Positions 1-64,000 of a DNA stretch of 64,000 nt are shown here, piece after piece. Position numbers and translations under genes: made by a program. Position 1 is the first letter of the stretch. Each line of letters opens with the position of its first letter. Source of the DNA: Anadara kagoshimensis (taxonomy: Eukaryota > Mollusca > Bivalvia > Arcoida > Arcidae); NCBI GenBank assembly GCA_021292105.1, contig CM037870.1, forward strand, positions 13,115,234 to 13,179,233. Direction: 5' to 3'. The notes beneath the pieces are model-generated. The model was not told where the DNA came from and searched no databases. It saw nothing but the letters and a program-made list of their open reading frames with translations.

Positions 1-44
1 CATTGGTCATGTCTAAAGTAAAATGTCATTACTGATAAAATGGC

Positions 45-480
45 ATGTCCAATTGTCTTCCGGATCGAAGAGTGTATCTAATGACAAATCTCCTTGATCA
101 TGAAACATGTCTAACGTTAATTGTCCTCTTGATACTGGAATGCCTAAAGCCAATCGTTCTTGTCCATATCACATGTCTAAATGCCCTTGGTGACAGAACA
201 TTTCTTAATCTAAATGACCTGAACGATAGGACAAACTCAACTTAAATGTCCTTTTTTATCTGTAAGCAAATGTTCTTGCTCAGAAGGATTATATAACCCC
301 ACTGCCCTTGTAAAATGGCATGTCTAAATCCAAATGCTTTGTAAAGCCAAATAAACTCATTAAAAATACATGTCTAAAGCCAAATGAACTGCCTAAAGCC
401 AAATGATCTCGATAACAATACATAACTAAGCCAAATGAACTGCCTAAAGCCAAATGAATCCGTTTACAATACATACTTAA
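45..480. repeat. Degenerate short tandem repeats
   Basis: Variants of CTAAAGCCAAATG and CATGTCTAAA recur every 20-40 bases across this stretch. No coding potential beyond short chance frames is visible. Confidence 0.5.
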
Positions 481-742
481 AGATCACCTGTGTTATTGTA
501 AGCTCTACTTCAGCTCGTTGTCATACACTTAATCAAGAGCTTATTCTTCTATTAGGCTTTGCTTTATCATTAAAATAATTTGTTTTATTGATTTTATTCT
601 TGCTTCTTGAAGAATGAGTGTTCATTCAGTAGCAGTGTATCAATACACGACTTTAAGATTGATCAGTTTTGCCATGCTTCTAACCGACTTATCCATTAGG
701 GATGCTACGTTGAAAACGTTATGACTATACATGCATATAAAG

Positions 743-966
743 ACAAACAATAATGACCTGCCCTTATGATCTTTGATTTCATATTAATTATGGACGAGTT
801 CATTTATGTAAAGGTGAAACATATGTTTATACCGTCTGCATTATCGAAACCTGTATTGATTATGTATAAATTGTGAATCCTAACACTACCCATGTATTGG
901 ATTGGTCAACGTGTGTCAATATTCCTAATGAAAAGGTCAAGCGGACAGGTCAATGTTGTTTGACTA
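743..966. mobile_element. Foldback element, family C
   Basis: The left arm (AACAATAATGACCTGCCC) is the inverted partner of the right arm (GCGGACAGGTCAATGTTG). The same arms recur near 6.4, 6.7, 7.9, 11.4, 12.1, 40.65 and 41.05 kb, and the length matches the cleaner copy at 6424-6662. Non-autonomous; no coding sequence. Confidence 0.6.
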
Positions 967-1199
967 AATCTACACTAAAACTGCAATAATAACATAAGGT
1001 TAAGCTCAGTATAAAGCGTGTATCAAAATATAAAGATGTTTTATTGGATGTTGATTAACAATAACTTACCTTTGGAATCAAGTTACCTGAACTCTGATAT
1101 TTCAATTTTTGCTAATTTTACCACATTTAGGTTAAAAATATCGAAGAATCAAATTCGTGTTTAATGTGTGTATCATATTTTACTGTTACATTTGATACA

Positions 1200-2210
1200 A
1201 AAAATAGTAAATACTGTTACTACGTCAGCTAAAACGGAGAGTAAATAGTGTTTGCGTATATGGATACTATTTTGATTCTGGAAAGGTGAAAAAACTAACT
1301 GAAATACATTTTGTTGTTATGGCATAGTTCAGGTCGGGTACGGATTACTAAACATTCATTTGTATGGACAATAATAGATTTGGCAAGTTGTTGTTTAGAC
1401 ATAATAAAACATAACAATTAAAACAGCGGGTACTAAATCCTCAAAAGAATTGATTTCCTGGAAAGGAATTTGCTTGCTAGACTGATTATTGTTTCGACAT
1501 AGTGTAACTTTTAAGAGACACGGAATAGCTTACTCAATAGGATTTAACTGTCAAGAAAGGAATTTGTGTGATAGGCTGATTATTTTTTTGACATAGTATA
1601 ACTTTTAAGAAAAAAAAAGAACAGCTTACTTAACAGGATTTAATTCGCTAAAATAGAATTGGTTTGGTGAGATCATTATTGGTTTTTGGGAAATACATTG
1701 CTACGTCAGTAAAGTGATTACGTATACCGACACTATTCGAATTTTGGAAAGGTAAAAACTATATGAAATACATTGTATAGTTTTGACATAAAACATACGA
1801 ATGAGAGGACGCACAGCTTGCTTAATAAAAAACAAACACACCAATCCATGTCCGGATTCAATTGTCTGGAATGAAATCCGTTAGAATGCTGATTGTTGTT
1901 GTGGGGAACTTTGTTACTGTGTCATAAAGAAGGATTTAAAAAACGTGATTGTGTATACCGAAACTGTTCTTATTCTGGAAGGTAAAACTAAAGGAATTCG
2001 ATTTGTATAAATGACACAACACATGAGAAAACAAATACATTTTATGGAATGGGATTGTATTTTCTGTAATGGAAATGGTTTGGTAAGCGAATTGTTGTTT
2101 TGACATAACATTACAGTAAAGAGAACAGGTACATAATATGAAAAAAAATGGTTCAATTGTTCGGGATAGAAATGGTTAAGTAACAATTTGATCTTGATAA
2201 GTGACAAATT
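1200..2210. repeat. Degenerate tandem repeat block
   Basis: Phrases such as GTATACCGACACTATTC, TTCTGGAAAGGTAAAAACTA and TTTTGACATAGTATAAC recur near 1250, 1440, 1560, 1720, 1945 and 2090. Spacing is irregular, about 120-230 bp, so this is an old, decayed array. Confidence 0.5.
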
Positions 2211-2690
2211 GAATTTACAAAGCTGGAGACGTAATTTATTTCACAAAGTCCAGAAAATATCAAATCATCGTTTGAATGATTGATAATTTTTTTTGAAACA
2301 TTGACGCAGTTTATATTGAATTTACTTCAGAAGAGTTCACAGCTTATTAAAGAATCGTGTGTTTTAAGGTATGTCAGATACAATTATTTAAAATTATTTG
2401 CCAAACCAACTGGCATGGGAATGTAAATCTGTGCTGAAATATATCTACATATGTTTGTAAAGAATACTCATTGATGGATGGATGTCGAATGGAAGAATAT
2501 TCACGTGCGACACCTTTAATTAGCTGTTTTAAAATTTCTATTTCCACAGCGAACAGGAGTATTCATATATTAGATTCATTCAATACGGACTGTGTTGGTG
2601 GGTTATTGTTACTATTATAACCAGAGATAAATAAAATCAGGCGATGATGGGGGCGTTATTCATTCCACGACGTCGCAGGTAATTGTTAAA
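2211..2690. other. No recognisable feature
   Basis: AT-rich sequence between two degenerate arrays. I see no exon, RNA gene or clear repeat. Confidence 0.5.
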
Positions 2691-2699
2691 AAAAACTTG

Positions 2700-4400
2700 A
2701 AATGCTATTATCTTGATCAAAGAAACATTCGATTCCTAAAGGCTTCCATTGGCATGTCTAGTATTTTAAGAAATATATTGAACTTGCAGAACTAAAAAAC
2801 GATATTGAAATTTATCTACATGGATGTAATTGATAATTTGTGTTAAATGAAAGAATGGAAAATTTCCTCAAACCTTTCCATTCACATTATTAATAAATGT
2901 TTAGATGTTGCAGATTTAAGTAAGCTGGTCAAGGTTTTACAAAGGAAACATTAGATGTGCAAAGGCTGTTAAGTAACATGCCTTGTATTTAAAGGAATGT
3001 GTTATACTTTTAGAACTAAAATAAATCTGTATTGAATTATAGTATGTACATGGATGTGAGTGATACTTAATTTGCGTCAAATGAAAGAACGAAAACAACT
3101 TCCTCGATCAGTTCTATTCATTTAGATTTTAATAGACTGACCAAAGTATTATAAAGGAAACATTTGATTCCCAAAGGTTGTCAATTAACACGCCTCGTAT
3201 TTCAAGGAATTAGTTGAAGAACTAAATCTGTATTGAACATGTAAATGACTGAACTGTCGTCAAATGAAAGAACGCAAAAACATCAAGCAGTCTATATAAA
3301 TAAGCGTCAACGTTTTTTATTTCAAGGAACATTCGATTCCCAAATGATGACAATTGACATGCTTCATGGTTAAAGGAATGCAATGAACTTTCAGAACTAC
3401 GTGTATTTATATGCACATGATGTAAATGATACTTTAATTTGCTCACAGCTTCCTCAATCAGTTATATTTATTTGGATAGAAGAGATTTTGATATGCTGGT
3501 CAAATTTTTATCAACGAAACATTAGCTTACCAAAGGTTGCCCACGGAATGCATTAAACTTACAGTTCTAATGTTTGCCTTATTGGATTATATGTGAATGG
3601 TTATAAACGACACTTCATTGGCGTCAAATGAAAGAACGCATGTTTACACACCTTAGTGGACTGAATTTTTTAACAGGCTGACCGACGTTTTCTGCCAGGA
3701 AACATGCCAATCTCAAAGGTTGTTTATTAACATACCTTGTGTTTATAGGAAAGCATTGTACGTTGGTATGAACCTGAATGAATCTGTATTGAAATATATG
3801 TATGTAAAATACTTTTTTGCCGTCAAAGGAGAGAATACATACAACGTCCTCAAAGAGTTTCATTCATATTGATAAGTGTTTAGACAGTATGCATTTTAAT
3901 AGGCTCGTCGAAGTTTTATAAAGGAAACATTAGATTCCTAAAGAATGCACATTATCATGTCTTGTATTTAAAGGAATAAATTGAACTTGCAGACGCTAAG
4001 ATAAACCAAGTATTGAAAAAATATACGTGTTTGAAAATGAGACTACTCAATTTTGGTCAAATGAAATAACGCGTACAGTTTATCCAAGCAGTTATATTCA
4101 TATAAATAAGTGTTAAGATGGAATGAATTTTAGTGGGTTGGGTAACGTTTGGTTTCAAGAAAACATAACATTCCCAAAGATTGCTCATTAAAATGGCTTG
4201 TGTTTAAAGGAATACATTGAACTTGCAGACCTAATATAAACATGTTTTGAAATATATGTATGTAAATGATACCTAATTGGAATCAAATGACTTCCACAGC
4301 CATTTCCATTGAAATTAATTAGTGTTTAGATAGAATGGATTTAAGTGACCTGACTAAACCAAGTGATACATTAAATCTATATAACCTTTGGGTGTTTTCC
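2700..4400. repeat. Satellite-like array, about 200-bp units, 8 copies
   Basis: The phrase GGAAACATTAGATTCCCAAA followed by an AACATGCCTTGTATTTAAAGG-like segment recurs near 2723, 2945, 3156, 3326, 3526, 3698, 3923 and 4159, a spacing of 170-236 bp. Each unit also carries a CTGTATTGAAATATATGTA-like and a GCGTCAAATGAAAGAACG-like segment. Units are diverged and contain indels. Short open frames on the minus strand here are by-products of the repeat. Confidence 0.75.
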
Positions 4401-4669
4401 CCGTGTGCATAAAATCAACATTTCAATAATTAATCTTACTGGTCATATATATGATAAGACATTGAATTTCAGAGTGTTATATTAATCATTATTGTTCTGA
4501 TATTCCTTGCAATACACTCAGGACAAACACTTGGACATAAGTACCGCTGTAGGACACAAAACTTGTGAATGTTTTTCAGTGTGTGTTCTGAATTGCAGTA
4601 TCAAGCCAACGTTTCAATGATAATCGGTCCAAGTTGGCATTGGACATTAATGATTTGAATTTCTTTATG

Positions 4670-4965
4670 GTAAAATCGAAGCAACCACCGGAGTAATCTG
4701 GCATACAGTGATGCATTAGTGTCGTGTTGGGACACATTATAGTGAAACGTGACATCAATTGCTTCTGAACTGTATTGCTTTTTTTCACCAGTAAAGACAA
4801 ATATCGGAATATTCTGACATACAGTGATGCAATAGTGTTGTGGTGGTACGTTACATAATATTGAAACGTGACATCAATTGCTTCGGAAGTATTTTGCTAT
4901 TTTTCACCAGTAAAGAAGACAAACACCGGAGTATTCTGACATACAGTGATGTATTAGTGCCTTGG
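4670..4965. repeat. About 120-bp tandem repeat, 2.5 copies
   Basis: CATACAGTGATGCATTAGTG recurs near 4702, 4818 and 4940, each followed by AACGTGACATCAATTGCTTC and a TTTTTCACCAGTAAAGA segment. Confidence 0.7.
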
Positions 4966-5184
4966 TGCTAAAAGCTTAATTGATGGAAGTATAATTGTAT
5001 TTTGTAAAGGTTTATAGCAAGTCAAAATGTCACAAACACGCTTACATAGCTACACATGTATATTGTAACCAAGCGGGGTGTCTATTCTTTTAAAAAACAA
5101 CGCTGGATACACCAGTTAGTGAATGGAATTTAAAGATGGATCTAGGATAAAACCTTACTCGACTTGACATAAAAGTGCCTTTCA

Positions 5185-6324
5185 ATGGAAGTTTTAGATT
5201 TAGTTTTTGCTTCCATTCTGATAATGTTTTCTATGCTGTCCCTGATGTTCAATTCAGCATTAATATTCATCATACTTAAAACCAAAGTTTTACACACGTG
5301 TACCAACTCGTTTGTTTTATCTCTAGCATTTAGCGAAATGATGATTGCCTTTGTGATATTACCAGTTCATTCAGCTTCGAGAATCGCCCAAGGATGGGTT
5401 TTCAATGACGGTATATGTAAGTGCGTTGCATTTTTAAACACAGTTGGTAGGTGTTCGTCAATGATGTCTCTTATGTTCCTTTCTATTGATAGATGCATTG
5501 CTGTTTGGAAACCTCTCAAATACTCATCAATTGTGACTTCACAGACCTCTGCTATAATGATAGGATATTTATGGTGCCAAAGTTTAATTTTTGGTATACT
5601 ACCTTTAGTAAATATAGGCTTTTATCAATTCAATAATGAACAGTATTTATGTATATACGACGTACTATCTGATAGCACATTTGCAATAGTCAGATTTATT
5701 ATAGCCTTATTTGTTCCATATCTTATCATAATTACGTGCCTTGTGAAGATCCTTCTAGAAGCCAGATCTAGACATAGCATTTTCGCTCTAGCTACTATTC
5801 CTTTGAGATTAAATGGACTTGGTCCAATTAATTTTAATACCAGGACTCTTAAAGCAATGAAGTCCCTATTTTGTATAGTTTTAGCATATACATTTCTATG
5901 TTTACCGGACTCTATTATGAACATTGTTAAGTTGTTGAACAAGCAGTACTTGATACAGGTGCACAAGGTTGTGTATATATTGGTAACTCTGTTATCGTCA
6001 TCATGTTGTTTTGTCACGCCAGTAATAATAACTCTATTCAACAAAAAGTACAAGCAAAAATTAAAAGAATTCAAAACTTGTTGTAGTTGTAAAAACAAAG
6101 TGGTTCCATCTAGGTCACATCTGGAGGACTTTTCAGTTACCTCTGGGTTACACACTTTATTAGGAACAACGTTAATTTTTAATATTCAAATGGAAAAGAG
6201 GAATGCCAGTGTTTCATTGTCCACATCAAGCACCTATGATCCACCTGCTGTCAGGAACTCAGTTGATCTCAGAACTCGTTTTAGTGGGATGTCAAGTGTT
6301 GCCATACAGGAGGAACAGATTTAA
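5185..6324 (+). CDS. Rhodopsin-like (class A) G protein-coupled receptor, intronless
   Basis: An uninterrupted 379-codon frame encodes a seven-pass plasma-membrane receptor. Predicted helices lie near residues 7-31, 42-63, 79-101, 122-145, 166-190, 224-246 and 260-284. Seen landmarks: Asn23 in TM1, LSLAFSE in TM2, the Cys78/Cys156 pair that would join TM3 to the second extracellular loop, SIDRC at 100-104 in place of (D/E)RY followed by IAVWKPLKY, FLCLP at 237-241 in TM6 and TPVII in TM7. The first eight residues after TM7 are basic, then a CCSC cluster (299-302) could be palmitoylated. An in-frame TAA at 5170-5172 supports the ATG, leaving an N-terminus of only about six residues. TM2 carries Glu51 where most family members have the sodium-site Asp. 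The amine/peptide receptor type of fold is plain, but I cannot name the ligand. Its base composition matches the flanks, so there is no sign of transfer. Confidence 0.92.
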   Translation: MEVLDLVFASILIMFSMLSLMFNSALIFIILKTKVLHTCTNSFVLSLAFSEMMIAFVILPVHSASRIAQGWVFNDGICKCVAFLNTVGRCSSMMSLMFLSIDRCIAVWKPLKYSSIVTSQTSAIMIGYLWCQSLIFGILPLVNIGFYQFNNEQYLCIYDVLSDSTFAIVRFIIALFVPYLIIITCLVKILLEARSRHSIFALATIPLRLNGLGPINFNTRTLKAMKSLFCIVLAYTFLCLPDSIMNIVKLLNKQYLIQVHKVVYILVTLLSSSCCFVTPVIITLFNKKYKQKLKEFKTCCSCKNKVVPSRSHLEDFSVTSGLHTLLGTTLIFNIQMEKRNASVSLSTSSTYDPPAVRNSVDLRTRFSGMSSVAIQEEQI

Positions 6325-6423
6325 TTATTGTAAACTATGGTGACAATTGTCGGAGTTTAAAGTATACATGTAGATGTGGCATGTCTGCCAATTTGCATAC
6401 AGACATGTCGCAAACATTTGTAT

Positions 6424-6662
6424 AGGTAAACAACATTGACCTGTCCGCTTGACCTTTGATTTAAATATTCATTATGGACGAATAAATTTAAGAAATGGCG
6501 ATCACGCGTGTATATTTCGTCTACTGATGTGAACACTAATCATGGGCAATGTGTATATGTATTAACTGCGAATCCTAACGCTACCTATGCATCGGGTGGA
6601 CCCTCCTATATGAATATTCCTAATGGAAGGTCAAACGGACAGATCAATGTCGTTTACCTATA
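6424..6662. mobile_element. Foldback element, family C
   Basis: The left end (AACATTGACCTGTCCGCTTG) and right end (AAACGGACAGATCAATGTCG) are inverted copies of each other. The interior carries a TTATGGACGAATAAATT segment and a CTAACGCTACC segment shared with the copy at 743-966. It starts about 100 bp after the receptor stop codon. Confidence 0.7.
6481..6486 (+). terminator. Candidate polyadenylation signal AATAAA
   Basis: First AATAAA downstream of the receptor stop, about 155 bp away. It lies inside the foldback C copy at 6424-6662, so the element may supply the 3' end of the transcript. Motif match only. Confidence 0.3.
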
Positions 6663-6672
6663 ACACTGCACT

Positions 6673-7915
6673 AGCAGGCAAACAACATTGACCTGTTTAC
6701 TTGACCTGATTTAAATAATTTATTATGGACCAGTATATTTATGAATATGAAACACATGTGTTTACTTCGTCTTTATACAGTAAAACCTCGATTCATCGTC
6801 AACATTTGTTCTGTCAAATTTTGGTGTTATAAAGGGGTTTGGCGATAAATTGGGTGAGGCGGATAAAGAAAAACCTAAACAAAATGGATATTGAGATTTC
6901 AAAATAGTGTTGCGAAAAGCGAGGTGGCAAGGTTATCGAGGGGCATTATAACGAGGTTTTATTGTAATGGGAAATGTTCATTTATATGCATTAACTGCAA
7001 ATCCCCACACTGTCCATGTATTGGGTGGGTATTCTTATATGAAAAGTCCTTTTGGAAGGTCAAGCCTTTACCTAGCTGTTATGTCCCTTATAATTACATA
7101 CAAATAATTCAATTCATCTTTGTGTCAAGCATTTTGATTGGTCAGATAGTTTGTGTCATTTTTGCATGAAAGGATTGAGTCTATTACGTCACGTTGTTAT
7201 TATAGACGATGCACAGACATTTGCATTCCTACGCCATAGCGATGCTATGTTTTACTTGCTACTCCTGTATTGATCTTTGAATTGTATCTTTTTATTTCAA
7301 AATTTTATAACTAGAATCATAAGAAATGAAAAAATATATTTTTTTTTTACATTTTTTCGCTTACCGAGTTGTGATTTTTGATCAAAATGTCAAATTCATT
7401 CATTTTTCTGTGACAAGGCTTTATAAATTTGATCTCTATAATAACAGATTTCACAACCAATTAATGTTTAAGGCTAATATTGTTATTTTCTGATAATGTT
7501 ACTAATGCGATTATTAGCGACATTAATTGTAGACGTATCTTCTGATACTGTTACTAATGCATTTAGCGACCCCAATGCCATGGAATAATGCATCCGAATT
7601 GGCTGTTATCCATAACAAGTTTCACTCAAGTCAAAGCTTAAATTAATACAGGAGACAAAGCAAGCATAATAATAATCAGGTACAATACCAACAACTAAAC
7701 CATATTCATTATTACTAAATCTTCGTTTGTAGGCATACTTTACCAAAAATTTCAATTTTTCTGGTGACATCATTTTATTAAGAACCGCCGTGATGCACTA
7801 TGTCTGTCGTTTTAGGCACAGGTCAACATGTTCAAGGTTCACAAGTCAGATCCAATTATTTTTCAGGGATTCAGTGGTATAGATAGGTCAAGCCGGCAGG
7901 TCAATGTTGTTTGCC
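6673..7915. mobile_element. Composite: second foldback C copy with inserted material
   Basis: A foldback C left arm starts at 6673 (AACAACATTGACCTGTTTAC). It is interrupted near 6780 by a segment with AACCTCGATTCATCG and TTATCGAGGGGCATTATAACG, similar to 46980-47110 and 48880-49000. A second right arm (CGGCAGGTCAATGTTGTTTG) lies at about 7892-7910. The assignment of pieces is tentative. Confidence 0.45.
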
Positions 7916-8890
7916 TATACCTGTTATATACTGTATAATGCTTTGGTTTTATTTTCGCTATATTCGCGGTTCAATGTTTTCCCGCGAAAATAAGGCAGCC
8001 GCAAAAAATACATGGGTATTACCAGCCAATTAATCTTGATAAAGACGCTTTACTGTAATCAGATAAGACCGCGAAAATATGACACCATGAATACAATAGT
8101 CATCGTCAAACCGCGAAAATTTGACACCGTGAAAATAAAGCAATAATTACATAAAATGATTTAGTTCTCCTTTGTTCCAAGCATTTTGATTGGCCAGGTC
8201 TTTTTTTGTTATTTTTGCATGAAAGGATTGTCTCTGTGACGTCATGTTACTAGTATTATAGACAATGCATAGCTAGAGATATTTGAAAACCTACATAGCT
8301 ATGCTTTTGTTATTGCTGTGGCTGCATTTGTTTAATTTATAACATTTTATTACTTGAATTCAAAAAAATATTTTTGGACTTGTGGAAGATGACAAAGCAA
8401 AAAATCCAGTTCCAGTTCTATAAACTAAAGTAATCCAGTTCAAAACTTATTCATGTTGTCGCCTAATCTTGTTATCTTGCTATAATATTACCAATGCGAT
8501 TATCATCAACAACATTATGTATTAATTTTAGACTTATTTACTGATACTACATGTATTGCTAATGCGTTTAGCAACCACAATATCGTATATTAATGCATTC
8601 AAATGGGATTGCCATCCAAGTAGAGGTGTTTAAAAGCTCGCCGGAACAGATTACGTTTCACTCAAGTCCAAGCTTAAATTTATGCAGTAGACAAAACAAG
8701 CATCATCAATGACCAGGTACAATACCAACAACTAAATCATATATATTATAACTAAATCCTCGTTTTTTCAGATATTGTTGCCACATTTTACAAAAATTTT
8801 ATTTTTTTTCTGGTGGCATTATTTTATTAGGAACTAACCTAATACACAAAGTCAGGTTCTGTGGTTTTAGGCACCATTTAACACGCTCAT
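7123..8890. repeat. Segmental tandem duplication, about 1.06-kb period
   Basis: 7123-7830 and 8183-8890 are diverged direct copies. Both begin with CAAGCATTTTGATTGG, share TTTTTGCATGAAAGGATTG, GGTACAATACCAACAACTAA and end near GTTTTAGGCAC. The interval holds a separate foldback at 7929-8150. No coding sequence is apparent. Confidence 0.7.
7929..8150. mobile_element. Foldback element with CGCGAAAAT motifs
   Basis: Ends read TGCTTTGGTTTTATTTTCG and CGTGAAAATAAAGCAATAA, inverted copies. Internal CGCGAAAAT and ATTCGCGGTT repeats occur on both arms. A related element lies at 61157-61347. Confidence 0.5.
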
Positions 8891-9230
8891 AATTGACGAG
8901 TGTTCAGTACCACATTTTATCATTATAATTCAGCCAAGCAATTTGTGATTTAGCCACAATCATTCGTTTAAAAAGGTGGAGTTGTTGGACATAGATTTTT
9001 TTCAGTTTGGAGTGAAATTGAAAATTTTACGGAGTGGAAAGACTTTGTGAAATAAGACTTTGAGACTGGCATGGTACATTACGTCACATCCTAATAATGA
9101 GTGATAAAAAACTGGAAAAAAGTGTAAATGTTTGTAAAATGTGGCTACAAGCTCTTAAAAATAGGGTTTTAGTTATAATGAATATAGTTTAGTTTCGATG
9201 CCGAGCAAACATTTATGTATATCACTAAGC
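8891..9230. other. No recognisable feature
   Basis: AT-rich sequence; no exon, RNA gene or repeat family that I recognise. Confidence 0.45.
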
Positions 9231-10340
9231 AGGCCATACCTTTGTCTTAGAACGAACTACAAATGTATTATTTGTGTGCGTGTGTGAATCTTTCCCTGTA
9301 AAAGAAAATTGTTTAATATGTACATGTGTTCGGAACATGTTTGTTAACCAAATCAAGCCAATCTAGAACCTAGTAAGTCCTTTAGAACTGCAGTTGTGGT
9401 ATGTTTGACAAAAAGCTTTAAAACAACTACAGTTGTGATATTTGTGTTTGTGTGTGAATTGTGTGGCATGTCATCCTTTTAAAATACTGATATACCATTG
9501 TGGTATTTGAATTACGTGTTTGTTAACCAAAGCAATACTTAACCTAAGTTGTGTTGTACGTATCTGTGTGAATTATGCGTTTGACAACCAAGATAGGTCA
9601 AATCTTACTTAATTAGCCCCTTAGAACAACATTTGTAGCATATATGTATGTTTGAATCGTATGTTTGTCAAACACATCAGATCATACCTTTGTCTTAGAT
9701 GGAAGTATGGTTGTATTATTTGTGTATGTGTGTGAATCTTTTGTCACACCTTTCCTTTGAAATACAAGTGTATTCTATACATATATATATATGTGTGTGT
9801 TTGAAACATGTTATTCAAACAAAGCAAGACGTGCCCTTTCTGCGACCGACGGTTGTGCTGCACATGTATTTGTGTAAATCAAATGTTTGACAACCAAAGC
9901 AGGACATGCTCTTTCTAAGAATTACAGTTGTGTTCTGCTAGTATATATAAGTATTCATTTGAATAGCACAACAGGCCCCAGTTTCACAATCATACCTAAA
10001 CTTTGTTTTTTTGCCTGACTTCAAATATGGAACCTTTAAAATAAAAAAGATAAAAAATAGAATAAAGATTTAATAAGCTAAGAATGACCTTCAAAATGAC
10101 ACCATAAATTTATGATATCTTATAAACTAACAAAGTTATTGTCCAGCTTTCAAATTTCCCAGATTTCGCTCTCGGGAATTAATTGTTAAACTGGGACAGG
10201 TGTAATCTCCCCTTAGAAATACAATTACGGTATGTTTGGAACATGTTATTCAACCAAAGCAGGACATACGCACCCTTTCTAAGAACTACGGTTTTGCTTA
10301 ACTAGTATTTGTATGTACATGTATGTGAATAATCTGCCTA
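9231..10340. repeat. Irregular repeats with TGTGTGTGAAT and AACTACAGTTGTG
   Basis: Units of roughly 95-130 bp contain TTAGAACTACAGTTGTGGTA, TTTGTGTGTGTGTGAAT and AACCAAAGCAGGACATAC. They recur from 9231 to 9960 and again at 10190-10340, interrupted by a foldback A copy. Confidence 0.55.
9973..10200. mobile_element. Foldback element, family A (diverged)
   Basis: It begins GGCCCCAGTTTCACAATCAT and ends with TTGTTAAACTGGGACAGG, an inverted match. The interior is partly replaced compared with the cleaner copies at 23636 and 43073. Confidence 0.55.
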
Positions 10341-10803
10341 CCAAAGAATATTTACTGTCAGTTTTATATATTGAATATATCATATGTTCATAAAATGTCA
10401 GATAATTACTCAGAATTTGTCGTTTTGTTTTTTGTATTTTATTGTGTTTTTGTTGGTACTATTTCAATTTTTACACCATTTTAGACACGAATATCTGTAC
10501 TAAAATGTAAAAAAAAAAAAAAAAGTTAAAACCATGTTTTTGCGTAATATATCTGTCTTAATATAATACGTGTATTCAAAACTCAGTTCTGGTATACGTT
10601 TACCATTTTAATATAAAATTTTATGCCACGTTGAGTTATATAATATTAAATTTATGCTTTGTTGGAAAAACAAAACAAATCTTTTTAATAACCTTTACAG
10701 GTTCTAAATGTCAAATTTGACCGTGACATATGTGTACAGGGTGGAGTTTTAGATTTTCATTATTACCTGGACAAAATAAGCGAATTCAGCTGGGTTCGTG
10801 ACT
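10341..10803. other. No recognisable feature
   Basis: AT-rich sequence with an A16-type run near 10509-10525. I see nothing else. Confidence 0.45.
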
Positions 10804-11067
10804 TGGCCCCAGTTTCACAATCATTCCTTAGCTAAGATTTTCTTTAACTTATTTATTTCAAAATTTAAAATCTTTATAGTCTTGTTAATTTTCAAGATAT
10901 TCAAGAATTTAAGGTGTCAATTTTAAGATAATTTCTAGATAAAAACATTTGCATTTAGTTTGGACAACAATTCTTATAAGTAGTTCCAAAAAAAGCTAAC
11001 CAAAATTTGCTAAATTTGAGTTATGGAAAATCTTAGCTAAGGAATGGTTGTGAAACCGGGGCCAGTA
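10804..11067. mobile_element. Foldback element, family A
   Basis: Ends GGCCCCAGTTTCACAATCAT and GGTTGTGAAACCGGGGCCAG are inverted copies. The inner arms (CTTAGCTAAGATTTTC and GGAAAATCTTAGCTAAGG) also pair. Confidence 0.75.
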
Positions 11068-11094
11068 ACCCTACACGTGTTTATTTGCTACTCT

Positions 11095-11830
11095 TCCCGT
11101 TTCTACATGTCAGATCCAATTAATTTCCAGGGCCCCAATGATCAAGAACGTACGTGTACAGCTCACAGCGCCTCCCCCACCTGGATTCGAATCCAACTTC
11201 TGTCTGTCAGTTTGTTTGACGAAGGTTCATGGTGGTTTTCTTTGGGTACTCTGGTTTCCTCCACCATTTAGGAACTAGGTTTGTGGAATCCTGACTGTGT
11301 GTGACTGGGTGTGAAACGCCATTACTCAAATCGCTCTAATGAGTAACCATACTGAAATCAGTATTTGAAAGTCTTCTTGCAATTGTTAAGTTAAATTATA
11401 CTATAGTATAGGGAATATGCAAACAAGATTGACTTGTCCGCTTGACTTTTGATTCAAATCTTTATATGGACCAGTACAATTAAGTTTCAGGACAGTTTGT
11501 GCTCTAGAACGTGCGGATACAGATTACAGCCCCCCTCACCTGGATTCGAATCACACTTCTGTCTGTCAGTTTGTTTGACGAAGGTTCGTTGTGGTTTTCT
11601 TTGGGTACTCTGGTTTTCCCACCATTTAAGAACTAAGTTTGCAGTATCCTGACCGTATTGACTGTGTGTGAAACGCAATTACTCAAATCGCTCTAATGGG
11701 TTTTCTAAAATATAACACCATACTCAAAACAGTATTTAAAAAGATTTCTTGCAATTGTTAAGTTTGCAAATTATACTATATTAAAGGGCGTATGCAAACA
11801 AGATTGACTTGTCCGCTTGACACTAACTAG
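11095..11830. repeat. Tandem duplication, two about 375-bp copies, with SINE-3 and foldback C arms
   Basis: 11095-11455 and 11470-11830 are direct copies. Each holds a SINE-3-like piece (ACCTGGATTCGAATC, GTCTGTCAGTTTGTTTGACG, TTTTCTTTGGGTACTCTGG), an AATCGCTCTAATG segment, and ends with a foldback C arm (GATTGACTTGTCCGCTTGAC). Related SINE-3 pieces lie at 19985-20155 and 42592-42850. Confidence 0.7.
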
Positions 11831-11898
11831 TAATTTAAATCTACATATGTACATGGATGGTGTTTATTTCTATATCGTGTCAAACATGCAATGTTTAT

Positions 11899-12097
11899 TA
11901 ATCAAAAACAAACATACTAATCCTTGTCTGAATCAGAATCCCAAAGCAAAGTAAAAACTTTGGAACTGACAAATAAAACACGTGATCTTCCACCAGGGAA
12001 ATTAGGCCTAACACTTTCCATGTATTGGTTGGATCATCGAATGTATTAATATTCTCAAAGAAAGGTCAAACGAACAGGTCAATGTTGTTTGCCTATA
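11899..12097. repeat. Dispersed repeat plus foldback C right arm
   Basis: AAAACAAACATACTAATCC followed by AAAGCAAAGTAAAAACTTTGG also occurs at 34912-35035 and 51852-51955, with partial matches near 1829, 40208 and 40365. A foldback C right arm (GAACAGGTCAATGTTGTTTG) closes the segment. Confidence 0.55.
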
Positions 12098-12106
12098 CAA
12101 CAACAG

Positions 12107-12740
12107 GGTGTGTCAACTGCTTCCTATTTTTTTATGGGAAATGCTGTAGGAATCTAATTAATTGGTCTTATATTTGATTGCTCAAAATAGATTTCATAAA
12201 TATATCCGTCTTTGTCTAATTTGCTATTAAAGATATTTTTATAACTATGATATATGTAAATGAAAATCCGTGTGCCTTTAATGAGAGCATGTTACTCGGA
12301 ATTATCATTATTTTATTTTCCTGTTCAAATGAAATCAACATCTGTGACGAACATCCGGTAGCTTCCTAGAGTACATTTGCTAATTATTGTTCTTTTGTTT
12401 TCAGTTTGTTTTCAAGGATAATGATAGCCTGGAAATAATGTGTTGTTTACACTACAATGTACAAAACATGTTTGTTTTGTTATTTTTTAAGAAATCCAAG
12501 AATTTAAGGTGTCATTTTGAACTAAGTTAATTTTTTACGTTTTTTTTTTTTTTTAAATTGCGTATGAAAATTGTCGACTTAAATAACTAAATATAGATAC
12601 AATAAAAAAATGCAACTGTTATCAGCTTCAAGCAAACGATTTTCAAATGAGCAGTAGGCTCAAATTAAAAAAACAAACACGAAATTTAGAAAAAAACTAG
12701 AGTTTTATAACCATGGAGATATTTTGTTCTTGATATAAAC

Positions 12741-12812
<72 letters not shown>

Positions 12813-12943
12813 GCTTTCTAGGAAGCTACCGGATGTTCGTCACATATGTTGATTTCATTTGAACATGAAAATAAAATAATGATAATGCCGAATAACATGC
12901 TCTCATTAAAGCCACACTAGTATACAAGATACACCCTATTATA
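12107..12943. mobile_element. TIR element, about 840 bp
   Basis: A long inverted repeat pairs 12268-12370 with 12813-12918; each arm contains CTTTAATGAGAGCATGTTA, TTCAAATGAAATCAACAT and GACGAACATCCGGTAGCTTC in the appropriate orientation. Weaker outer ends read CAGGGTGTGTC and GATACACCCT. The interior is noncoding and includes a GA microsatellite. Confidence 0.7.
12745..12812. repeat. (GA)n microsatellite
   Basis: Near-perfect AG dinucleotide run with one AAGA interruption, inside the TIR element. Confidence 0.95.
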
Positions 12944-13202
12944 AGCGTCCAATTGGACTAGTACTTAGTCCCGATATTGGCTACGGCCAGAAAATTTAAG
13001 AACATAATACAATGTTAAAAGCAACATAAGAAACATGACACAAAATAAACTAGACGTCTGCTATAAATTTCCCGACTTTGGAAGGGCATCGGTACATACA
13101 AAATGCTATATATAGTGGTGTGGTAAAAAAAAACGGTTATTCCCGTCCCTTCTTTGTTGGTGATAAAGCTAAAATTTGTCCCCCAAATAAACGGCTGGAG
13201 CA

Positions 13203-13203
<1 letters not shown>

Positions 13204-13257
<54 letters not shown>

Positions 13258-13311
13258 ATTTGTTATTTACTCGTCTTTCAAGTGTAAAGGTCAACAGATC
13301 AACGAATTGAA

Positions 13312-13365
<54 letters not shown>
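13204..13365. repeat. Two (CT)n microsatellites in a short tandem duplication
   Basis: CT runs at about 13204-13253 and 13314-13365 are separated by about 60 bp. Both are followed by TTTACTCGTCTTTCA, so the run and its flank were duplicated together. Confidence 0.9.
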
Positions 13366-13367
<2 letters not shown>

Positions 13368-13548
13368 GATTTACTCGTCTTTCATGTCTACGTGGATTAT
13401 TGTAGATACATTTTAGTTTAATCCATATTAACATGGAGACATTCCTTGATTAAGATGTATTAACATTTTCGCATGGAATGAGGAATCAATACGTCGTATT
13501 ATCACAACAGACTGATGATTCTAACTTCTAATGTCGGAATCAAGTCAT

Positions 13549-14054
13549 ACAGACATGTTGAAAGTTTAACACTGAGCTAACGAAATCCTTGGCTGTCGAT
13601 TAGCTGAAATGTAAATAACTCAGGCTGACCAATTCGACGGATTTGTACCATAAAAACGAATATACTGACGGATAAAATGAAATGGTCAAATTCGTTGATT
13701 TTTTTTCCAATTTGTCGGGGTTTTTTAATTACTAAGTACTAAAACTTCGGACTTTTGTATGGAAATTGTACTTAAAGATTAAAAAAAAGTACCTAAATGG
13801 CAATCTAAATGGTACTTAAAGATAAAAAAGTACCTAAATGGCAATCTCGCGCATTAAAAATATACCGATCTGGACAAATAAATAAATTGGTTGATCAGAC
13901 TGATAATTAGTGGCCGAAACAGTTTTCTACACATGAAGGCAACAGCTGCTGAAAAGCTGCCAAAATATAGCTAACAAGGGGGATGAGAAGAGATGTCGAT
14001 TTGGTTCAAATTCATTAGCTTGGCGTTAAATTTTAGACAGGTCTGTACTGTAGC
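13549..14054. mobile_element. Foldback element, family B (long copy)
   Basis: The left end (ACATGTTGAAAGTTTAACAC, then TGAGCTAACG) pairs with the right end (GCGTTAAATTTTAGACAGG then TCTGTACTGTA). The interior has GCAACAGCTGCTGAAAAGCTG and an ATAGCTAACAAGGGG segment typical of the family. Confidence 0.7.
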
Positions 14055-14065
14055 ATTAAGGAAAC

Positions 14066-14224
14066 GGAATACCAAGAGACATCTGGAGAAGAACAACAGA
14101 GAAAGAAAGAAATGATATGGGCTGGCCAAGTTGGAGAACGACAGAGAGCGATGCTTTAAATGGGGCGAAGAGGAGAGATCTGGGCCTCGCCTTATGCTCC
14201 ACTAGGAGCGAAGAGGATTGGTAG
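14066..14224 (+). pseudogene. Non-LTR retrotransposon reverse transcriptase, C-terminal remnant
   Basis: A 52-codon frame ending in TAG includes IWRRTTEKER near its start and ALCSTRSEED near its end. This resembles the extreme C-terminus of invertebrate LINE reverse-transcriptase polyproteins, which commonly end with a WRR(T)-E-E stretch and an ALC(S/A)TR-EED tail. No start codon, catalytic YADD motif or upstream domain survives in the window. The piece is jammed between two foldback B copies. Identification rests on remembered motif resemblance. Confidence 0.5.
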
Positions 14225-14225
14225 G

Positions 14226-14690
14226 TAGTGGCCGAAACATTTGTAGACACGTGTACTACTCCGAGGCAGCACCTGCTTAAAAGCTGCCAATATATAGGTG
14301 ACGAGAAGCTTGAGTGAGTGAGAATATTTCACTTATATCGAGACGTCGCCAGCTATAGGCGAAAGTGCAGAAATTTTACCTGTGCGTTGCGCTTATGGCA
14401 TTATACAGCAGGGTTCTGTAGCGTGCCAAGCCCACCGTGACACGGGACCTCGTTTATTTTAAGTTCCCATCCGAAAGAACCGTGACTTTCATTTCGTAAT
14501 GCCTAGTGCTAGGCGAAAGAACAGTCACTGCCCACTTTCAAGTCTTGGGTCAGACCTGGCTGGGGTTCGAACCCACGACCTTCCACTTATGGAGCGAGCA
14601 GTGGTTCGAGAGGCTTGAAATGAGCTGTCTATTTGGCACAAATTTATTAGCTCTGTGATAAATTTTCGACAGGTCTATACTGTAGCTTAA
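14226..14690. mobile_element. Foldback B copy split by a SINE-1 insertion
   Basis: Family B sequence (GTGGCCGAAACATTTGTAGA, AAAAGCTGCCAATATATAGG) runs to about 14311. It resumes after the SINE as TGAAATGAGCTGTCTATTTG and ends ATTTTCGACAGGTCTATACTG. Confidence 0.6.
14312..14610 (-). mobile_element. SINE-1 (tRNA-derived), minus strand
   Basis: Reading minus, the tRNA-like B box (GGGTTCGAACCCC type) is followed by the SINE-1 body (AGTGACTGTTCTTTCGCC, CCCGTGTCACGGTGGG, TATAGCTGGCGACGTC) and a tail with ATATAAGTGAAATATTC. The 5' end of the tRNA head is truncated. Confidence 0.8.
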
Positions 14691-15164
14691 AGGTCTAAGA
14701 ATCAATAGTTAATTAAATCAATTTTAAGTCGTAAAGTCGTCTACGGTTATTTCTATTTAAAGGTATAGACACAAAATAACTGATAAATTTTATTAAATTT
14801 AATTTCCGATATAAAATCTCCAGAAACAGAAATAATTTTCTGTTGTTAATTTTAATTTCCCGACATATAAAGCTCTCTGCAAAATCACCGACAGAAATCA
14901 TTTTCCGTATACTCATCAATACAAATTAAATTTCCTCACATCATATTGAATTTTAAATGAAGTTAATTATAACCCGGGTTATATTTGAATTTGCTTTTGA
15001 AGAAGCGATTCAAAAATAGAAGTTGTTAATAATTTCGGATGCCATTTAGAGTATATAATAAATACATTTCAATGTGAATTATCAAGCAAACATTTCATTT
15101 CAGGATATGCACTTCTTTTACGCCTGCAAGTGTTAATGTATGTACATGTTGCTCCTCATTACAC
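14691..15164. other. No recognisable feature
   Basis: AT-rich sequence, unremarkable on both strands. Confidence 0.45.
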
Positions 15165-15800
15165 TTAGTGTTCGCCCAAAGTCGGGGAGTTTTGCATTAG
15201 CGTTTCTGAGCCCCCACTACACTAGACCATTGTAGGTTGTTCAAACGTAAACTTCAGTGCTCTATTGTTTACGTTCAAAGTCGTCGGGTTTATCAAAGAG
15301 CATTTCTCTAGTGCTCGTCCGAAGTCAGGGATTTTTGTATTAATTTGTCTGAGCCTCCAATACACTGGATCATTGTAGAATTAATCAAGCATCAATTTGG
15401 CCGAAGTTCACTCGTTCATTTACTTCAGGGTCAAGGTCTGTTTTATCCACGAACCTGAACATAGTGCTCGTTCAAAGTCAGTGAGTTTTGTAGTACTGTT
15501 TCTGAACCTCCACTACATTGGATTATTGTAGAATTGCTCAACGGTCAACTTGGCCGAGGTTTGTTCGTTCAAAGTCGGGTTTCAATCACAGAGCCTTTAT
15601 ATTTCTACCTGGTGCCGGTCCAAAGTCAGGGGATTTGCACTAGGGTTTCTGAGCCTCTACTACAATTGATCATTATAGACTCAAATGTCACCTTGACCGA
15701 GGTTTGCTCGTTCATTCGGCACGTTCAAAGCAGTCGGGTTTATCACGGAGTCTTTACCTTGTGCCGGTCCAAAGTCGCCGGTGTTTTGTCTCAGATTTCC
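15165..15800. repeat. About 149-bp tandem array, five units
   Basis: GTGCTCGTCCAAAGTCAGGG-like starts fall near 15169, 15312, 15463, 15612 and 15761 (spacing 143, 151, 149, 149). Each is followed by TTTCTGAGCCTCCACTACA and a TTGGCCGAGGTT segment. Units differ by 10-20 percent by eye. The GC content is higher than the flanks, and a 128-codon frame across it is a by-product of the repeat. Confidence 0.8.
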
Positions 15801-17026
15801 AAGGTCTCCATTAATTATATAATCCACCGTGACTGGTCGTTTTGTCTAATTATGGCTCAAGGTTCTTCAATTTTCTCGACCATGTTCAAAGTCAGGCTTT
15901 GGCTCTTGGATTTCAAGTAATATCTCACGAAAATAACAGTTTACCGGAGTTTGTTTTTAAACAAGTATTTTGAGCTGATATGCCAGGTATGTTGCTCTGC
16001 CATCATTAGATACAGGTCAATTTCGATTTTTGATCCGTTCTACTGATTTTTTATTTAATTTTCTTTCCTTTTTACGAAATTCAAAATTTGCTGTCTTGCA
16101 GTATGATAGGAAGGAATGTTCAAGAAAATTAAATTCTTCGTACGTATTCTTATATTAAATAAGAAAACAGCAGTATTTAATGTGAATTTTCAAATTTTGG
16201 CTCATACAAAGGTCTATTTGAATTATGACGCACACAAAAGGCTAAATTTGAATTTTTATGACAAACGTGATGACTTCAATCAAGTTTTCTATTGTCAATT
16301 TTCCTTTTTATGCAGCAATATACCTGCTTAATTCTCCTGCTTATTAGTAGGTCATCCTATCCATTGCCTTGTGACAAAACTCTTGCAAACTTGGATCAAT
16401 GCCCGTGGTATTCCATTTGCCCAGGCAATACATTTGTCATTTTGGCATTTTGCCATAGATCTCTATACCATTTTTTTAAAAAGTATAATGTTTAATTTTC
16501 ATTAAAAACCTTATCATTATATTTAAATAAATACAATATAAATATATAATTTAATCCAAATTTCTGTTTTGATTTTTGAGAGTTTACCATGATATACATT
16601 AAAAATGATAAAATATAAATTCAATTGATTTTTATTACATTGAAACAAGTAAAATGACTAATAAACTAAAAATGTGATCTGAAGATCACCAGCAGTTGCC
16701 TCCCTTAGATGCTACCTGAACAGATTGTACAATTAGAAGTGGATGACGTTTCGATCAGAATTTTTAATTCCGGGAAACAATTTCGATAAGTGTCGTACTT
16801 TTATTCGCCACAATTAAAATCATGATTTAATTTTTTTACATAAATTTATATTTTTGAGTAAAACTGACATACCTATGGTGCAAAACAGTGATATTATAAT
16901 TCGGAATTTTTAGTCATAGTCGTATCCGTTTTTCAAGTCCGCGTTTAGAGTACAATTTTCAGTTTTATTTACCTGCCCAGGTATGCAGAATGTGATTAAT
17001 ATAAAGTCGTAACAAAAACAGATTTT
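15801..17026. other. Upstream flank of the Ly6-type gene
   Basis: AT-rich, no recognised repeat. It should hold the promoter and any 5' untranslated exon of the gene that starts at 17027, but I see no convincing TATA box or CpG-rich core. Confidence 0.4.
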
Positions 17027-17075
17027 ATGAACCTGTATACTATTGTTTTCTGCATTCTAGGGCTTCCAGCCTTAA
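17027..17075 (+). CDS. Ly6-type gene exon 1 (signal peptide)
   Basis: Encodes residues 1-16 plus one base of Ser17; donor A|GTAAGT at 17076. It lies 1.67 kb from exon 2 and is too short for a simple frame search. Confidence 0.8.
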
Positions 17076-20000
17076 GTAAGTATATGTTTTAACAAAATTT
17101 CAGGTGATAAAATGAAAATAACAGAAGTTTACCTATGATTTTTATGGCGATATAATTTTCAAATTACCAAAATGGCGGACAAGTAGTTTTTGCTAAGTTT
17201 AGTCATTGTTATTTAATACATGTATTTTTGGTAAACTAGTGTCAACAGCGAGTGATGATTAAACATAACAAGTAAAATATCTTTGCGGATCCCAAAATTT
17301 ATACAAATTGGTTGATTAGGCGACGCACACCTTTTAAACAGGTGTTTCCATCTGTTGACTTCATTTCCGGGTTTTCTTGTTTGAAAATTGGATGTATACT
17401 GATTAGAAAATAATGAAGTGAATATTTATATAAAAAGGGAGTTTATTGTGTCTAGTATATACAGGTGTAAGATTTTAAAATCTCTTGGTTAGATTTGTGT
17501 ACCTCGCACCAAATTATTGGTAAAATGTAAAAAAAAAAAATCACAGGATTATGTTCAATCTTGATTAATTTATTCAGTCATTTATAGACTAATGAATAAC
17601 GAAATGGTTATTACCACGTATGTGACAATAACAATTGTGTTATTACTATGTATTTTATTATAATGTGCCACTCAGTGTCATAAATGATTAAATCATCATA
17701 CATTTAAATTATATTTCAAAATAATCCGGATACTCTGTGCAGGTTTTGAATCCTGGCCATGTCAGACAAAAATTGTCAAAATAGTAGTGATCATATGACT
17801 ATTCTTTTACCAAGCACACAGCAAATTATTAGAAATTACAATCACAGGTCCTTCATATTCTGAGACATCTCTAGGTTTCCATAAATTTAAAATAATTAGT
17901 AGCCAAATTACCAAAATTTGTGAAAATATAGTCCTTTTTAAAGTATTTTTCCACAAATTTGCTAAAATAGGTTACTTTTTGAAAGAAATCCTCAGAAATT
18001 AGTAGCAAATGGCGATTTTGGCCACCAGGAATGGAAACATAGCATCTTAAAAAACAAACTTATTCCCTGCAACACTGTGGATATTGCATGCTGAAGAACC
18101 TTCCCTGCATATTGCCCTGAGGGCACTGCAAAGGTAAAATTTCTACCACCCATAATTGGTGACACCTCAGTATGCATGAAATACTGGCATTCTTAACTAT
18201 GGGTTCAACTACAATTCAATAGTACATTTCCAGCAAGAGTGCTAACAACAGTCAAACGTGCCATTAAAAGACAGTAATATTTTATTCCAGTTGCCATTTA
18301 TTCATGTTATATGGACCTGTATATAATGTCAAACTGTCAAATAAAGACCAACCACTGTGGTAGCTCAGTTGGTAAAGTGCTTGATCTGAAATTTGGAGGT
18401 CGTGGGTTCGAACCCCGACACGGACCGGGTCTGACCCTAGACTTGAAAGTAGGTAGTGACTGTTCTTAAAACGAACCTCACAGTTCTTTTGGATGGGAAC
18501 TTAAAATAAACAAAGTCCCGTGTCACGGTAGACGTGGCACAATAAAATTGATGCACCTGGTCTATAGATGGTGATGCCTTGATATAAGTGAAATATTCTT
18601 GACTGTGAAGTTAAACACCATTGAAGACCACATTTACTGGTTCCCTTAGGTGGTCTATAGACAGTAGTTTATGCAGCTTTTGTTTAAATTATGATTCATA
18701 CTCATAGATTCTATTATTAATATTATTTATTTTACTTTGTAGGCTGGGCCCTAGAGTGCTATGTGTGTAAAGGGCAGAGAGACAACAGGGACAAGTGTAT
18801 AAAAACAGCCATACAGTGTGAGGAAAAACAAGATACCTGTAAAACAAAGATCAGCTGGAAACGTAATTATTTTATATATTATTTTAGTACATTATTATTA
18901 AGATGTGTTTGGTAATTTTGTTGAAAATATGGTATATTCTTATTTTTAAAGGGGTTGGGTTGGTTTAATGTTGCTTAATGTTGCATCAGCAATTTTTCGG
19001 CTATTTGTGACCAGAACTACTTTATTAATCTCTATGGAATAATCTATGAACATGTTTATGTATGCATGTGAAGTGTGAATGTGTTATATGGTCTGCCTTG
19101 TATCGGTGCAAACTCAGGGTAACTTAAAGGTGCTAACTCGCCATGTCAATACACCACAGACAAGGGTACCACTCCCCCAGTCCATTATACTGATACCAGG
19201 TGAACCAGTAAAGACCAACGACAAGGAAAATTCACTTTCTCACATGTGGTCTGAGCGGGACTCGAACTGACAGCGGTCAGAGACCCTTGATTTGAAGACT
19301 GACGTCTTATCCATTAGGCCACCTTGGCCTCTTTTTTTAAAAGGGGAGGGATCAGGCGGGTTCTACCGATAGTTTGAAAAAGTTAAATGTACCAGTACTT
19401 TACTTTTGGCAGATCATTGAATTTTTTTCAGGTACTCCAGTTTCCTCTACCAGTCCATAGGTGACAGGGGATGGTAGATCCTTGTGTGAAAAAGGTAGTG
19501 TGCTTGTTGTGGGTCATTGGTTTTTGTCCAAGTTTCCTGTTTCCTTCACCCGTCTACAACCTACAACACCTCAGTGGGAAATGTAGTCTTTGAGAAATCT
19601 CAAAGAAATGTGAAATGTGTTCGTTAGTTGTTTTAGATATTAATGTTTGAAATCTGAAGACAAATATAGAATACCCTATGAGAGAATTGAAATTTTGAAT
19701 TTGTAGTACCTTTGGAGAATATTACAATGAGTTGCCTCCCTTTATTCACTTCATCATGTTACTTTATTTATGGTACTTGAAATTTTATAACATATGTGTA
19801 GTGTGGTTGATTTACAAATTGTCTGTGTGTAAAAATAAGTACCGGTACAACAAAATCAAGTATTTTAAGTATTCTTGTACTTTTTGTGTCAAATAATTAG
19901 GTAAAGTCTCAAATGAAGCAATCTTTTCATCCAAAATTATACTTTGGTGGTCAAGACTTGTCTAAAGCACCAAGTCACAAATCACAGTGTCTTCAAATCC

Positions 20001-21073
20001 CACTTGGTACAAATCCTGGTGTAAGAAAGTTTGTCAGTTCACTTGGTTTTCTGCGAGCACTCTGGTTTCCTCAAACATTCTTGAATTGACTCTTCACACA
20101 AGTAAAAGAATCTTGACTGGGTCGTAAAATGCTATTACTCCAATCCACTCAACTAAAATATACCTATTCCATGATCAATAGTTTATTGAAGGAAATTTAT
20201 TTTCGATTGTAAATATTTTCATTTTTTAAAATAAATTTAAATCTACTTACAGAACCAGATTTTTGGCAGCCACGAAGTATAAGATATCATTATATTGAAA
20301 AGTCATGTGACAGCAAGGAGGCATGCAGTGCAGAAAGTAACTCGCTAGGCTTAAAATCCATGAGAGATTGGTATAGAGACTGGATTGCTATTGAATGTTG
20401 CCAGGGAGATCGCTGTAATTTCTATGTTACGGTATGTAAATTATTCATTTTATTAAGAAAAAATCCACCAATTTCAAGGGATGTGGTGGCAGAGTGGTTA
20501 ACTTAAGGCATTAATTCAAAGCCAATGTGTCTTGCTGATCTGGGTTTAAATCTTGTCAACATTTAATTTACCAGTAATTTATCTGAGAATCAAGCAGAGA
20601 TCTCTATATCACTTATTCACTACAGATATTGATAGAATGCTCAATTCATATATAGGAAGGCTGATGTGTGAACCCTGGGATTTAACCAAAACTTAAAAAA
20701 AGTAAATGGCAAGTTCAATAGTTAGAAATTGAAGTCATATGCGAAGCGACTTTAAAAACTGATGTCATGGTGATAGGTGCTGTTCTGTCATTTTACCTGT
20801 AGCTGGTGATGTCCCAATATAATTAAAATATTCTTGAGGGGGATGTAAAACTTCAACCAATCAATAAATCAATGATTAATCTATACAAAGTTCATAGTTA
20901 TATTTTCATCCTGAGGTTAACCATTATTCTAGAGTTCATCTTCCTACCAACCATTTGCATATGTATAACAATTTTGTTTTATTTCATTTCAGATGGGTGC
21001 GGGAACCAAAGCAATCAGTTTTCTTCTTCTTGGAGTTACCATGGTGATGCATTTTGTGTTGCAAACCAGATGA
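17027..21073 (+). CDS. Ly6/uPAR-domain GPI-anchored protein, four exons (142 aa)
   Basis: Joining 17027-17075, 18743-18862, 20253-20431 and 20993-21073 gives one 142-codon frame with GT/AG borders and intron phases 1, 1 and 0. An in-frame TAA at 16997-16999 supports the ATG. Residues 1-19 are a signal peptide (LYTIVFCILGLPAL core, likely cut after SWA). The mature domain starts LECYVCKG and holds ten cysteines (22, 25, 35, 42, 49, 75, 81, 105, 106, 111), ending in ECCQGDRCN: the three-finger Ly6/uPAR spacing, with the CCxxxxCN close. Residues 118-120 (GAG) followed by a hydrophobic end (AISFLLLGVTMVMHFVL) fit a GPI-attachment signal, so the protein is probably tethered outside the plasma membrane. 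Family members modulate receptors, ion channels or cell junctions; the partner here is unknown. Introns carry SINE-1 and SINE-2 copies. The domain assignment is firm, the function is open. Confidence 0.88.
18352..18616 (+). mobile_element. SINE-1 (tRNA-derived) in Ly6 intron 1
   Basis: The tRNA-like head has an A box (TAGCTCAGTTGGTAAAGTGC) and B box (GGTTCGAACCCC). The body and the ATATAAGTGAAATATTC tail match the copies at 14312, 47761, 57785, 59107 and 59868. Confidence 0.85.
18743..18862 (+). CDS. Ly6-type gene exon 2
   Basis: Acceptor TTTACTTTGTAG ends at 18742 and the donor C|GTAATT starts at 18863. Encodes WALECYVCKG through TKISWK, with five cysteines. Confidence 0.88.
18955..19331 (-). 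mobile_element. SINE-2 (tRNA-derived) in Ly6 intron 2, minus strand
   Basis: Reading minus, GGTGGCCTAATGGATAAGAC (A box) and a GTTCGAGTCCCGCTCAG B-box region start the element. A body shared with 31914-32297 follows, and the element ends in a CAAC-rich tail. Confidence 0.82.
19332..20252. other. Rest of Ly6 intron 2
   Basis: A SINE-3-like piece lies at about 19985-20155 (TTTGTCAGTTCACTTGG, GCACTCTGGTTTCCTC, TCTTGACTGGGTCGTAAAA). The rest shows nothing I recognise. Confidence 0.45.
20253..20431 (+). CDS. Ly6-type gene exon 3
   Basis: Acceptor CTACTTACAG ends at 20252 and donor ACG|GTATGT starts at 20432. Encodes Gln57 to Thr116 with the last five cysteines, including ECCQGDRCN. Confidence 0.9.
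20993..21073 (+). CDS. Ly6-type gene exon 4 (GPI signal)
   Basis: Acceptor TTTCATTTCAG ends at 20992. Encodes the last 26 residues, a small-residue site followed by a hydrophobic stretch, then TGA at 21071-21073. Confidence 0.85.
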   Translation: MGAGTKAISFLLLGVTMVMHFVLQTR

Positions 21074-22820
21074 ATATAAATGACCCAACACTTATCATTC
21101 TGTAAATCTTAACATATCGTGGAAAATCTACAAAAACCAAAATTTTGATACCAGAACATGTATCCTCATCATAATTACATATCAGAAAAAGAATTTCATT
21201 AGCATTGTATCATTAAGGAAAAATATGCTAGCTGGATATACATTACGCAATATTCAAACATTTTCTATGATACTGTTAGAAGTCAGAGTTTTTAGGAAAT
21301 AGTTTTTAAGATTTCAAATTTTGATGTTTCGGCGACCAGTTTTTAAGGGCTATAGTTTTGGTTTGTAAATTTAACCACATTTTCAGTATTTAAACATTTT
21401 TATGATATCATTTTGCAAGGGTTTCAAAAAATAGTTTTTCACATTTCTAATTTTTAAATTTCGGCAAAAAGTTTTTTTGATTTCTAATATTGGTATGTAA
21501 ATTTGACTGTAATGCAATATTAAAACATTTTTAATGATAATGTTTGAAGCAAGGGTCTCAGCAAATACACTTTTAGATTTCTAATTTTTGGTATATAAAT
21601 TTGCCTGTACTTAAAAATTTGGAACAAATAAAGTTGTCAATCTTAGCAATTTTATGACAATAGTACATGTATATGATGTAAAACTTAGATTTTGAATTTG
21701 AAAGAACATCTGAAGTTGTTAAAAAAATGTAAATACATTTATTATGTAATCATGATGATTTTAATACAGCACATTTTTTTTTTTTTTTAAAAAGATTTTA
21801 ATTTTGGGTCTACCTAATGCATGATTCATAAAAAAGAAAGAAATCAATAACTTGCAATTACAGCAACTTTGTGACAAAAATATATATTTTGTTCAAATTA
21901 TTTTTGATTTCAGAAGAACTTTTAAATTTGTTCAAAAATGTAAATACATGTTTTATATTCCAATCATAATATTTTATTACATAGTTCATTGAGCATTTTC
22001 TTGTAAATGTGCCATACATCACATCATTTTATTTTTTTTTTCATCTAATATATATATATCATAACATTTATTCATTTCACATAAATTTTAAATCAATTTC
22101 AAACTGATGATTAACTTTTAACTATGTTAATTAAGAGTTAATTAACTATGAGACCTACAGTGTAAACTCCATTTTTTTTACCTTTTTCCTCAGAAACTAT
22201 TTAACAGATCTTTACAAAACTGTGCAACATTATAATTTCATAGATTTAAATAAGTGAATTAATTGTAATACCTTCTTAATTTTTCACTTATTACAGTTAA
22301 CATGGAATTTTAGACAATTGTTCTTTTTTTTTGCAAAAACGATGTCAAGGAAATCATTAAATGAATCCTCTTAATATAATTTGTTTTAAAAAAACCTAAG
22401 GTGAAACATTTTTTTTTTGTGCTTAGATCATCTGTGAAAAACGATAAACCTTCAGTGTTTATTTGGGTGGTTTTTGTCTTAGGTAACTAGCTTGTAAATA
22501 TATTTCATTGTCACTAGAAAGGGGTATTATGGGAATAAATGTCAAATTCTGGATTTTCGCAATGATTACGGAAATTGTCTAACTATTTCAGATTTTCGCA
22601 TTTAGTCCCCTTCTAGTGTATACTATGTACCATTTATGCAAAACTTCAGTGTTTAATTTGTATATAATGTAAATGATGCATCAATTCTTATATATATTCC
22701 GGGTATATAACATATTTTGATACTACCATATTTTTATCTTGCATATATTTACCTGGCTAAATTTTCATATTTAATAAAGTCTTAAAATATTGTTGGTCTT
22801 GAATTTAGTTACTTCTAAGA
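21074..22820. other. AT-rich 3' flank of the Ly6-type gene
   Basis: About three degenerate units of roughly 135 bp (TTTCTAATTTTTGGTATGTAA motif) occupy 21250-21610. AATAAA signals lie at 21627 and 22773. No further coding sequence is seen. Confidence 0.5.
21627..21632 (+). terminator. Candidate polyadenylation signal of the Ly6-type gene
   Basis: AATAAA about 550 bp after the stop codon, followed by AAGTTGTC. A second candidate lies at 22773-22778. Motif match only. Confidence 0.35.
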
Positions 22821-22999
22821 GCCTGGCGTCAGTTTTACTAAGCTTTGTAAGATAAATTTTTTATCCTTAACATAAGATAAGATTAAACTCTGTTTTACGA
22901 ATCTTTTACGCAACATTAAATCTTAAGTTTGAACTAATGAAATCCTAAGTAAAATTTAGCTACAGTACACAACTTACAAAGCTTAGTAAAACTCGCTCC
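22821..22999. mobile_element. Foldback element, about 175 bp
   Basis: Arms GTTTTACTAAGCTTTGTAAG and CTTACAAAGCTTAGTAAAAC are perfect inverted copies; the interior is noncoding. Confidence 0.75.
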
Positions 23000-23002
23000 T
23001 GC

Positions 23003-23228
23003 TTGTTCGAAGCTCCATTCAATCAACCAAATTGGTTAGTGAAAGTTTAAAATGTTACTAAAATTAAAAATATTCTGAAAAAATGTATTTTAAATTTTTA
23101 CTGCTTCTACTTGATAATACCGCACAAATTTGTGCATTAACTTTTGAACAAAAAAATCAGAAATATTGCCTAAACTTTTGGCTAACCTGAAATGGTTAAC
23201 CTAACATATCTTGGAGCTTTGAACAACC
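23003..23228. mobile_element. Foldback element, about 225 bp
   Basis: Ends TTGTTCGAAGCTCCA and TGGAGCTTTGAACAA are inverted copies, and the inner ACCAAATTGGTTAG pairs with GGCTAACCTGAAATGGT-like sequence. It directly abuts the previous foldback. Confidence 0.6.
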
Positions 23229-23635
23229 AGAACCAGGTCAGTGAGTGGAGTCATTGTGTTTGATATTCAAGTCCAGATTCTTTCACTTATTTCGAAACAT
23301 TCAGCTCTGAAATGATCAAGGAAACTGGAGTTCGTGAGAGAAACACCAAGCCACAACAGAAATCTGGCAAACACACACTAAGAAAGAGGTTGAATGTAGA
23401 AACCTATGTTAAAACAAGAGCAGTCTCTTGAGAGGCAAAATACCCCTGTCCACAACAATATCGAATTTTGCCTTTTTATGACCTAACCAGCGACATTTAT
23501 TACAGATTAAAAGTCGCTGATCTTACCTTTGACCTATGAACTTAAATTTAATATGCATTACACTGTATTAGGTTGGATTACAGTTGTTTCAGGTTTGATC
23601 AAAATCCATCCATAAAGGTGGAAGTTATGGAACTG
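23229..23635. other. No recognisable gene
   Basis: The sequence near 23265-23300 (CAAGTCCAGATTCTTTCACTTA) resembles SINE tail fragments at 24680 and 32400. Nothing else is identified. Confidence 0.4.
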
Positions 23636-23893
23636 GCCCCAGTTTCACAATCATTTCTTAACTAAGATTTTCCTTAACTTAAATTTGGCAAATTTCAAAT
23701 CTTAATAATTTTGTTAATTTTAAAGATATTGAGTTATTTAAGGTGTCATTTTGAAGATCATTTCAAGATGATAACATCTGTATTCAGTTTTTGTCAAAAA
23801 TGTTAATTTGTAATTCTGAAAAAGATTTCAAAATTTGCTAAATTTAAGTTAAGGAAAATCTTAGTTAAGGAACGATTGTGAAACGGGGGGCCA
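23636..23893. mobile_element. Foldback element, family A (clean copy)
   Basis: Ends GGCCCCAGTTTCACAATCAT and CGATTGTGAAACGGGG pair, as do the inner arms TAACTAAGATTTTCCTTAAC and GTTAAGGAAAATCTTAGTTA. The body (ATTTAAGGTGTCATTTTGAA) is shared with copies at 10804, 43073 and 44103. Confidence 0.82.
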
Positions 23894-24812
23894 GATACTA
23901 TCTTGTTATAGGGAGTAAGGCGAGAGGATTGGCGACCAGATTGATGAAAATGGTATTGAACTCTGCAACTTTATTGGTCACTTTAGTAAAATGTATCTAA
24001 TAATATGTCAGTGGATATTCACACCTGTTTTTCGTGTATTTAGTCCTTTTTCTACATATTCAGATATTGGCACAACTCGAAGTCTTGTGAGCAAAATATT
24101 GGAAGATAATTTAGTAAGATCAGACACAAGGTGGATGATAGGCAAAGTATTTGCATTCTGAGAAGAATGCCCACTCGACTCCTCGAGTATAAATTGGGTA
24201 GCCTTTGACACGAGACACCCCTCCTCCTAACCGAAAATAAGTTTGTTCTTTCTCGTGGGCCTCTAAAGTTGTTATCGGTACCAATATAATGTGCCAAGTT
24301 GTTTTGCTATTTCAATCTTTGGCATTGCAGGCAAATGTTCCAGAAATGGAAAGGTGACCAGAAGATAAAAGACCAAAATACACACTTTAACAAAACCAAG
24401 GGACCATGTGGTCTTGTGTTTAAGTTCATTTGTGGAATTAAAATAAGACATTGTTTCGTTTGTAATGGCTGACGCCATGTAAAACCATTCAACCAATTCG
24501 GGTTGCATGAGCTTGAATCGCATGTCAATGAGCAAAATTTAAGTTAACTTTAGACAGTGTAACACGCTGATAAGTAAATGGGTAACAATAGAATTTCCAG
24601 TGATTAACTCTGGGGTGTATTCGTCCTATTCAGTGGGACTCTAGATCAACTAAGTGGAGTATTGATGGTTTGTGCTCAAGTCAGGATTTTTTCACTTATC
24701 AAGACAATCTTTCTTTGACGGTAGAGGATACTGGAAAAAAACTATCTACCCCCGGCAAGCGAGCAGATAAACTTACAAACTATGATCTGCCCTAGTAAGA
24801 TTCAAACTACTA
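23894..24812. other. No recognisable gene
   Basis: Several 60-87 codon minus-strand frames overlap here in different phases. None shows a domain, splice-flanked conserved segment or supported start. Confidence 0.45.
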
Positions 24813-25302
24813 CAGAGACGTGCAAAAAGTATTCGGTCACTTTGTAAAATCCTTCTTTATTTCATATAAAACCATATGTTTGTAAAAAATTCTCAAAAAT
24901 TTATTTCTTTGTCAATTTTTGTAAAATTTTCTCTAATAAATCAAAAATTAGTTGTGGTTTCTTTCACTAATTTTCAAATTATTGTCCGTCTTATAACATT
25001 CAAGAAAACATAAGGTGAACAGCATGCTAAATATTTAACTGAGATATAAAGCATGATTATATAGTAGATTTCATTTTTTTAAAACAAATCTGTTGAATTT
25101 TAAATGTTTAACTATTGAAAACAACGAAATTACCTTTCTAGTTATTTTTAGAACAAACATCAACTAATTTTACATTTAACAGTGAAAAAATCATGCAAAT
25201 TAACAAAGAAATAAATTTTTGACAATTTTTTAAAAACATATGGTTTTATATGAAATAAAGAAGGATTTTACAAAGTGACCGAATACTTTTTGCACGTCTC
25301 TG
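24813..25302. mobile_element. Tc1/mariner-like non-autonomous element, 490 bp
   Basis: Arms of about 100 bp are inverted copies, beginning CAGAGACGTGCAAAAAGTAT and ending with its complement. The element is flanked by TA on both sides (24811-24812 and 25303-25304), the target duplication expected of Tc1/mariner. The interior has no transposase frame. Confidence 0.85.
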
Positions 25303-25308
25303 TATGTT

Positions 25309-25406
25309 CGACTAATTAGCCCAATAAAACACCATTTTCAATTTTCTTCAACAAGTATACAATTAAAATGGGGGTTCAGTGGGCTAATTTGTCGGACTAG
25401 ATTCGA
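25309..25406. mobile_element. Small foldback, about 98 bp
   Basis: GACTAATTAGCCCAATAAAA pairs with GTTCAGTGGGCTAATTTGTC. A sister copy lies at 54687-54786. Confidence 0.65.
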
Positions 25407-26086
25407 ACCTATACATCGCGCTTTTAAAGACCAATCGACCAGCAAGCCACTGGTAATAATATAATGGATAATTTTTATTTTTTATTTATTTTTGCGACGC
25501 AAAAACCTTATTTATTGTTCAATAAATAGTTTCAAATCAGAAAATATATAAATAGCATCCACTTTTACAAACACCGTAAATATATTACATACATGTACGT
25601 AGTTCAGAGGACAGATACTTTTGAATGTATTTCAATTGATGTATTTACATTAAATTAAACAACAAAAACTCTCAAGATAAAACAGTTATCAATCAAGAAT
25701 TATCAACATTTATTTCAAATAATTTCGATATGGTTTTAATGTGGGTTCTTTATAAATTAACTACATATAAACTTCAGTGTTTATTTGTGTGGTTGTTAGT
25801 TTGTAGGCAGTTCAATTTCAGAGTAAACAGAGCAAAAATAGAAGTTCTTAAATATTTTAATTTCATTTGAAAGGATAACTCGAAAAATATTGTGGCAAAA
25901 TCGATGTATGTACAACCGTATTGATAATATTACCACAATGAAAATCCTGCATAGCATATACTGACTTCTATAACAGCAATGTACTATCTTTATTGGTAAG
26001 TATTTTTTCTTATGAAGTTTTTTATTATCTTTTCAACTTATATTGAATATTTTATATACAAACATTATGATGTACAGATCAGACCT
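25407..26086. other. No recognisable feature
   Basis: AT-rich sequence between foldback elements. Confidence 0.45.
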
Positions 26087-26276
26087 GTCGAAAGCTTAAC
26101 ACTGAACTATCGAAAATTAGTCACCGAGTTGCAGAGAAACTGAAATCTGTCAAAGTATAGACAACAGCTGCCTAAAAGCTCATGAGATACAGGTAATACG
26201 GAGAAGCTGAGATGTGCTTCAAATTATGTATTTATTCGTAAGCTCAGTGTTAAACTTTCGACAGGTCTGTACGGTA
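26087..26276. mobile_element. Foldback element, family B
   Basis: Ends ACCTGTCGAAAGCTTAACAC and GTGTTAAACTTTCGACAGGT are inverted copies. The interior has AACAGCTGCCTAAAAGCTCA. Confidence 0.8.
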
Positions 26277-26334
26277 GATGTACATATTGACTCTACGCTT
26301 TAGCACCGTATGTTGGATGTCGGGATTGGAAAGA

Positions 26335-26575
26335 CAGTTGACCATAGGTAGTGACTGTTCCTTCGCCAAAACACTAGGTATTTAGAAATGAAACCCACGG
26401 GTTCTTCGGTAAAGACCTTAAAACCAAAGGCACATGTCAAAGTATGCGTGTCACACCAAAGAACCTTAAATTTACCACACATTGCCCTGAGCTCATTTCA
26501 AGGCAAACCATTCTGGCACTTCACCTATAGTTGGCGAGTCCAGATATAAATGAGATATTCTTTGTTGAAACTCCA
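26335..26575 (+). mobile_element. SINE-1 fragment, diverged
   Basis: TAGGTAGTGACTGTTCCTTC, CACGGGTTCTTCGG and CACCTATAGTTGGCGAGTCC follow the SINE-1 body order. The tRNA head is absent. Confidence 0.6.
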
Positions 26576-27095
26576 CCACTGTATCACAATCAGAAATTAC
26601 GGTAATATAGATTTGTTTCTACTCGTACAATGTATATCTGATCAGCAAAATTGTTTTGTACGCAATTCATGCGTGAAAAAAAAGTTTTCGTCTGACATCT
26701 GATATCCGTCGGGTATTTAAAAAATATATTGGATAATTCCATTTTTCTCCAGCCCAAACTCCATGACATTGCTTAATACTCAAACATTTTAATGCCAAGT
26801 TTATAAAGAAAAAGAATATATTAAAACAGGGACGTTTCCGGTACACGAACCAACATGAAATCAACATCTTCCAATACTTCCGTTTTGTTGGTTTCTTAGC
26901 TTTTTGTAAAATTGATTTTATTGTAATAACTTTTCACGTATAAGTTAAAAATCTAACGCTACCTTTAAACTTCTTTTGCTAATGAATTGCAAAGTTTGCG
27001 TTATTGACAAACAGTGGCGGGAGACTTTTATGCTCTTAAGAAACTGTTGTGTTATATACATGCAAGAATAATAAAGAAATTTCATAAAAGTACAG
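26576..27095. other. No recognisable feature
   Basis: AT-rich spacer between SINE-1 and a foldback B copy. Confidence 0.45.
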
Positions 27096-27319
27096 TAAAG
27101 ACCTGTCGAAAATTTAACACTGATAAATACATGAGCTGACGAAAAGATGTCGAAATTGCCATGTGGTTGAGATCTTAATACCTTGTGGCCGAAAAGCTGT
27201 CGAGAGATAGATAGCAGCTGCCAAAGAGCTGTCAAGCCATAGCTAACGAGGGACAAGGAGACTTGCGGACTCGGCACTAATTCGTTAGCTTAATGTTAAA
27301 CTTTTGACAGGTCGACACT
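27096..27319. mobile_element. Foldback element, family B
   Basis: GACCTGTCGAAAATTTAACAC at the left pairs with GTTAAACTTTTGACAGGTCG at the right. The interior includes AGATAGCAGCTGCCAAAGAG and ATAGCTAACGAGGG. Confidence 0.8.
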
Positions 27320-27503
27320 GTATATGTTTATTCATCAAAAGATATTGATTCCATTTGATAGACCATTATATAATACAATGTATATAAACATAGCGTCTGC
27401 TGCTGGTTATTTAACAGTAGAAATGTCAAAATTTTCCTTTTATATAAAAATGTATGGGAATTGGTGTTGAGATAATGGTGGTCATAAGGAGGTAGGTTGT
27501 TGG

Positions 27504-27551
27504 TAATAATAATAATAATAATAATAATAAAATTAATAATAATAATAATTA

Positions 27552-27590
<39 letters not shown>
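27504..27590. repeat. (AAT)n then (ATT)n microsatellite, inverted halves
   Basis: A run of AAT triplets is followed at about 27549 by a run of ATT triplets. The two halves can pair as a hairpin or cruciform. Confidence 0.9.
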
Positions 27591-27887
27591 AGCACGATGG
27601 AAATGAGTTTAGGCGTTTCGGAAGTTTTGTTTCACAATATAATATTGTTCTAAATACAAATTTCAAAAGTACACATAAATTATATGTATTTATATATCTT
27701 TGAAATGTTTATATTTTACTATATTTGCAACAAGCCTTTTTAACAGGACAGAAACATTTTGAAACTTAAGATAGATACACCATGTGCATGAAATGGTGTT
27801 TAATTTCAACTTTGTTGTAAAATTAAGTTATTATAGAAAACCGATATGTATCTATATCTTAAATGTATTTTATGTTACATTTTTACA

Positions 27888-28276
27888 GTACAGGCCTGTT
27901 GAAAGTTTAACATTGAAAAAAAAAAAAAAAAAAAAAAACGAAAAGGAGTCGAAGCTCTGCTGTCGAATGATCAAGATGTGCCTAGCTTGTGGCTGGAAAT
28001 CTCCCTAGAAATAGGTCGCATCTGCCGAAATACAGTCAAATCTGTCTATGAAGGCCATCCACGGAAATCAGTAAACGTGGTCTTTATGGGCAGATGGCCT
28101 TTATATACAGGTTCAAATAATATGAATAAAGAACAATTGGGATACAATTTTACAGTCCTTTATAAGCACATGGCCCTTATATTGAGGTGGCCTTTAAGGC
28201 AGGTTGGACTGTAGTTTTAGAAATAAAGCTAACGATGGGACGAGATGTGCTGTACTAATGTTAAACTTTCGACAGG
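27888..28276. mobile_element. Foldback B copy with a nested smaller foldback
   Basis: The ends (GGCCTGTTGAAAGTTTAACA and TGTTAAACTTTCGACAGGCC) are family B. An A-run follows the left arm. Inside, 28033-28214 has its own ends TACAGTCAAATCTGTC and GGCAGGTTGGACTGTA. Confidence 0.7.
28033..28214. mobile_element. Nested foldback with TACAGTC ends
   Basis: GAAGGCCATCCACG and ATGGCCTTTATATACAGG segments with ends TACAGTCAAATCTG and GTTGGACTGTA. Related ends occur at 48985-49200. Confidence 0.5.
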
Positions 28277-29045
28277 CCTGGACTTATATTATATAGAGTC
28301 GAAATCTATATTTCATTGATTCAATGCATTGTTTATTTCATGTTTGGTCGCTTTCCAATTTATTTTTTTTAAAATAACTTGAGAAAAAGTAAACACCTGT
28401 CATAATTTAAAAATTCAAATCTATAATTTAAGTTAAAACCATAGCTTTATCATTTTGAAGAACGGATCCAGATGATTTTTTTGTCATTGCGGAAGGGAAA
28501 GCAATGCTTAGTTGCAAATGGTAATGGAAACTTAATTGTGTTGGAAGATTCGTTCCTATTTTAGTTAACTCATACAGTCGAACCATTTTAAGTGGACGTG
28601 ACTTGGATTTTACTTCTGATGCTGACAGGTTCACTTTTCTATCTGGGTTTTGTTTCAGATGAAAACTTATAATATTGATAATATTTTGGTGAAACTTGCA
28701 CTCGTATATATGTTATCAGATTTTCAGAAACCTCCTTCACGAAACGTATACCTGGGTTTCAGGCACTTTCTTGTGTTTGTTTTTTTCTATAGTTAACTAT
28801 ACAGATTCTTTAACTTTCCATGGTTTCGCATAAATGTAATTGGGATTAATTTGAGCGAATACGCTTCAATAAATGTTTTTCTTCTTTTTCAATGAGAAAA
28901 CGATTAATTTTATTTTCAAGACGAAAGCTCTATAGTCAGAATAACATATGTACAATATATATGCTTTATATTTCAGTTAATGCTTTGATGTAAGTAAGAA
29001 GATGGGATATTTGCATGTATGACGGAGACCTAAAAATTCATAAAG
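28277..29045. other. Upstream flank of the 234-aa gene
   Basis: AT-rich. TTTATATTTCAG ending near 28975 is a possible acceptor for a 5' untranslated exon; nothing else is recognised. Confidence 0.4.
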
Positions 29046-29750
29046 ATGCCACAAGCAACGAATCGGAGACTTATGAGAGACATGAACTTTTCTCCCATTG
29101 GTAAAGGAACGGTCTATAATTCTGTCCTGGATATTAGCGCTTCAACACGTGAGAGAGCAATGAAAGCGAATGTGATGGAATTAAATCGGTTGAACAAGTT
29201 GAACAAAATTGTGGAAAATGACAAACGCCAAAGGGAGTATTTATACACGCGCGTCATGGATCGTGCCGGGCAAAGTATCAAAGAACGTGAGGCGTTCCGA
29301 AGTGTTCTCAACAACGAATATTGTGTTGATAATTTTGTTACAATGAAATACGGGTTTAACAGAAGTATGGTTCAGACGCCAAGAACAGCAAGGCGGTTCA
29401 AAATAGAGACCAGAATATACCATTCAGGGTATGAAAAGAAGTTCTTGACGCCAGAAATTAACAGAAAAATAAGACTCATGGATCCTCAGAGAACCAGGCG
29501 AATTTTTCAAAAGGTTCTATTAGAACAATTTAAAGACAAAAGTGACATTTTGATGGACAGGAACATGTCCCATTCAGCTTTTCATAGAATGCTACAAGAT
29601 CAACAAAATTTTGCTAACTACCGTTATTGTAGACAGCCAAGTAAAGTCCAATTTAAAGGGAACGAAGAAACTATTATTACTGCTGTTGAAGAAGCCAACC
29701 AAGGAAAGACAAACAAAGTGACCGAGGAGTCAGAACCACAATGTACATAA
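29046..29750 (+). CDS. Uncharacterised basic protein, 234 aa, single exon
   Basis: A 234-codon frame with no intron. An in-frame TAA at 29031-29033 supports the ATG. The product is rich in Arg and Lys with little hydrophobic sequence and has no signal peptide or membrane segment, so it should be intracellular. Residues about 33-80 are predicted helical and charged (the LNRLNKLNKIVENDKRQREY region and on), and the middle has Arg-rich patches (ARRFKIETR, MDPQRTRRIF). The C-terminus turns acidic (VTEESEPQCT). I recognise no domain. Length, complex composition and ordinary codon use argue that it is a real gene rather than chance. Its last about 20 codons and 3' flank recur as degenerate tandem copies downstream. 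It could be a lineage-specific protein or a single exon of a longer gene. Confidence 0.72.
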   Translation: MPQATNRRLMRDMNFSPIGKGTVYNSVLDISASTRERAMKANVMELNRLNKLNKIVENDKRQREYLYTRVMDRAGQSIKEREAFRSVLNNEYCVDNFVTMKYGFNRSMVQTPRTARRFKIETRIYHSGYEKKFLTPEINRKIRLMDPQRTRRIFQKVLLEQFKDKSDILMDRNMSHSAFHRMLQDQQNFANYRYCRQPSKVQFKGNEETIITAVEEANQGKTNKVTEESEPQCT

Positions 29751-30990
29751 GAAAGATGTAGACTTCAATTCAGTTGTTGATTTCAGGATATGTTTTTCAC
29801 GAATACTGTGAAATCATTCATTTTCTTGGTTTAAACAAAACACATCATTTTGAACCAAGAGAAGGCGGACGAAGTGGTTGAGGATTCAGAACCACAGTGT
29901 GCAAAGGGAACATTTTAATTTCAATTCCATTGTTGATTTTCTGTTATGCGTGTGATGTGTATTATGAAATCATTATTTTTGTATTGTCTAATTTTCGTGG
30001 TTTTAAGAAGAAATATACCTACGAAGAAAGGACGTAATTAATTTCTTTGCGTTCTATTTTGTGTTTATGTAATTCGGAATGTTTCGGGTTTTTAAGTACC
30101 GATAAAATGCGTATCATATGATTGGTTGATTGTAATACACGATGTTAAAATCCGTGCGTGTATAAAAACGCGAGTGTTCTCAGTCGTGTCATTCGAGCTA
30201 GTTGCAAGAGAGTAACAAGTTGTTTAAGTATTTTAATGTAAAACCCACCCTCCGGCCTACCCTTATTTACATAGGTGTCAGGTTTGCTGAATTTATTAAT
30301 TATCTCGTCGATGACATACAATTTATAATTTGTTGATTTTCTTGATATTATTACATAAATCTTGCAACTATGCACTCTCTAAAATATGTTTGTGTTTTTA
30401 TTCTTAGTTAGAAAAGAAAATATTTATTTTCGGAGGCACGAAGAAAATAACTTAGCGGTTTATGAGTCAGGACTGCAATCCACATAAGGGAGGTGCTTGT
30501 TGATTTTCGGGTTATGTTTGGCACGATTACAATGTGATGATTTATTTTCGTGGCATTTAATCTTCGTGGTTCTAAGAAATATGTATCATAAAATCGAACC
30601 AAGAAAAGACGGACAAGGTGGTTTAGGAATCGGAATCACAATCTACATGAGGGAGATGCTAACTATAATTTCAATTCAGCTTGATTTCTTGTTATATTTG
30701 TCGTTTATACTTTAAAATAATTTATTTTCGTGGTGTCTAACTTCGAGGTTTTCGAATTTTCGTGGTTTTAGAAAGATTTGAAGAGACCCAAAAGAAGACA
30801 GACACAAGGGCCATAATCTTAATGAAGTATTGATTTCAATTCAGTTGTTAATTTTCAATTATGTTTGTCACGTGTAATGAGAAATAATTTATTTCCGCGA
30901 TGCCTAATTTTTTGTGGTTCCAAAAATTACAAATACAATTGAAGCGAACCAAGAATCTGTGGTTCAGAGAATCCCCGAACAAGTTAATTA
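29690..30990. repeat. Degenerate tandem copies of the gene's tail and 3' flank
   Basis: A segment like ACCAAGGAAAGACAAACAAA, then GAGTCAGAACCACAATGTAC and TTTCAATTCAGTTGTTGATT, starts near 29690, 29860, 30440 (partial), 30596 and 30781. Later units also carry ATTTATTTTCGTGG. Units are about 165-190 bp; an unrelated stretch lies between about 30020 and 30440. Only the first copy is joined to the open frame. Confidence 0.7.
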
Positions 30991-31100
30991 TTTTACAGTA
31001 GCTTTTTGTAGATGTACATTAAGCATTATAGTTTTTTATAAGTTATGATTGTTTATTACATGCTGTGACATTTTGTTGCAAGTAACGTCGCTCTGTAACA

Positions 31101-31167
31101 ATTCCTTATGAAGTCCGACGCCTAATCAGGTCCGGACTTTATTAGGCGTCGGACTTCATTAGGAGTT
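31101..31167. repeat. Strong hairpin, 18-bp perfect stem
   Basis: TGAAGTCCGACGCCTAAT (31109-31126) and its exact complement (31141-31158) flank a 14-base loop. Pairing continues outward with one mismatch to about 27 bp. The loop holds GTCCGGAC, itself a palindrome. Confidence 0.85.
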
Positions 31168-31913
31168 ATTGCTCCAATGTTTTGTTTAAAACTTTGTTTT
31201 ATTAAAAATAATACAATGACCATTTAGTTGTTTTATACTGAAATCTCCATGAATGCAAAATAAGATAAAGAACTTCCATTTGACCCCCTCCCCGACCTCT
31301 GACAAGCGAACTGACAATTTTTCTGACATTTAGGATCTGTCCCGAGCGGGATATTTTCCTATGCAATCCACTCGAGAAATATCAATTATGATATTACCGA
31401 GAATAACCCAATGTCCCAGCTCAATACTTCCATCTGCATTATTCAAAACTTTCTCATTGGGCATATAATCGATATGTACACATATGTATATAGTTTTACA
31501 CTTTATATATTGTGTTATATATATTTTTGACATTACGAGTATCGAATTTTCACTTATTACAAGTTGAAAAGTTTATTGTCACTTGTATACTAAAATGGTT
31601 TAGAAATTAAATTCAAGAAGCAGACAGCCAAATGTACATTTAACTTACCCAGTCTTAATTTGCATATGTTTGTCAAGATTAAAAAATATCGATCAGTCAG
31701 CATGCGTGGTCATTAAAAAAGGGCGAGTTGGGGCTGGAGGTACACATAGATTAATGCGCCGGTTACGAATCGCATTGGCTCTCGTCGCCTGGGTTCAAAT
31801 CACATTAGGACAGATCCTTATGCGAGTAAGTTTACCTACAGAAAGTCGGTGGATTTCTCCGGACACTTCGTTTTCCTTCACAATTTCATAAATCAATATG
31901 AATGAAATACTTT
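31168..31913. other. Mostly featureless; SINE-3-like piece at the end
   Basis: 31739-31880 has a tRNA-like GCGCCGGTTACGAATCGC and CCTGGGTTCAAATC region followed by a TTACCTACAGAAAGTCGG body, resembling a short tRNA-related SINE. The rest shows nothing. Confidence 0.45.
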
Positions 31914-32297
31914 GTTGGTCGGTTGGTTGGTTGAATGTTGCTTAACGTCGCATCAGCAATTTTTCAGCTATTCGCGACGAGAACTATTTAATTAATCTCT
32001 TTGGATTAATCAATGAACAATTTTGTGTATGCATGTGAAGTGCGAGTGTGTTGTATGGTCTGCCTTGTACTAGTGCGCACTCAGGGCGACTTTACTGTGC
32101 TAGCTCACAGAGTCAGTACGTCACAGACAAGCGTACCACTCCCCCAGTCCATAATACTGATACCAGGTGAACCAGTAAAGGCCAACGGTAAGGAAAATTC
32201 ACTTTCCCACATGTGGTCCGAGCGGGACTCGAACTCACAGCGATGAGAGACCCTGGATTTGAAGACTGACGTCTTATCCATTAGGCCACCGCGCCCT
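31914..32297 (-). mobile_element. SINE-2 (tRNA-derived), minus strand
   Basis: Reading minus, the head is GGCGCGGTGGCCTAATGG with B box GAGTTCGAGTCCCGC, an internal CCACATGTGGGAAAG, and a (CAAC)n tail. It is about 90 percent like 18955-19331 by eye. Confidence 0.87.
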
Positions 32298-33169
32298 CGA
32301 AATACTTTGTACTGGTGCGTGAAAAACAAATACTATATTCCTTCAAAAACTTGACCTGATTACTTGGCTCGAGTGGAGTGGAGTAATTGAGTTTTATGTT
32401 TTATGCCCAAGTCAAGATTCTTTCACTTATATCGAGGCGATAACTTCTGGGATTGTGGAGAAAAGCAGAGTGGCTGGAAAAACCAACGACCTTCAGCAAG
32501 ATTAAACGACGTATTATCATAAAAATGATAATGACAACATATCCGGTAGCTTGCAATCTCCGAAAAGATTGGAGATGTAAACCTAGTCGGTCACTTTGAA
32601 ATCTTCATAAGTATATTTCATATATTTCATGAGAACCAAGCCTTGCAATGCAGTGTTGCAAGTGTTAACTACAAATTGAAACTCTTTCAATAAGGACAAA
32701 TACCCTGCCCCTAACATCTCTTACAGGGGTAAATTAAAGATTTTTTGTTCTTGATATTTTACTTACACGCCTAAATTTGGTATGCGACACACCACGTTAT
32801 GTTGGTGACAAGTTTGATAGAAATCCATTCATAGATGTGGCACGTGGAGAATCATGAGACCGGAAGTGTGAAAATAAAGTAGGTTTGGGATTGATAACAA
32901 TCTGTTACTCGTAAAATTTATATTTTGTGTTCTTCCTCGAGTTCGATTTTTCTGGTTTTTGTATATCACTAGAAGTTCTTTCGTTTCTAAGCTTATCTAC
33001 TACATTGTACATACACAGCGATTTACTCGACCGATTACATATTAAGCATTCTGAAATGTTTGTTGATTGCACAAAACAGGGATCCCATTGCCCCACCTGT
33101 CCGACATTCAAACATAAAGTCGGATTTATGCAGTTAAACCAACAAAGAAATGGTGGATCATTTTCAAAA
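32298..33169. other. No recognisable gene
   Basis: A SINE tail fragment (CAAGTCAAGATTCTTTCACT) lies near 32410. Otherwise no identifiable feature. Confidence 0.45.
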
Positions 33170-33410
33170 TATAAGAAAATAATTTACCCAGGGATATTTG
33201 CACTTGAGCATGGAGTGAAATTGACATAGAAATTGAGCACAAAATCACCAAGAAACTAAGACGAAAATATTGAGATGGTGACATGGACAACAGGAATATC
33301 AAAGAAAACAATTTTCCCGAAAATATTTGCACTTAATGCCAGGTGAAATGAACATAGAAATTGATCACAAAACCACCAAGTAACTGAAGACGAAAATAGT
33401 GAAATCGACA
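33170..33410. repeat. About 126-bp tandem duplication, two units
   Basis: Both units carry ATATTTGCACTTGAGCATGG-like, AACATAGAAATTGATCACAA-like and ACGAAAATATTGAGA-like segments in the same order. Confidence 0.7.
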
Positions 33411-33744
33411 TCTCTGTTGACCTGTCAATCATGTCAGGAAATCGACACGTGGTATGCCAGGTGTTCAGCACGCGCTAGTGTTCAAGTTCCAAAACTTTGC
33501 TTTTTGTCACATTTTAACACGCAATATTTTAATGGGGCTCCCTATGGGGGCTAAATTTTATAATGTATAAAATTCGAAAACTATGAAATTTCTACCAAAA
33601 ATATTTTTAAACTATGTTAGAAAATTTTGCATTTGTAAATTTATTATTTTCACTTGTAATTAATTTCTAAAAATCGATTATTTTTGCCCTAAAATAAAAC
33701 AATTTATACGCCTTCATTTCTCCTTTGGGGTTCTCTCTATATAT

Positions 33745-33957
33745 ATGAAAAGGACTTGCAGTGGATACAGAGCGAAACGCAAATCTCTGAAGAAATTGGT
33801 AAGTGTGGTGACCTTTTGACCTTTTTGAATTTTAGAATTTGCTTTTCTCCCCACTTAACCATTTATTTACTTTACCCTATTTGTCCCTACATCGAAATGA
33901 CCGACATTGGTTACACGGCGAAACGGGAAATGGTGGCCAGCGTCTCTGAAGAAATTG
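33745..33957 (+). other. Possible duplicated first coding exon (weak)
   Basis: Two segments end in the identical string CTCTGAAGAAATTG|GTAAGTGTGGTG, a good splice donor, at about 33798 and 33957. Both have GCGAAACG upstream. The second has ATG at 33897 opening MTDIGYTAKREMVASVSEEI before the donor (phase 1). In the first, a 16-bp shorter body puts the donor in another phase. No downstream exon was found on the plus strand, so this may be a chance or dead duplication. Confidence 0.25.
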
Positions 33958-35241
33958 GTAAGTGTGGTGTCTTTGTTACCATTTTTTTTAAAAATTCTTG
34001 TATGTTCTAATTGTCTATCAATTTAAATATGAGTGTTCTTTACGCAATGGGGTTAATTTTATCAGTTAACTGCTGCTTTCAGCAAACAGTAATGGAAAAC
34101 ATTGTCTAACCAGAGGTGGCATCTGGCCAAAAATTAAATGGTTCACCTGACAAAATGGCCAGTTGAAATGCCTTTGTTCCAAAATACATCAACTTTTTGT
34201 ATTTTGAAGATTGCATATTAAAACCAAATTTACAAAGTCATTGTGAAGCAATTATCTTTTATAAAAATGTATTTAGTGAGACAAAATGCAGAAATTGGTG
34301 CTCCAATACTGTATTTTAAACCTGGAAAACATTACAAAAACAGGATGAGCTCAATTGTTCATATATGCTAACCCGATAAATTATGGTTACGTAAAGTGCT
34401 TTAGGAAAGCACCAAAACTGAAACCCTCATGTCAAAAACTTTACAAATTTTAGTTGCTAAAATTCAGCAATTTAAAACTCCATAATCAATTTTGTAATGA
34501 CAATGACCTTTCACCTTGGGTTCATGTAGAAAAAGACAATGCTTCAAAACAACAGAAATATATGTCTGCATTGGAATATTTCCAAAAACAGCTAAAATAA
34601 TAGCCAAAGTACAAGGTCAAGAACTAGGTTAGTACCTTCACCTTTGAGATTGACCCAATTTTGAATGTCCGCTAATAAAAGCATAAAACCTTGAAAACTG
34701 CATAACAAAATATTAACATGTAGTCAGGATAAAGAAATTTTAAGCTAATCTAATAAATATGGAATTGCCTATGACTTTTAACAACGTTATCTTCAGTTAG
34801 ATACCATTACCAAAAAAGCATACCTAGTTATTTTCTATGACATTCAAAAATGACATGGCACCTCGGATTTTGACTTCAAAACAACACATATCCTCGAAGA
34901 GTATCTTTGTTCAAATTAAACACAAACATACTGATCCATATTGGAATTACAATCCTAAAAGCAAAAGTAAAACTTTGGTAACTGACAAATTTAATTAAAC
35001 ACGTGGAGTTCCACCAGAGAAGTGAAGCAAAAGTGCTAGAAATGAAAACACAGAAAGACTAAAACATAAAAAATTAACAATTTATTTTGGGAAATGGATA
35101 ACTATATAATTTGATGTACAAAACAGGATTTAAATTTAAAAAACAATATGTAACTCACATTAACAACTGCAGGATAAATAAATAACCTGGTTTACGATAC
35201 ACTGTGTGAGGACAAATGTTCTGTATTTATAATACTTCTTT
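33958..35241. other. Gene-free; one dispersed repeat
   Basis: 34912-35035 matches the dispersed repeat of 11899-12005 (CAAACATACTGATCC, GCAAAAGTAAAACTTTGG). No coding exon recognised elsewhere. Confidence 0.5.
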
Positions 35242-35514
35242 TTCCAGTTTCACAATTATTTCTTGGCCAAGATTTTGCTTAACTTAACTTAAATTTTGGT
35301 AATCTCTTTGGAACAATAAAATCTATTTACTAAAACTAAATACATGTACTAATGTTTCAAGGTACCAGCGCTCTTCAAAATGACACTTAAAAGAATGACC
35401 GATAAACTTTGGCCAATTTCATTTGAACAGTCAATAAGATATACTCATAGTTGCACCCTTTTCGGTATCATTCCTTAACTAAGCTTGTTTTGACTTTTTG
35501 GCAAAGGATGATTC

Positions 35515-36716
35515 TCAAAACGCCGAGCTATCCGCCTATAGGATTCAAAATTTAAAAGTATGTTATAAACATGTTTATAGTGAAAAAACCTAAAGCTACT
35601 ATCATTTTGTAAAAAGTTTATTTGGTAAAAATCTCAGTAAAATATTGCATTATATGTTTAACACATGAAATCTTTTAGCTTTGTCTCCGTATAACTCTAT
35701 ACAAACATGGAGTAAGGCAGTGAAAATCAACACGTTTTTTAATAAATATATATAGAGCGCATGCCTCTCCATTAAAGATATTTTGAATACAAAAACTACC
35801 TTATTTTATTGTTAGGTATGCAAAGTATGGTTAATGGAGAGATATGCGCTGATAGTGAATTTTGCAAAAATCGGTGTTTAGAGAGTTACCCCAATATAAC
35901 CTCTTACTATACTGTACTATACTCGTACTTGATATTAATAAACTCTCCTTGTCAACAATTGCCTGCGTGGTGTAGTGGATATATGTAGGGACTATTATGT
36001 CTTATGTTGTGGGTTCGTATACCCAAAATTACATTTTATTTTTATCTTAATTCATTTTTAATAAAATGTATATTTTACGGCTTTATTTCTTTCTTTTATC
36101 TTACTTTGTGTTAGAATTGAAATATTTATTTCTGCAACAAATAACAAAAAAGAAATAAAGACATGCACATACAAATATAAAATATAACATACAACGATAT
36201 TACAGTCCAGTTTCAGGCCACGTGTCATTTCCCGTATGTTTCCTGAACGATGAACACGTACTAGTAAATAAAATGCCAAAACATTAAATTGTTCAAAGTG
36301 CAATCTTCGCACGACAAAATGCTATAAATGAAAAGTCGGGGTGGGTATCATATGTGATAAATGTCACTAGCTGAGCAAGACTGAAGATCATGAGCCTGTG
36401 GTTCCTCCAATAGACTTGAAGTCTGAATGTATAGACCTACTCATTTTGAGTTGTGGCAAATCAAATGCCATTTGCTTTATTTTCAAAGAAAAAGTTCCCT
36501 TACGAAACTTGGCAAGAATAGATATTTTGTCAAATAAGGCACGTCATTATTAAAAGGGAAGGAAAAATGTTATTCATATGCAACGTATATATTTACACAT
36601 AGATTTATTTATATTTGGCCTCAAGTAATAACGCCTATAGAGGCTCGAAAAAGGTGTAACCTAGTTTCTTGCGTATTTATTCCTATAGACGGATAGCTCG
36701 GCGTTTTGGGAATCAT
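35515..36716. mobile_element. TIR element, about 1.2 kb
   Basis: Ends TCAAAACGCCGAGCTATCCG and CGGATAGCTCGGCGTTTTG are inverted copies, and pairing continues into CCTATAGG. A second inner palindrome (CCTCTCCATTAA near 35765 with TTAATGGAGAG near 35838) lies inside. No coding frame. Confidence 0.7.
35960..36034 (+). mobile_element. tRNA-like SINE head
   Basis: GCGTGGTGTAGTGGATAT and GTGGGTTCGTATACCC resemble A and B boxes of a Pol III promoter. The cloverleaf is imperfect, so this is a SINE remnant and not a working tRNA. Confidence 0.45.
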
Positions 36717-36790
36717 TCTTTAAAATCTCAATAGTTTTGGTAATTGTCAAGATATTCCTTGGTTAAGGAATGATTGTAAAACTGGGACCT

Positions 36791-37530
36791 GGATAAGGAA
36801 ACTGCAATGTAGTTCCTAATGATTTCACAGTGACATACATATGCAAATCTGTATGAAGTGGCGCTGAATTGATATAACTATTAAAGTACTCTCGAAACTA
36901 AAGATGATGACATGTATCAGATTTATTTATTTTTTTTTTTTGCTGAGAAGCTGGCCCAGTTTTTTAAGACTCTTTGAGCTTGACTAGTTGGTTAGTCAAA
37001 GGTTTAGGCGATATTTCTGAAATTGCATTATGCACACAGTCTTAATTATCAAATAGAACAGTTAAAGTCAGAACTGTATTTATATCTCAAATATGTTTAA
37101 ACTTTAACAAAACGAATTTTTGCTTATCATTTGGTTAATCTAACCGAGTTTTTAAACAACTGGCCTTGGCCAATTGAACAAGAACTAATTGTTGTAAACG
37201 AATCCCGATGAAAACTATGTAATGTGCTAATTGTTTTTAAAAATTTGTATTAAATAAAGTATTTAAAATTGGCACATGAACATAGAAAATTCAAAAACGA
37301 AAAGTGGCCATATATACAGATTGTGTTTTACACAACTGTTCTACAGAATGGTGCGAAATTGTTGCAGCATATGCCATTACAAAAGTGACTTCATCAAGGA
37401 ATAATGACAAATAAAAAATATCATTATCACAAAGAAATGTTTTCAGTCATTTTGCAGGAACAGTGCATTGTAAAGACACATTTTCATGTACCGTGAGTCA
37501 CGGAAATATGAAGGTTGGAAGACTAGTAGC
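36791..37530. other. Spacer with a foldback at 36950-37166
   Basis: GGCCCAGTTTTTTAAGACTC pairs with GAGTTTTTAAACAACTGGCC, marking a foldback of about 215 bp. The rest shows nothing recognisable. Confidence 0.5.
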
Positions 37531-37757
37531 ACACACACACGTGCACACACACATACACACACACACACACACACACTCTCTCTCTCTCTCTCTCTCCCTC
37601 TCTCAACATTCACTCAAATTCACAAATGATTGCAACAAAATCGCAAGCGGCAATGTTGTTTTGTGTATTTTCAGAACTGCGAATTTTGCAAAATCTAGGC
37701 TCATGTCATAGAACCTACTTTTATACAAATTACGGTGCTTCTCATTTGTAAAATGTG

Positions 37758-37791
<34 letters not shown>
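37531..37791. repeat. Microsatellites (CA)n/(CT)n and (TAA)n
   Basis: Interrupted CA then CT runs occupy 37531-37605, and TAA triplets occupy 37759-37791. Confidence 0.9.
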
Positions 37792-37792
<1 letters not shown>

Positions 37793-38296
37793 AAAAAGTT
37801 ATTTTGCAAGCAGTGTCTGTTCAAAAGCATTTAAAGCTATGGTAAAAATTTATGCAATGCTGTTCATGAGTGAAAACACTCTGCTCAAACACAGGTATAA
37901 TGCCATTTATAACATTTTCTCTTGGGGCAATAAAAACTTGATAGAGTAGCATATCCCTGAATGTAAAAACAATGAAATACATCACACACAAAATAATGGT
38001 TGGACAACAAAATGATGGAATGGATAAAAATAGATTGATTTGAAAAAATTATAATCGCAGGTAAAACTATAAAAAGGCAAATAGAAAAAATTATAAAAAT
38101 GAAAATAAAATTAACATCCCATTTCTTTTATAAAAATCTATCAACAAGATAAAGTTATATTGTTGTAACTAAAACATGGACATACAATATAAAATAAGAT
38201 AACTATGTCATGAACACTGACGGAAACTAGGATAAAATCCAAACTATAATAATTTAACACAATTCTAGATGGCACTATTATATTTATACTTTTACA
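37792..38296. other. No recognisable feature
   Basis: AT-rich spacer. Confidence 0.45.
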
Positions 38297-38513
38297 GTAC
38301 AGACCCATCGAAAGTTTAACACTGAGCTAACAAGAAGAAGTTGAAGCTCGGCTGCCGATTCACCGAGATATGGATAACTTATTGCTGAAAAATCTCTCGA
38401 GAGATAGATAGCAGCTTCCTAAAAGCTGACGAGATATAGCCAACAAGGGGGGGGGGCGAGATGAGCTGCCGATTTGTCAGCTTCTTGTTAAACTTTCGAC
38501 AGGTCTGTACTGT
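38297..38513. mobile_element. Foldback element, family B
   Basis: GACCCATCGAAAGTTTAACAC at the left pairs with GTTAAACTTTCGACAGGTCT at the right. The interior holds GATAGCAGCTTCCTAAAAGC and a G-run near 38450. Confidence 0.8.
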
Positions 38514-39140
38514 AGCTACTGTCATCATAATAAATACATTGTATATTCAGTTTGTTAAACTAATGCAATTAGCACCAATTATTTCTGAATGTTTTCAAAA
38601 ACAAAATAAAATGAACGAAAGCGAAGAATTAAGTCTATTTTGTTAAGTCCATTTTCTTGAAATAAGCTTCAAGCAGCCAATAGTCTTACAATCACTATCC
38701 TCCTAAAACCTTGTCCCTAATTTTATGGTTCTAGCAATAGTGACTGGTTATTTCAGTTACAACTGAGTAGAAAGGTTAAATTCTATGCTACTCATATTGT
38801 TTTGGAACATATCATACTAATTTTCTTTCAAATGTTCGCACTACATGTTGTTGTTAAAGAATTGAAAAAAATAATAATAATAAAGTAGAATTTTTTTCTC
38901 CCTTGAACCATTTGCATTGCTTTTAATTTAGACAACACACCAATGAAAGTATCTAATCTTAAAACACATATATACATATGTTTTCATCATTTAAAATACA
39001 TGTATTTCACCTCTCCATAGAAATGAAAAATTCCTGTGACGTATACCCAATTCAATTCACTCACACTTCATCATAGAACAAATTTGATTCCAAAAGACAC
39101 GTTTGATTTTGAATTATTTTTCTCTTGTAGTGGTACATAT
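38514..39140. other. No recognisable feature
   Basis: AT-rich sequence between two foldback B copies, downstream of the minus-strand tetraspan gene. Confidence 0.45.
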
Positions 39141-39522
39141 AGTACAGACCTGTCGACAGTTTAACAAAGAAGTCAAAGCTAAGCTGTCAAGTGGCTTAGA
39201 TATGGAACGCTAGTTTCCTAAAACTCCCGAGAGATAGGTGATAGATAAAATCTGTCGAGATATAGCTAACGAGGGGTTGAGATTATCATGAGCTGTCGAT
39301 TTGACACTGAATTCATTAGTTTAGAGAGTAAACTTTCGACAAGCATGCACAGTATAAACCTGTGGAAAGTTTAACACTAAGCTAGTGTCAAATTGGCAGC
39401 TCATATAGGACACTCTTTGCATATATCTTGGCAGCTTTCTGATCAAACTATCTATAGCTAAGAATGTTTTGACACCTTTTTGTCATCACAATGTTTAAAC
39501 TTTCGACAGGTCTGTACTGTAT
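39141..39522. mobile_element. Two adjacent foldback B copies
   Basis: 39141-39354 (ACCTGTCGACAGTTTAACAA to TAAACTTTCGACAAGCATG) and 39355-39522 (ACCTGTGGAAAGTTTAACAC to TAAACTTTCGACAGGTCTG) lie head to tail. They end about 40 bp beyond the tetraspan stop codon, so they probably lie in its 3' UTR. Confidence 0.78.
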
Positions 39523-39560
39523 ATTTTCATCACCATTTGCTTCGTGTTTGTATTCCATTT

Positions 39561-39799
39561 CTAGTCATTGATAGCATCTTCGATAGAATCGTGATTGTAA
39601 TAACATGTCTTCTCTCTGTACATGACTTCCTCAGTTCCGCGATCACAGTAAAGCAGAATAGCTGATACAAGCATGAACACCGCCGCTGCCCATCCAATCC
39701 CATAAGCCCATTCAATCTCCCAGTCGACGATTTCCTGGCGTCTGATCTCCTCAATATACTTTACAGGAAACACAACAAGGCTAATTATTTCTGGAATTG
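39561..39799 (-). CDS. TMEM47: TMEM47-like exon 4
   Basis: Acceptor TTTTTACAG. Encodes the end of TM3, VKYIEEIRRQE, the second loop, TM4 and the 27-residue tail to TAG at 39563-39561. Confidence 0.9.
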
Positions 39800-42700
39800 C
39801 TGTAAAAAGGATTAAGAAAAATAACGGAATAGAAACAAATCCATAAGGTCTACATTGTCAGTAATGAAAGGAAAATATAACAGACAGGCGAATTTAAGAT
39901 GCATTATACAAGAGATTAAATGTATTTTACAAAAAATTGCTGATGGATTTCAAAGACATAACTACAAAATTGCCAGCAGCAGTATAACTCTGCAATATGA
40001 GTAGAGTCTTATATAAAGCGTTTCTAATTATTAAAGCCACACAAACACACACATGACAAAGTAATAACTAAAACTTCTCTTTACAGCCAAATACCCTGAC
40101 TAAAATTTGACTTAGTGGCCTTGACCTTTGATTATGACCTACATACCAAAATGAAATTTGGTACGCGATAAATCGTCTTATTTAACCCAATTTGACAGTT
40201 ATCAAATGTTTTACTTTGCTTTGGGATTGTGATTTGAACGTGGATTGGTATATCTGTTTTTGATTAGATATACATTTGTACCACGTTTGGTTAAACTCAA
40301 TCCATAGATGTGAAAGTTATGGAGTAGACACGATTTTAACATGGACAGACATATATATCCCTTCCCTTTTCTAATCAAAAACAAACGTACTAATCCATGT
40401 CCGAACTAAGTGAACTAAATATACTGGGTGGATATATCTGCTATCAGATAGTAAGAAAATTGATAAGTACAAGGTATTGTTGAAAGGTTAATGAAAAAAA
40501 GAAACCGGAGTAATGTTTATATCAATTAGTGTCCTTCCTGTAGCCCTATGATATTTTATGGTATGTGAAATATAATCTCAATCATCGTCAGCTGTTGGAA
40601 ATCAAAATCATCATACGGAGGTTAATTTGCAAAACAATAATATCGATTACAGGGAAACAACATTGACCTGTCCGCTTCACTTTTCACTTTTGCTAGGAGG
40701 ATCCACCCAATATATAGACAAGGTTAGTGTCATCATATAATTTTTTTAATTTTCTGAATGAAATATTAAAAAAATTATATGACATTAGGATCAGCAGTTA
40801 GCATCAATTGTACATACACAATTCACGGACTTGAACCTTTAGCACCTAACTTTAGGTTAATGTTTACCTTACTGGCTTAGCTTCTTTTTTCCTTACTATC
40901 TTGACTTCTCAGTCATTAATTCCACATATGGATATGAATATGTTTCAAATCATCGTGTCCCTATGATGTAGAAATAAATGTCTAGTGTTCCCTATACATG
41001 AATGCAATGGCCCATAATAAATATAAAATAAAAGGTCAAGCTGACAGGTCAATGTTGTTTGCCTTACACTCTCAGACTTACCCGCTAAAACCATGGTAAT
41101 CATTGAAAGTAGATAATATTTATATTTAAATCGGAAATTGGCAGTTTGTAAACCAATGGTTGCAAATGTAACTCCAACAAAACAGGTTAATAATGACAAT
41201 ATACACAGGAATCGACAGCCTATCAACCAATCTGAAATAGTAAACATAGAACATTTATAGTGAGCGACCTATACACAGGAATCGACAGCCTATCAACCGA
41301 TATTAAATAGTGAAAATAGAACATTTATAGTGAGCGACCTATACATAGGAATCGACAGCCTATCAACCGATCTTAAATAGTGAAAATACAACATTTATTG
41401 TGAGCGACCTATACACAGGAATCGATATCCTATCAACCAATTTGAAATAGTGAAAATAAAACATTTATATAGTGAGCGACAATATACACTGAAATCAACA
41501 ACCTATCAACCAATCTGAAATAGTAAAAATAGAACATTTATAGTGAGCAACCTATACATAGGAATCGACAGCATATCTGATGAAAATAGAACATTTATAG
41601 TGGGCGAGCATATACACATAGAAATCGACAGCCTATCAGCCAATCTGAAATAGTGAAAATGGAACATTTATAGTGATAACGATATACACAGGAATCGACA
41701 GCCTAACAGCCAAGCTGAAAAGTGAAAATAGAACATTTATATAGTGAGCGACCATATACAGAAATGGACAACCAATTCAACAATTGTGAAAATTGAACAC
41801 AGAATATTTATAGTGATGATAAAACAGTAACAAAATAGCGGTTTAAGACTTGTAATGGAAGGCCCCAGTTTCACAATTATTCCTAAACTAAGATTTTCCT
41901 TAACGTAAATCGTGTTAATGTTTAAGATATCCGGAAAATGTAAGTGTTGGTTTGAAGATGTCTTCGAACTTACAACATTTGAAATTCTTTTTATTAATTT
42001 TTTTTATTTAAATTAAAAAAAATACCAAAATGATAAATTATTTTAAGTTGCCTTAAAATATTGCGAGTCACATATGTGTGACGTCATAAAAGTAACAGGA
42101 ATATATCTTACACGGCTGGCAATACTTGTAGTAATAGTGATGCTGTAACGGCGTATGATATGATGAATGTAGAAGAAAAAACCGGCATAATATTGGTATG
42201 TTTTGGATAAACGAAATGGGAGTTTTCTATTCTTAGGGCTTGTTCTCAGTTCATTGCCCTCGAGAAAATGTGTGGTGCCATTGCCATTTCATGAGGGATA
42301 AGTTTGTTTACCTCTTGAATTATTTGTGTCACATTCAACCTCGTTTTCGCCAATGTAAAAACAAATTTGCCATAATCCCTCTCTTGTATCATTGGCCTTC
42401 AGCCAGGCGCTAGCGACGATGGACAATCCATTGAAAAATATTGCAATGACTCCACACAGCACAGCGATCACCTATAAATAAATATACAATTTAATAAATG
42501 AACTGTCTACAAGAAGATGATATAGTCAACCAAAGGTATGTATGACCATTTTAATGGCCTAGATTCGTATGTCACAATTTGTTGGTGTCCTAGAGCCTAA
42601 TGCAAACAGTGCCTTTGTTTGAATCTCAATTGGACAGATCTTTGAGAAAGTTTTTTGTAGATTTTTTGACGAAGATAGGTGGTTTTCCGGGTCACTCCAG

Positions 42701-45700
42701 TCCCCTCGACCATTCCCGAAATGACTGCATTGACATAAGTGAAATTATCTTGACCTGGATGTAAAACACCATGACCTCATTCCACCATCCCAGAAATGAC
42801 CACCTGGATATAGGAAAATAAATCTTGACTGGGGCGTAATCCGATATTTACCCATTGTTCGCCATCCTATACAAAAATGGTATACAGGATACATTTATGT
42901 AATTGAATGATTACTTTTTAATCCATAGGGAATGGGAAATTCACTAGAGTGTTGAAAACTCCATTTTCATCAAAACGGTCCTTCTAAAACGCCAAACAAC
43001 AATATGTACAAGCAATTGATTATGAGTATTTGAGTAAATTTTTACACGTATATGTACTTGGATTACATGTACTGGTCCCGGTTTCACAATCATTTCTTAA
43101 CTTAAGATTTTCCTTAACTTAAATCTGGCAAATTAAGAACCTTTATAATTTTGTTAACTGTTCAGATATTAGGATATTTAAGGTGTCGTTTTAAAGATTC
43201 TATCAAGCTAATGACATCTGCATTTAGTTTTTACAAAAATATTTATTTGTAGTTCAAAACATAGCTTGCCAAAATTTGCTGAATTTAAGTTAAGGAAAAT
43301 CTTAGTTAAGGAATGATTGTGAAACTGGGGCCAGGTGCGTTCCACGACCACGCATAAAGCACTATTAAGCTAGTTTTTACATAATGTCACTCCAAATAAT
43401 CCAAAATGGAAGTCAACAACCTTAGACATATCTAAAAAACTTTATTGGTATGAATAGTTCAAGTGTAGCGAGTTGTCTTGGTGTTCATCTAGTAAAGTAT
43501 AAGAAAACAATGTATGTTTTTATGTATTTGGCATTGATATATGTAGATCAGTTGGGTGGTAATCATAAATAACTGCCTTGTTTTTTCTTGTGTTATTGAT
43601 AGTGACCGAAATACAGACATATGTACATAATATATGTATTTATAGTATGCAGACGTAAGAAAAGTAAACACGTATACAAATAAGCATTGTCTTCAACATT
43701 TTAAAATCCTGTATCTCAAGAAATCAAGATTATTTTTCAATTTAGTATTTTAACTCATTAACCATGAAAACTGTGTGTTCAGTATCCTACTTAAGGCATA
43801 AAAAGGTTATTTAAAGAGTAAAATAAAGGGGTTTGGATGTTTTACGGGATCTGGACCAGCAATAATGCCTTATTTGAAGGCATTGAAGCAAATGTCGGCA
43901 AAAAGAAGCCACAATAACATATATCAGTAGTTTGTTATTGCCATTTTCTTTTAAACTGCTAAAAGAATGAACAGTCGAAGAATTGCTATCATTTTATTGC
44001 TCAGAAGTTAGAATTAGCAAAGGTATGGAGAGACAGAATAGACTTTTAAAGAAGAATAAAACTGTTTGTGTCTCTCATGAAAAGTTGCATGTTTGAATAC
44101 TTGGTCCCGGTTTCACACTGCAGATTCCTTACCTAAGATTTTTGCTTAACCTAAATCTGGCAAATTTCAATTCTTTATAATTTTGTTAATTTTTAAAACA
44201 TTTGGGAATTTAAGGCCACATTTAGATAACAAGAGGCCCATGGGCCTTAACGCTCACCTGTGACCTTTGAACCCATGAGCTTCATTCAAATATCAAAATG
44301 ATAATTCGGCCAATATTCTAATATACATCCCTATACAAAAAGTTTATAGTTTTTGAGATAAATAATCATCTCAGTACTTGTTTGTATCTGTGATCTTGAC
44401 ATTTGAACCCATGCTCTTCATTCATCTATCAAAATGACCACTGTGCCCGTACTAACAATATTCTAATATACATGCCTATACAAAAAGTTAATAGTTTTTA
44501 AGATAATTAACCATTTAGGTATTCATTCGCATCTGTGACCTTGACCTTTAAACCCATGAGCTTCATTCATATATCAAAATGATCATTAGGATAATACCTA
44601 AATAGTCTAATATACATGCCTATACAAAAAGTTCATAGTTTTTGAGATAAATAATCATTTCAGATCTTGTTCACATCTGTGACCTTGACCTTTGAACCCA
44701 TAACCTTCATTCATATATCAAAATGGTTGTTAGGCTAATACCTACAATATTCTAATATACATGCATATCCAAAAAGTTAACAGTTTTCAAGATAAATAAC
44801 CATTCAGGTATTCATTCACATCTGTGACCTTGACCTTTGAACCTATGACCTTCATTCATATATCAAAATGATCGTTAGGATAATACCTAAAATATTCTAA
44901 TATACATGCATATCCAAAAAGTTAACAGTTTTCAAGATAAATAACCATTCAGGTATTCATTCACATCTGTGACCTTGACCTTTGAACCTATGACCTTCAT
45001 TCATATATCAAAATGATCGTTAGGATAATACCTAAAATATTCTAATATACATGCATATCCAAAAAGTTAACAGTTTTCAAGATAAATAACCATTCAGGTA
45101 TTCATTCACATCTGTGACCTTGACCTTTGAACCTATGACCTTCATTCATATATCAAAATGATCGTTAGGATAATACCTAAAATATTCTAATATACATGCC
45201 TATACAAAAAGTTAATAGTTTTCAAGATATATTGACAAATACATAATTTTTAGCAATTTCCCCACTCAGCACCTTACCATTTCCCCATTTTGAGCCCCAT
45301 GGCTACCATTTGTGCAAATCTGAAACTAGATGACCTAAGGATGTTATATATGAAATAAATAAGGTATATGTCTTGTAGATTCAGAGGAGAAGATTTTTAA
45401 AGTTTTTCACTATTTCCCCCCTTATGGGGCCCCAAGGGGACATAACTCCTTCATTTGTGCAAATCTGAGAGGGCTTCACCCAGGCATGATGGTTACCAAG
45501 TTTCATTAAATTTGGCCCAGTGGTTTTGGAGGAGAAGATTAAAATGTAAAAAGTTTACGCACGACGGACGACGCACGACGGACGAAGATGGATAGCAATA
45601 GCTCATCTGAGCTTTCAGCTCAGGTGAGCTAAAAATATATAAAATATATAGTTTTGGCAAAAATATTTATTATAAGTTAACAAAGGAGATTATAACCCAA

Positions 45701-48700
45701 ATTTCCTTAAGTTAAGTAAAATCTTAACTAAGGGTGATTGTGAAACGGGGTCTGGTTTTATAATGTGGTCGACAATACGCTTGTGGAGAAGAACCATACT
45801 GGACAAATTCGAGGTATTCATCTAATAGGTCACTATAAGCTCTTTAGAGTACACAAGTGCATTCCATGACAAAGAACTAGAAGTTCTATAGCAGTATATA
45901 CATCTGAACACCTCAGTATACGCTACAAGTAATTATAAGGCATAATAGATCAAAGATCACAAAATACGTTTAGACTAAACAAAATGTAAACCCTATTACT
46001 CTGATGGGATCAACGGAATATTTCACTAAATATGAAATATGATAAGATAAACAAGAAGTCCATGGGTGTTTATCCTCACTGAAAATATGACCCATGTCTT
46101 TTGAAGAAATTCAATAGACATTTAACCGTCAAATGTTTCGTACTTCGGGTCCAACAGCCGAGATAGTAACATTTTATGTATCGCTTGTCCTACGAATGCT
46201 ACGTCAAAACTATCTAAGGACTAGCATGCTAATAAATGTTTACAATAGCACAAAAATTAAACTGCCATAACTATTAGGAAAATTATCATCAGCTAGGGTT
46301 TATAATGTAATGCGCATCCCATCAATGTTTATGCGTTGCACCAAGTTTCGCTTAGCTTTGAATAAGCTACTGGCTCCGCACTTGTCTGGACGGAAGGAAG
46401 TTCAATTTTAATAAAAAAAAAAAACTAGGTTTTCGATTAAAACAAGAAGGATATGAATTTTAACTTCCGACCTATTTGTTACACATTTATGATATAAATA
46501 ACAACATGATTAAATTTGTTTTTTTATTAAGAAAATCGAATTGTGGGCTAGCGGTTTTTGTTTTATGAAATTGCGGACTGGAATTGTGGGCTAGCTTCAC
46601 ACCAGTGTTAAAATATGAAAGTAGCACATGACATGCACCGTTATGTTCAATATATGACTGACAGCGCTTTGTTATATGCTGCTGAGAAATTGTGATAATA
46701 CATGTAATATCAAAGTAATACAAGTTGTACAGTCTGCACTTACACTTAAGTTATTTATCATTACGCAATATTGAATGAGTTGCATCTATAACATATAGAC
46801 GATTTATATTTAGAAGATAAGAAGAATTATATGAGTGTTTATTGGTTGTCATTAAGTAATGCTCGTGTTGTAGCTTTCATGGGGCTTCATTATAAATGAA
46901 ACACATCTCTCAAATATCAATCAGAATTAAATCTTACGTAATCTACAGATCAAATATAATCATAACACTATAATACATTGAATAATACAGTAAGACATCG
47001 TTATTATGCCCTTCGATAATTTTGACACCACTTTACTTATTGCCGAGCCCTGGTAAAACTTTGATTTAATGCCCCTCGATAACGCGGTCACCTCACTTAT
47101 CGCCACAATACAGTCAAATCTGTCTTGAACTTCTAAAACGGCAATTAACAATATGTACAAGCATTCGATTATATGAGTATTTGAGTAATTGTTTTTTACC
47201 CTTATATGTACTTGGATTACAGGTGCGTTCTACAACCATGCATAAACCACTATTAAACCTGTTTTATATAATTTTACTCAACATTACCAAAATGAACGTC
47301 AACAACTCTTAAGAAAACTTTATTTGTATAAATAGTTGAAGTGTAACTAGTGACCTTAATGTTCATCTAGAACAGATATCTAGTATATTTTTGCATGTTT
47401 TTGTATTTGGCATTGTTATCTGTAGATCAGCGTTATTGGTATAAATAGTTCAAGTGTAGCTAGGGACCTTAATGTTCATCTAGAACAGATAGCTCTAGTA
47501 TATTTTTGCATGTTTTTTGTACTTATCAATGTTATCTGTAGATCAGTTAGATGGTAACCATAAATAACTGCCTTGTTGTTTTTTTCTTGTGTTATTTATA
47601 GTGACCGAAATACAGACAAGTATACAATAAACAGTGTCTTAAAATCCTAAAACATCATACTATACTACTAGTATGTCCACCATTCACGATTTCTTAAATT
47701 CGGAATATTGTAACTTGACCAGATAATGTATTATCCATGAAATTCCTATTATGCAGGAGACCACTGCGGTAGCTCAGTTGGTAGAGTGCTCGCTCCGTCA
47801 GTGGAAGGTCGTGGGTTCGAACCCCGACCGGGTCTGACTCAAGACGTTAAAGTGGGTAGTGACTGTTCTTTCACCAAACACTCTGCATTACAAAATGAAA
47901 GTCACGTTACTTAAAATAAACGAGGTCCCGTGTCACGGCAGATGTCAAGGCAGATGTGGCACGATAAAGAACCCTGCTGTATAATGTCATCAGCGCGACG
48001 CACAGGCAAAATCCTTGCACCTTCACCTATAGCTTACAATGTCTCGATATAAGTGAAATATTAGTGACTGGGACGTTAAATGCCATTACTTAATTTCTAT
48101 TATGCAGGAGCCAAAAAAGTCAAGCGTAAACTAAAGATATAAAGTTTTAGATGAAAATAATGTTCGACCTAGAGTGTTTATAAATACAGGATATGAGCAA
48201 TCGAGAAATTCCTATTTGAGAGAAAACAAATAACGTGCATGTTTGTTATTTTGCCATATATTGCTTAAGGGATAAACAGCCGAGCGTGGCTTATTCTAGA
48301 AGTGGACCATTGCTCCCTTATTTTGACAATTTATTCCATTATTAAGACCTTTGTGTCACATTTAACATTACAAATGAATGCAAAATTATTTATGTCATGG
48401 AGTTTTAGACGAAAGTTAATGAAAACAACTAAAAACCCTAGATTTAACAGTGACCAAAGAACTGCTATCATTTTATTGTTCATAAGGTTAATTGTAGGCA
48501 GATGTTATATCTACAAAGTACCTTGCAATTCTTTGTTTTATGCTGCTAAGAAGTTGTGGTAATACGTCATGTAATATCTAAGTACGAGTTGTACAGAAAT
48601 GATACAAGTCTGCACTAACACTTACATAAAGTTATTTATCATTACGCAATATTGAACACAGTTACATCTATGAAGGAGATTTATATATAAAAGATAAGAA

Positions 48701-51700
48701 GGATTGTATGAGTGTTTATTGCTTGTCATTAAGTAATGCTTCTGATGCAGCTTTCGTGGGGCTTCGTTATAAATGGAACACATCTCTCAAATATCCATCA
48801 GAATTAAATCTTACATAATCTAGAGATCAAATATAATCATAACACTATAAAACATTGAATAATACATTAAGACGTTATCGTTATAATGCCCTTCGATAAT
48901 TTTGCCACCATCTTACTTATTACCCTAGTAAAACTTTGTTACAATGCCCCTTGATAACATGGTCACCTCACTTATCGCCACAATACAGTCAAATATTCCC
49001 TGAACCTCTATAAAAGGACCAATTGCTAATATATGTCAAGCCACAATACAGTCAAATTTGTGTTAAACCTCTATGTCAATGAACCTTTATTCTAAAGTTA
49101 CTAGTATTTGAAGATACATACAAGGGTCACCTGTACATATAATAGCCACTTTTACTGGTTCCCCTTAGTGATCTTTATACGCAAGACTTGACTGTATCTT
49201 AAACTCCTGAAAATACCCCATTTTTCTGTTTTTCTATTTATTGCAAACCTACTGTCATTTAATCATAAAATGCATTTAAAAATGATATGTGACAATCAAA
49301 AAATGGTATATGACACTACCTTAGTGTAAAAAGTTTACTGAACAAATCATGGCAATGAATCAAGGTTTTACTCCAAACGAAGAATTGAGTATTGGTGCAA
49401 GATATTGTCATTCGTGTTAGGTTTGGATACTCCAAAATTAACACCGGTCAGTCGCATGGTCTTTCACATTATTTATATTCATTTTCCTCGCATTGGTGTA
49501 GTACTGGCTGGCAGTTTATCACTGCCCCTCGTTTGCTATATCTATTCAGCTTATCGATGGCTGTTATTTGTGAGTTTTTGTTTTCCAATCACCATCATGA
49601 CCATGTTTGTTTGATGAAACTTGAATAATCATATAAATATATAACATGCATTTCCATCAAAACAAAATATATAATCAGAACCCAAAAAATATACAGTTGT
49701 TGTGTTACAAGTATTTATCGATTTCTGATACAATATATATTAAAAATAATTACAAAAAAGCAAAAACAAACATATGTTTCTCGTACAGTTTTAAATATCT
49801 GGCGTGAACTTCGATATTTATAACTAAGATTATTGAATCTGAAGATTAAGGAATCATTCTTGTTTAAACTAAACATGTATTGAATAATTAAATTAAGTAT
49901 CTTATCTGTAGCAGTCAACACGTCTAAAAATATTTATCATTATTGACATTACGCCACAGACACGAATTAGCAATGCTACGCTAAAAACAACCACTGTACC
50001 ATAAGGACACTTTTTATAGGATTCTTTTTTATCTTTTTTATCTTGTTAAGTTAGTTAAGGTTATAATTTCGAAAAATATAAATTGTGGATAAAATGTTAT
50101 GTTTTTGTCAATTGTGTGACTGACTATTATCATATTGTAACATGTATATATTGAAACAATATGTAAAATATTATTTCTTATGTATATGATGCTCTCTTAG
50201 ATAATATAATACAATATATATTAATAATAATTAAAAAACAAACATAATTTTTTCGTGCAGTTTTAAATATCTGGCGTGAACTTCAATATTTAGAGCTTTG
50301 AAGATTAAGGAATCATTCTTGTTTGAACTTAACATGTATTAAATAAAGTATCTTAATCTGTAGCAGTCAACACGTCTAAAATTATTCATCATTATTGATA
50401 TTACGCCACAGACACGAATTACGCAATGCTACGAGAATACATGCACTGTAAAGACACTTTTTTACAGATAGGATTCTTTTTGTCAGTTAAAATAATAATT
50501 TCGAAAAATAGAAATTGTGGAACAAAATTATCATGTATGATTGAAACAATTATATTTAATATTGCTTATGTATGTGTAGTGTTCTCTTACCATCTTTAAT
50601 GTTTCTCTATGTATTTTATATTAAAGGATACGATATATATCATAATCACAAAAAAGCAAACACAAACATGTGTTTCTCACGCAGTTTAAAATAACTGTCG
50701 TGGACTTCGATATTTATAACTAATATTATTGAATCTAAAAATTAAGGAATCATTCGTGTTTAAACTTAACATGTTTTAGAAAAAGTACAGATATCTTAAT
50801 ATAATCTATAGCAGTCAACACGTCTAAAAATATTCATCATTACGTACAGACACGAATTACGCAATGTTACGAGAATGAAATAATACCACATGATTTATTT
50901 ACTACAAAAAACAACAAACTTCTTCAACCTTGTAAATTGATACAAATTATTTATAAGAGAATCTACTCTCCAGGTTAACATTTGTATGTAATTTATACCA
51001 CTGTACTTGTATCATATTTGTATTGTATTTGTATTGTATTGTAGCATTGAACATCTCTTAATTGTTATATGCATTGTGAGAATATTACTGTACTGTAATG
51101 TAAGGACACTTTTTATAGGATTCTTTTAATATTAAGTCAGTTAAGGTCATAATATCGAAAAATATAAATTGTGGAATAAAATGTTATGTTTTTTGTCAAT
51201 TGTATAACTATTGTTATATTGTGACATGTATATTGAAACAATATATATTTAATACTATTTATGTTTGTACACATGTATGATGCTGTCTTATCATATGCAT
51301 TATATTATATGATACAGTATACAATATATATTAATAATAAATTGCTAAAAACAAAAACAAACATATGCTTCTCATGCAGTTTTTAAATATCTTGCGTGAA
51401 CTTCGATATTTATAACTTACGATTATTGAATCTTAGTCTAAGGAACCATTTGTGTTTAAACTTAAAGACCTTATTCTGTAGGCAACAAGTCTAAACATAT
51501 TCCTAATTTACTGATATTACGTCACAGACACGAATTACGCAATTCTACGCTAAAAACAACCACTGTACTATATGGACACTTTTTATAGGATTCTTTTTTT
51601 TCTCTTGTTAAGTCAGTTAAGGTAATGACTTCGAGAAATATAAATTGTGGAGTAAAATGTTATGTTTTTATCAACAGTATCACTATTGTCATAATGTGCC

Positions 51701-54316
51701 ATGTACATATTGAAACGATATATATTATAAGTAATATCTGTATGTAAGATGCTCTCTTACATTATATGATACAATATACATTTATAATAATTACAAAAAA
51801 AACAGGTTTCTCTTGCTGTCATGTGCAACTTTTGAATTTTTATGATATAATAAACAAAAACAAACATACTTATCCATTTCCGAATCACAATCCAGAAGCA
51901 AAGTAAAAACTTTGGAACTGACAAGTTAGATTAGACACGTGAACTTCCACAATTATTGTCATGTGCTACTTTTGAATGTATTATTTCATGAAAATTCAAA
52001 AGTAAAACATGACATTGCAGTTTTAAATATGTGGCGTGAACTTATATTATAATACTACTTATGTATATATGATGCTTTCTTACCATCTTAATATTTCTAT
52101 ATATGCTATATTATATGACACAATATATATTATTAATGATAACAACAAAAACAAACCAAATACTAGTATATGTTTCTCATGCAGTTTTAAATAACTGTAG
52201 TGAACTTCTACATTTATATTAATTACTTAAGATTATTGAATTTAGTCTAAAGAATCGGTAGTATTATAAAATAAAGTACGTGTATATTAATCTCCAGTCA
52301 ACACGTGTAAAATCATCCATCATTATTGAGAAGAAAACTGTTGTAGCAATTCCAAGAATGATCACAGGCAAGTAATAATATCGTAAGACCAAATGGTTCT
52401 ATAAAAGGTTTTTGGTTTCTTTGGTAGAAGTCATTAAGTAAAAACTACAGGTAATTAGACTGCAATTGTGGAATTAATGAAACTGTACAAAAAATCTTAG
52501 TGCCAAGAAATAAATCTATGACATCAGGTACATAACTGGACAGATCAAAATAATGTATAAGGTACATTTACAGTACTGGTATTGGATGTAAAACTGGCGA
52601 TTAGCAGAAACAAAATAATTTAGACTGACTAACAAAAATCATATTTTCCAAGAAAATGAAGGACAAGTAACTTACGTTTCTCAACGGAAACAAAATTTCT
52701 TTTTACAGATTTCTGAAATTGGTCTAACATGTTTAATATTAGCATGACATAAGCATGACCACTCCCCAATTCAATTACGATGCCAGAAAACAGGACATTG
52801 TCTCTCGTAAAACAGGAGGAAGAAATGCTTAAAATTTATAGCATCAGTCCATCTGGCACTTTGGCAATAGACAATTTGTAATGGTGAAAACAGCATATGG
52901 TAGGTTCCGATTCGTCTGCAAATTTTGTCTTCTAAATCAGAAAACTAGACCAATGTCATTTTCATTGCCAAATTTAAATTACGTTTTTGGCACAATTGGA
53001 GAATGTCTTTTTAACCACTGATTTATCTATATGTTTGGCTAATTCCTCTCTATAAAAACAGTATGGTTAAAAATACCTTAAGGATTATCTCATAAATTAC
53101 ACGTGAAATGGTCTTTTTTATGTTGTTAACATTTGCGCCTGCAAAACAAGACTATGTTCAGATCACAAAATTGTAGATTCTCGCATTGACACTAATAGGC
53201 TAAACCATTGCACTGGCACCAGAGAACTGAAAAAATGCCTGGCTTATGATGGCAGGATTGTTTACAATCAACATGGCGATGTACATACAATCTGATCAAA
53301 ATAGTCAGAATAAATACTTTTTAGTTGGAAGTTGGAAGTTCACGTATTTTTCTTAATTTGAAAGTTTTCATAGTTTTTACTATGCTTTTAGTATTGTTAT
53401 TGGTATGCTTTTTTGATAGCCATTCATTACTTATATTACTGTAGGAACCGCTGTGCCCGTGACAGTGAAATACTCTTCATATCCATAGAAAATCAAATAA
53501 ATTTGAATAAAGATTGATATTTTTCAATGACTTGCACCTAGTCGTAACAGGAAATCTGTATGCGCATCCGCAATTAGCCCAGATTATATCTACACAGGGT
53601 AAAACGTTGACGCTATTGGGATTTAACATGTTGAAAAACCAGGCAAATGGCGGATTCTGTTGCGCATATGACGTTAAACGTCACCAAGGACATCACTTCT
53701 GGTTTAAACTTCGCCGTTTTCGCCATGTTAAATCCCCATAACGCCAACATTTTCCTTTCTACAGTCATACTTTATGACAATCGTGGATGCGCATACAGAT
53801 TTCCTGTTACGACTAGGTACAAGTAAGTGAAAAATATCAATCTTAATTCAAATTTATTTGATTTTCTATGGATATGAAGAGTATTTCACTGTCACAAACA
53901 GAGTTGTTCCTACAGTAATCAGTTTATTTTATGCACCATGTTACACAAAAATTCGCACATGCATGACGCAAACGCCAAGAGACTACTAAACTGGAAAAAT
54001 AGATAGATCTCAAGACTCTACGGTCAAGAGCACCAAAGATTCAAAATATTATCTTGCTATTAATACTAGTAATTAGTCTGTTAATATTTAACACTTGTTA
54101 CTTTTGAATGCATAAAAATTCAAAAGCAGCACATGACAGGTCTAAAAAAAGAGGCATTTCTAATAAAAACGCTTTTGCATTAACATAATGGGTCTAAACG
54201 AGTATTTTCTGTTGCACTGTGTACATGTTATAAAATGTGCTAGTTTTCCAACTATGTGCAAGTGTGTTTTAATGCATCATTTAATCAAAAGCATATGACA
54301 CATATACAATAGGTGT

Positions 54317-54386
<70 letters not shown>

Positions 54387-57300
54387 TAATGCGGATGCAA
54401 CTTTTTATTTAAAATATGTTCAATCACCACCATCTCTAAATAGTTATGACTTGGCTCAAAACAGTCAAAAATATAATTCATACATAAAACAAAATAAGGT
54501 GAATGAAGTCTAAATACTTTGAAAGCATATTGTATCATTCATTAATTTCTACTATGATCTTCTTAAGACCGAACTACCTGCCTTAACAATGGTATTTACA
54601 TCTTGATGCTGCTACCATGATCGCAGCAATCTCAAAAAGTAAATTGCCGTCGTTAAGGCACATAGTTCAACTAAGATTAGTCTCACAAATCAGCCCACTA
54701 AACCCCCATTTTAAATCTTGCTTTGTTGCTCAAAACAGGACAAAAAATAAAATGGGGTTTATTGAGCTTGTTAGTTGAACTAGACCTTGATATATATACA
54801 TGAACTTCGCCAAGTTAAATTACTCGCCGTATGTTTTATTGGATTTTCAACTTAGATATAAATTCGTAAATAACATTTAGCAACTCCTTGAACTTTTTAA
54901 AATTTTTAATAAAATTTAGAATATTGAAAATAAAACAACAATAAACACACAGTAAGGCTTAGTAGTCGCACAGTACAGTTTACAGTAAGCTACAATACAG
55001 ACCTGTCGAAAGTTTAACACTGAGCTTACGAAAATGTGTGAAGGCTCGGCTACCGAGGGGCCAAGATATGGATAATTGTGGCCGATAGGCTGAGGAGATA
55101 TACAAAACAGCTACCGAAAAAAAAACTGCCGAGATATTGATAATGAGAAGACGAGTTTTAGCACGAATTCGTTAGCTTAGTGTTAAACTTTCGACAGGCC
55201 TGTACTGTAGCTAATGAAAAGTGTCAAAAATTGGCTGTCAAGTGGCTGAAGTCTGAATATATCTTGTGGCCAATAAGCTACAGAGACAGATAGCAATTAC
55301 CCTGAAACTTTTCGAGATATTGCTAATGAGGAATCGAAATGAGCTTCCAATTCGGCACCAATTCGTTAGCTTATTGTTAAACTTTCGACAGACCTGTATC
55401 TTACCTATATTATCGTAAACAGCACACAGTACTAGACTGTCAAAAGTTTAACACAAAACCATCTCATCCCGGCCCCCGTACGATATATCTCCACAACATT
55501 TCGACAGCTACTGTACCGGCCCCCGTACGATATATCTCCACAACATTTCGACAGCTACTGTACCGGCCCCCGTACGATATATCTCCACAACATTTCGACA
55601 GCTACTGTACCGGCCCCCGTACGATATATCTCCACAACATTTCGACAGCTGCTGTGCCGGCCCCCGTACGATATATCTCCACAACATTTCGACAGCTACT
55701 GTACCGGCCCCCGTACGATATATCTCCACAACATTTCGACAGCTACTGTACCGGCCCCCGTACGATATATCTCCACAACATTTCGGCAGCTACTGTACCG
55801 GCCCCCGTACGATATATCTCCACAACATTTCGACAGCTACTGTACCGGCCCCCGTACGATATATCTCCACAACATTTCGACAGCTACTGTACCGGCCCCC
55901 GTACGATATATCTCCACAACATTTCGACAGCTACTGTACCGGCCCCCGTACGATATATCTCCACAACATTTCGACAGCTACTGTACCGGCCCCCGTACGA
56001 TATATCTCCACAACATTTCGACAGCTACTGTACCGGCCCCCGTACGATATATCTCCACAACATTTCGACAGCTGCTGTACCGGCCCCCGTACGATATATC
56101 TCCACAACATTTCGACAGCTGCTGTACCGGCCCCCGTACGATATATCTCCACAACATTTCGACAGCTACTGTACCGGCCCCCGTACGATATATCTCCACA
56201 ACATTTCGACAGCTACTGTACCGGCCCCCGTACGATATATCTCCACAACATTTCGACAGCTACTGTACCGGCCCCCGTACGATATATCTCCACAACATTT
56301 CGACAGCTACTGTACCGGCCCCCGTACGATATATCTCCACAACATTTCGACAGCTACTGTACCGGCCCCCGTACGATATATCTCCACAACATTTCGACAG
56401 CTACTGTACCGGCCCCCGTACAATATATCTCCACAACATTTCGACAGCTACTGTACCGGCCCCCGTACGATATATCTCCACAACATTTCGACAGCTACTG
56501 TACCGGCCCCCGTACGTATATCTCCACAACATTTCGACAGCTACTGTACCGGCCCCCGTACGGCATATCTCCACAACATTTCGACAGCTACTGTCTATCT
56601 CTTGGTAGCGTTTCTGACACTACTTGCTATCGGCTTCTGTCATTGAACATTTGACTCCTATCTGTTAGCTCATTGTTAAATTTTTGACAGGTCTGTCCTG
56701 TAGGTAATATACAATAATGTGGGAGGACATTCAATCTTCTTGGGCATTAAATGTGAATAAAGAAAAAATATTTAATATAAATGAAAGACTAAAGAGTAAA
56801 CAGATTAATATTTATTTCGTTTGTCGAAGCCGGTGGCACTCTATTGGATTTCATCTAGTCCAACATTGTTCGTCATTATTGTTTACCTTGTTGGACTAAG
56901 TTTCCTCTAAGAATTCAGAACCAATAACCTCAATATCGGCGAAATAATCTTTAGTTGGCCCTGAAACAACATTGCACCACCGCCTACACCATCACCGTAG
57001 ACCGAAAAAAAAACAACCCATGATCCAAGTTCAATATACATAGAAAATGTTATATATTCTAATGTAATTTTTTTTTAATTTCTTGAACTATTTATCTCTG
57101 TTTCTTGAAATAATTATCAATTAAATAAATGTATGACGAAGTTTCCTCAAAGAATTCAGAACCAATAATTTCAATATCGGCGAAATAATCTTTACAACAA
57201 TGCGCCGCCGCATACACCATCATAAACAATCCACGATTCAATTGCAATATGCATAGCAAATTTTATATATTTATTTCTTGAACCATGCATTTATCTCTGT

Positions 57301-58932
57301 TTCTTGAAATAATTATCAATTAAATAAATGTATGAGTTACATGTAGGTGAAGGGATAATGCATGTGTTTGCAATTTGTGTAAATGTTGAAACCTTATCAA
57401 TAATTCAGCATTTCCGTCGACCATTAACCACAATTACTCAGTTGCGTCATAAACATCGTGTTTACTGAATTCCCGCGCAATTAAAGTTGCTACATTTAAT
57501 AATTTAGATGTCCTAAAATAGATGCAGAATGTTAAAAGAGAAAAGAATTTGTGCATTAATTTTTATGTTAAGATTTTGAAGCATTTTCGTGCAGTTTTTG
57601 TCGCTGCGACGGAAAAAATTGTACCTACTTAGGTGACTCTTAAAGTAGCACGGCGTACTATATACAATGAGCACCACGTGAAATCCAAAATACAAAGACT
57701 TATGAGCTACTTTTACGTGTAAATGTATGTGCAAAAGGGTAAATTGAATATGATCCTGAAATGAAACAGGTCAAGTTGAGTTCAGTAATGATGTTTAATG
57801 TCCCAGTCAAGAATATTTTCCCTATATCGAAACGTCGCCAGCTAAAGGCGGAGGTGCAGAATTATTGTCTGTGCGTTGCGCTGATGGCATTATACAGCAG
57901 GGTTCTTTACCATGCCAAGCCCACTGTGACAAGAAACCTCGTTTATTTTAAGTTTCCATCCGAAAGAACCGTGACTTTCATTTCGTAATAATGCCGAGTG
58001 CTTGGCGAAAGAACAGTCACTACCCACTTCCAAGTCTTGGGTCATGTGGGACCCCTATATGTAGTAACTACCACAAATGTAGTAACGGTCACAAATGTAA
58101 TAAAATTGTGTCACATATGTAGTAACGAACCACAAATGTAGGAACGACCGTTACCACAAATGTAGTAACAATTTTTGTTACCACAAATGTAGTAAATGAA
58201 AACCGCTATATGTAGTAACGAAAATTTTGAAATCTGAACGTTAGAATCCAACATTTAAGGTGCGTTCTAACCCGATAGAAGCGACTGTTGTTCCGATAGG
58301 AGTGACTTTTAACGCGTTAGAAGTGACTTTTAACCTGATAGAAGGGAATTCTATACCGATAGAAGTGGCTCTGATTCCGATATAAAAGACTTTATTAATA
58401 ACCAAACTACCAAAGAAAAATGTACTATGTAAAATTCAGTTTTTAAATTTAAGTTTCTGGGTTTTCTGTATTTTGGCAGATTTTAGTAGGGTACATGTAT
58501 TTATTATTATACTACACGAAACTTAAGATGAAGGAAGTATAATGCTGTTGGTCGGTTCCTCCGTCCGTCCATCAGTCAATTATAAGTTTTCCGCATTGTT
58601 TCCTAAACACTTTCAGATACTAGAGTTTTTGAATGCTAGTCAACCACAATGAGTTGCAGATCAAGTTAACGTTTTGTTTTGTTACGAATCCGATGCTTTG
58701 CAATTGTCTTTGATAATTTGATTGAAATAACAGTTTTCTGCAATTTTTTTTCGTAAAAGCTTGCACATATTGAACTGATTTGGCATGTGAGTCTACCACA
58801 ATGTGTTACAGATCAAGTTCACGTTTCATTTTGCTTCGCTGAAATTTACGTTTTTATGATGACTACACTTAATTTGGTCCAATATGTGGGAGCAACCTCA
58901 CAAAGGTTTTGATAATATTTGCTTATTTTTAT

Positions 58933-58999
<67 letters not shown>

Positions 59000-59599
59000 G
59001 CATTTACAATACTTCGTAAATATCGTTATTGAAGTATATGAACGGCTTTTTATAAGATGTGTTAGTCTGTAAAATAGAACGTCTGTAATCATATATGGTG
59101 TATCTTGTTCCTTCGCCAAGCACTCGGCATAACGAAATGAAAGTCACGGTTCTTTCGGATAGGAACTTAAAAAACGAGGTCCCGTGTCACGGTGGGCATG
59201 GCACGCTAAGAACCCTGCTGTATAATACCATTAGCGCAACCCACAGGCAAAATTTCTGCACCTTCGTCTATAGCTGGCGACGTCTCGATATATGTGAAAT
59301 ATTCTTGACTGGGACGTTAAACACCATTACTCAACTCTCAACTCTTGCACCCTGCTTAGTGTTTAAGTGCACTTCTCACAGGCTAGTTGCGTACCCATTC
59401 CGCTAGAAACAGATCATATTGTGGTACTCTTTTGTCTGCGGTTTAAATCAAACGGAAGTGTTAAAAAATTCCAGATTGTTTTATCCTGTTATTAAATTCT
59501 TAGCCTATTTTTTTAAATTAGCATTGCTATGGGTGGGTGTCCAGTTGCCTACTGATTATTGCAATTTGACCAACTGGATGAACAATGCACCCCCCCCCC

Positions 59600-59639
<40 letters not shown>

Positions 59640-61115
59640 GGACATAATAAGCAATTTGGCGTTTTCAAAGTTTTAAGTGATAGTTCTCATACTTTAGCCA
59701 TTATCAGAATTTTTTATTTTGTAATTGTCTAGTTATGTACGCATCTTACCCCCCCCCCCACTTCACCCCCACTAACACACGCACACGAAGTAAATTAATT
59801 GAAGCACTACAAACTGTCTATTTTGATTTGTACAAAGGTTACACGTTTTTAATTGAATAAATTGAATGAATGTTCCACTTATATCAAGACTTCACCAGCT
59901 ATAATCGAAGTGGCAGAAAGCCGTTTGACCCATGGAGAGCAATGGAATGCGCTAGGGTTCTTCAACGCGTCACACCTGGTTTTAGGGTCTTTTCCAAATT
60001 ACCCCAATGGCTTTCATTTTAAAATACCATTTTTAAGTCTTGGTCAGACCCTGCCCGGGTTGCGAATCCACGAACCTTCCTAGAAGTGGAATAATAAACA
60101 AACCATAACAAATAAATAGAACTCAACCCATCAAAGATGGGGGTGTGACCAAAAAAAATCTCTTCGAAGCGGCGACTAATAAATGTACTGGGGACGTGAA
60201 ATTCATCTCGGGAGTTCCTTGTAGTAGCCTTGTCAGAGCTGAAATTGACTGTTCACATGAACATGAACCGTGACATTCCACATTGTTATGAGTAGCTTAG
60301 AACTTAAAAATCGCCTTGCATTTGACTCTGGCTAAACATGGTTGAAACCGAGGCATAATATGGGTTTGGGGTTTCATTCCTTAAATTACCCGACAGACAT
60401 TCCTTAAATTAACTGAAAGAGAAACCACAGTGCTTGTCATTTGTTAACACTAGCCATATTGAAAAAAATATATTTTATCATTTTTTAAATTTTACTACAT
60501 TTGTGGTTTGTTACATTTGTGGTAAAATTTCGTTGCTACATTTGTGGTAAAATTTTACTACATTTGTGACCAACATTTACTACATATGTGACAAACCTTA
60601 CTACATTTGTGGTTCGTTACTACATATGTGACACTATTTTATTACATTTGTGACAGTTACTACATTTGTGGTAGTTACTACATATAGGGGTCCCACAGGT
60701 CAGACCAGGTCGGGGCTCGAACCTTATGACCCCCCCCCCCACTTACGGAGCGAGCGATCTACGAACTGAACTACCACAGTGGTAAAACAGGTCAAGAATG
60801 TCAAGCTCGTTATAACTGACAATTCTCGTAGTGCAAATAAGTAAAATTCCATGATCTTTCTAATCAGGTTGTCGTTATAATTACTGGTATAGGTTAACTA
60901 GAAGGCAGCTGTTGGATATGAGTTCTCTAATTATAACGAGGAAGCGTTAATATGTCAACAGTAATACATTGTATTGCCATTTCGACTGACCATTATCAGA
61001 AATGCATTATAACCCCCTTTGTGTCTGGCCAACAATTTGATTATCTGGTTAATGATTTAGCAGAAAATTTCTATCATCGCCCAGACTTCGTACGTCGCGA
61101 TAATAATAATAATAA

Positions 61116-61146
<31 letters not shown>

Positions 61147-61733
61147 AATAATTATACTGTAAGTGTATTTATTTTCGTGATGTACTAATTTTCGCTTATT
61201 TCGCGGTCATTTGTTTTCCGTGAAAATTAATACAAAGCGAAAATTATATTTTACTTATTATGTTATTGCGAAAATTTAAATACGCGGTTATGTCTAAACA
61301 TTCTATTCGAGTAAAAATAAATACATGCGAAATTAAATACATTTACGTATTACATGAAATTTTTAATTTAAAGCGAAAACCAGTAAAACAACTGTGATGT
61401 ACCGTCATTTATAGCTTATATATATGCCGAGGTATCTGCCTTAACGATTTTAAGTTATTTTTATATGATCGCATAGTAGCAATATCAAAATATAACTTGC
61501 TATCGTCAAGGCAGATAATTCGGCTTGTGTACAATAATGGTACGTTGTTTATTATTTGTGAGTCTACCAGCAATATGAAATTCTATACATTAATTACTAT
61601 AAAAATATGCACACACACTTATCTCGTCTCTCCGCTTAATAACCATGTCATAATATTACAGCAGAACACATTAGTACAGGATAAATATGTCATGTTTCAC
61701 GCATGCACGTGTGTACATATGATATTATCATGT

Positions 61734-61778
<45 letters not shown>

Positions 61779-62307
61779 ACAATGATAATATATGCAATGA
61801 TATATAATATATGAAAAAATAGTTTTCTTATTAGATTTGGATAAATATGGTTTAACACGTTAGGTACATACATGTATATGCAATAGCAATGATGTACAAT
61901 ATGTAACTGAAAAATGTATAGATTTTAAACTGTTTGAGTAAGTAAAGTGATAAAAATGCCTAGATTGCGTCACTTATATCGAGACGTGTTCGATTTGTGA
62001 TTTGATGGGCACGCACTAGTAAAACCCGCTTATATCGAGACGTGTCCGACTTGATATGTGATGAACACACACATACACACGCACACTCGATTATATATAT
62101 ATACTGAGTTTAATTTAAAACATTCCTGTCTTGTGATGGACACAAACACACACCCAACCCACCCTAAACACACACTCCCCCACCCCCACACAGGTAAACA
62201 TGTCTTACCTTAATTGGTCTGACAATAGCTACAGACTCTATAGATACCGTCGGGGCCATTGCCTGCGTTTCCTCCGAGTTGTCGGCTTTTTCTGTAATTT
62301 CTAACAT
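39561..62307 (-). CDS. TMEM47: TMEM47/VAB-9-like claudin-superfamily tetraspan, four exons (215 aa)
   Basis: Joining 62307-62209, 42471-42312, 41231-41082 and 39799-39561 on the minus strand gives one 215-codon frame with GT/AG borders and intron phases 0, 1 and 1. An in-frame TAA just 5' (62316-62314) supports the ATG. The N-terminal 33 residues are cytoplasmic and end SVAIVRPIK. TM1 is 34-56, TM2 about 91-114, TM3 about 125-149 and TM4 about 168-188. The first extracellular loop has the claudin/PMP22 pattern: Trp56, GLW (65-67), Cys70 and Cys80. VVFPVKYIE (145-153) followed by WEIEWAYGIGWAAAVF and AILLYC matches the end of TMEM47, as does the PxK start of TM1, so TMEM47 is the best name. 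That family (181 aa in vertebrates; VAB-9 in nematodes) sits at adherens-type junctions. A 27-residue cytoplasmic tail after TM4 is specific to this protein. A more distant PMP22-like identity is the alternative. Confidence 0.87.
39800..41081. other. TMEM47-like intron 3 content
   Basis: 40160-40410 holds inverted pieces of the AAACAAACATACTAATCC dispersed repeat. 40653-40690 and 41031-41065 are foldback C arms about 0.4 kb apart; the right arm abuts exon 3 within about 20 bp. Confidence 0.55.
41082..41231 (-). CDS. TMEM47: TMEM47-like exon 3
   Basis: Acceptor ACTATTTCAG; donor GCGG|GTAAGT. Encodes DWLIGCRF through TMVLA (TM2 and the first part of TM3). Its first about 35 bases are repeated in the intron upstream. 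Confidence 0.88.
41206..41800. repeat. About 70-bp minisatellite built from the exon 3 splice-acceptor junction
   Basis: GGAATCGACAGCCTATCAAC starts near 41208 (exon 3 itself), 41278, 41348, 41418, 41490, 41561, 41620, 41691 and 41760, a period of 70 bp with one short unit. Each unit contains the reverse complement of the exon 3 start plus the acceptor (ATCTGAAATAG), then GAACATTTATAGTGAGCGAC. Confidence 0.88.
41862..42080. mobile_element. Foldback A, left part only
   Basis: GGCCCCAGTTTCACAATTAT and CTAAGATTTTCCTTAACG are family A; the right end is missing or very diverged. Confidence 0.55.
42312..42471 (-). CDS. TMEM47: TMEM47-like exon 2
   Basis: Acceptor TTATTTATAG precedes GTG (Val34); donor AGAG|GTAAAC. 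Encodes TM1 and the first loop with GLWQIC. Confidence 0.88.
42592..42850 (+). mobile_element. SINE-3-like fragment
   Basis: TTGTTTGAATCTCAATTGG resembles a B-box region. TTTTTGACGAAGATAGGTGG, TCACTCCAGTCCCCTCGACC and TATCTTGACCTGGATGTAAA follow, and the last part is repeated near 42790. Confidence 0.5.
42990..43660. repeat. Segmental duplication, copy 1
   Basis: Outside the foldback A insertion this matches 47130-47640: AACAATATGTACAAGCA, TACTTGGATTACA, GTGCGTTC, TAAATAACTGCCTTG and ATAGTGACCGAAATACAGAC occur in the same order. Confidence 0.75.
43073..43333. mobile_element. Foldback element, family A (with an empty-site paralogue)
   Basis: Ends GTCCCGGTTTCACAATCATT and GATTGTGAAACTGGGGCCAG pair. 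The flanks (ACTTGGATTACA and GGTGCGTTC) are contiguous at about 47213-47230, where a duplicated copy of the region lacks the element. Confidence 0.82.
43661..44102. other. No recognisable feature
   Basis: Intron 1 sequence of the tetraspan gene, AT-rich and unremarkable. Confidence 0.45.
44227..45631 (+). mobile_element. Repeat-bearing element, Helitron-like or related
   Basis: Starts near ACAAGAGGCCCATGGGCC and ends with a hairpin (GCTCATCTGAGC, loop, GCTCAGGTGAGC) followed by TAAAA. It carries a seven-unit 145-bp array and, near the end, ACGACGGACGACGCACGACG. I recall this architecture from very abundant bivalve repeats. The 3' hairpin hints at a Helitron-type element, but no TIR, transposase or clear CTRR terminus settles the class. 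Confidence 0.6.
44258..45240 (+). repeat. About 145-bp tandem array, seven units
   Basis: CTGTGACCTTGACCTTTGAA starts near 44258, 44388, 44533, 44677, 44822, 44967 and 45112. The units from 44822 on are nearly identical while the first ones are diverged, so the array grew recently from its right side. Confidence 0.9.
45753..46654. other. Intron sequence with a decayed element
   Basis: 46052-46410 begins AAACAAGAAGTCCATGGG and ends near GTCTGGACGGAAGG, recalling a decayed relative of the 44227 element. Nothing else is recognised. Confidence 0.4.
46655..47120. repeat. Segmental duplication of 48540-49000
   Basis: Shared in order: GTTATTTATCATTACGCAAT, GAGTGTTTATTG, TCATTAAGTAATGCT, ACACATCTCTCAAATATC, GATCAAATATAATCATAACA, TGCCCTTCGATAATTTTG, ACCTCACTTATCGCCACAAT. 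Both copies are in the same orientation, 1.9 kb apart. Confidence 0.85.
47130..47640. repeat. Segmental duplication, copy 2 (of 42990-43660)
   Basis: Matches 42990-43660 without the foldback A element. It contains an internal duplication of GACCTTAATGTTCATCTAGA with its flanks at about 47340 and 47465. Confidence 0.75.
47761..48094 (+). mobile_element. SINE-1, near full length
   Basis: The best-preserved copy: CGGTAGCTCAGTTGGTAGAG A box, GGGTTCGAACCCCGACC B box, body with GTGACTGTTCTTTCACC and CCCGTGTCACGGCAG, tail ATATAAGTGAAATATTAG then GGGACGTTAAATGCC. Confidence 0.9.
48095..48539. other. No recognisable feature
   Basis: Intron 1 sequence; an 86-codon plus-strand frame at 48302-48562 has no domain and lies partly in a duplicated region, so it is not called. 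Confidence 0.45.
48540..49000. repeat. Segmental duplication of 46655-47120
   Basis: Direct copy of 46655-47120 with small indels, for example an extra AGAAATGATACAAG near 48594. Confidence 0.85.
48985..49200. mobile_element. Foldback with TACAGTC ends
   Basis: Ends ATACAGTCAAATATTCCC and ACTTGACTGTAT are inverted copies, related to 28033-28214. A second TACAGTCAAATTTGTG lies near 49042. Confidence 0.5.
49201..49725. other. No recognisable feature
   Basis: Two overlapping 69-78 codon frames near 49392-49628 show no homology that I recognise and no supporting splice sites. Confidence 0.45.
51852..51955. repeat. Dispersed AAACAAACATACT repeat inside the satellite
   Basis: AAACAAACATACTTATCC, GAAGCAAAGTAAAAACTTTG and GACACGTGAACTTCCAC match 11899-12005 and 34912-35035. 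Confidence 0.65.
51958..52015. mobile_element. 58-bp foldback
   Basis: GTCATGTGCTACTTTTGAAT at the left pairs with ATTCAAAAGTAAAACATGAC at the right, leaving a short loop. A second copy is at 54093-54139. Confidence 0.7.
52301..53438. other. No recognisable feature
   Basis: Intron 1 sequence of ordinary complexity. No exon with flanking splice sites or known repeat was identified on either strand. Confidence 0.45.
53439..53915. mobile_element. TA-flanked foldback, 477 bp, about 135-bp arms
   Basis: Ends CTGTAGGAAC and GTTCCTACAG with TA on both sides fit a Tc1/mariner-type non-autonomous element. Arms share TCAAATAAATTTGAAT, CCTAGTCGTAACAGGAAATC and TGCGCATCC in inverted order. The interior is GC-richer and has no transposase. 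Confidence 0.85.
53916..54318. other. Spacer with a small foldback
   Basis: 54093-54139 is a second copy of the TTACTTTTGAAT foldback (ACTTGTTACTTTTGAATGC pairing with ATTCAAAAGCAGCACATGAC). Confidence 0.5.
54319..54384. repeat. (TA)n microsatellite
   Basis: An uninterrupted AT dinucleotide run of about 66 bp, capable of cruciform extrusion. Confidence 0.95.
54568..54670. mobile_element. Small foldback, GCCGAATTATCTGCC family (diverged)
   Basis: GAACTACCTGCCTTAACAAT pairs with CGTCGTTAAGGCACATAGTTC-like sequence. Better copies lie at 61428-61531 and 62874-62973. Confidence 0.55.
54687..54786. mobile_element. Small foldback, sister of 25309-25406
   Basis: CAGCCCACTAAACCCCCATT pairs with AAAATGGGGTTTATTGAGCT. 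Confidence 0.6.
54998..55398. mobile_element. Two adjacent foldback B copies
   Basis: 54998-55206 (ACCTGTCGAAAGTTTAACAC to GTTAAACTTTCGACAGGCC) is followed directly by a second interior ending TTAAACTTTCGACAGACCTG at about 55398 that shares or lacks a left end. Interiors carry GTGGCCAATAAGCT-type segments. Confidence 0.75.
55431..56702. mobile_element. Foldback B copy expanded by a minisatellite
   Basis: The left arm (GACTGTCAAAAGTTTAACAC) and right arm (GTTAAATTTTTGACAGGTCT) are family B ends, but 1.27 kb apart instead of about 0.2 kb because a 47-bp array fills the interior. Confidence 0.78.
55470..56594. repeat. 47-bp minisatellite, about 24 near-identical units
   Basis: Unit: CGGCCCCCGTACGATATATC then TCCACAACATTTCGACAGC then TACTGTAC. 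Units differ at very few sites (GCTGC for GCTAC in three, CGGCAG near 55785, a one-base deletion near 56514, ACGGCA near 56561). The unit has no stop codon in any plus-strand frame, so a 330-codon open frame arises; because 47 is not a multiple of three, three units give one 47-residue period. I do not call it a gene. Confidence 0.95.
56898..57334. repeat. About 241-bp tandem duplication, two units
   Basis: AAGTTTCCTCTAAGAATTCA starts at 56898 and again at 57139. Both units share ATATCGGCGAAATAATCTTT and TTATCTCTGTTTCTTGAAAT, then TAAATAAATGTATGA. Confidence 0.85.
57335..57784. other. No recognisable feature
   Basis: Intron 1 spacer between the tandem duplication and a SINE-1. Confidence 0.45.
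58935..58996. repeat. (CT)n microsatellite
   Basis: Uninterrupted CT run of about 62 bp inside the TIR element. Confidence 0.95.
59107..59330 (+). mobile_element. SINE-1 fragment nested in the TIR element
   Basis: Body from TTCCTTCGCCAAGCACTCGG through CCCGTGTCACGGTGGG and TATAGCTGGCGACGTCTCG to GGGACGTTAAACACC. The tRNA head is missing. Confidence 0.82.
59590..59638. repeat. C-run followed by A-run
   Basis: About ten C then about 38 A. It may be the tail of a retroposed sequence, but no SINE joins it. Confidence 0.85.
59868..60087 (-). mobile_element. SINE-1, diverged, nested in the TIR element
   Basis: CACTTATATCAAGACTTCAC, TCACACCTGG, AAGTCTTGGTCAGACCCTG and CGGGTTGCGAATCCACGA follow the SINE-1 order in minus orientation. 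Confidence 0.6.
60786..61098. other. No recognisable feature
   Basis: Intron 1 spacer between the split SINE and the AAT run. The 78-codon frame starting at 60952 runs into the microsatellite and is not called. Confidence 0.45.
61099..61152. repeat. (AAT)n microsatellite
   Basis: AAT triplets with one AAA interruption. Confidence 0.92.
61157..61347. mobile_element. Foldback element related to 7929-8150
   Basis: Ends TGTAAGTGTATTTATTTTCG and CGAAATTAAATACATTTACG are inverted copies. The interior has TTTCGCGGTCATTTG and GCGAAAATT motifs. Confidence 0.6.
61428..61531. mobile_element. Small foldback, GCCGAATTATCTGCC family
   Basis: GCCGAGGTATCTGCCTTAAC pairs with GTCAAGGCAGATAATTCGGC; the loop has GATCGCATAGTAGCAATATC. 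Confidence 0.75.
61737..61777. repeat. (GA)n microsatellite
   Basis: About 20 GA dinucleotides. Confidence 0.95.
61800..62208. other. 5' end of TMEM47-like intron 1
   Basis: A short direct repeat of ACTTATATCGAGACGTGT, resembling a SINE-1 tail, occurs near 61972 and 62028. CA-rich and C-rich runs occupy 62070-62195, just inside the exon 1 donor. Confidence 0.5.
62209..62307 (-). CDS. TMEM47: TMEM47-like exon 1
   Basis: Encodes residues 1-33, an acidic cytoplasmic start (MLEITEKADNSEE) ending IVRPIK, then donor AAG|GTAAGA. Phase 0 joins exactly to VIAVLCGV of exon 2. It is 19.7 kb away from exon 2, so an automated caller may miss it. Confidence 0.78.
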
Positions 62308-63240
62308 AGTTAATTATATTCCCAGAAAGAACACTGAATAACCTATTCTAAATCATAAACTTCTTTAACGCTAGCATGTAATTTCCTGGCAAACTTTTAG
62401 TTTTAACAGTAGGTTCTGTCAACAACGTTAAGGTATATCTTTAGCATCGAAATTATATGATATACATCAACGAGGCACCGATGGGGTTACAGGAATGGCT
62501 TACACGTTCTTACTTCAAGGTGTGTGTAAAATGATGATATACACGCACATGTAACATGAATCTACACGTGTTATGATATAGACCACTAGGGATATATTAA
62601 TAAACCACTCTATCAGTCTATTGCTAAAATATGTGTGGAATTTTTATTTTTATTTTTGACCCCATGTGGTGCCCCAGAAAATCTAGCTTCTGAAGTAGTT
62701 AACACGAATAATTAGAACCAGAAAAATATGTAGAAATAGTATGTTTAATCTAGCAGGAAATTTATATATTAATCATCGCGTGGTGGTAAAGTTAATTTCT
62801 AAAAGATCTTGCACGTTTCATTAGCTGCAGAATGTTTTCAATATCAAACTAAACAAGAGGCTTGTTTTATTATAGGCCGAATTATCTGCTTTAATGATGG
62901 TAAAACATTTTTGATATTGCTACCATCGTATAAAAAATGTCTAACCATGGTTGAGGCAGATAATTCGGCCTAGTATTATTAATACACGCGATATAAGTAT
63001 TTTCATTAACATTCATAACTCAGGCGAATATTGTATTTCATTTATATAGAGTTACCGAAAACATGGATTAAAATGTTGATTGTTTATTTTCTTGCATGTA
63101 GCGGTCTGTCTATGCGGATTATTGAAGCATCATCTGCCATGAAAAACGTTCATTATAAATCAACATGTAGACCATCCACTAAGTACAAAATCACATGGAT
63201 AAAACAAATTCGTTTGACAAACCTGTCAACGAACGTAGGG
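62308..63240. other. Upstream flank of the TMEM47-like gene
   Basis: It should include the promoter and 5' UTR (minus strand), but I see no confident TATA or initiator. It contains the foldback at 62874-62973. Confidence 0.4.
62874..62973. mobile_element. Small foldback, GCCGAATTATCTGCC family (clean copy)
   Basis: GGCCGAATTATCTGCTTTAA pairs with TTGAGGCAGATAATTCGGCC, with TA at both outer edges. Confidence 0.8.
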
Positions 63241-63680
63241 CGGAATTCGTTGGTTTAGCTCATGCATTGATTGGCAATCCAACTTACGCCAGCCTAAATG
63301 ATGGAATTGAGATCAGGTACCCCGGAATTGATTTTATTCAGATAATTTGTCCCGGAATTCGTTAATTAAGTTTTGGCATTGAATGACAAACCCAATTGGT
63401 GTCAGCCTTTAGAACTGAATTGAGATCAGGTGACCCGGAATCAGAGGTTTTATCATCTAAGCAGAAGAAATAATTTGATATAATTGAATGGCGAACTGAA
63501 GATTATGAGCCCCGGAAGTAGTTGGTTTAATTTAGGCAATAGAAATGAATGATGACTGCAACACGTGTGAGCCTAAATTATTAGACTGTGGCTGGTGCTT
63601 CAGAATTAGCGGATTTAATTCAGGCAATTGGAATAATCTAACGAATAATTGAGGGATGGACCCAATTCTTTAGATTTTGG
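63241..63680. repeat. Degenerate tandem repeats, about 90-160-bp spacing
   Basis: CGGAATTCGTTGGTTTA-like starts fall near 63241, 63352, 63514 and 63601. GAATTGAGATCAGGT and GTGTCAGCCT-like segments recur between them. Confidence 0.55.
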
Positions 63681-64000
63681 TTATGGGATTATGATTTGGG
63701 CATGAGCTGATAATTTGCAATATCACGGTAAACAAAGTCCTAAACAATGAAATGTTACGCGTGTCAACTCAGTGCTGAAAATAAACGAAAATAAACACCC
63801 AATTCATGCTAATAATTATATCTTTATAATTATTATCATTATATTCTAAAAACAACCGATTTACTAGAAAAATCAAGGGTATCAAAATCAAAATAAACGT
63901 GACAGGTGAAAATTGTTTTGAAAACAAAATTCTATCTAATTTACTCTTAATATCTTTATTGGATTGTAAAACAATCTAGCCAGAGCATATATACATGATT
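63681..64000. other. No recognisable feature
   Basis: AT-rich sequence at the window edge. Confidence 0.45.

Follow-up and report, generated by a model that had tools for sequence, protein, structure and literature searches.

Minisatellites that run across an intron-exon boundary have already been described and named. In amphioxus, minisatellite-like tandem duplications of this boundary, termed mirages, are present in Adh3 and in the globin genes BflGb6 and BflGb9, according to one account (PMC3087553), and TnC and PGBD5 are given as further amphioxus mirages in another (PMC3902484). The former account puts the units at 10-72 bp in Adh3 and at 150-160 bp in BflGb6, reports copy-number variation, with six and three units in two haplotypes of a mirage, and finds AG or GT kept in many, not all, of the copies (PMC3087553). 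It further describes inner units of BflGb6 that are homogenised and boundary units that escape, and data on Adh3 together with RT-PCR of the globins suggested regular splicing despite the mirages (PMC3087553).

The locus described here is built much like these. Its array unit spans an intron-exon boundary, exonic bases included, the splice signal is partly kept (AG in five of eight upstream copies), and as in BflGb6 the repeated segment joins the 3' end of an intron to the first part of the exon that follows. Different from the amphioxus cases, the host gene belongs to the claudin superfamily, and the array is known here from one sequence. The homogenisation pattern of BflGb6 is matched by the outer unit of our array (U0, 63-74% identical to the others) but not by the unit of the exon itself (U8, 90-92% identical to U4).

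Two human systems are related in part. The units of the IFI6 minisatellite supply donor sites and reportedly yield three mRNA species (PMC4526556). Genes of human segmental duplications have variable minisatellites at their exon-intron boundaries, which may switch on cryptic splice sites and create new introns; these repeats have an average unit of 30 bp repeated 4 times, and half of the variable repeats detected lie in coding sequence (PMC2812944). The likeness to IFI6 is that minisatellite units carry a splice site, several being usable in that gene, whereas the sites are donors there and acceptors here; the internal tandem repeats of the segmental duplications likewise sit at exon-intron boundaries, with a 30-bp unit in four copies as opposed to the 70-bp unit here. 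The minisatellite of IFI6 (6-16) with its multiple splice donor sites was reportedly described by Turri in 1995.

The host gene and its array

The window, that is the whole 64-kb stretch of DNA that was analysed, has a GC content of 33.4%, and Rfam (at the gathering threshold) and ARAGORN returned no matches. On its minus strand lies a gene whose exon calls rest on open frames, splice consensus and a domain match (Table 1). Translated as one, exons 2-4 match PF00822 over residues 6-152 (E 2.9e-14, 53.8 bits versus a gathering score of 26.7; Pfam), and exons 2 and 3 alone do so over residues 6-89 (E 5.3e-8). Judged by this match of its predicted product, the gene is a member of the PMP22/EMP/MP20/claudin superfamily; the first-pass annotation had called it TMEM47-like, and the C-terminal part of the product presumably resembles TMEM47. 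Exon 3 starts with G/AT TGG and reads D W L I G C R F L C I L. Exon 4 can be joined in open frame at 39799 and, as an in-frame alternative, at 39790, the former join being the one that extends the PF00822 match to residues 6-152. Exon 1 was not found on a reading of the list of open reading frames only.

Table 1. Features of the claudin-like gene and of the array at its intron 2-exon 3 boundary. Junctions are given by their first exonic base; a slash marks the junction.
Feature	Position	Strand	Remarks
70-bp minisatellite in claudin-like gene	41200..41816	minus	TRF: 8.9 copies, 77% matches, score 653
Exon 2	42312..42471	minus	160 nt, phase 0 to 1; open frame
Exon 2 splice sites		minus	acceptor ATTTATAG/GTG; donor GAG/GTAAAC
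Intron 2	41232..42311	minus	1080 nt; array fills final 585 nt
J0	41778	minus	outermost upstream unit, most diverged (63-74% to others); AG lost
J1	41714	minus	CTTTTCAG/CT; AG kept
J2	41644	minus	CTATTTCAG/AT; duplicate acceptor intact
J3	41576	minus	deletion over junction; TTTTCATCAG/AT; AG present
J4	41514	minus	CTATTTCAG/AT, duplicate acceptor intact; unit tail TATATTGTC, shared with the real exon
J5	41441	minus	CAA; AG lost
J6	41371	minus	AAG; AG kept, C to A at -3
J7	41301	minus	AAT; AG lost
Presumed real exon 3 acceptor	41231	minus	last of nine junctions in array
Exon 3	41082..41231	minus	150 nt, phase 1 to 1; donor CGG/GTAAGT
Exon 4, last coding exon	39561..39799	minus	acceptor TTTTTACAG/CAA

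Each unit of the array contains a T/C-rich tract, the acceptor position and the start of exon 3, and the nine junctions follow one another at distances of 64, 70, 68, 62, 73, 70, 70 and 70 nt. The first-pass annotation had described such a unit, a 3' splice site plus exon start repeated so that several near-identical sites precede the presumed real one, and both TRF and the junction positions support this description. The array itself stands, with a small correction of its bounds from 41206-41800 to the 41200-41816 given by TRF. The position of the exon 2 donor (42311) is the one annotated before, and the about eight further copies that had been placed in intron 2 correspond to the eight upstream junctions counted. 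About 35 coding bases of exon 3 had been assigned to the array; by unit comparison the last unit takes in the first ~33-37 nt of the exon, and the likeness to exon 3 extends over ~33 nt in units without a deletion there and over 37 nt (to TATATTGTC) in the 41514 unit. At least two intronic copies had also been credited with an intact CTATTTCAG/AT and others with a lost junction. The exact sequence is indeed found at 41644 and 41514 only, two of the eight upstream junctions, and AG is kept at five of the eight (J1-J4 and J6) and absent from the remaining three (J0, J5 and J7).

Shuffling the whole window 100 times with dinucleotides preserved gave no array with a period of at least 30 and, at any period, a top score of 76; the shuffle script recovered the real array as a positive control. 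A search at E values up to 1 revealed no other copies of the unit in the 64-kb window, where the best outside match is 25 nt long (E 0.023); copies at further loci would be the mark of an introner or of a splice site carried by a transposon.

The window holds further repeats and open frames. A 145-bp array (44312-45229; 6.3 copies, 90%), whose consensus holds TGACCTTGACCTTTGAACC, lies upstream of exon 2 and perhaps within intron 1 of the claudin-like gene. A 47-bp array at 55469-56594 (24 copies, 98% match) can be read without a stop in each of the three plus-strand frames for 390-421 aa, and its uniformity suggests that it is young. The single open frame at 5179-6324 encodes a rhodopsin-family GPCR (PF00001, E 1.9e-34), and a 119-bp tandem repeat (4678-4967) lies about 210 bp upstream of it. 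Pfam gave nothing better than E 0.51 for the 235-aa open frame at 29043-29750, and at 47694-47914 ORF translations such as SSVGRVLAPSVEGRGFEPRPG resemble what we take to be a tRNA-derived SINE signature.

Upstream acceptors: reading frame and site strength

What would become of a transcript that is spliced to one of the upstream junctions? When exon 2 is joined to J1-J7, an in-frame stop starts 44, 47, 68, 17, 44, 44 and 44 nt past the respective junction, those of J5 and J7 being hypothetical because these junctions are without AG. In six of the seven the stop precedes the end of the junction's own unit, and that of J3, at 68 nt, lies shortly after the start of the next unit; a join to J0, which has no AG either, meets an in-frame stop at 140 nt. 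None of the 32 AGs tested in intron 2, which were taken from 60 nt past its 5' end onwards and include the five AG-bearing array junctions, can be joined so that the frame stays open into exon 3. It had been suggested that the frame would be kept if the units used sum to a multiple of three. This does not hold: since the upstream junctions all meet in-frame stops and none of the 32 AGs is open, no number of units rescues the frame. Retention of intron 2 leads to a stop after 20 nt. The stops behind the decoy junctions lie 173-586 nt before the exon 3/4 junction, farther than the ~50-55 nt that are commonly given for NMD. By this reckoning, mRNA made from the upstream sites would probably be truncated and targeted by NMD.

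The strength of the sites was assessed by simple counts, with no trained splice model. A branch-point-like CTCAC (YTNAY) is located at -33 to -35 in six of the nine units and is absent from those of J0, J2 and J3. The 16 positions from -20 to -5 hold 13 pyrimidines in J1, J2, J4, J5 and J7, 12 in J6 and the presumed real site, and 10 in J0 and J3. By the pyrimidine count the presumed real site ranks below the AG-bearing junctions at 41714, 41644 and 41514, so that site strength, as measured by a simple count, has no explanatory power for the choice of acceptor. As these three decoys each have one extra pyrimidine, the choice would have to depend on context, for example on how far away the donor is.

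We also considered that units might act as micro-exons of 33 nt, with the acceptor at the unit start and an internal donor TATAG/GTCGCT. We set this reading aside, the best donor-like sites of the array matching five of the nine positions of the consensus (MAG/GTRAGT).

Origin and history of the array

The exonic part of the unit encodes DWLIGCRFLCI, which lies inside the PF00822 match that spans the exon 2/3 junction. In single-sequence comparisons this peptide is aligned with QDLQAARALIV of claudin-3 at marginal significance (E 0.042), and a match of the exonic part to claudin-9 is equally marginal (E 0.05). As the claudin-family match extends over the junction, and no second copy of the unit is present in the window, the edge of exon 3 is probably the origin of the array and not its result. 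Most likely, then, this coding edge was copied into the intron and gave rise to the array. Pairwise divergence among seven units, which include the real one but not those of J0 and J3, amounts to 0.143 in the exonic part and 0.107 in the intronic part. The intronic copies of the exonic part are no less diverged than the intronic part itself, as would be expected if they are not coding. By codon position 1, 2 and 3 the divergence of the exonic part is 0.216, 0.078 and 0.134, values from which we draw nothing.

Apart from the outermost unit, the units differ in how closely they are related, U6 and U7 being the closest pair (94% identity). Among U1-U8, with U0 left out, the mean identity of units that are four places apart is 0.878 as compared to 0.825-0.856 at the five other offsets (permutation p 0.018, a post hoc value for one of six offsets). 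This hints at a duplication of a block of four units (U1-U4 to U5-U8), by which 41514 would once have been the exon-proximal junction, but is only suggestive.

At all three junctions nearest to the real one (41441, 41371 and 41301) the acceptor is lost or weakened. Pairwise divergence at positions -3 to -1 is 0.33 among the seven units, which over the whole intronic part show 0.107 and over the exonic part 0.143. Changes in CAG were counted over the decoys J1, J2 and J4-J7, J0 being dropped for its divergence and J3 for its deletion. In terms of minimum events, CAG holds three of 21, an excess that is not significant (binomial p 0.085) and a number that is reached by six of 58 triplets; in terms of raw cells, in which those shared by descent are counted twice, CAG holds four of 28, a number reached by one of 58 triplets, CAG itself. 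One could imagine a rheostat, in which the copy number of acceptor-bearing units sets the share of transcripts that is lost to premature stops and selection disarms the junctions nearest to the real exon. We regard such a mechanism as quite improbable.

Explanations for the array

In our view the array is probably a minisatellite of the mirage type that is mostly silent, with the exon-proximal acceptor in use. An intragenic tandem duplication of a ~70-bp piece that spans the acceptor of intron 2 would have started it, and unequal exchange or slippage would later have led to nine units. If the acceptor nearest to the downstream donor is used, the additional copies become intron and the mRNA is unchanged, and for this reason such a duplication can persist. 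We infer that 41231 is mainly used, by exon definition, because it yields the smallest exon, which measures 150 nt as compared to 290-633 nt from the five AG-bearing decoys and adjoins the GTAAGT donor. Any products of the upstream sites would be truncated and destroyed by NMD, and in all likelihood the array is nearly neutral.

A different picture emerges if the intact upstream acceptors are used steadily, or if they retain U2 snRNP and delay the removal of intron 2, in which case the length of the array would tune the amount of productive mRNA via NMD or intron retention. There is material for this in the two intact and three more AG-bearing acceptors with their T/C-rich tracts, and in the stops that end the decoy products as well as a retained intron 2, and there are papers which pair 'decoy exons' with intron retention. 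However, it is at the three junctions closest to the real one that the acceptor has been lost or weakened, and the published mirages are reported without disturbance of splicing; we consider steady use or stalling at the decoys unlikely. The near-perfect match of the exon unit to the array consensus over 33 nt could also mean that the minisatellite came first and, by exonisation, provided exon 3 with its beginning and with a new acceptor. Such an origin would have to be reconciled with a claudin-family match that spans the junction, marginally so in the single-sequence comparison too, and with an array that has no second unit locus within the 64-kb window, and it appears highly improbable to us.

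Then again, tandem arrays are often misassembled, and the copy number might be inflated or the units scrambled. Of one published mirage the authors state that the draft genome gives what appears to be a misassembled version of a haplotype (PMC3087553). But the units of the present array differ from each other by 6-37% in sequence and are spaced at 62-73 nt, which argues against one unit having been repeated by error, and makes an assembly artefact, too, very unlikely in our judgement. The array represents a natural test of how the spliceosome chooses one 3' splice site among near-identical neighbours. If the window comes from another lineage, the mirage phenomenon may reach beyond amphioxus, the animal with which the two accounts consulted that use the term in this sense are concerned (PMC3087553, PMC3902484).
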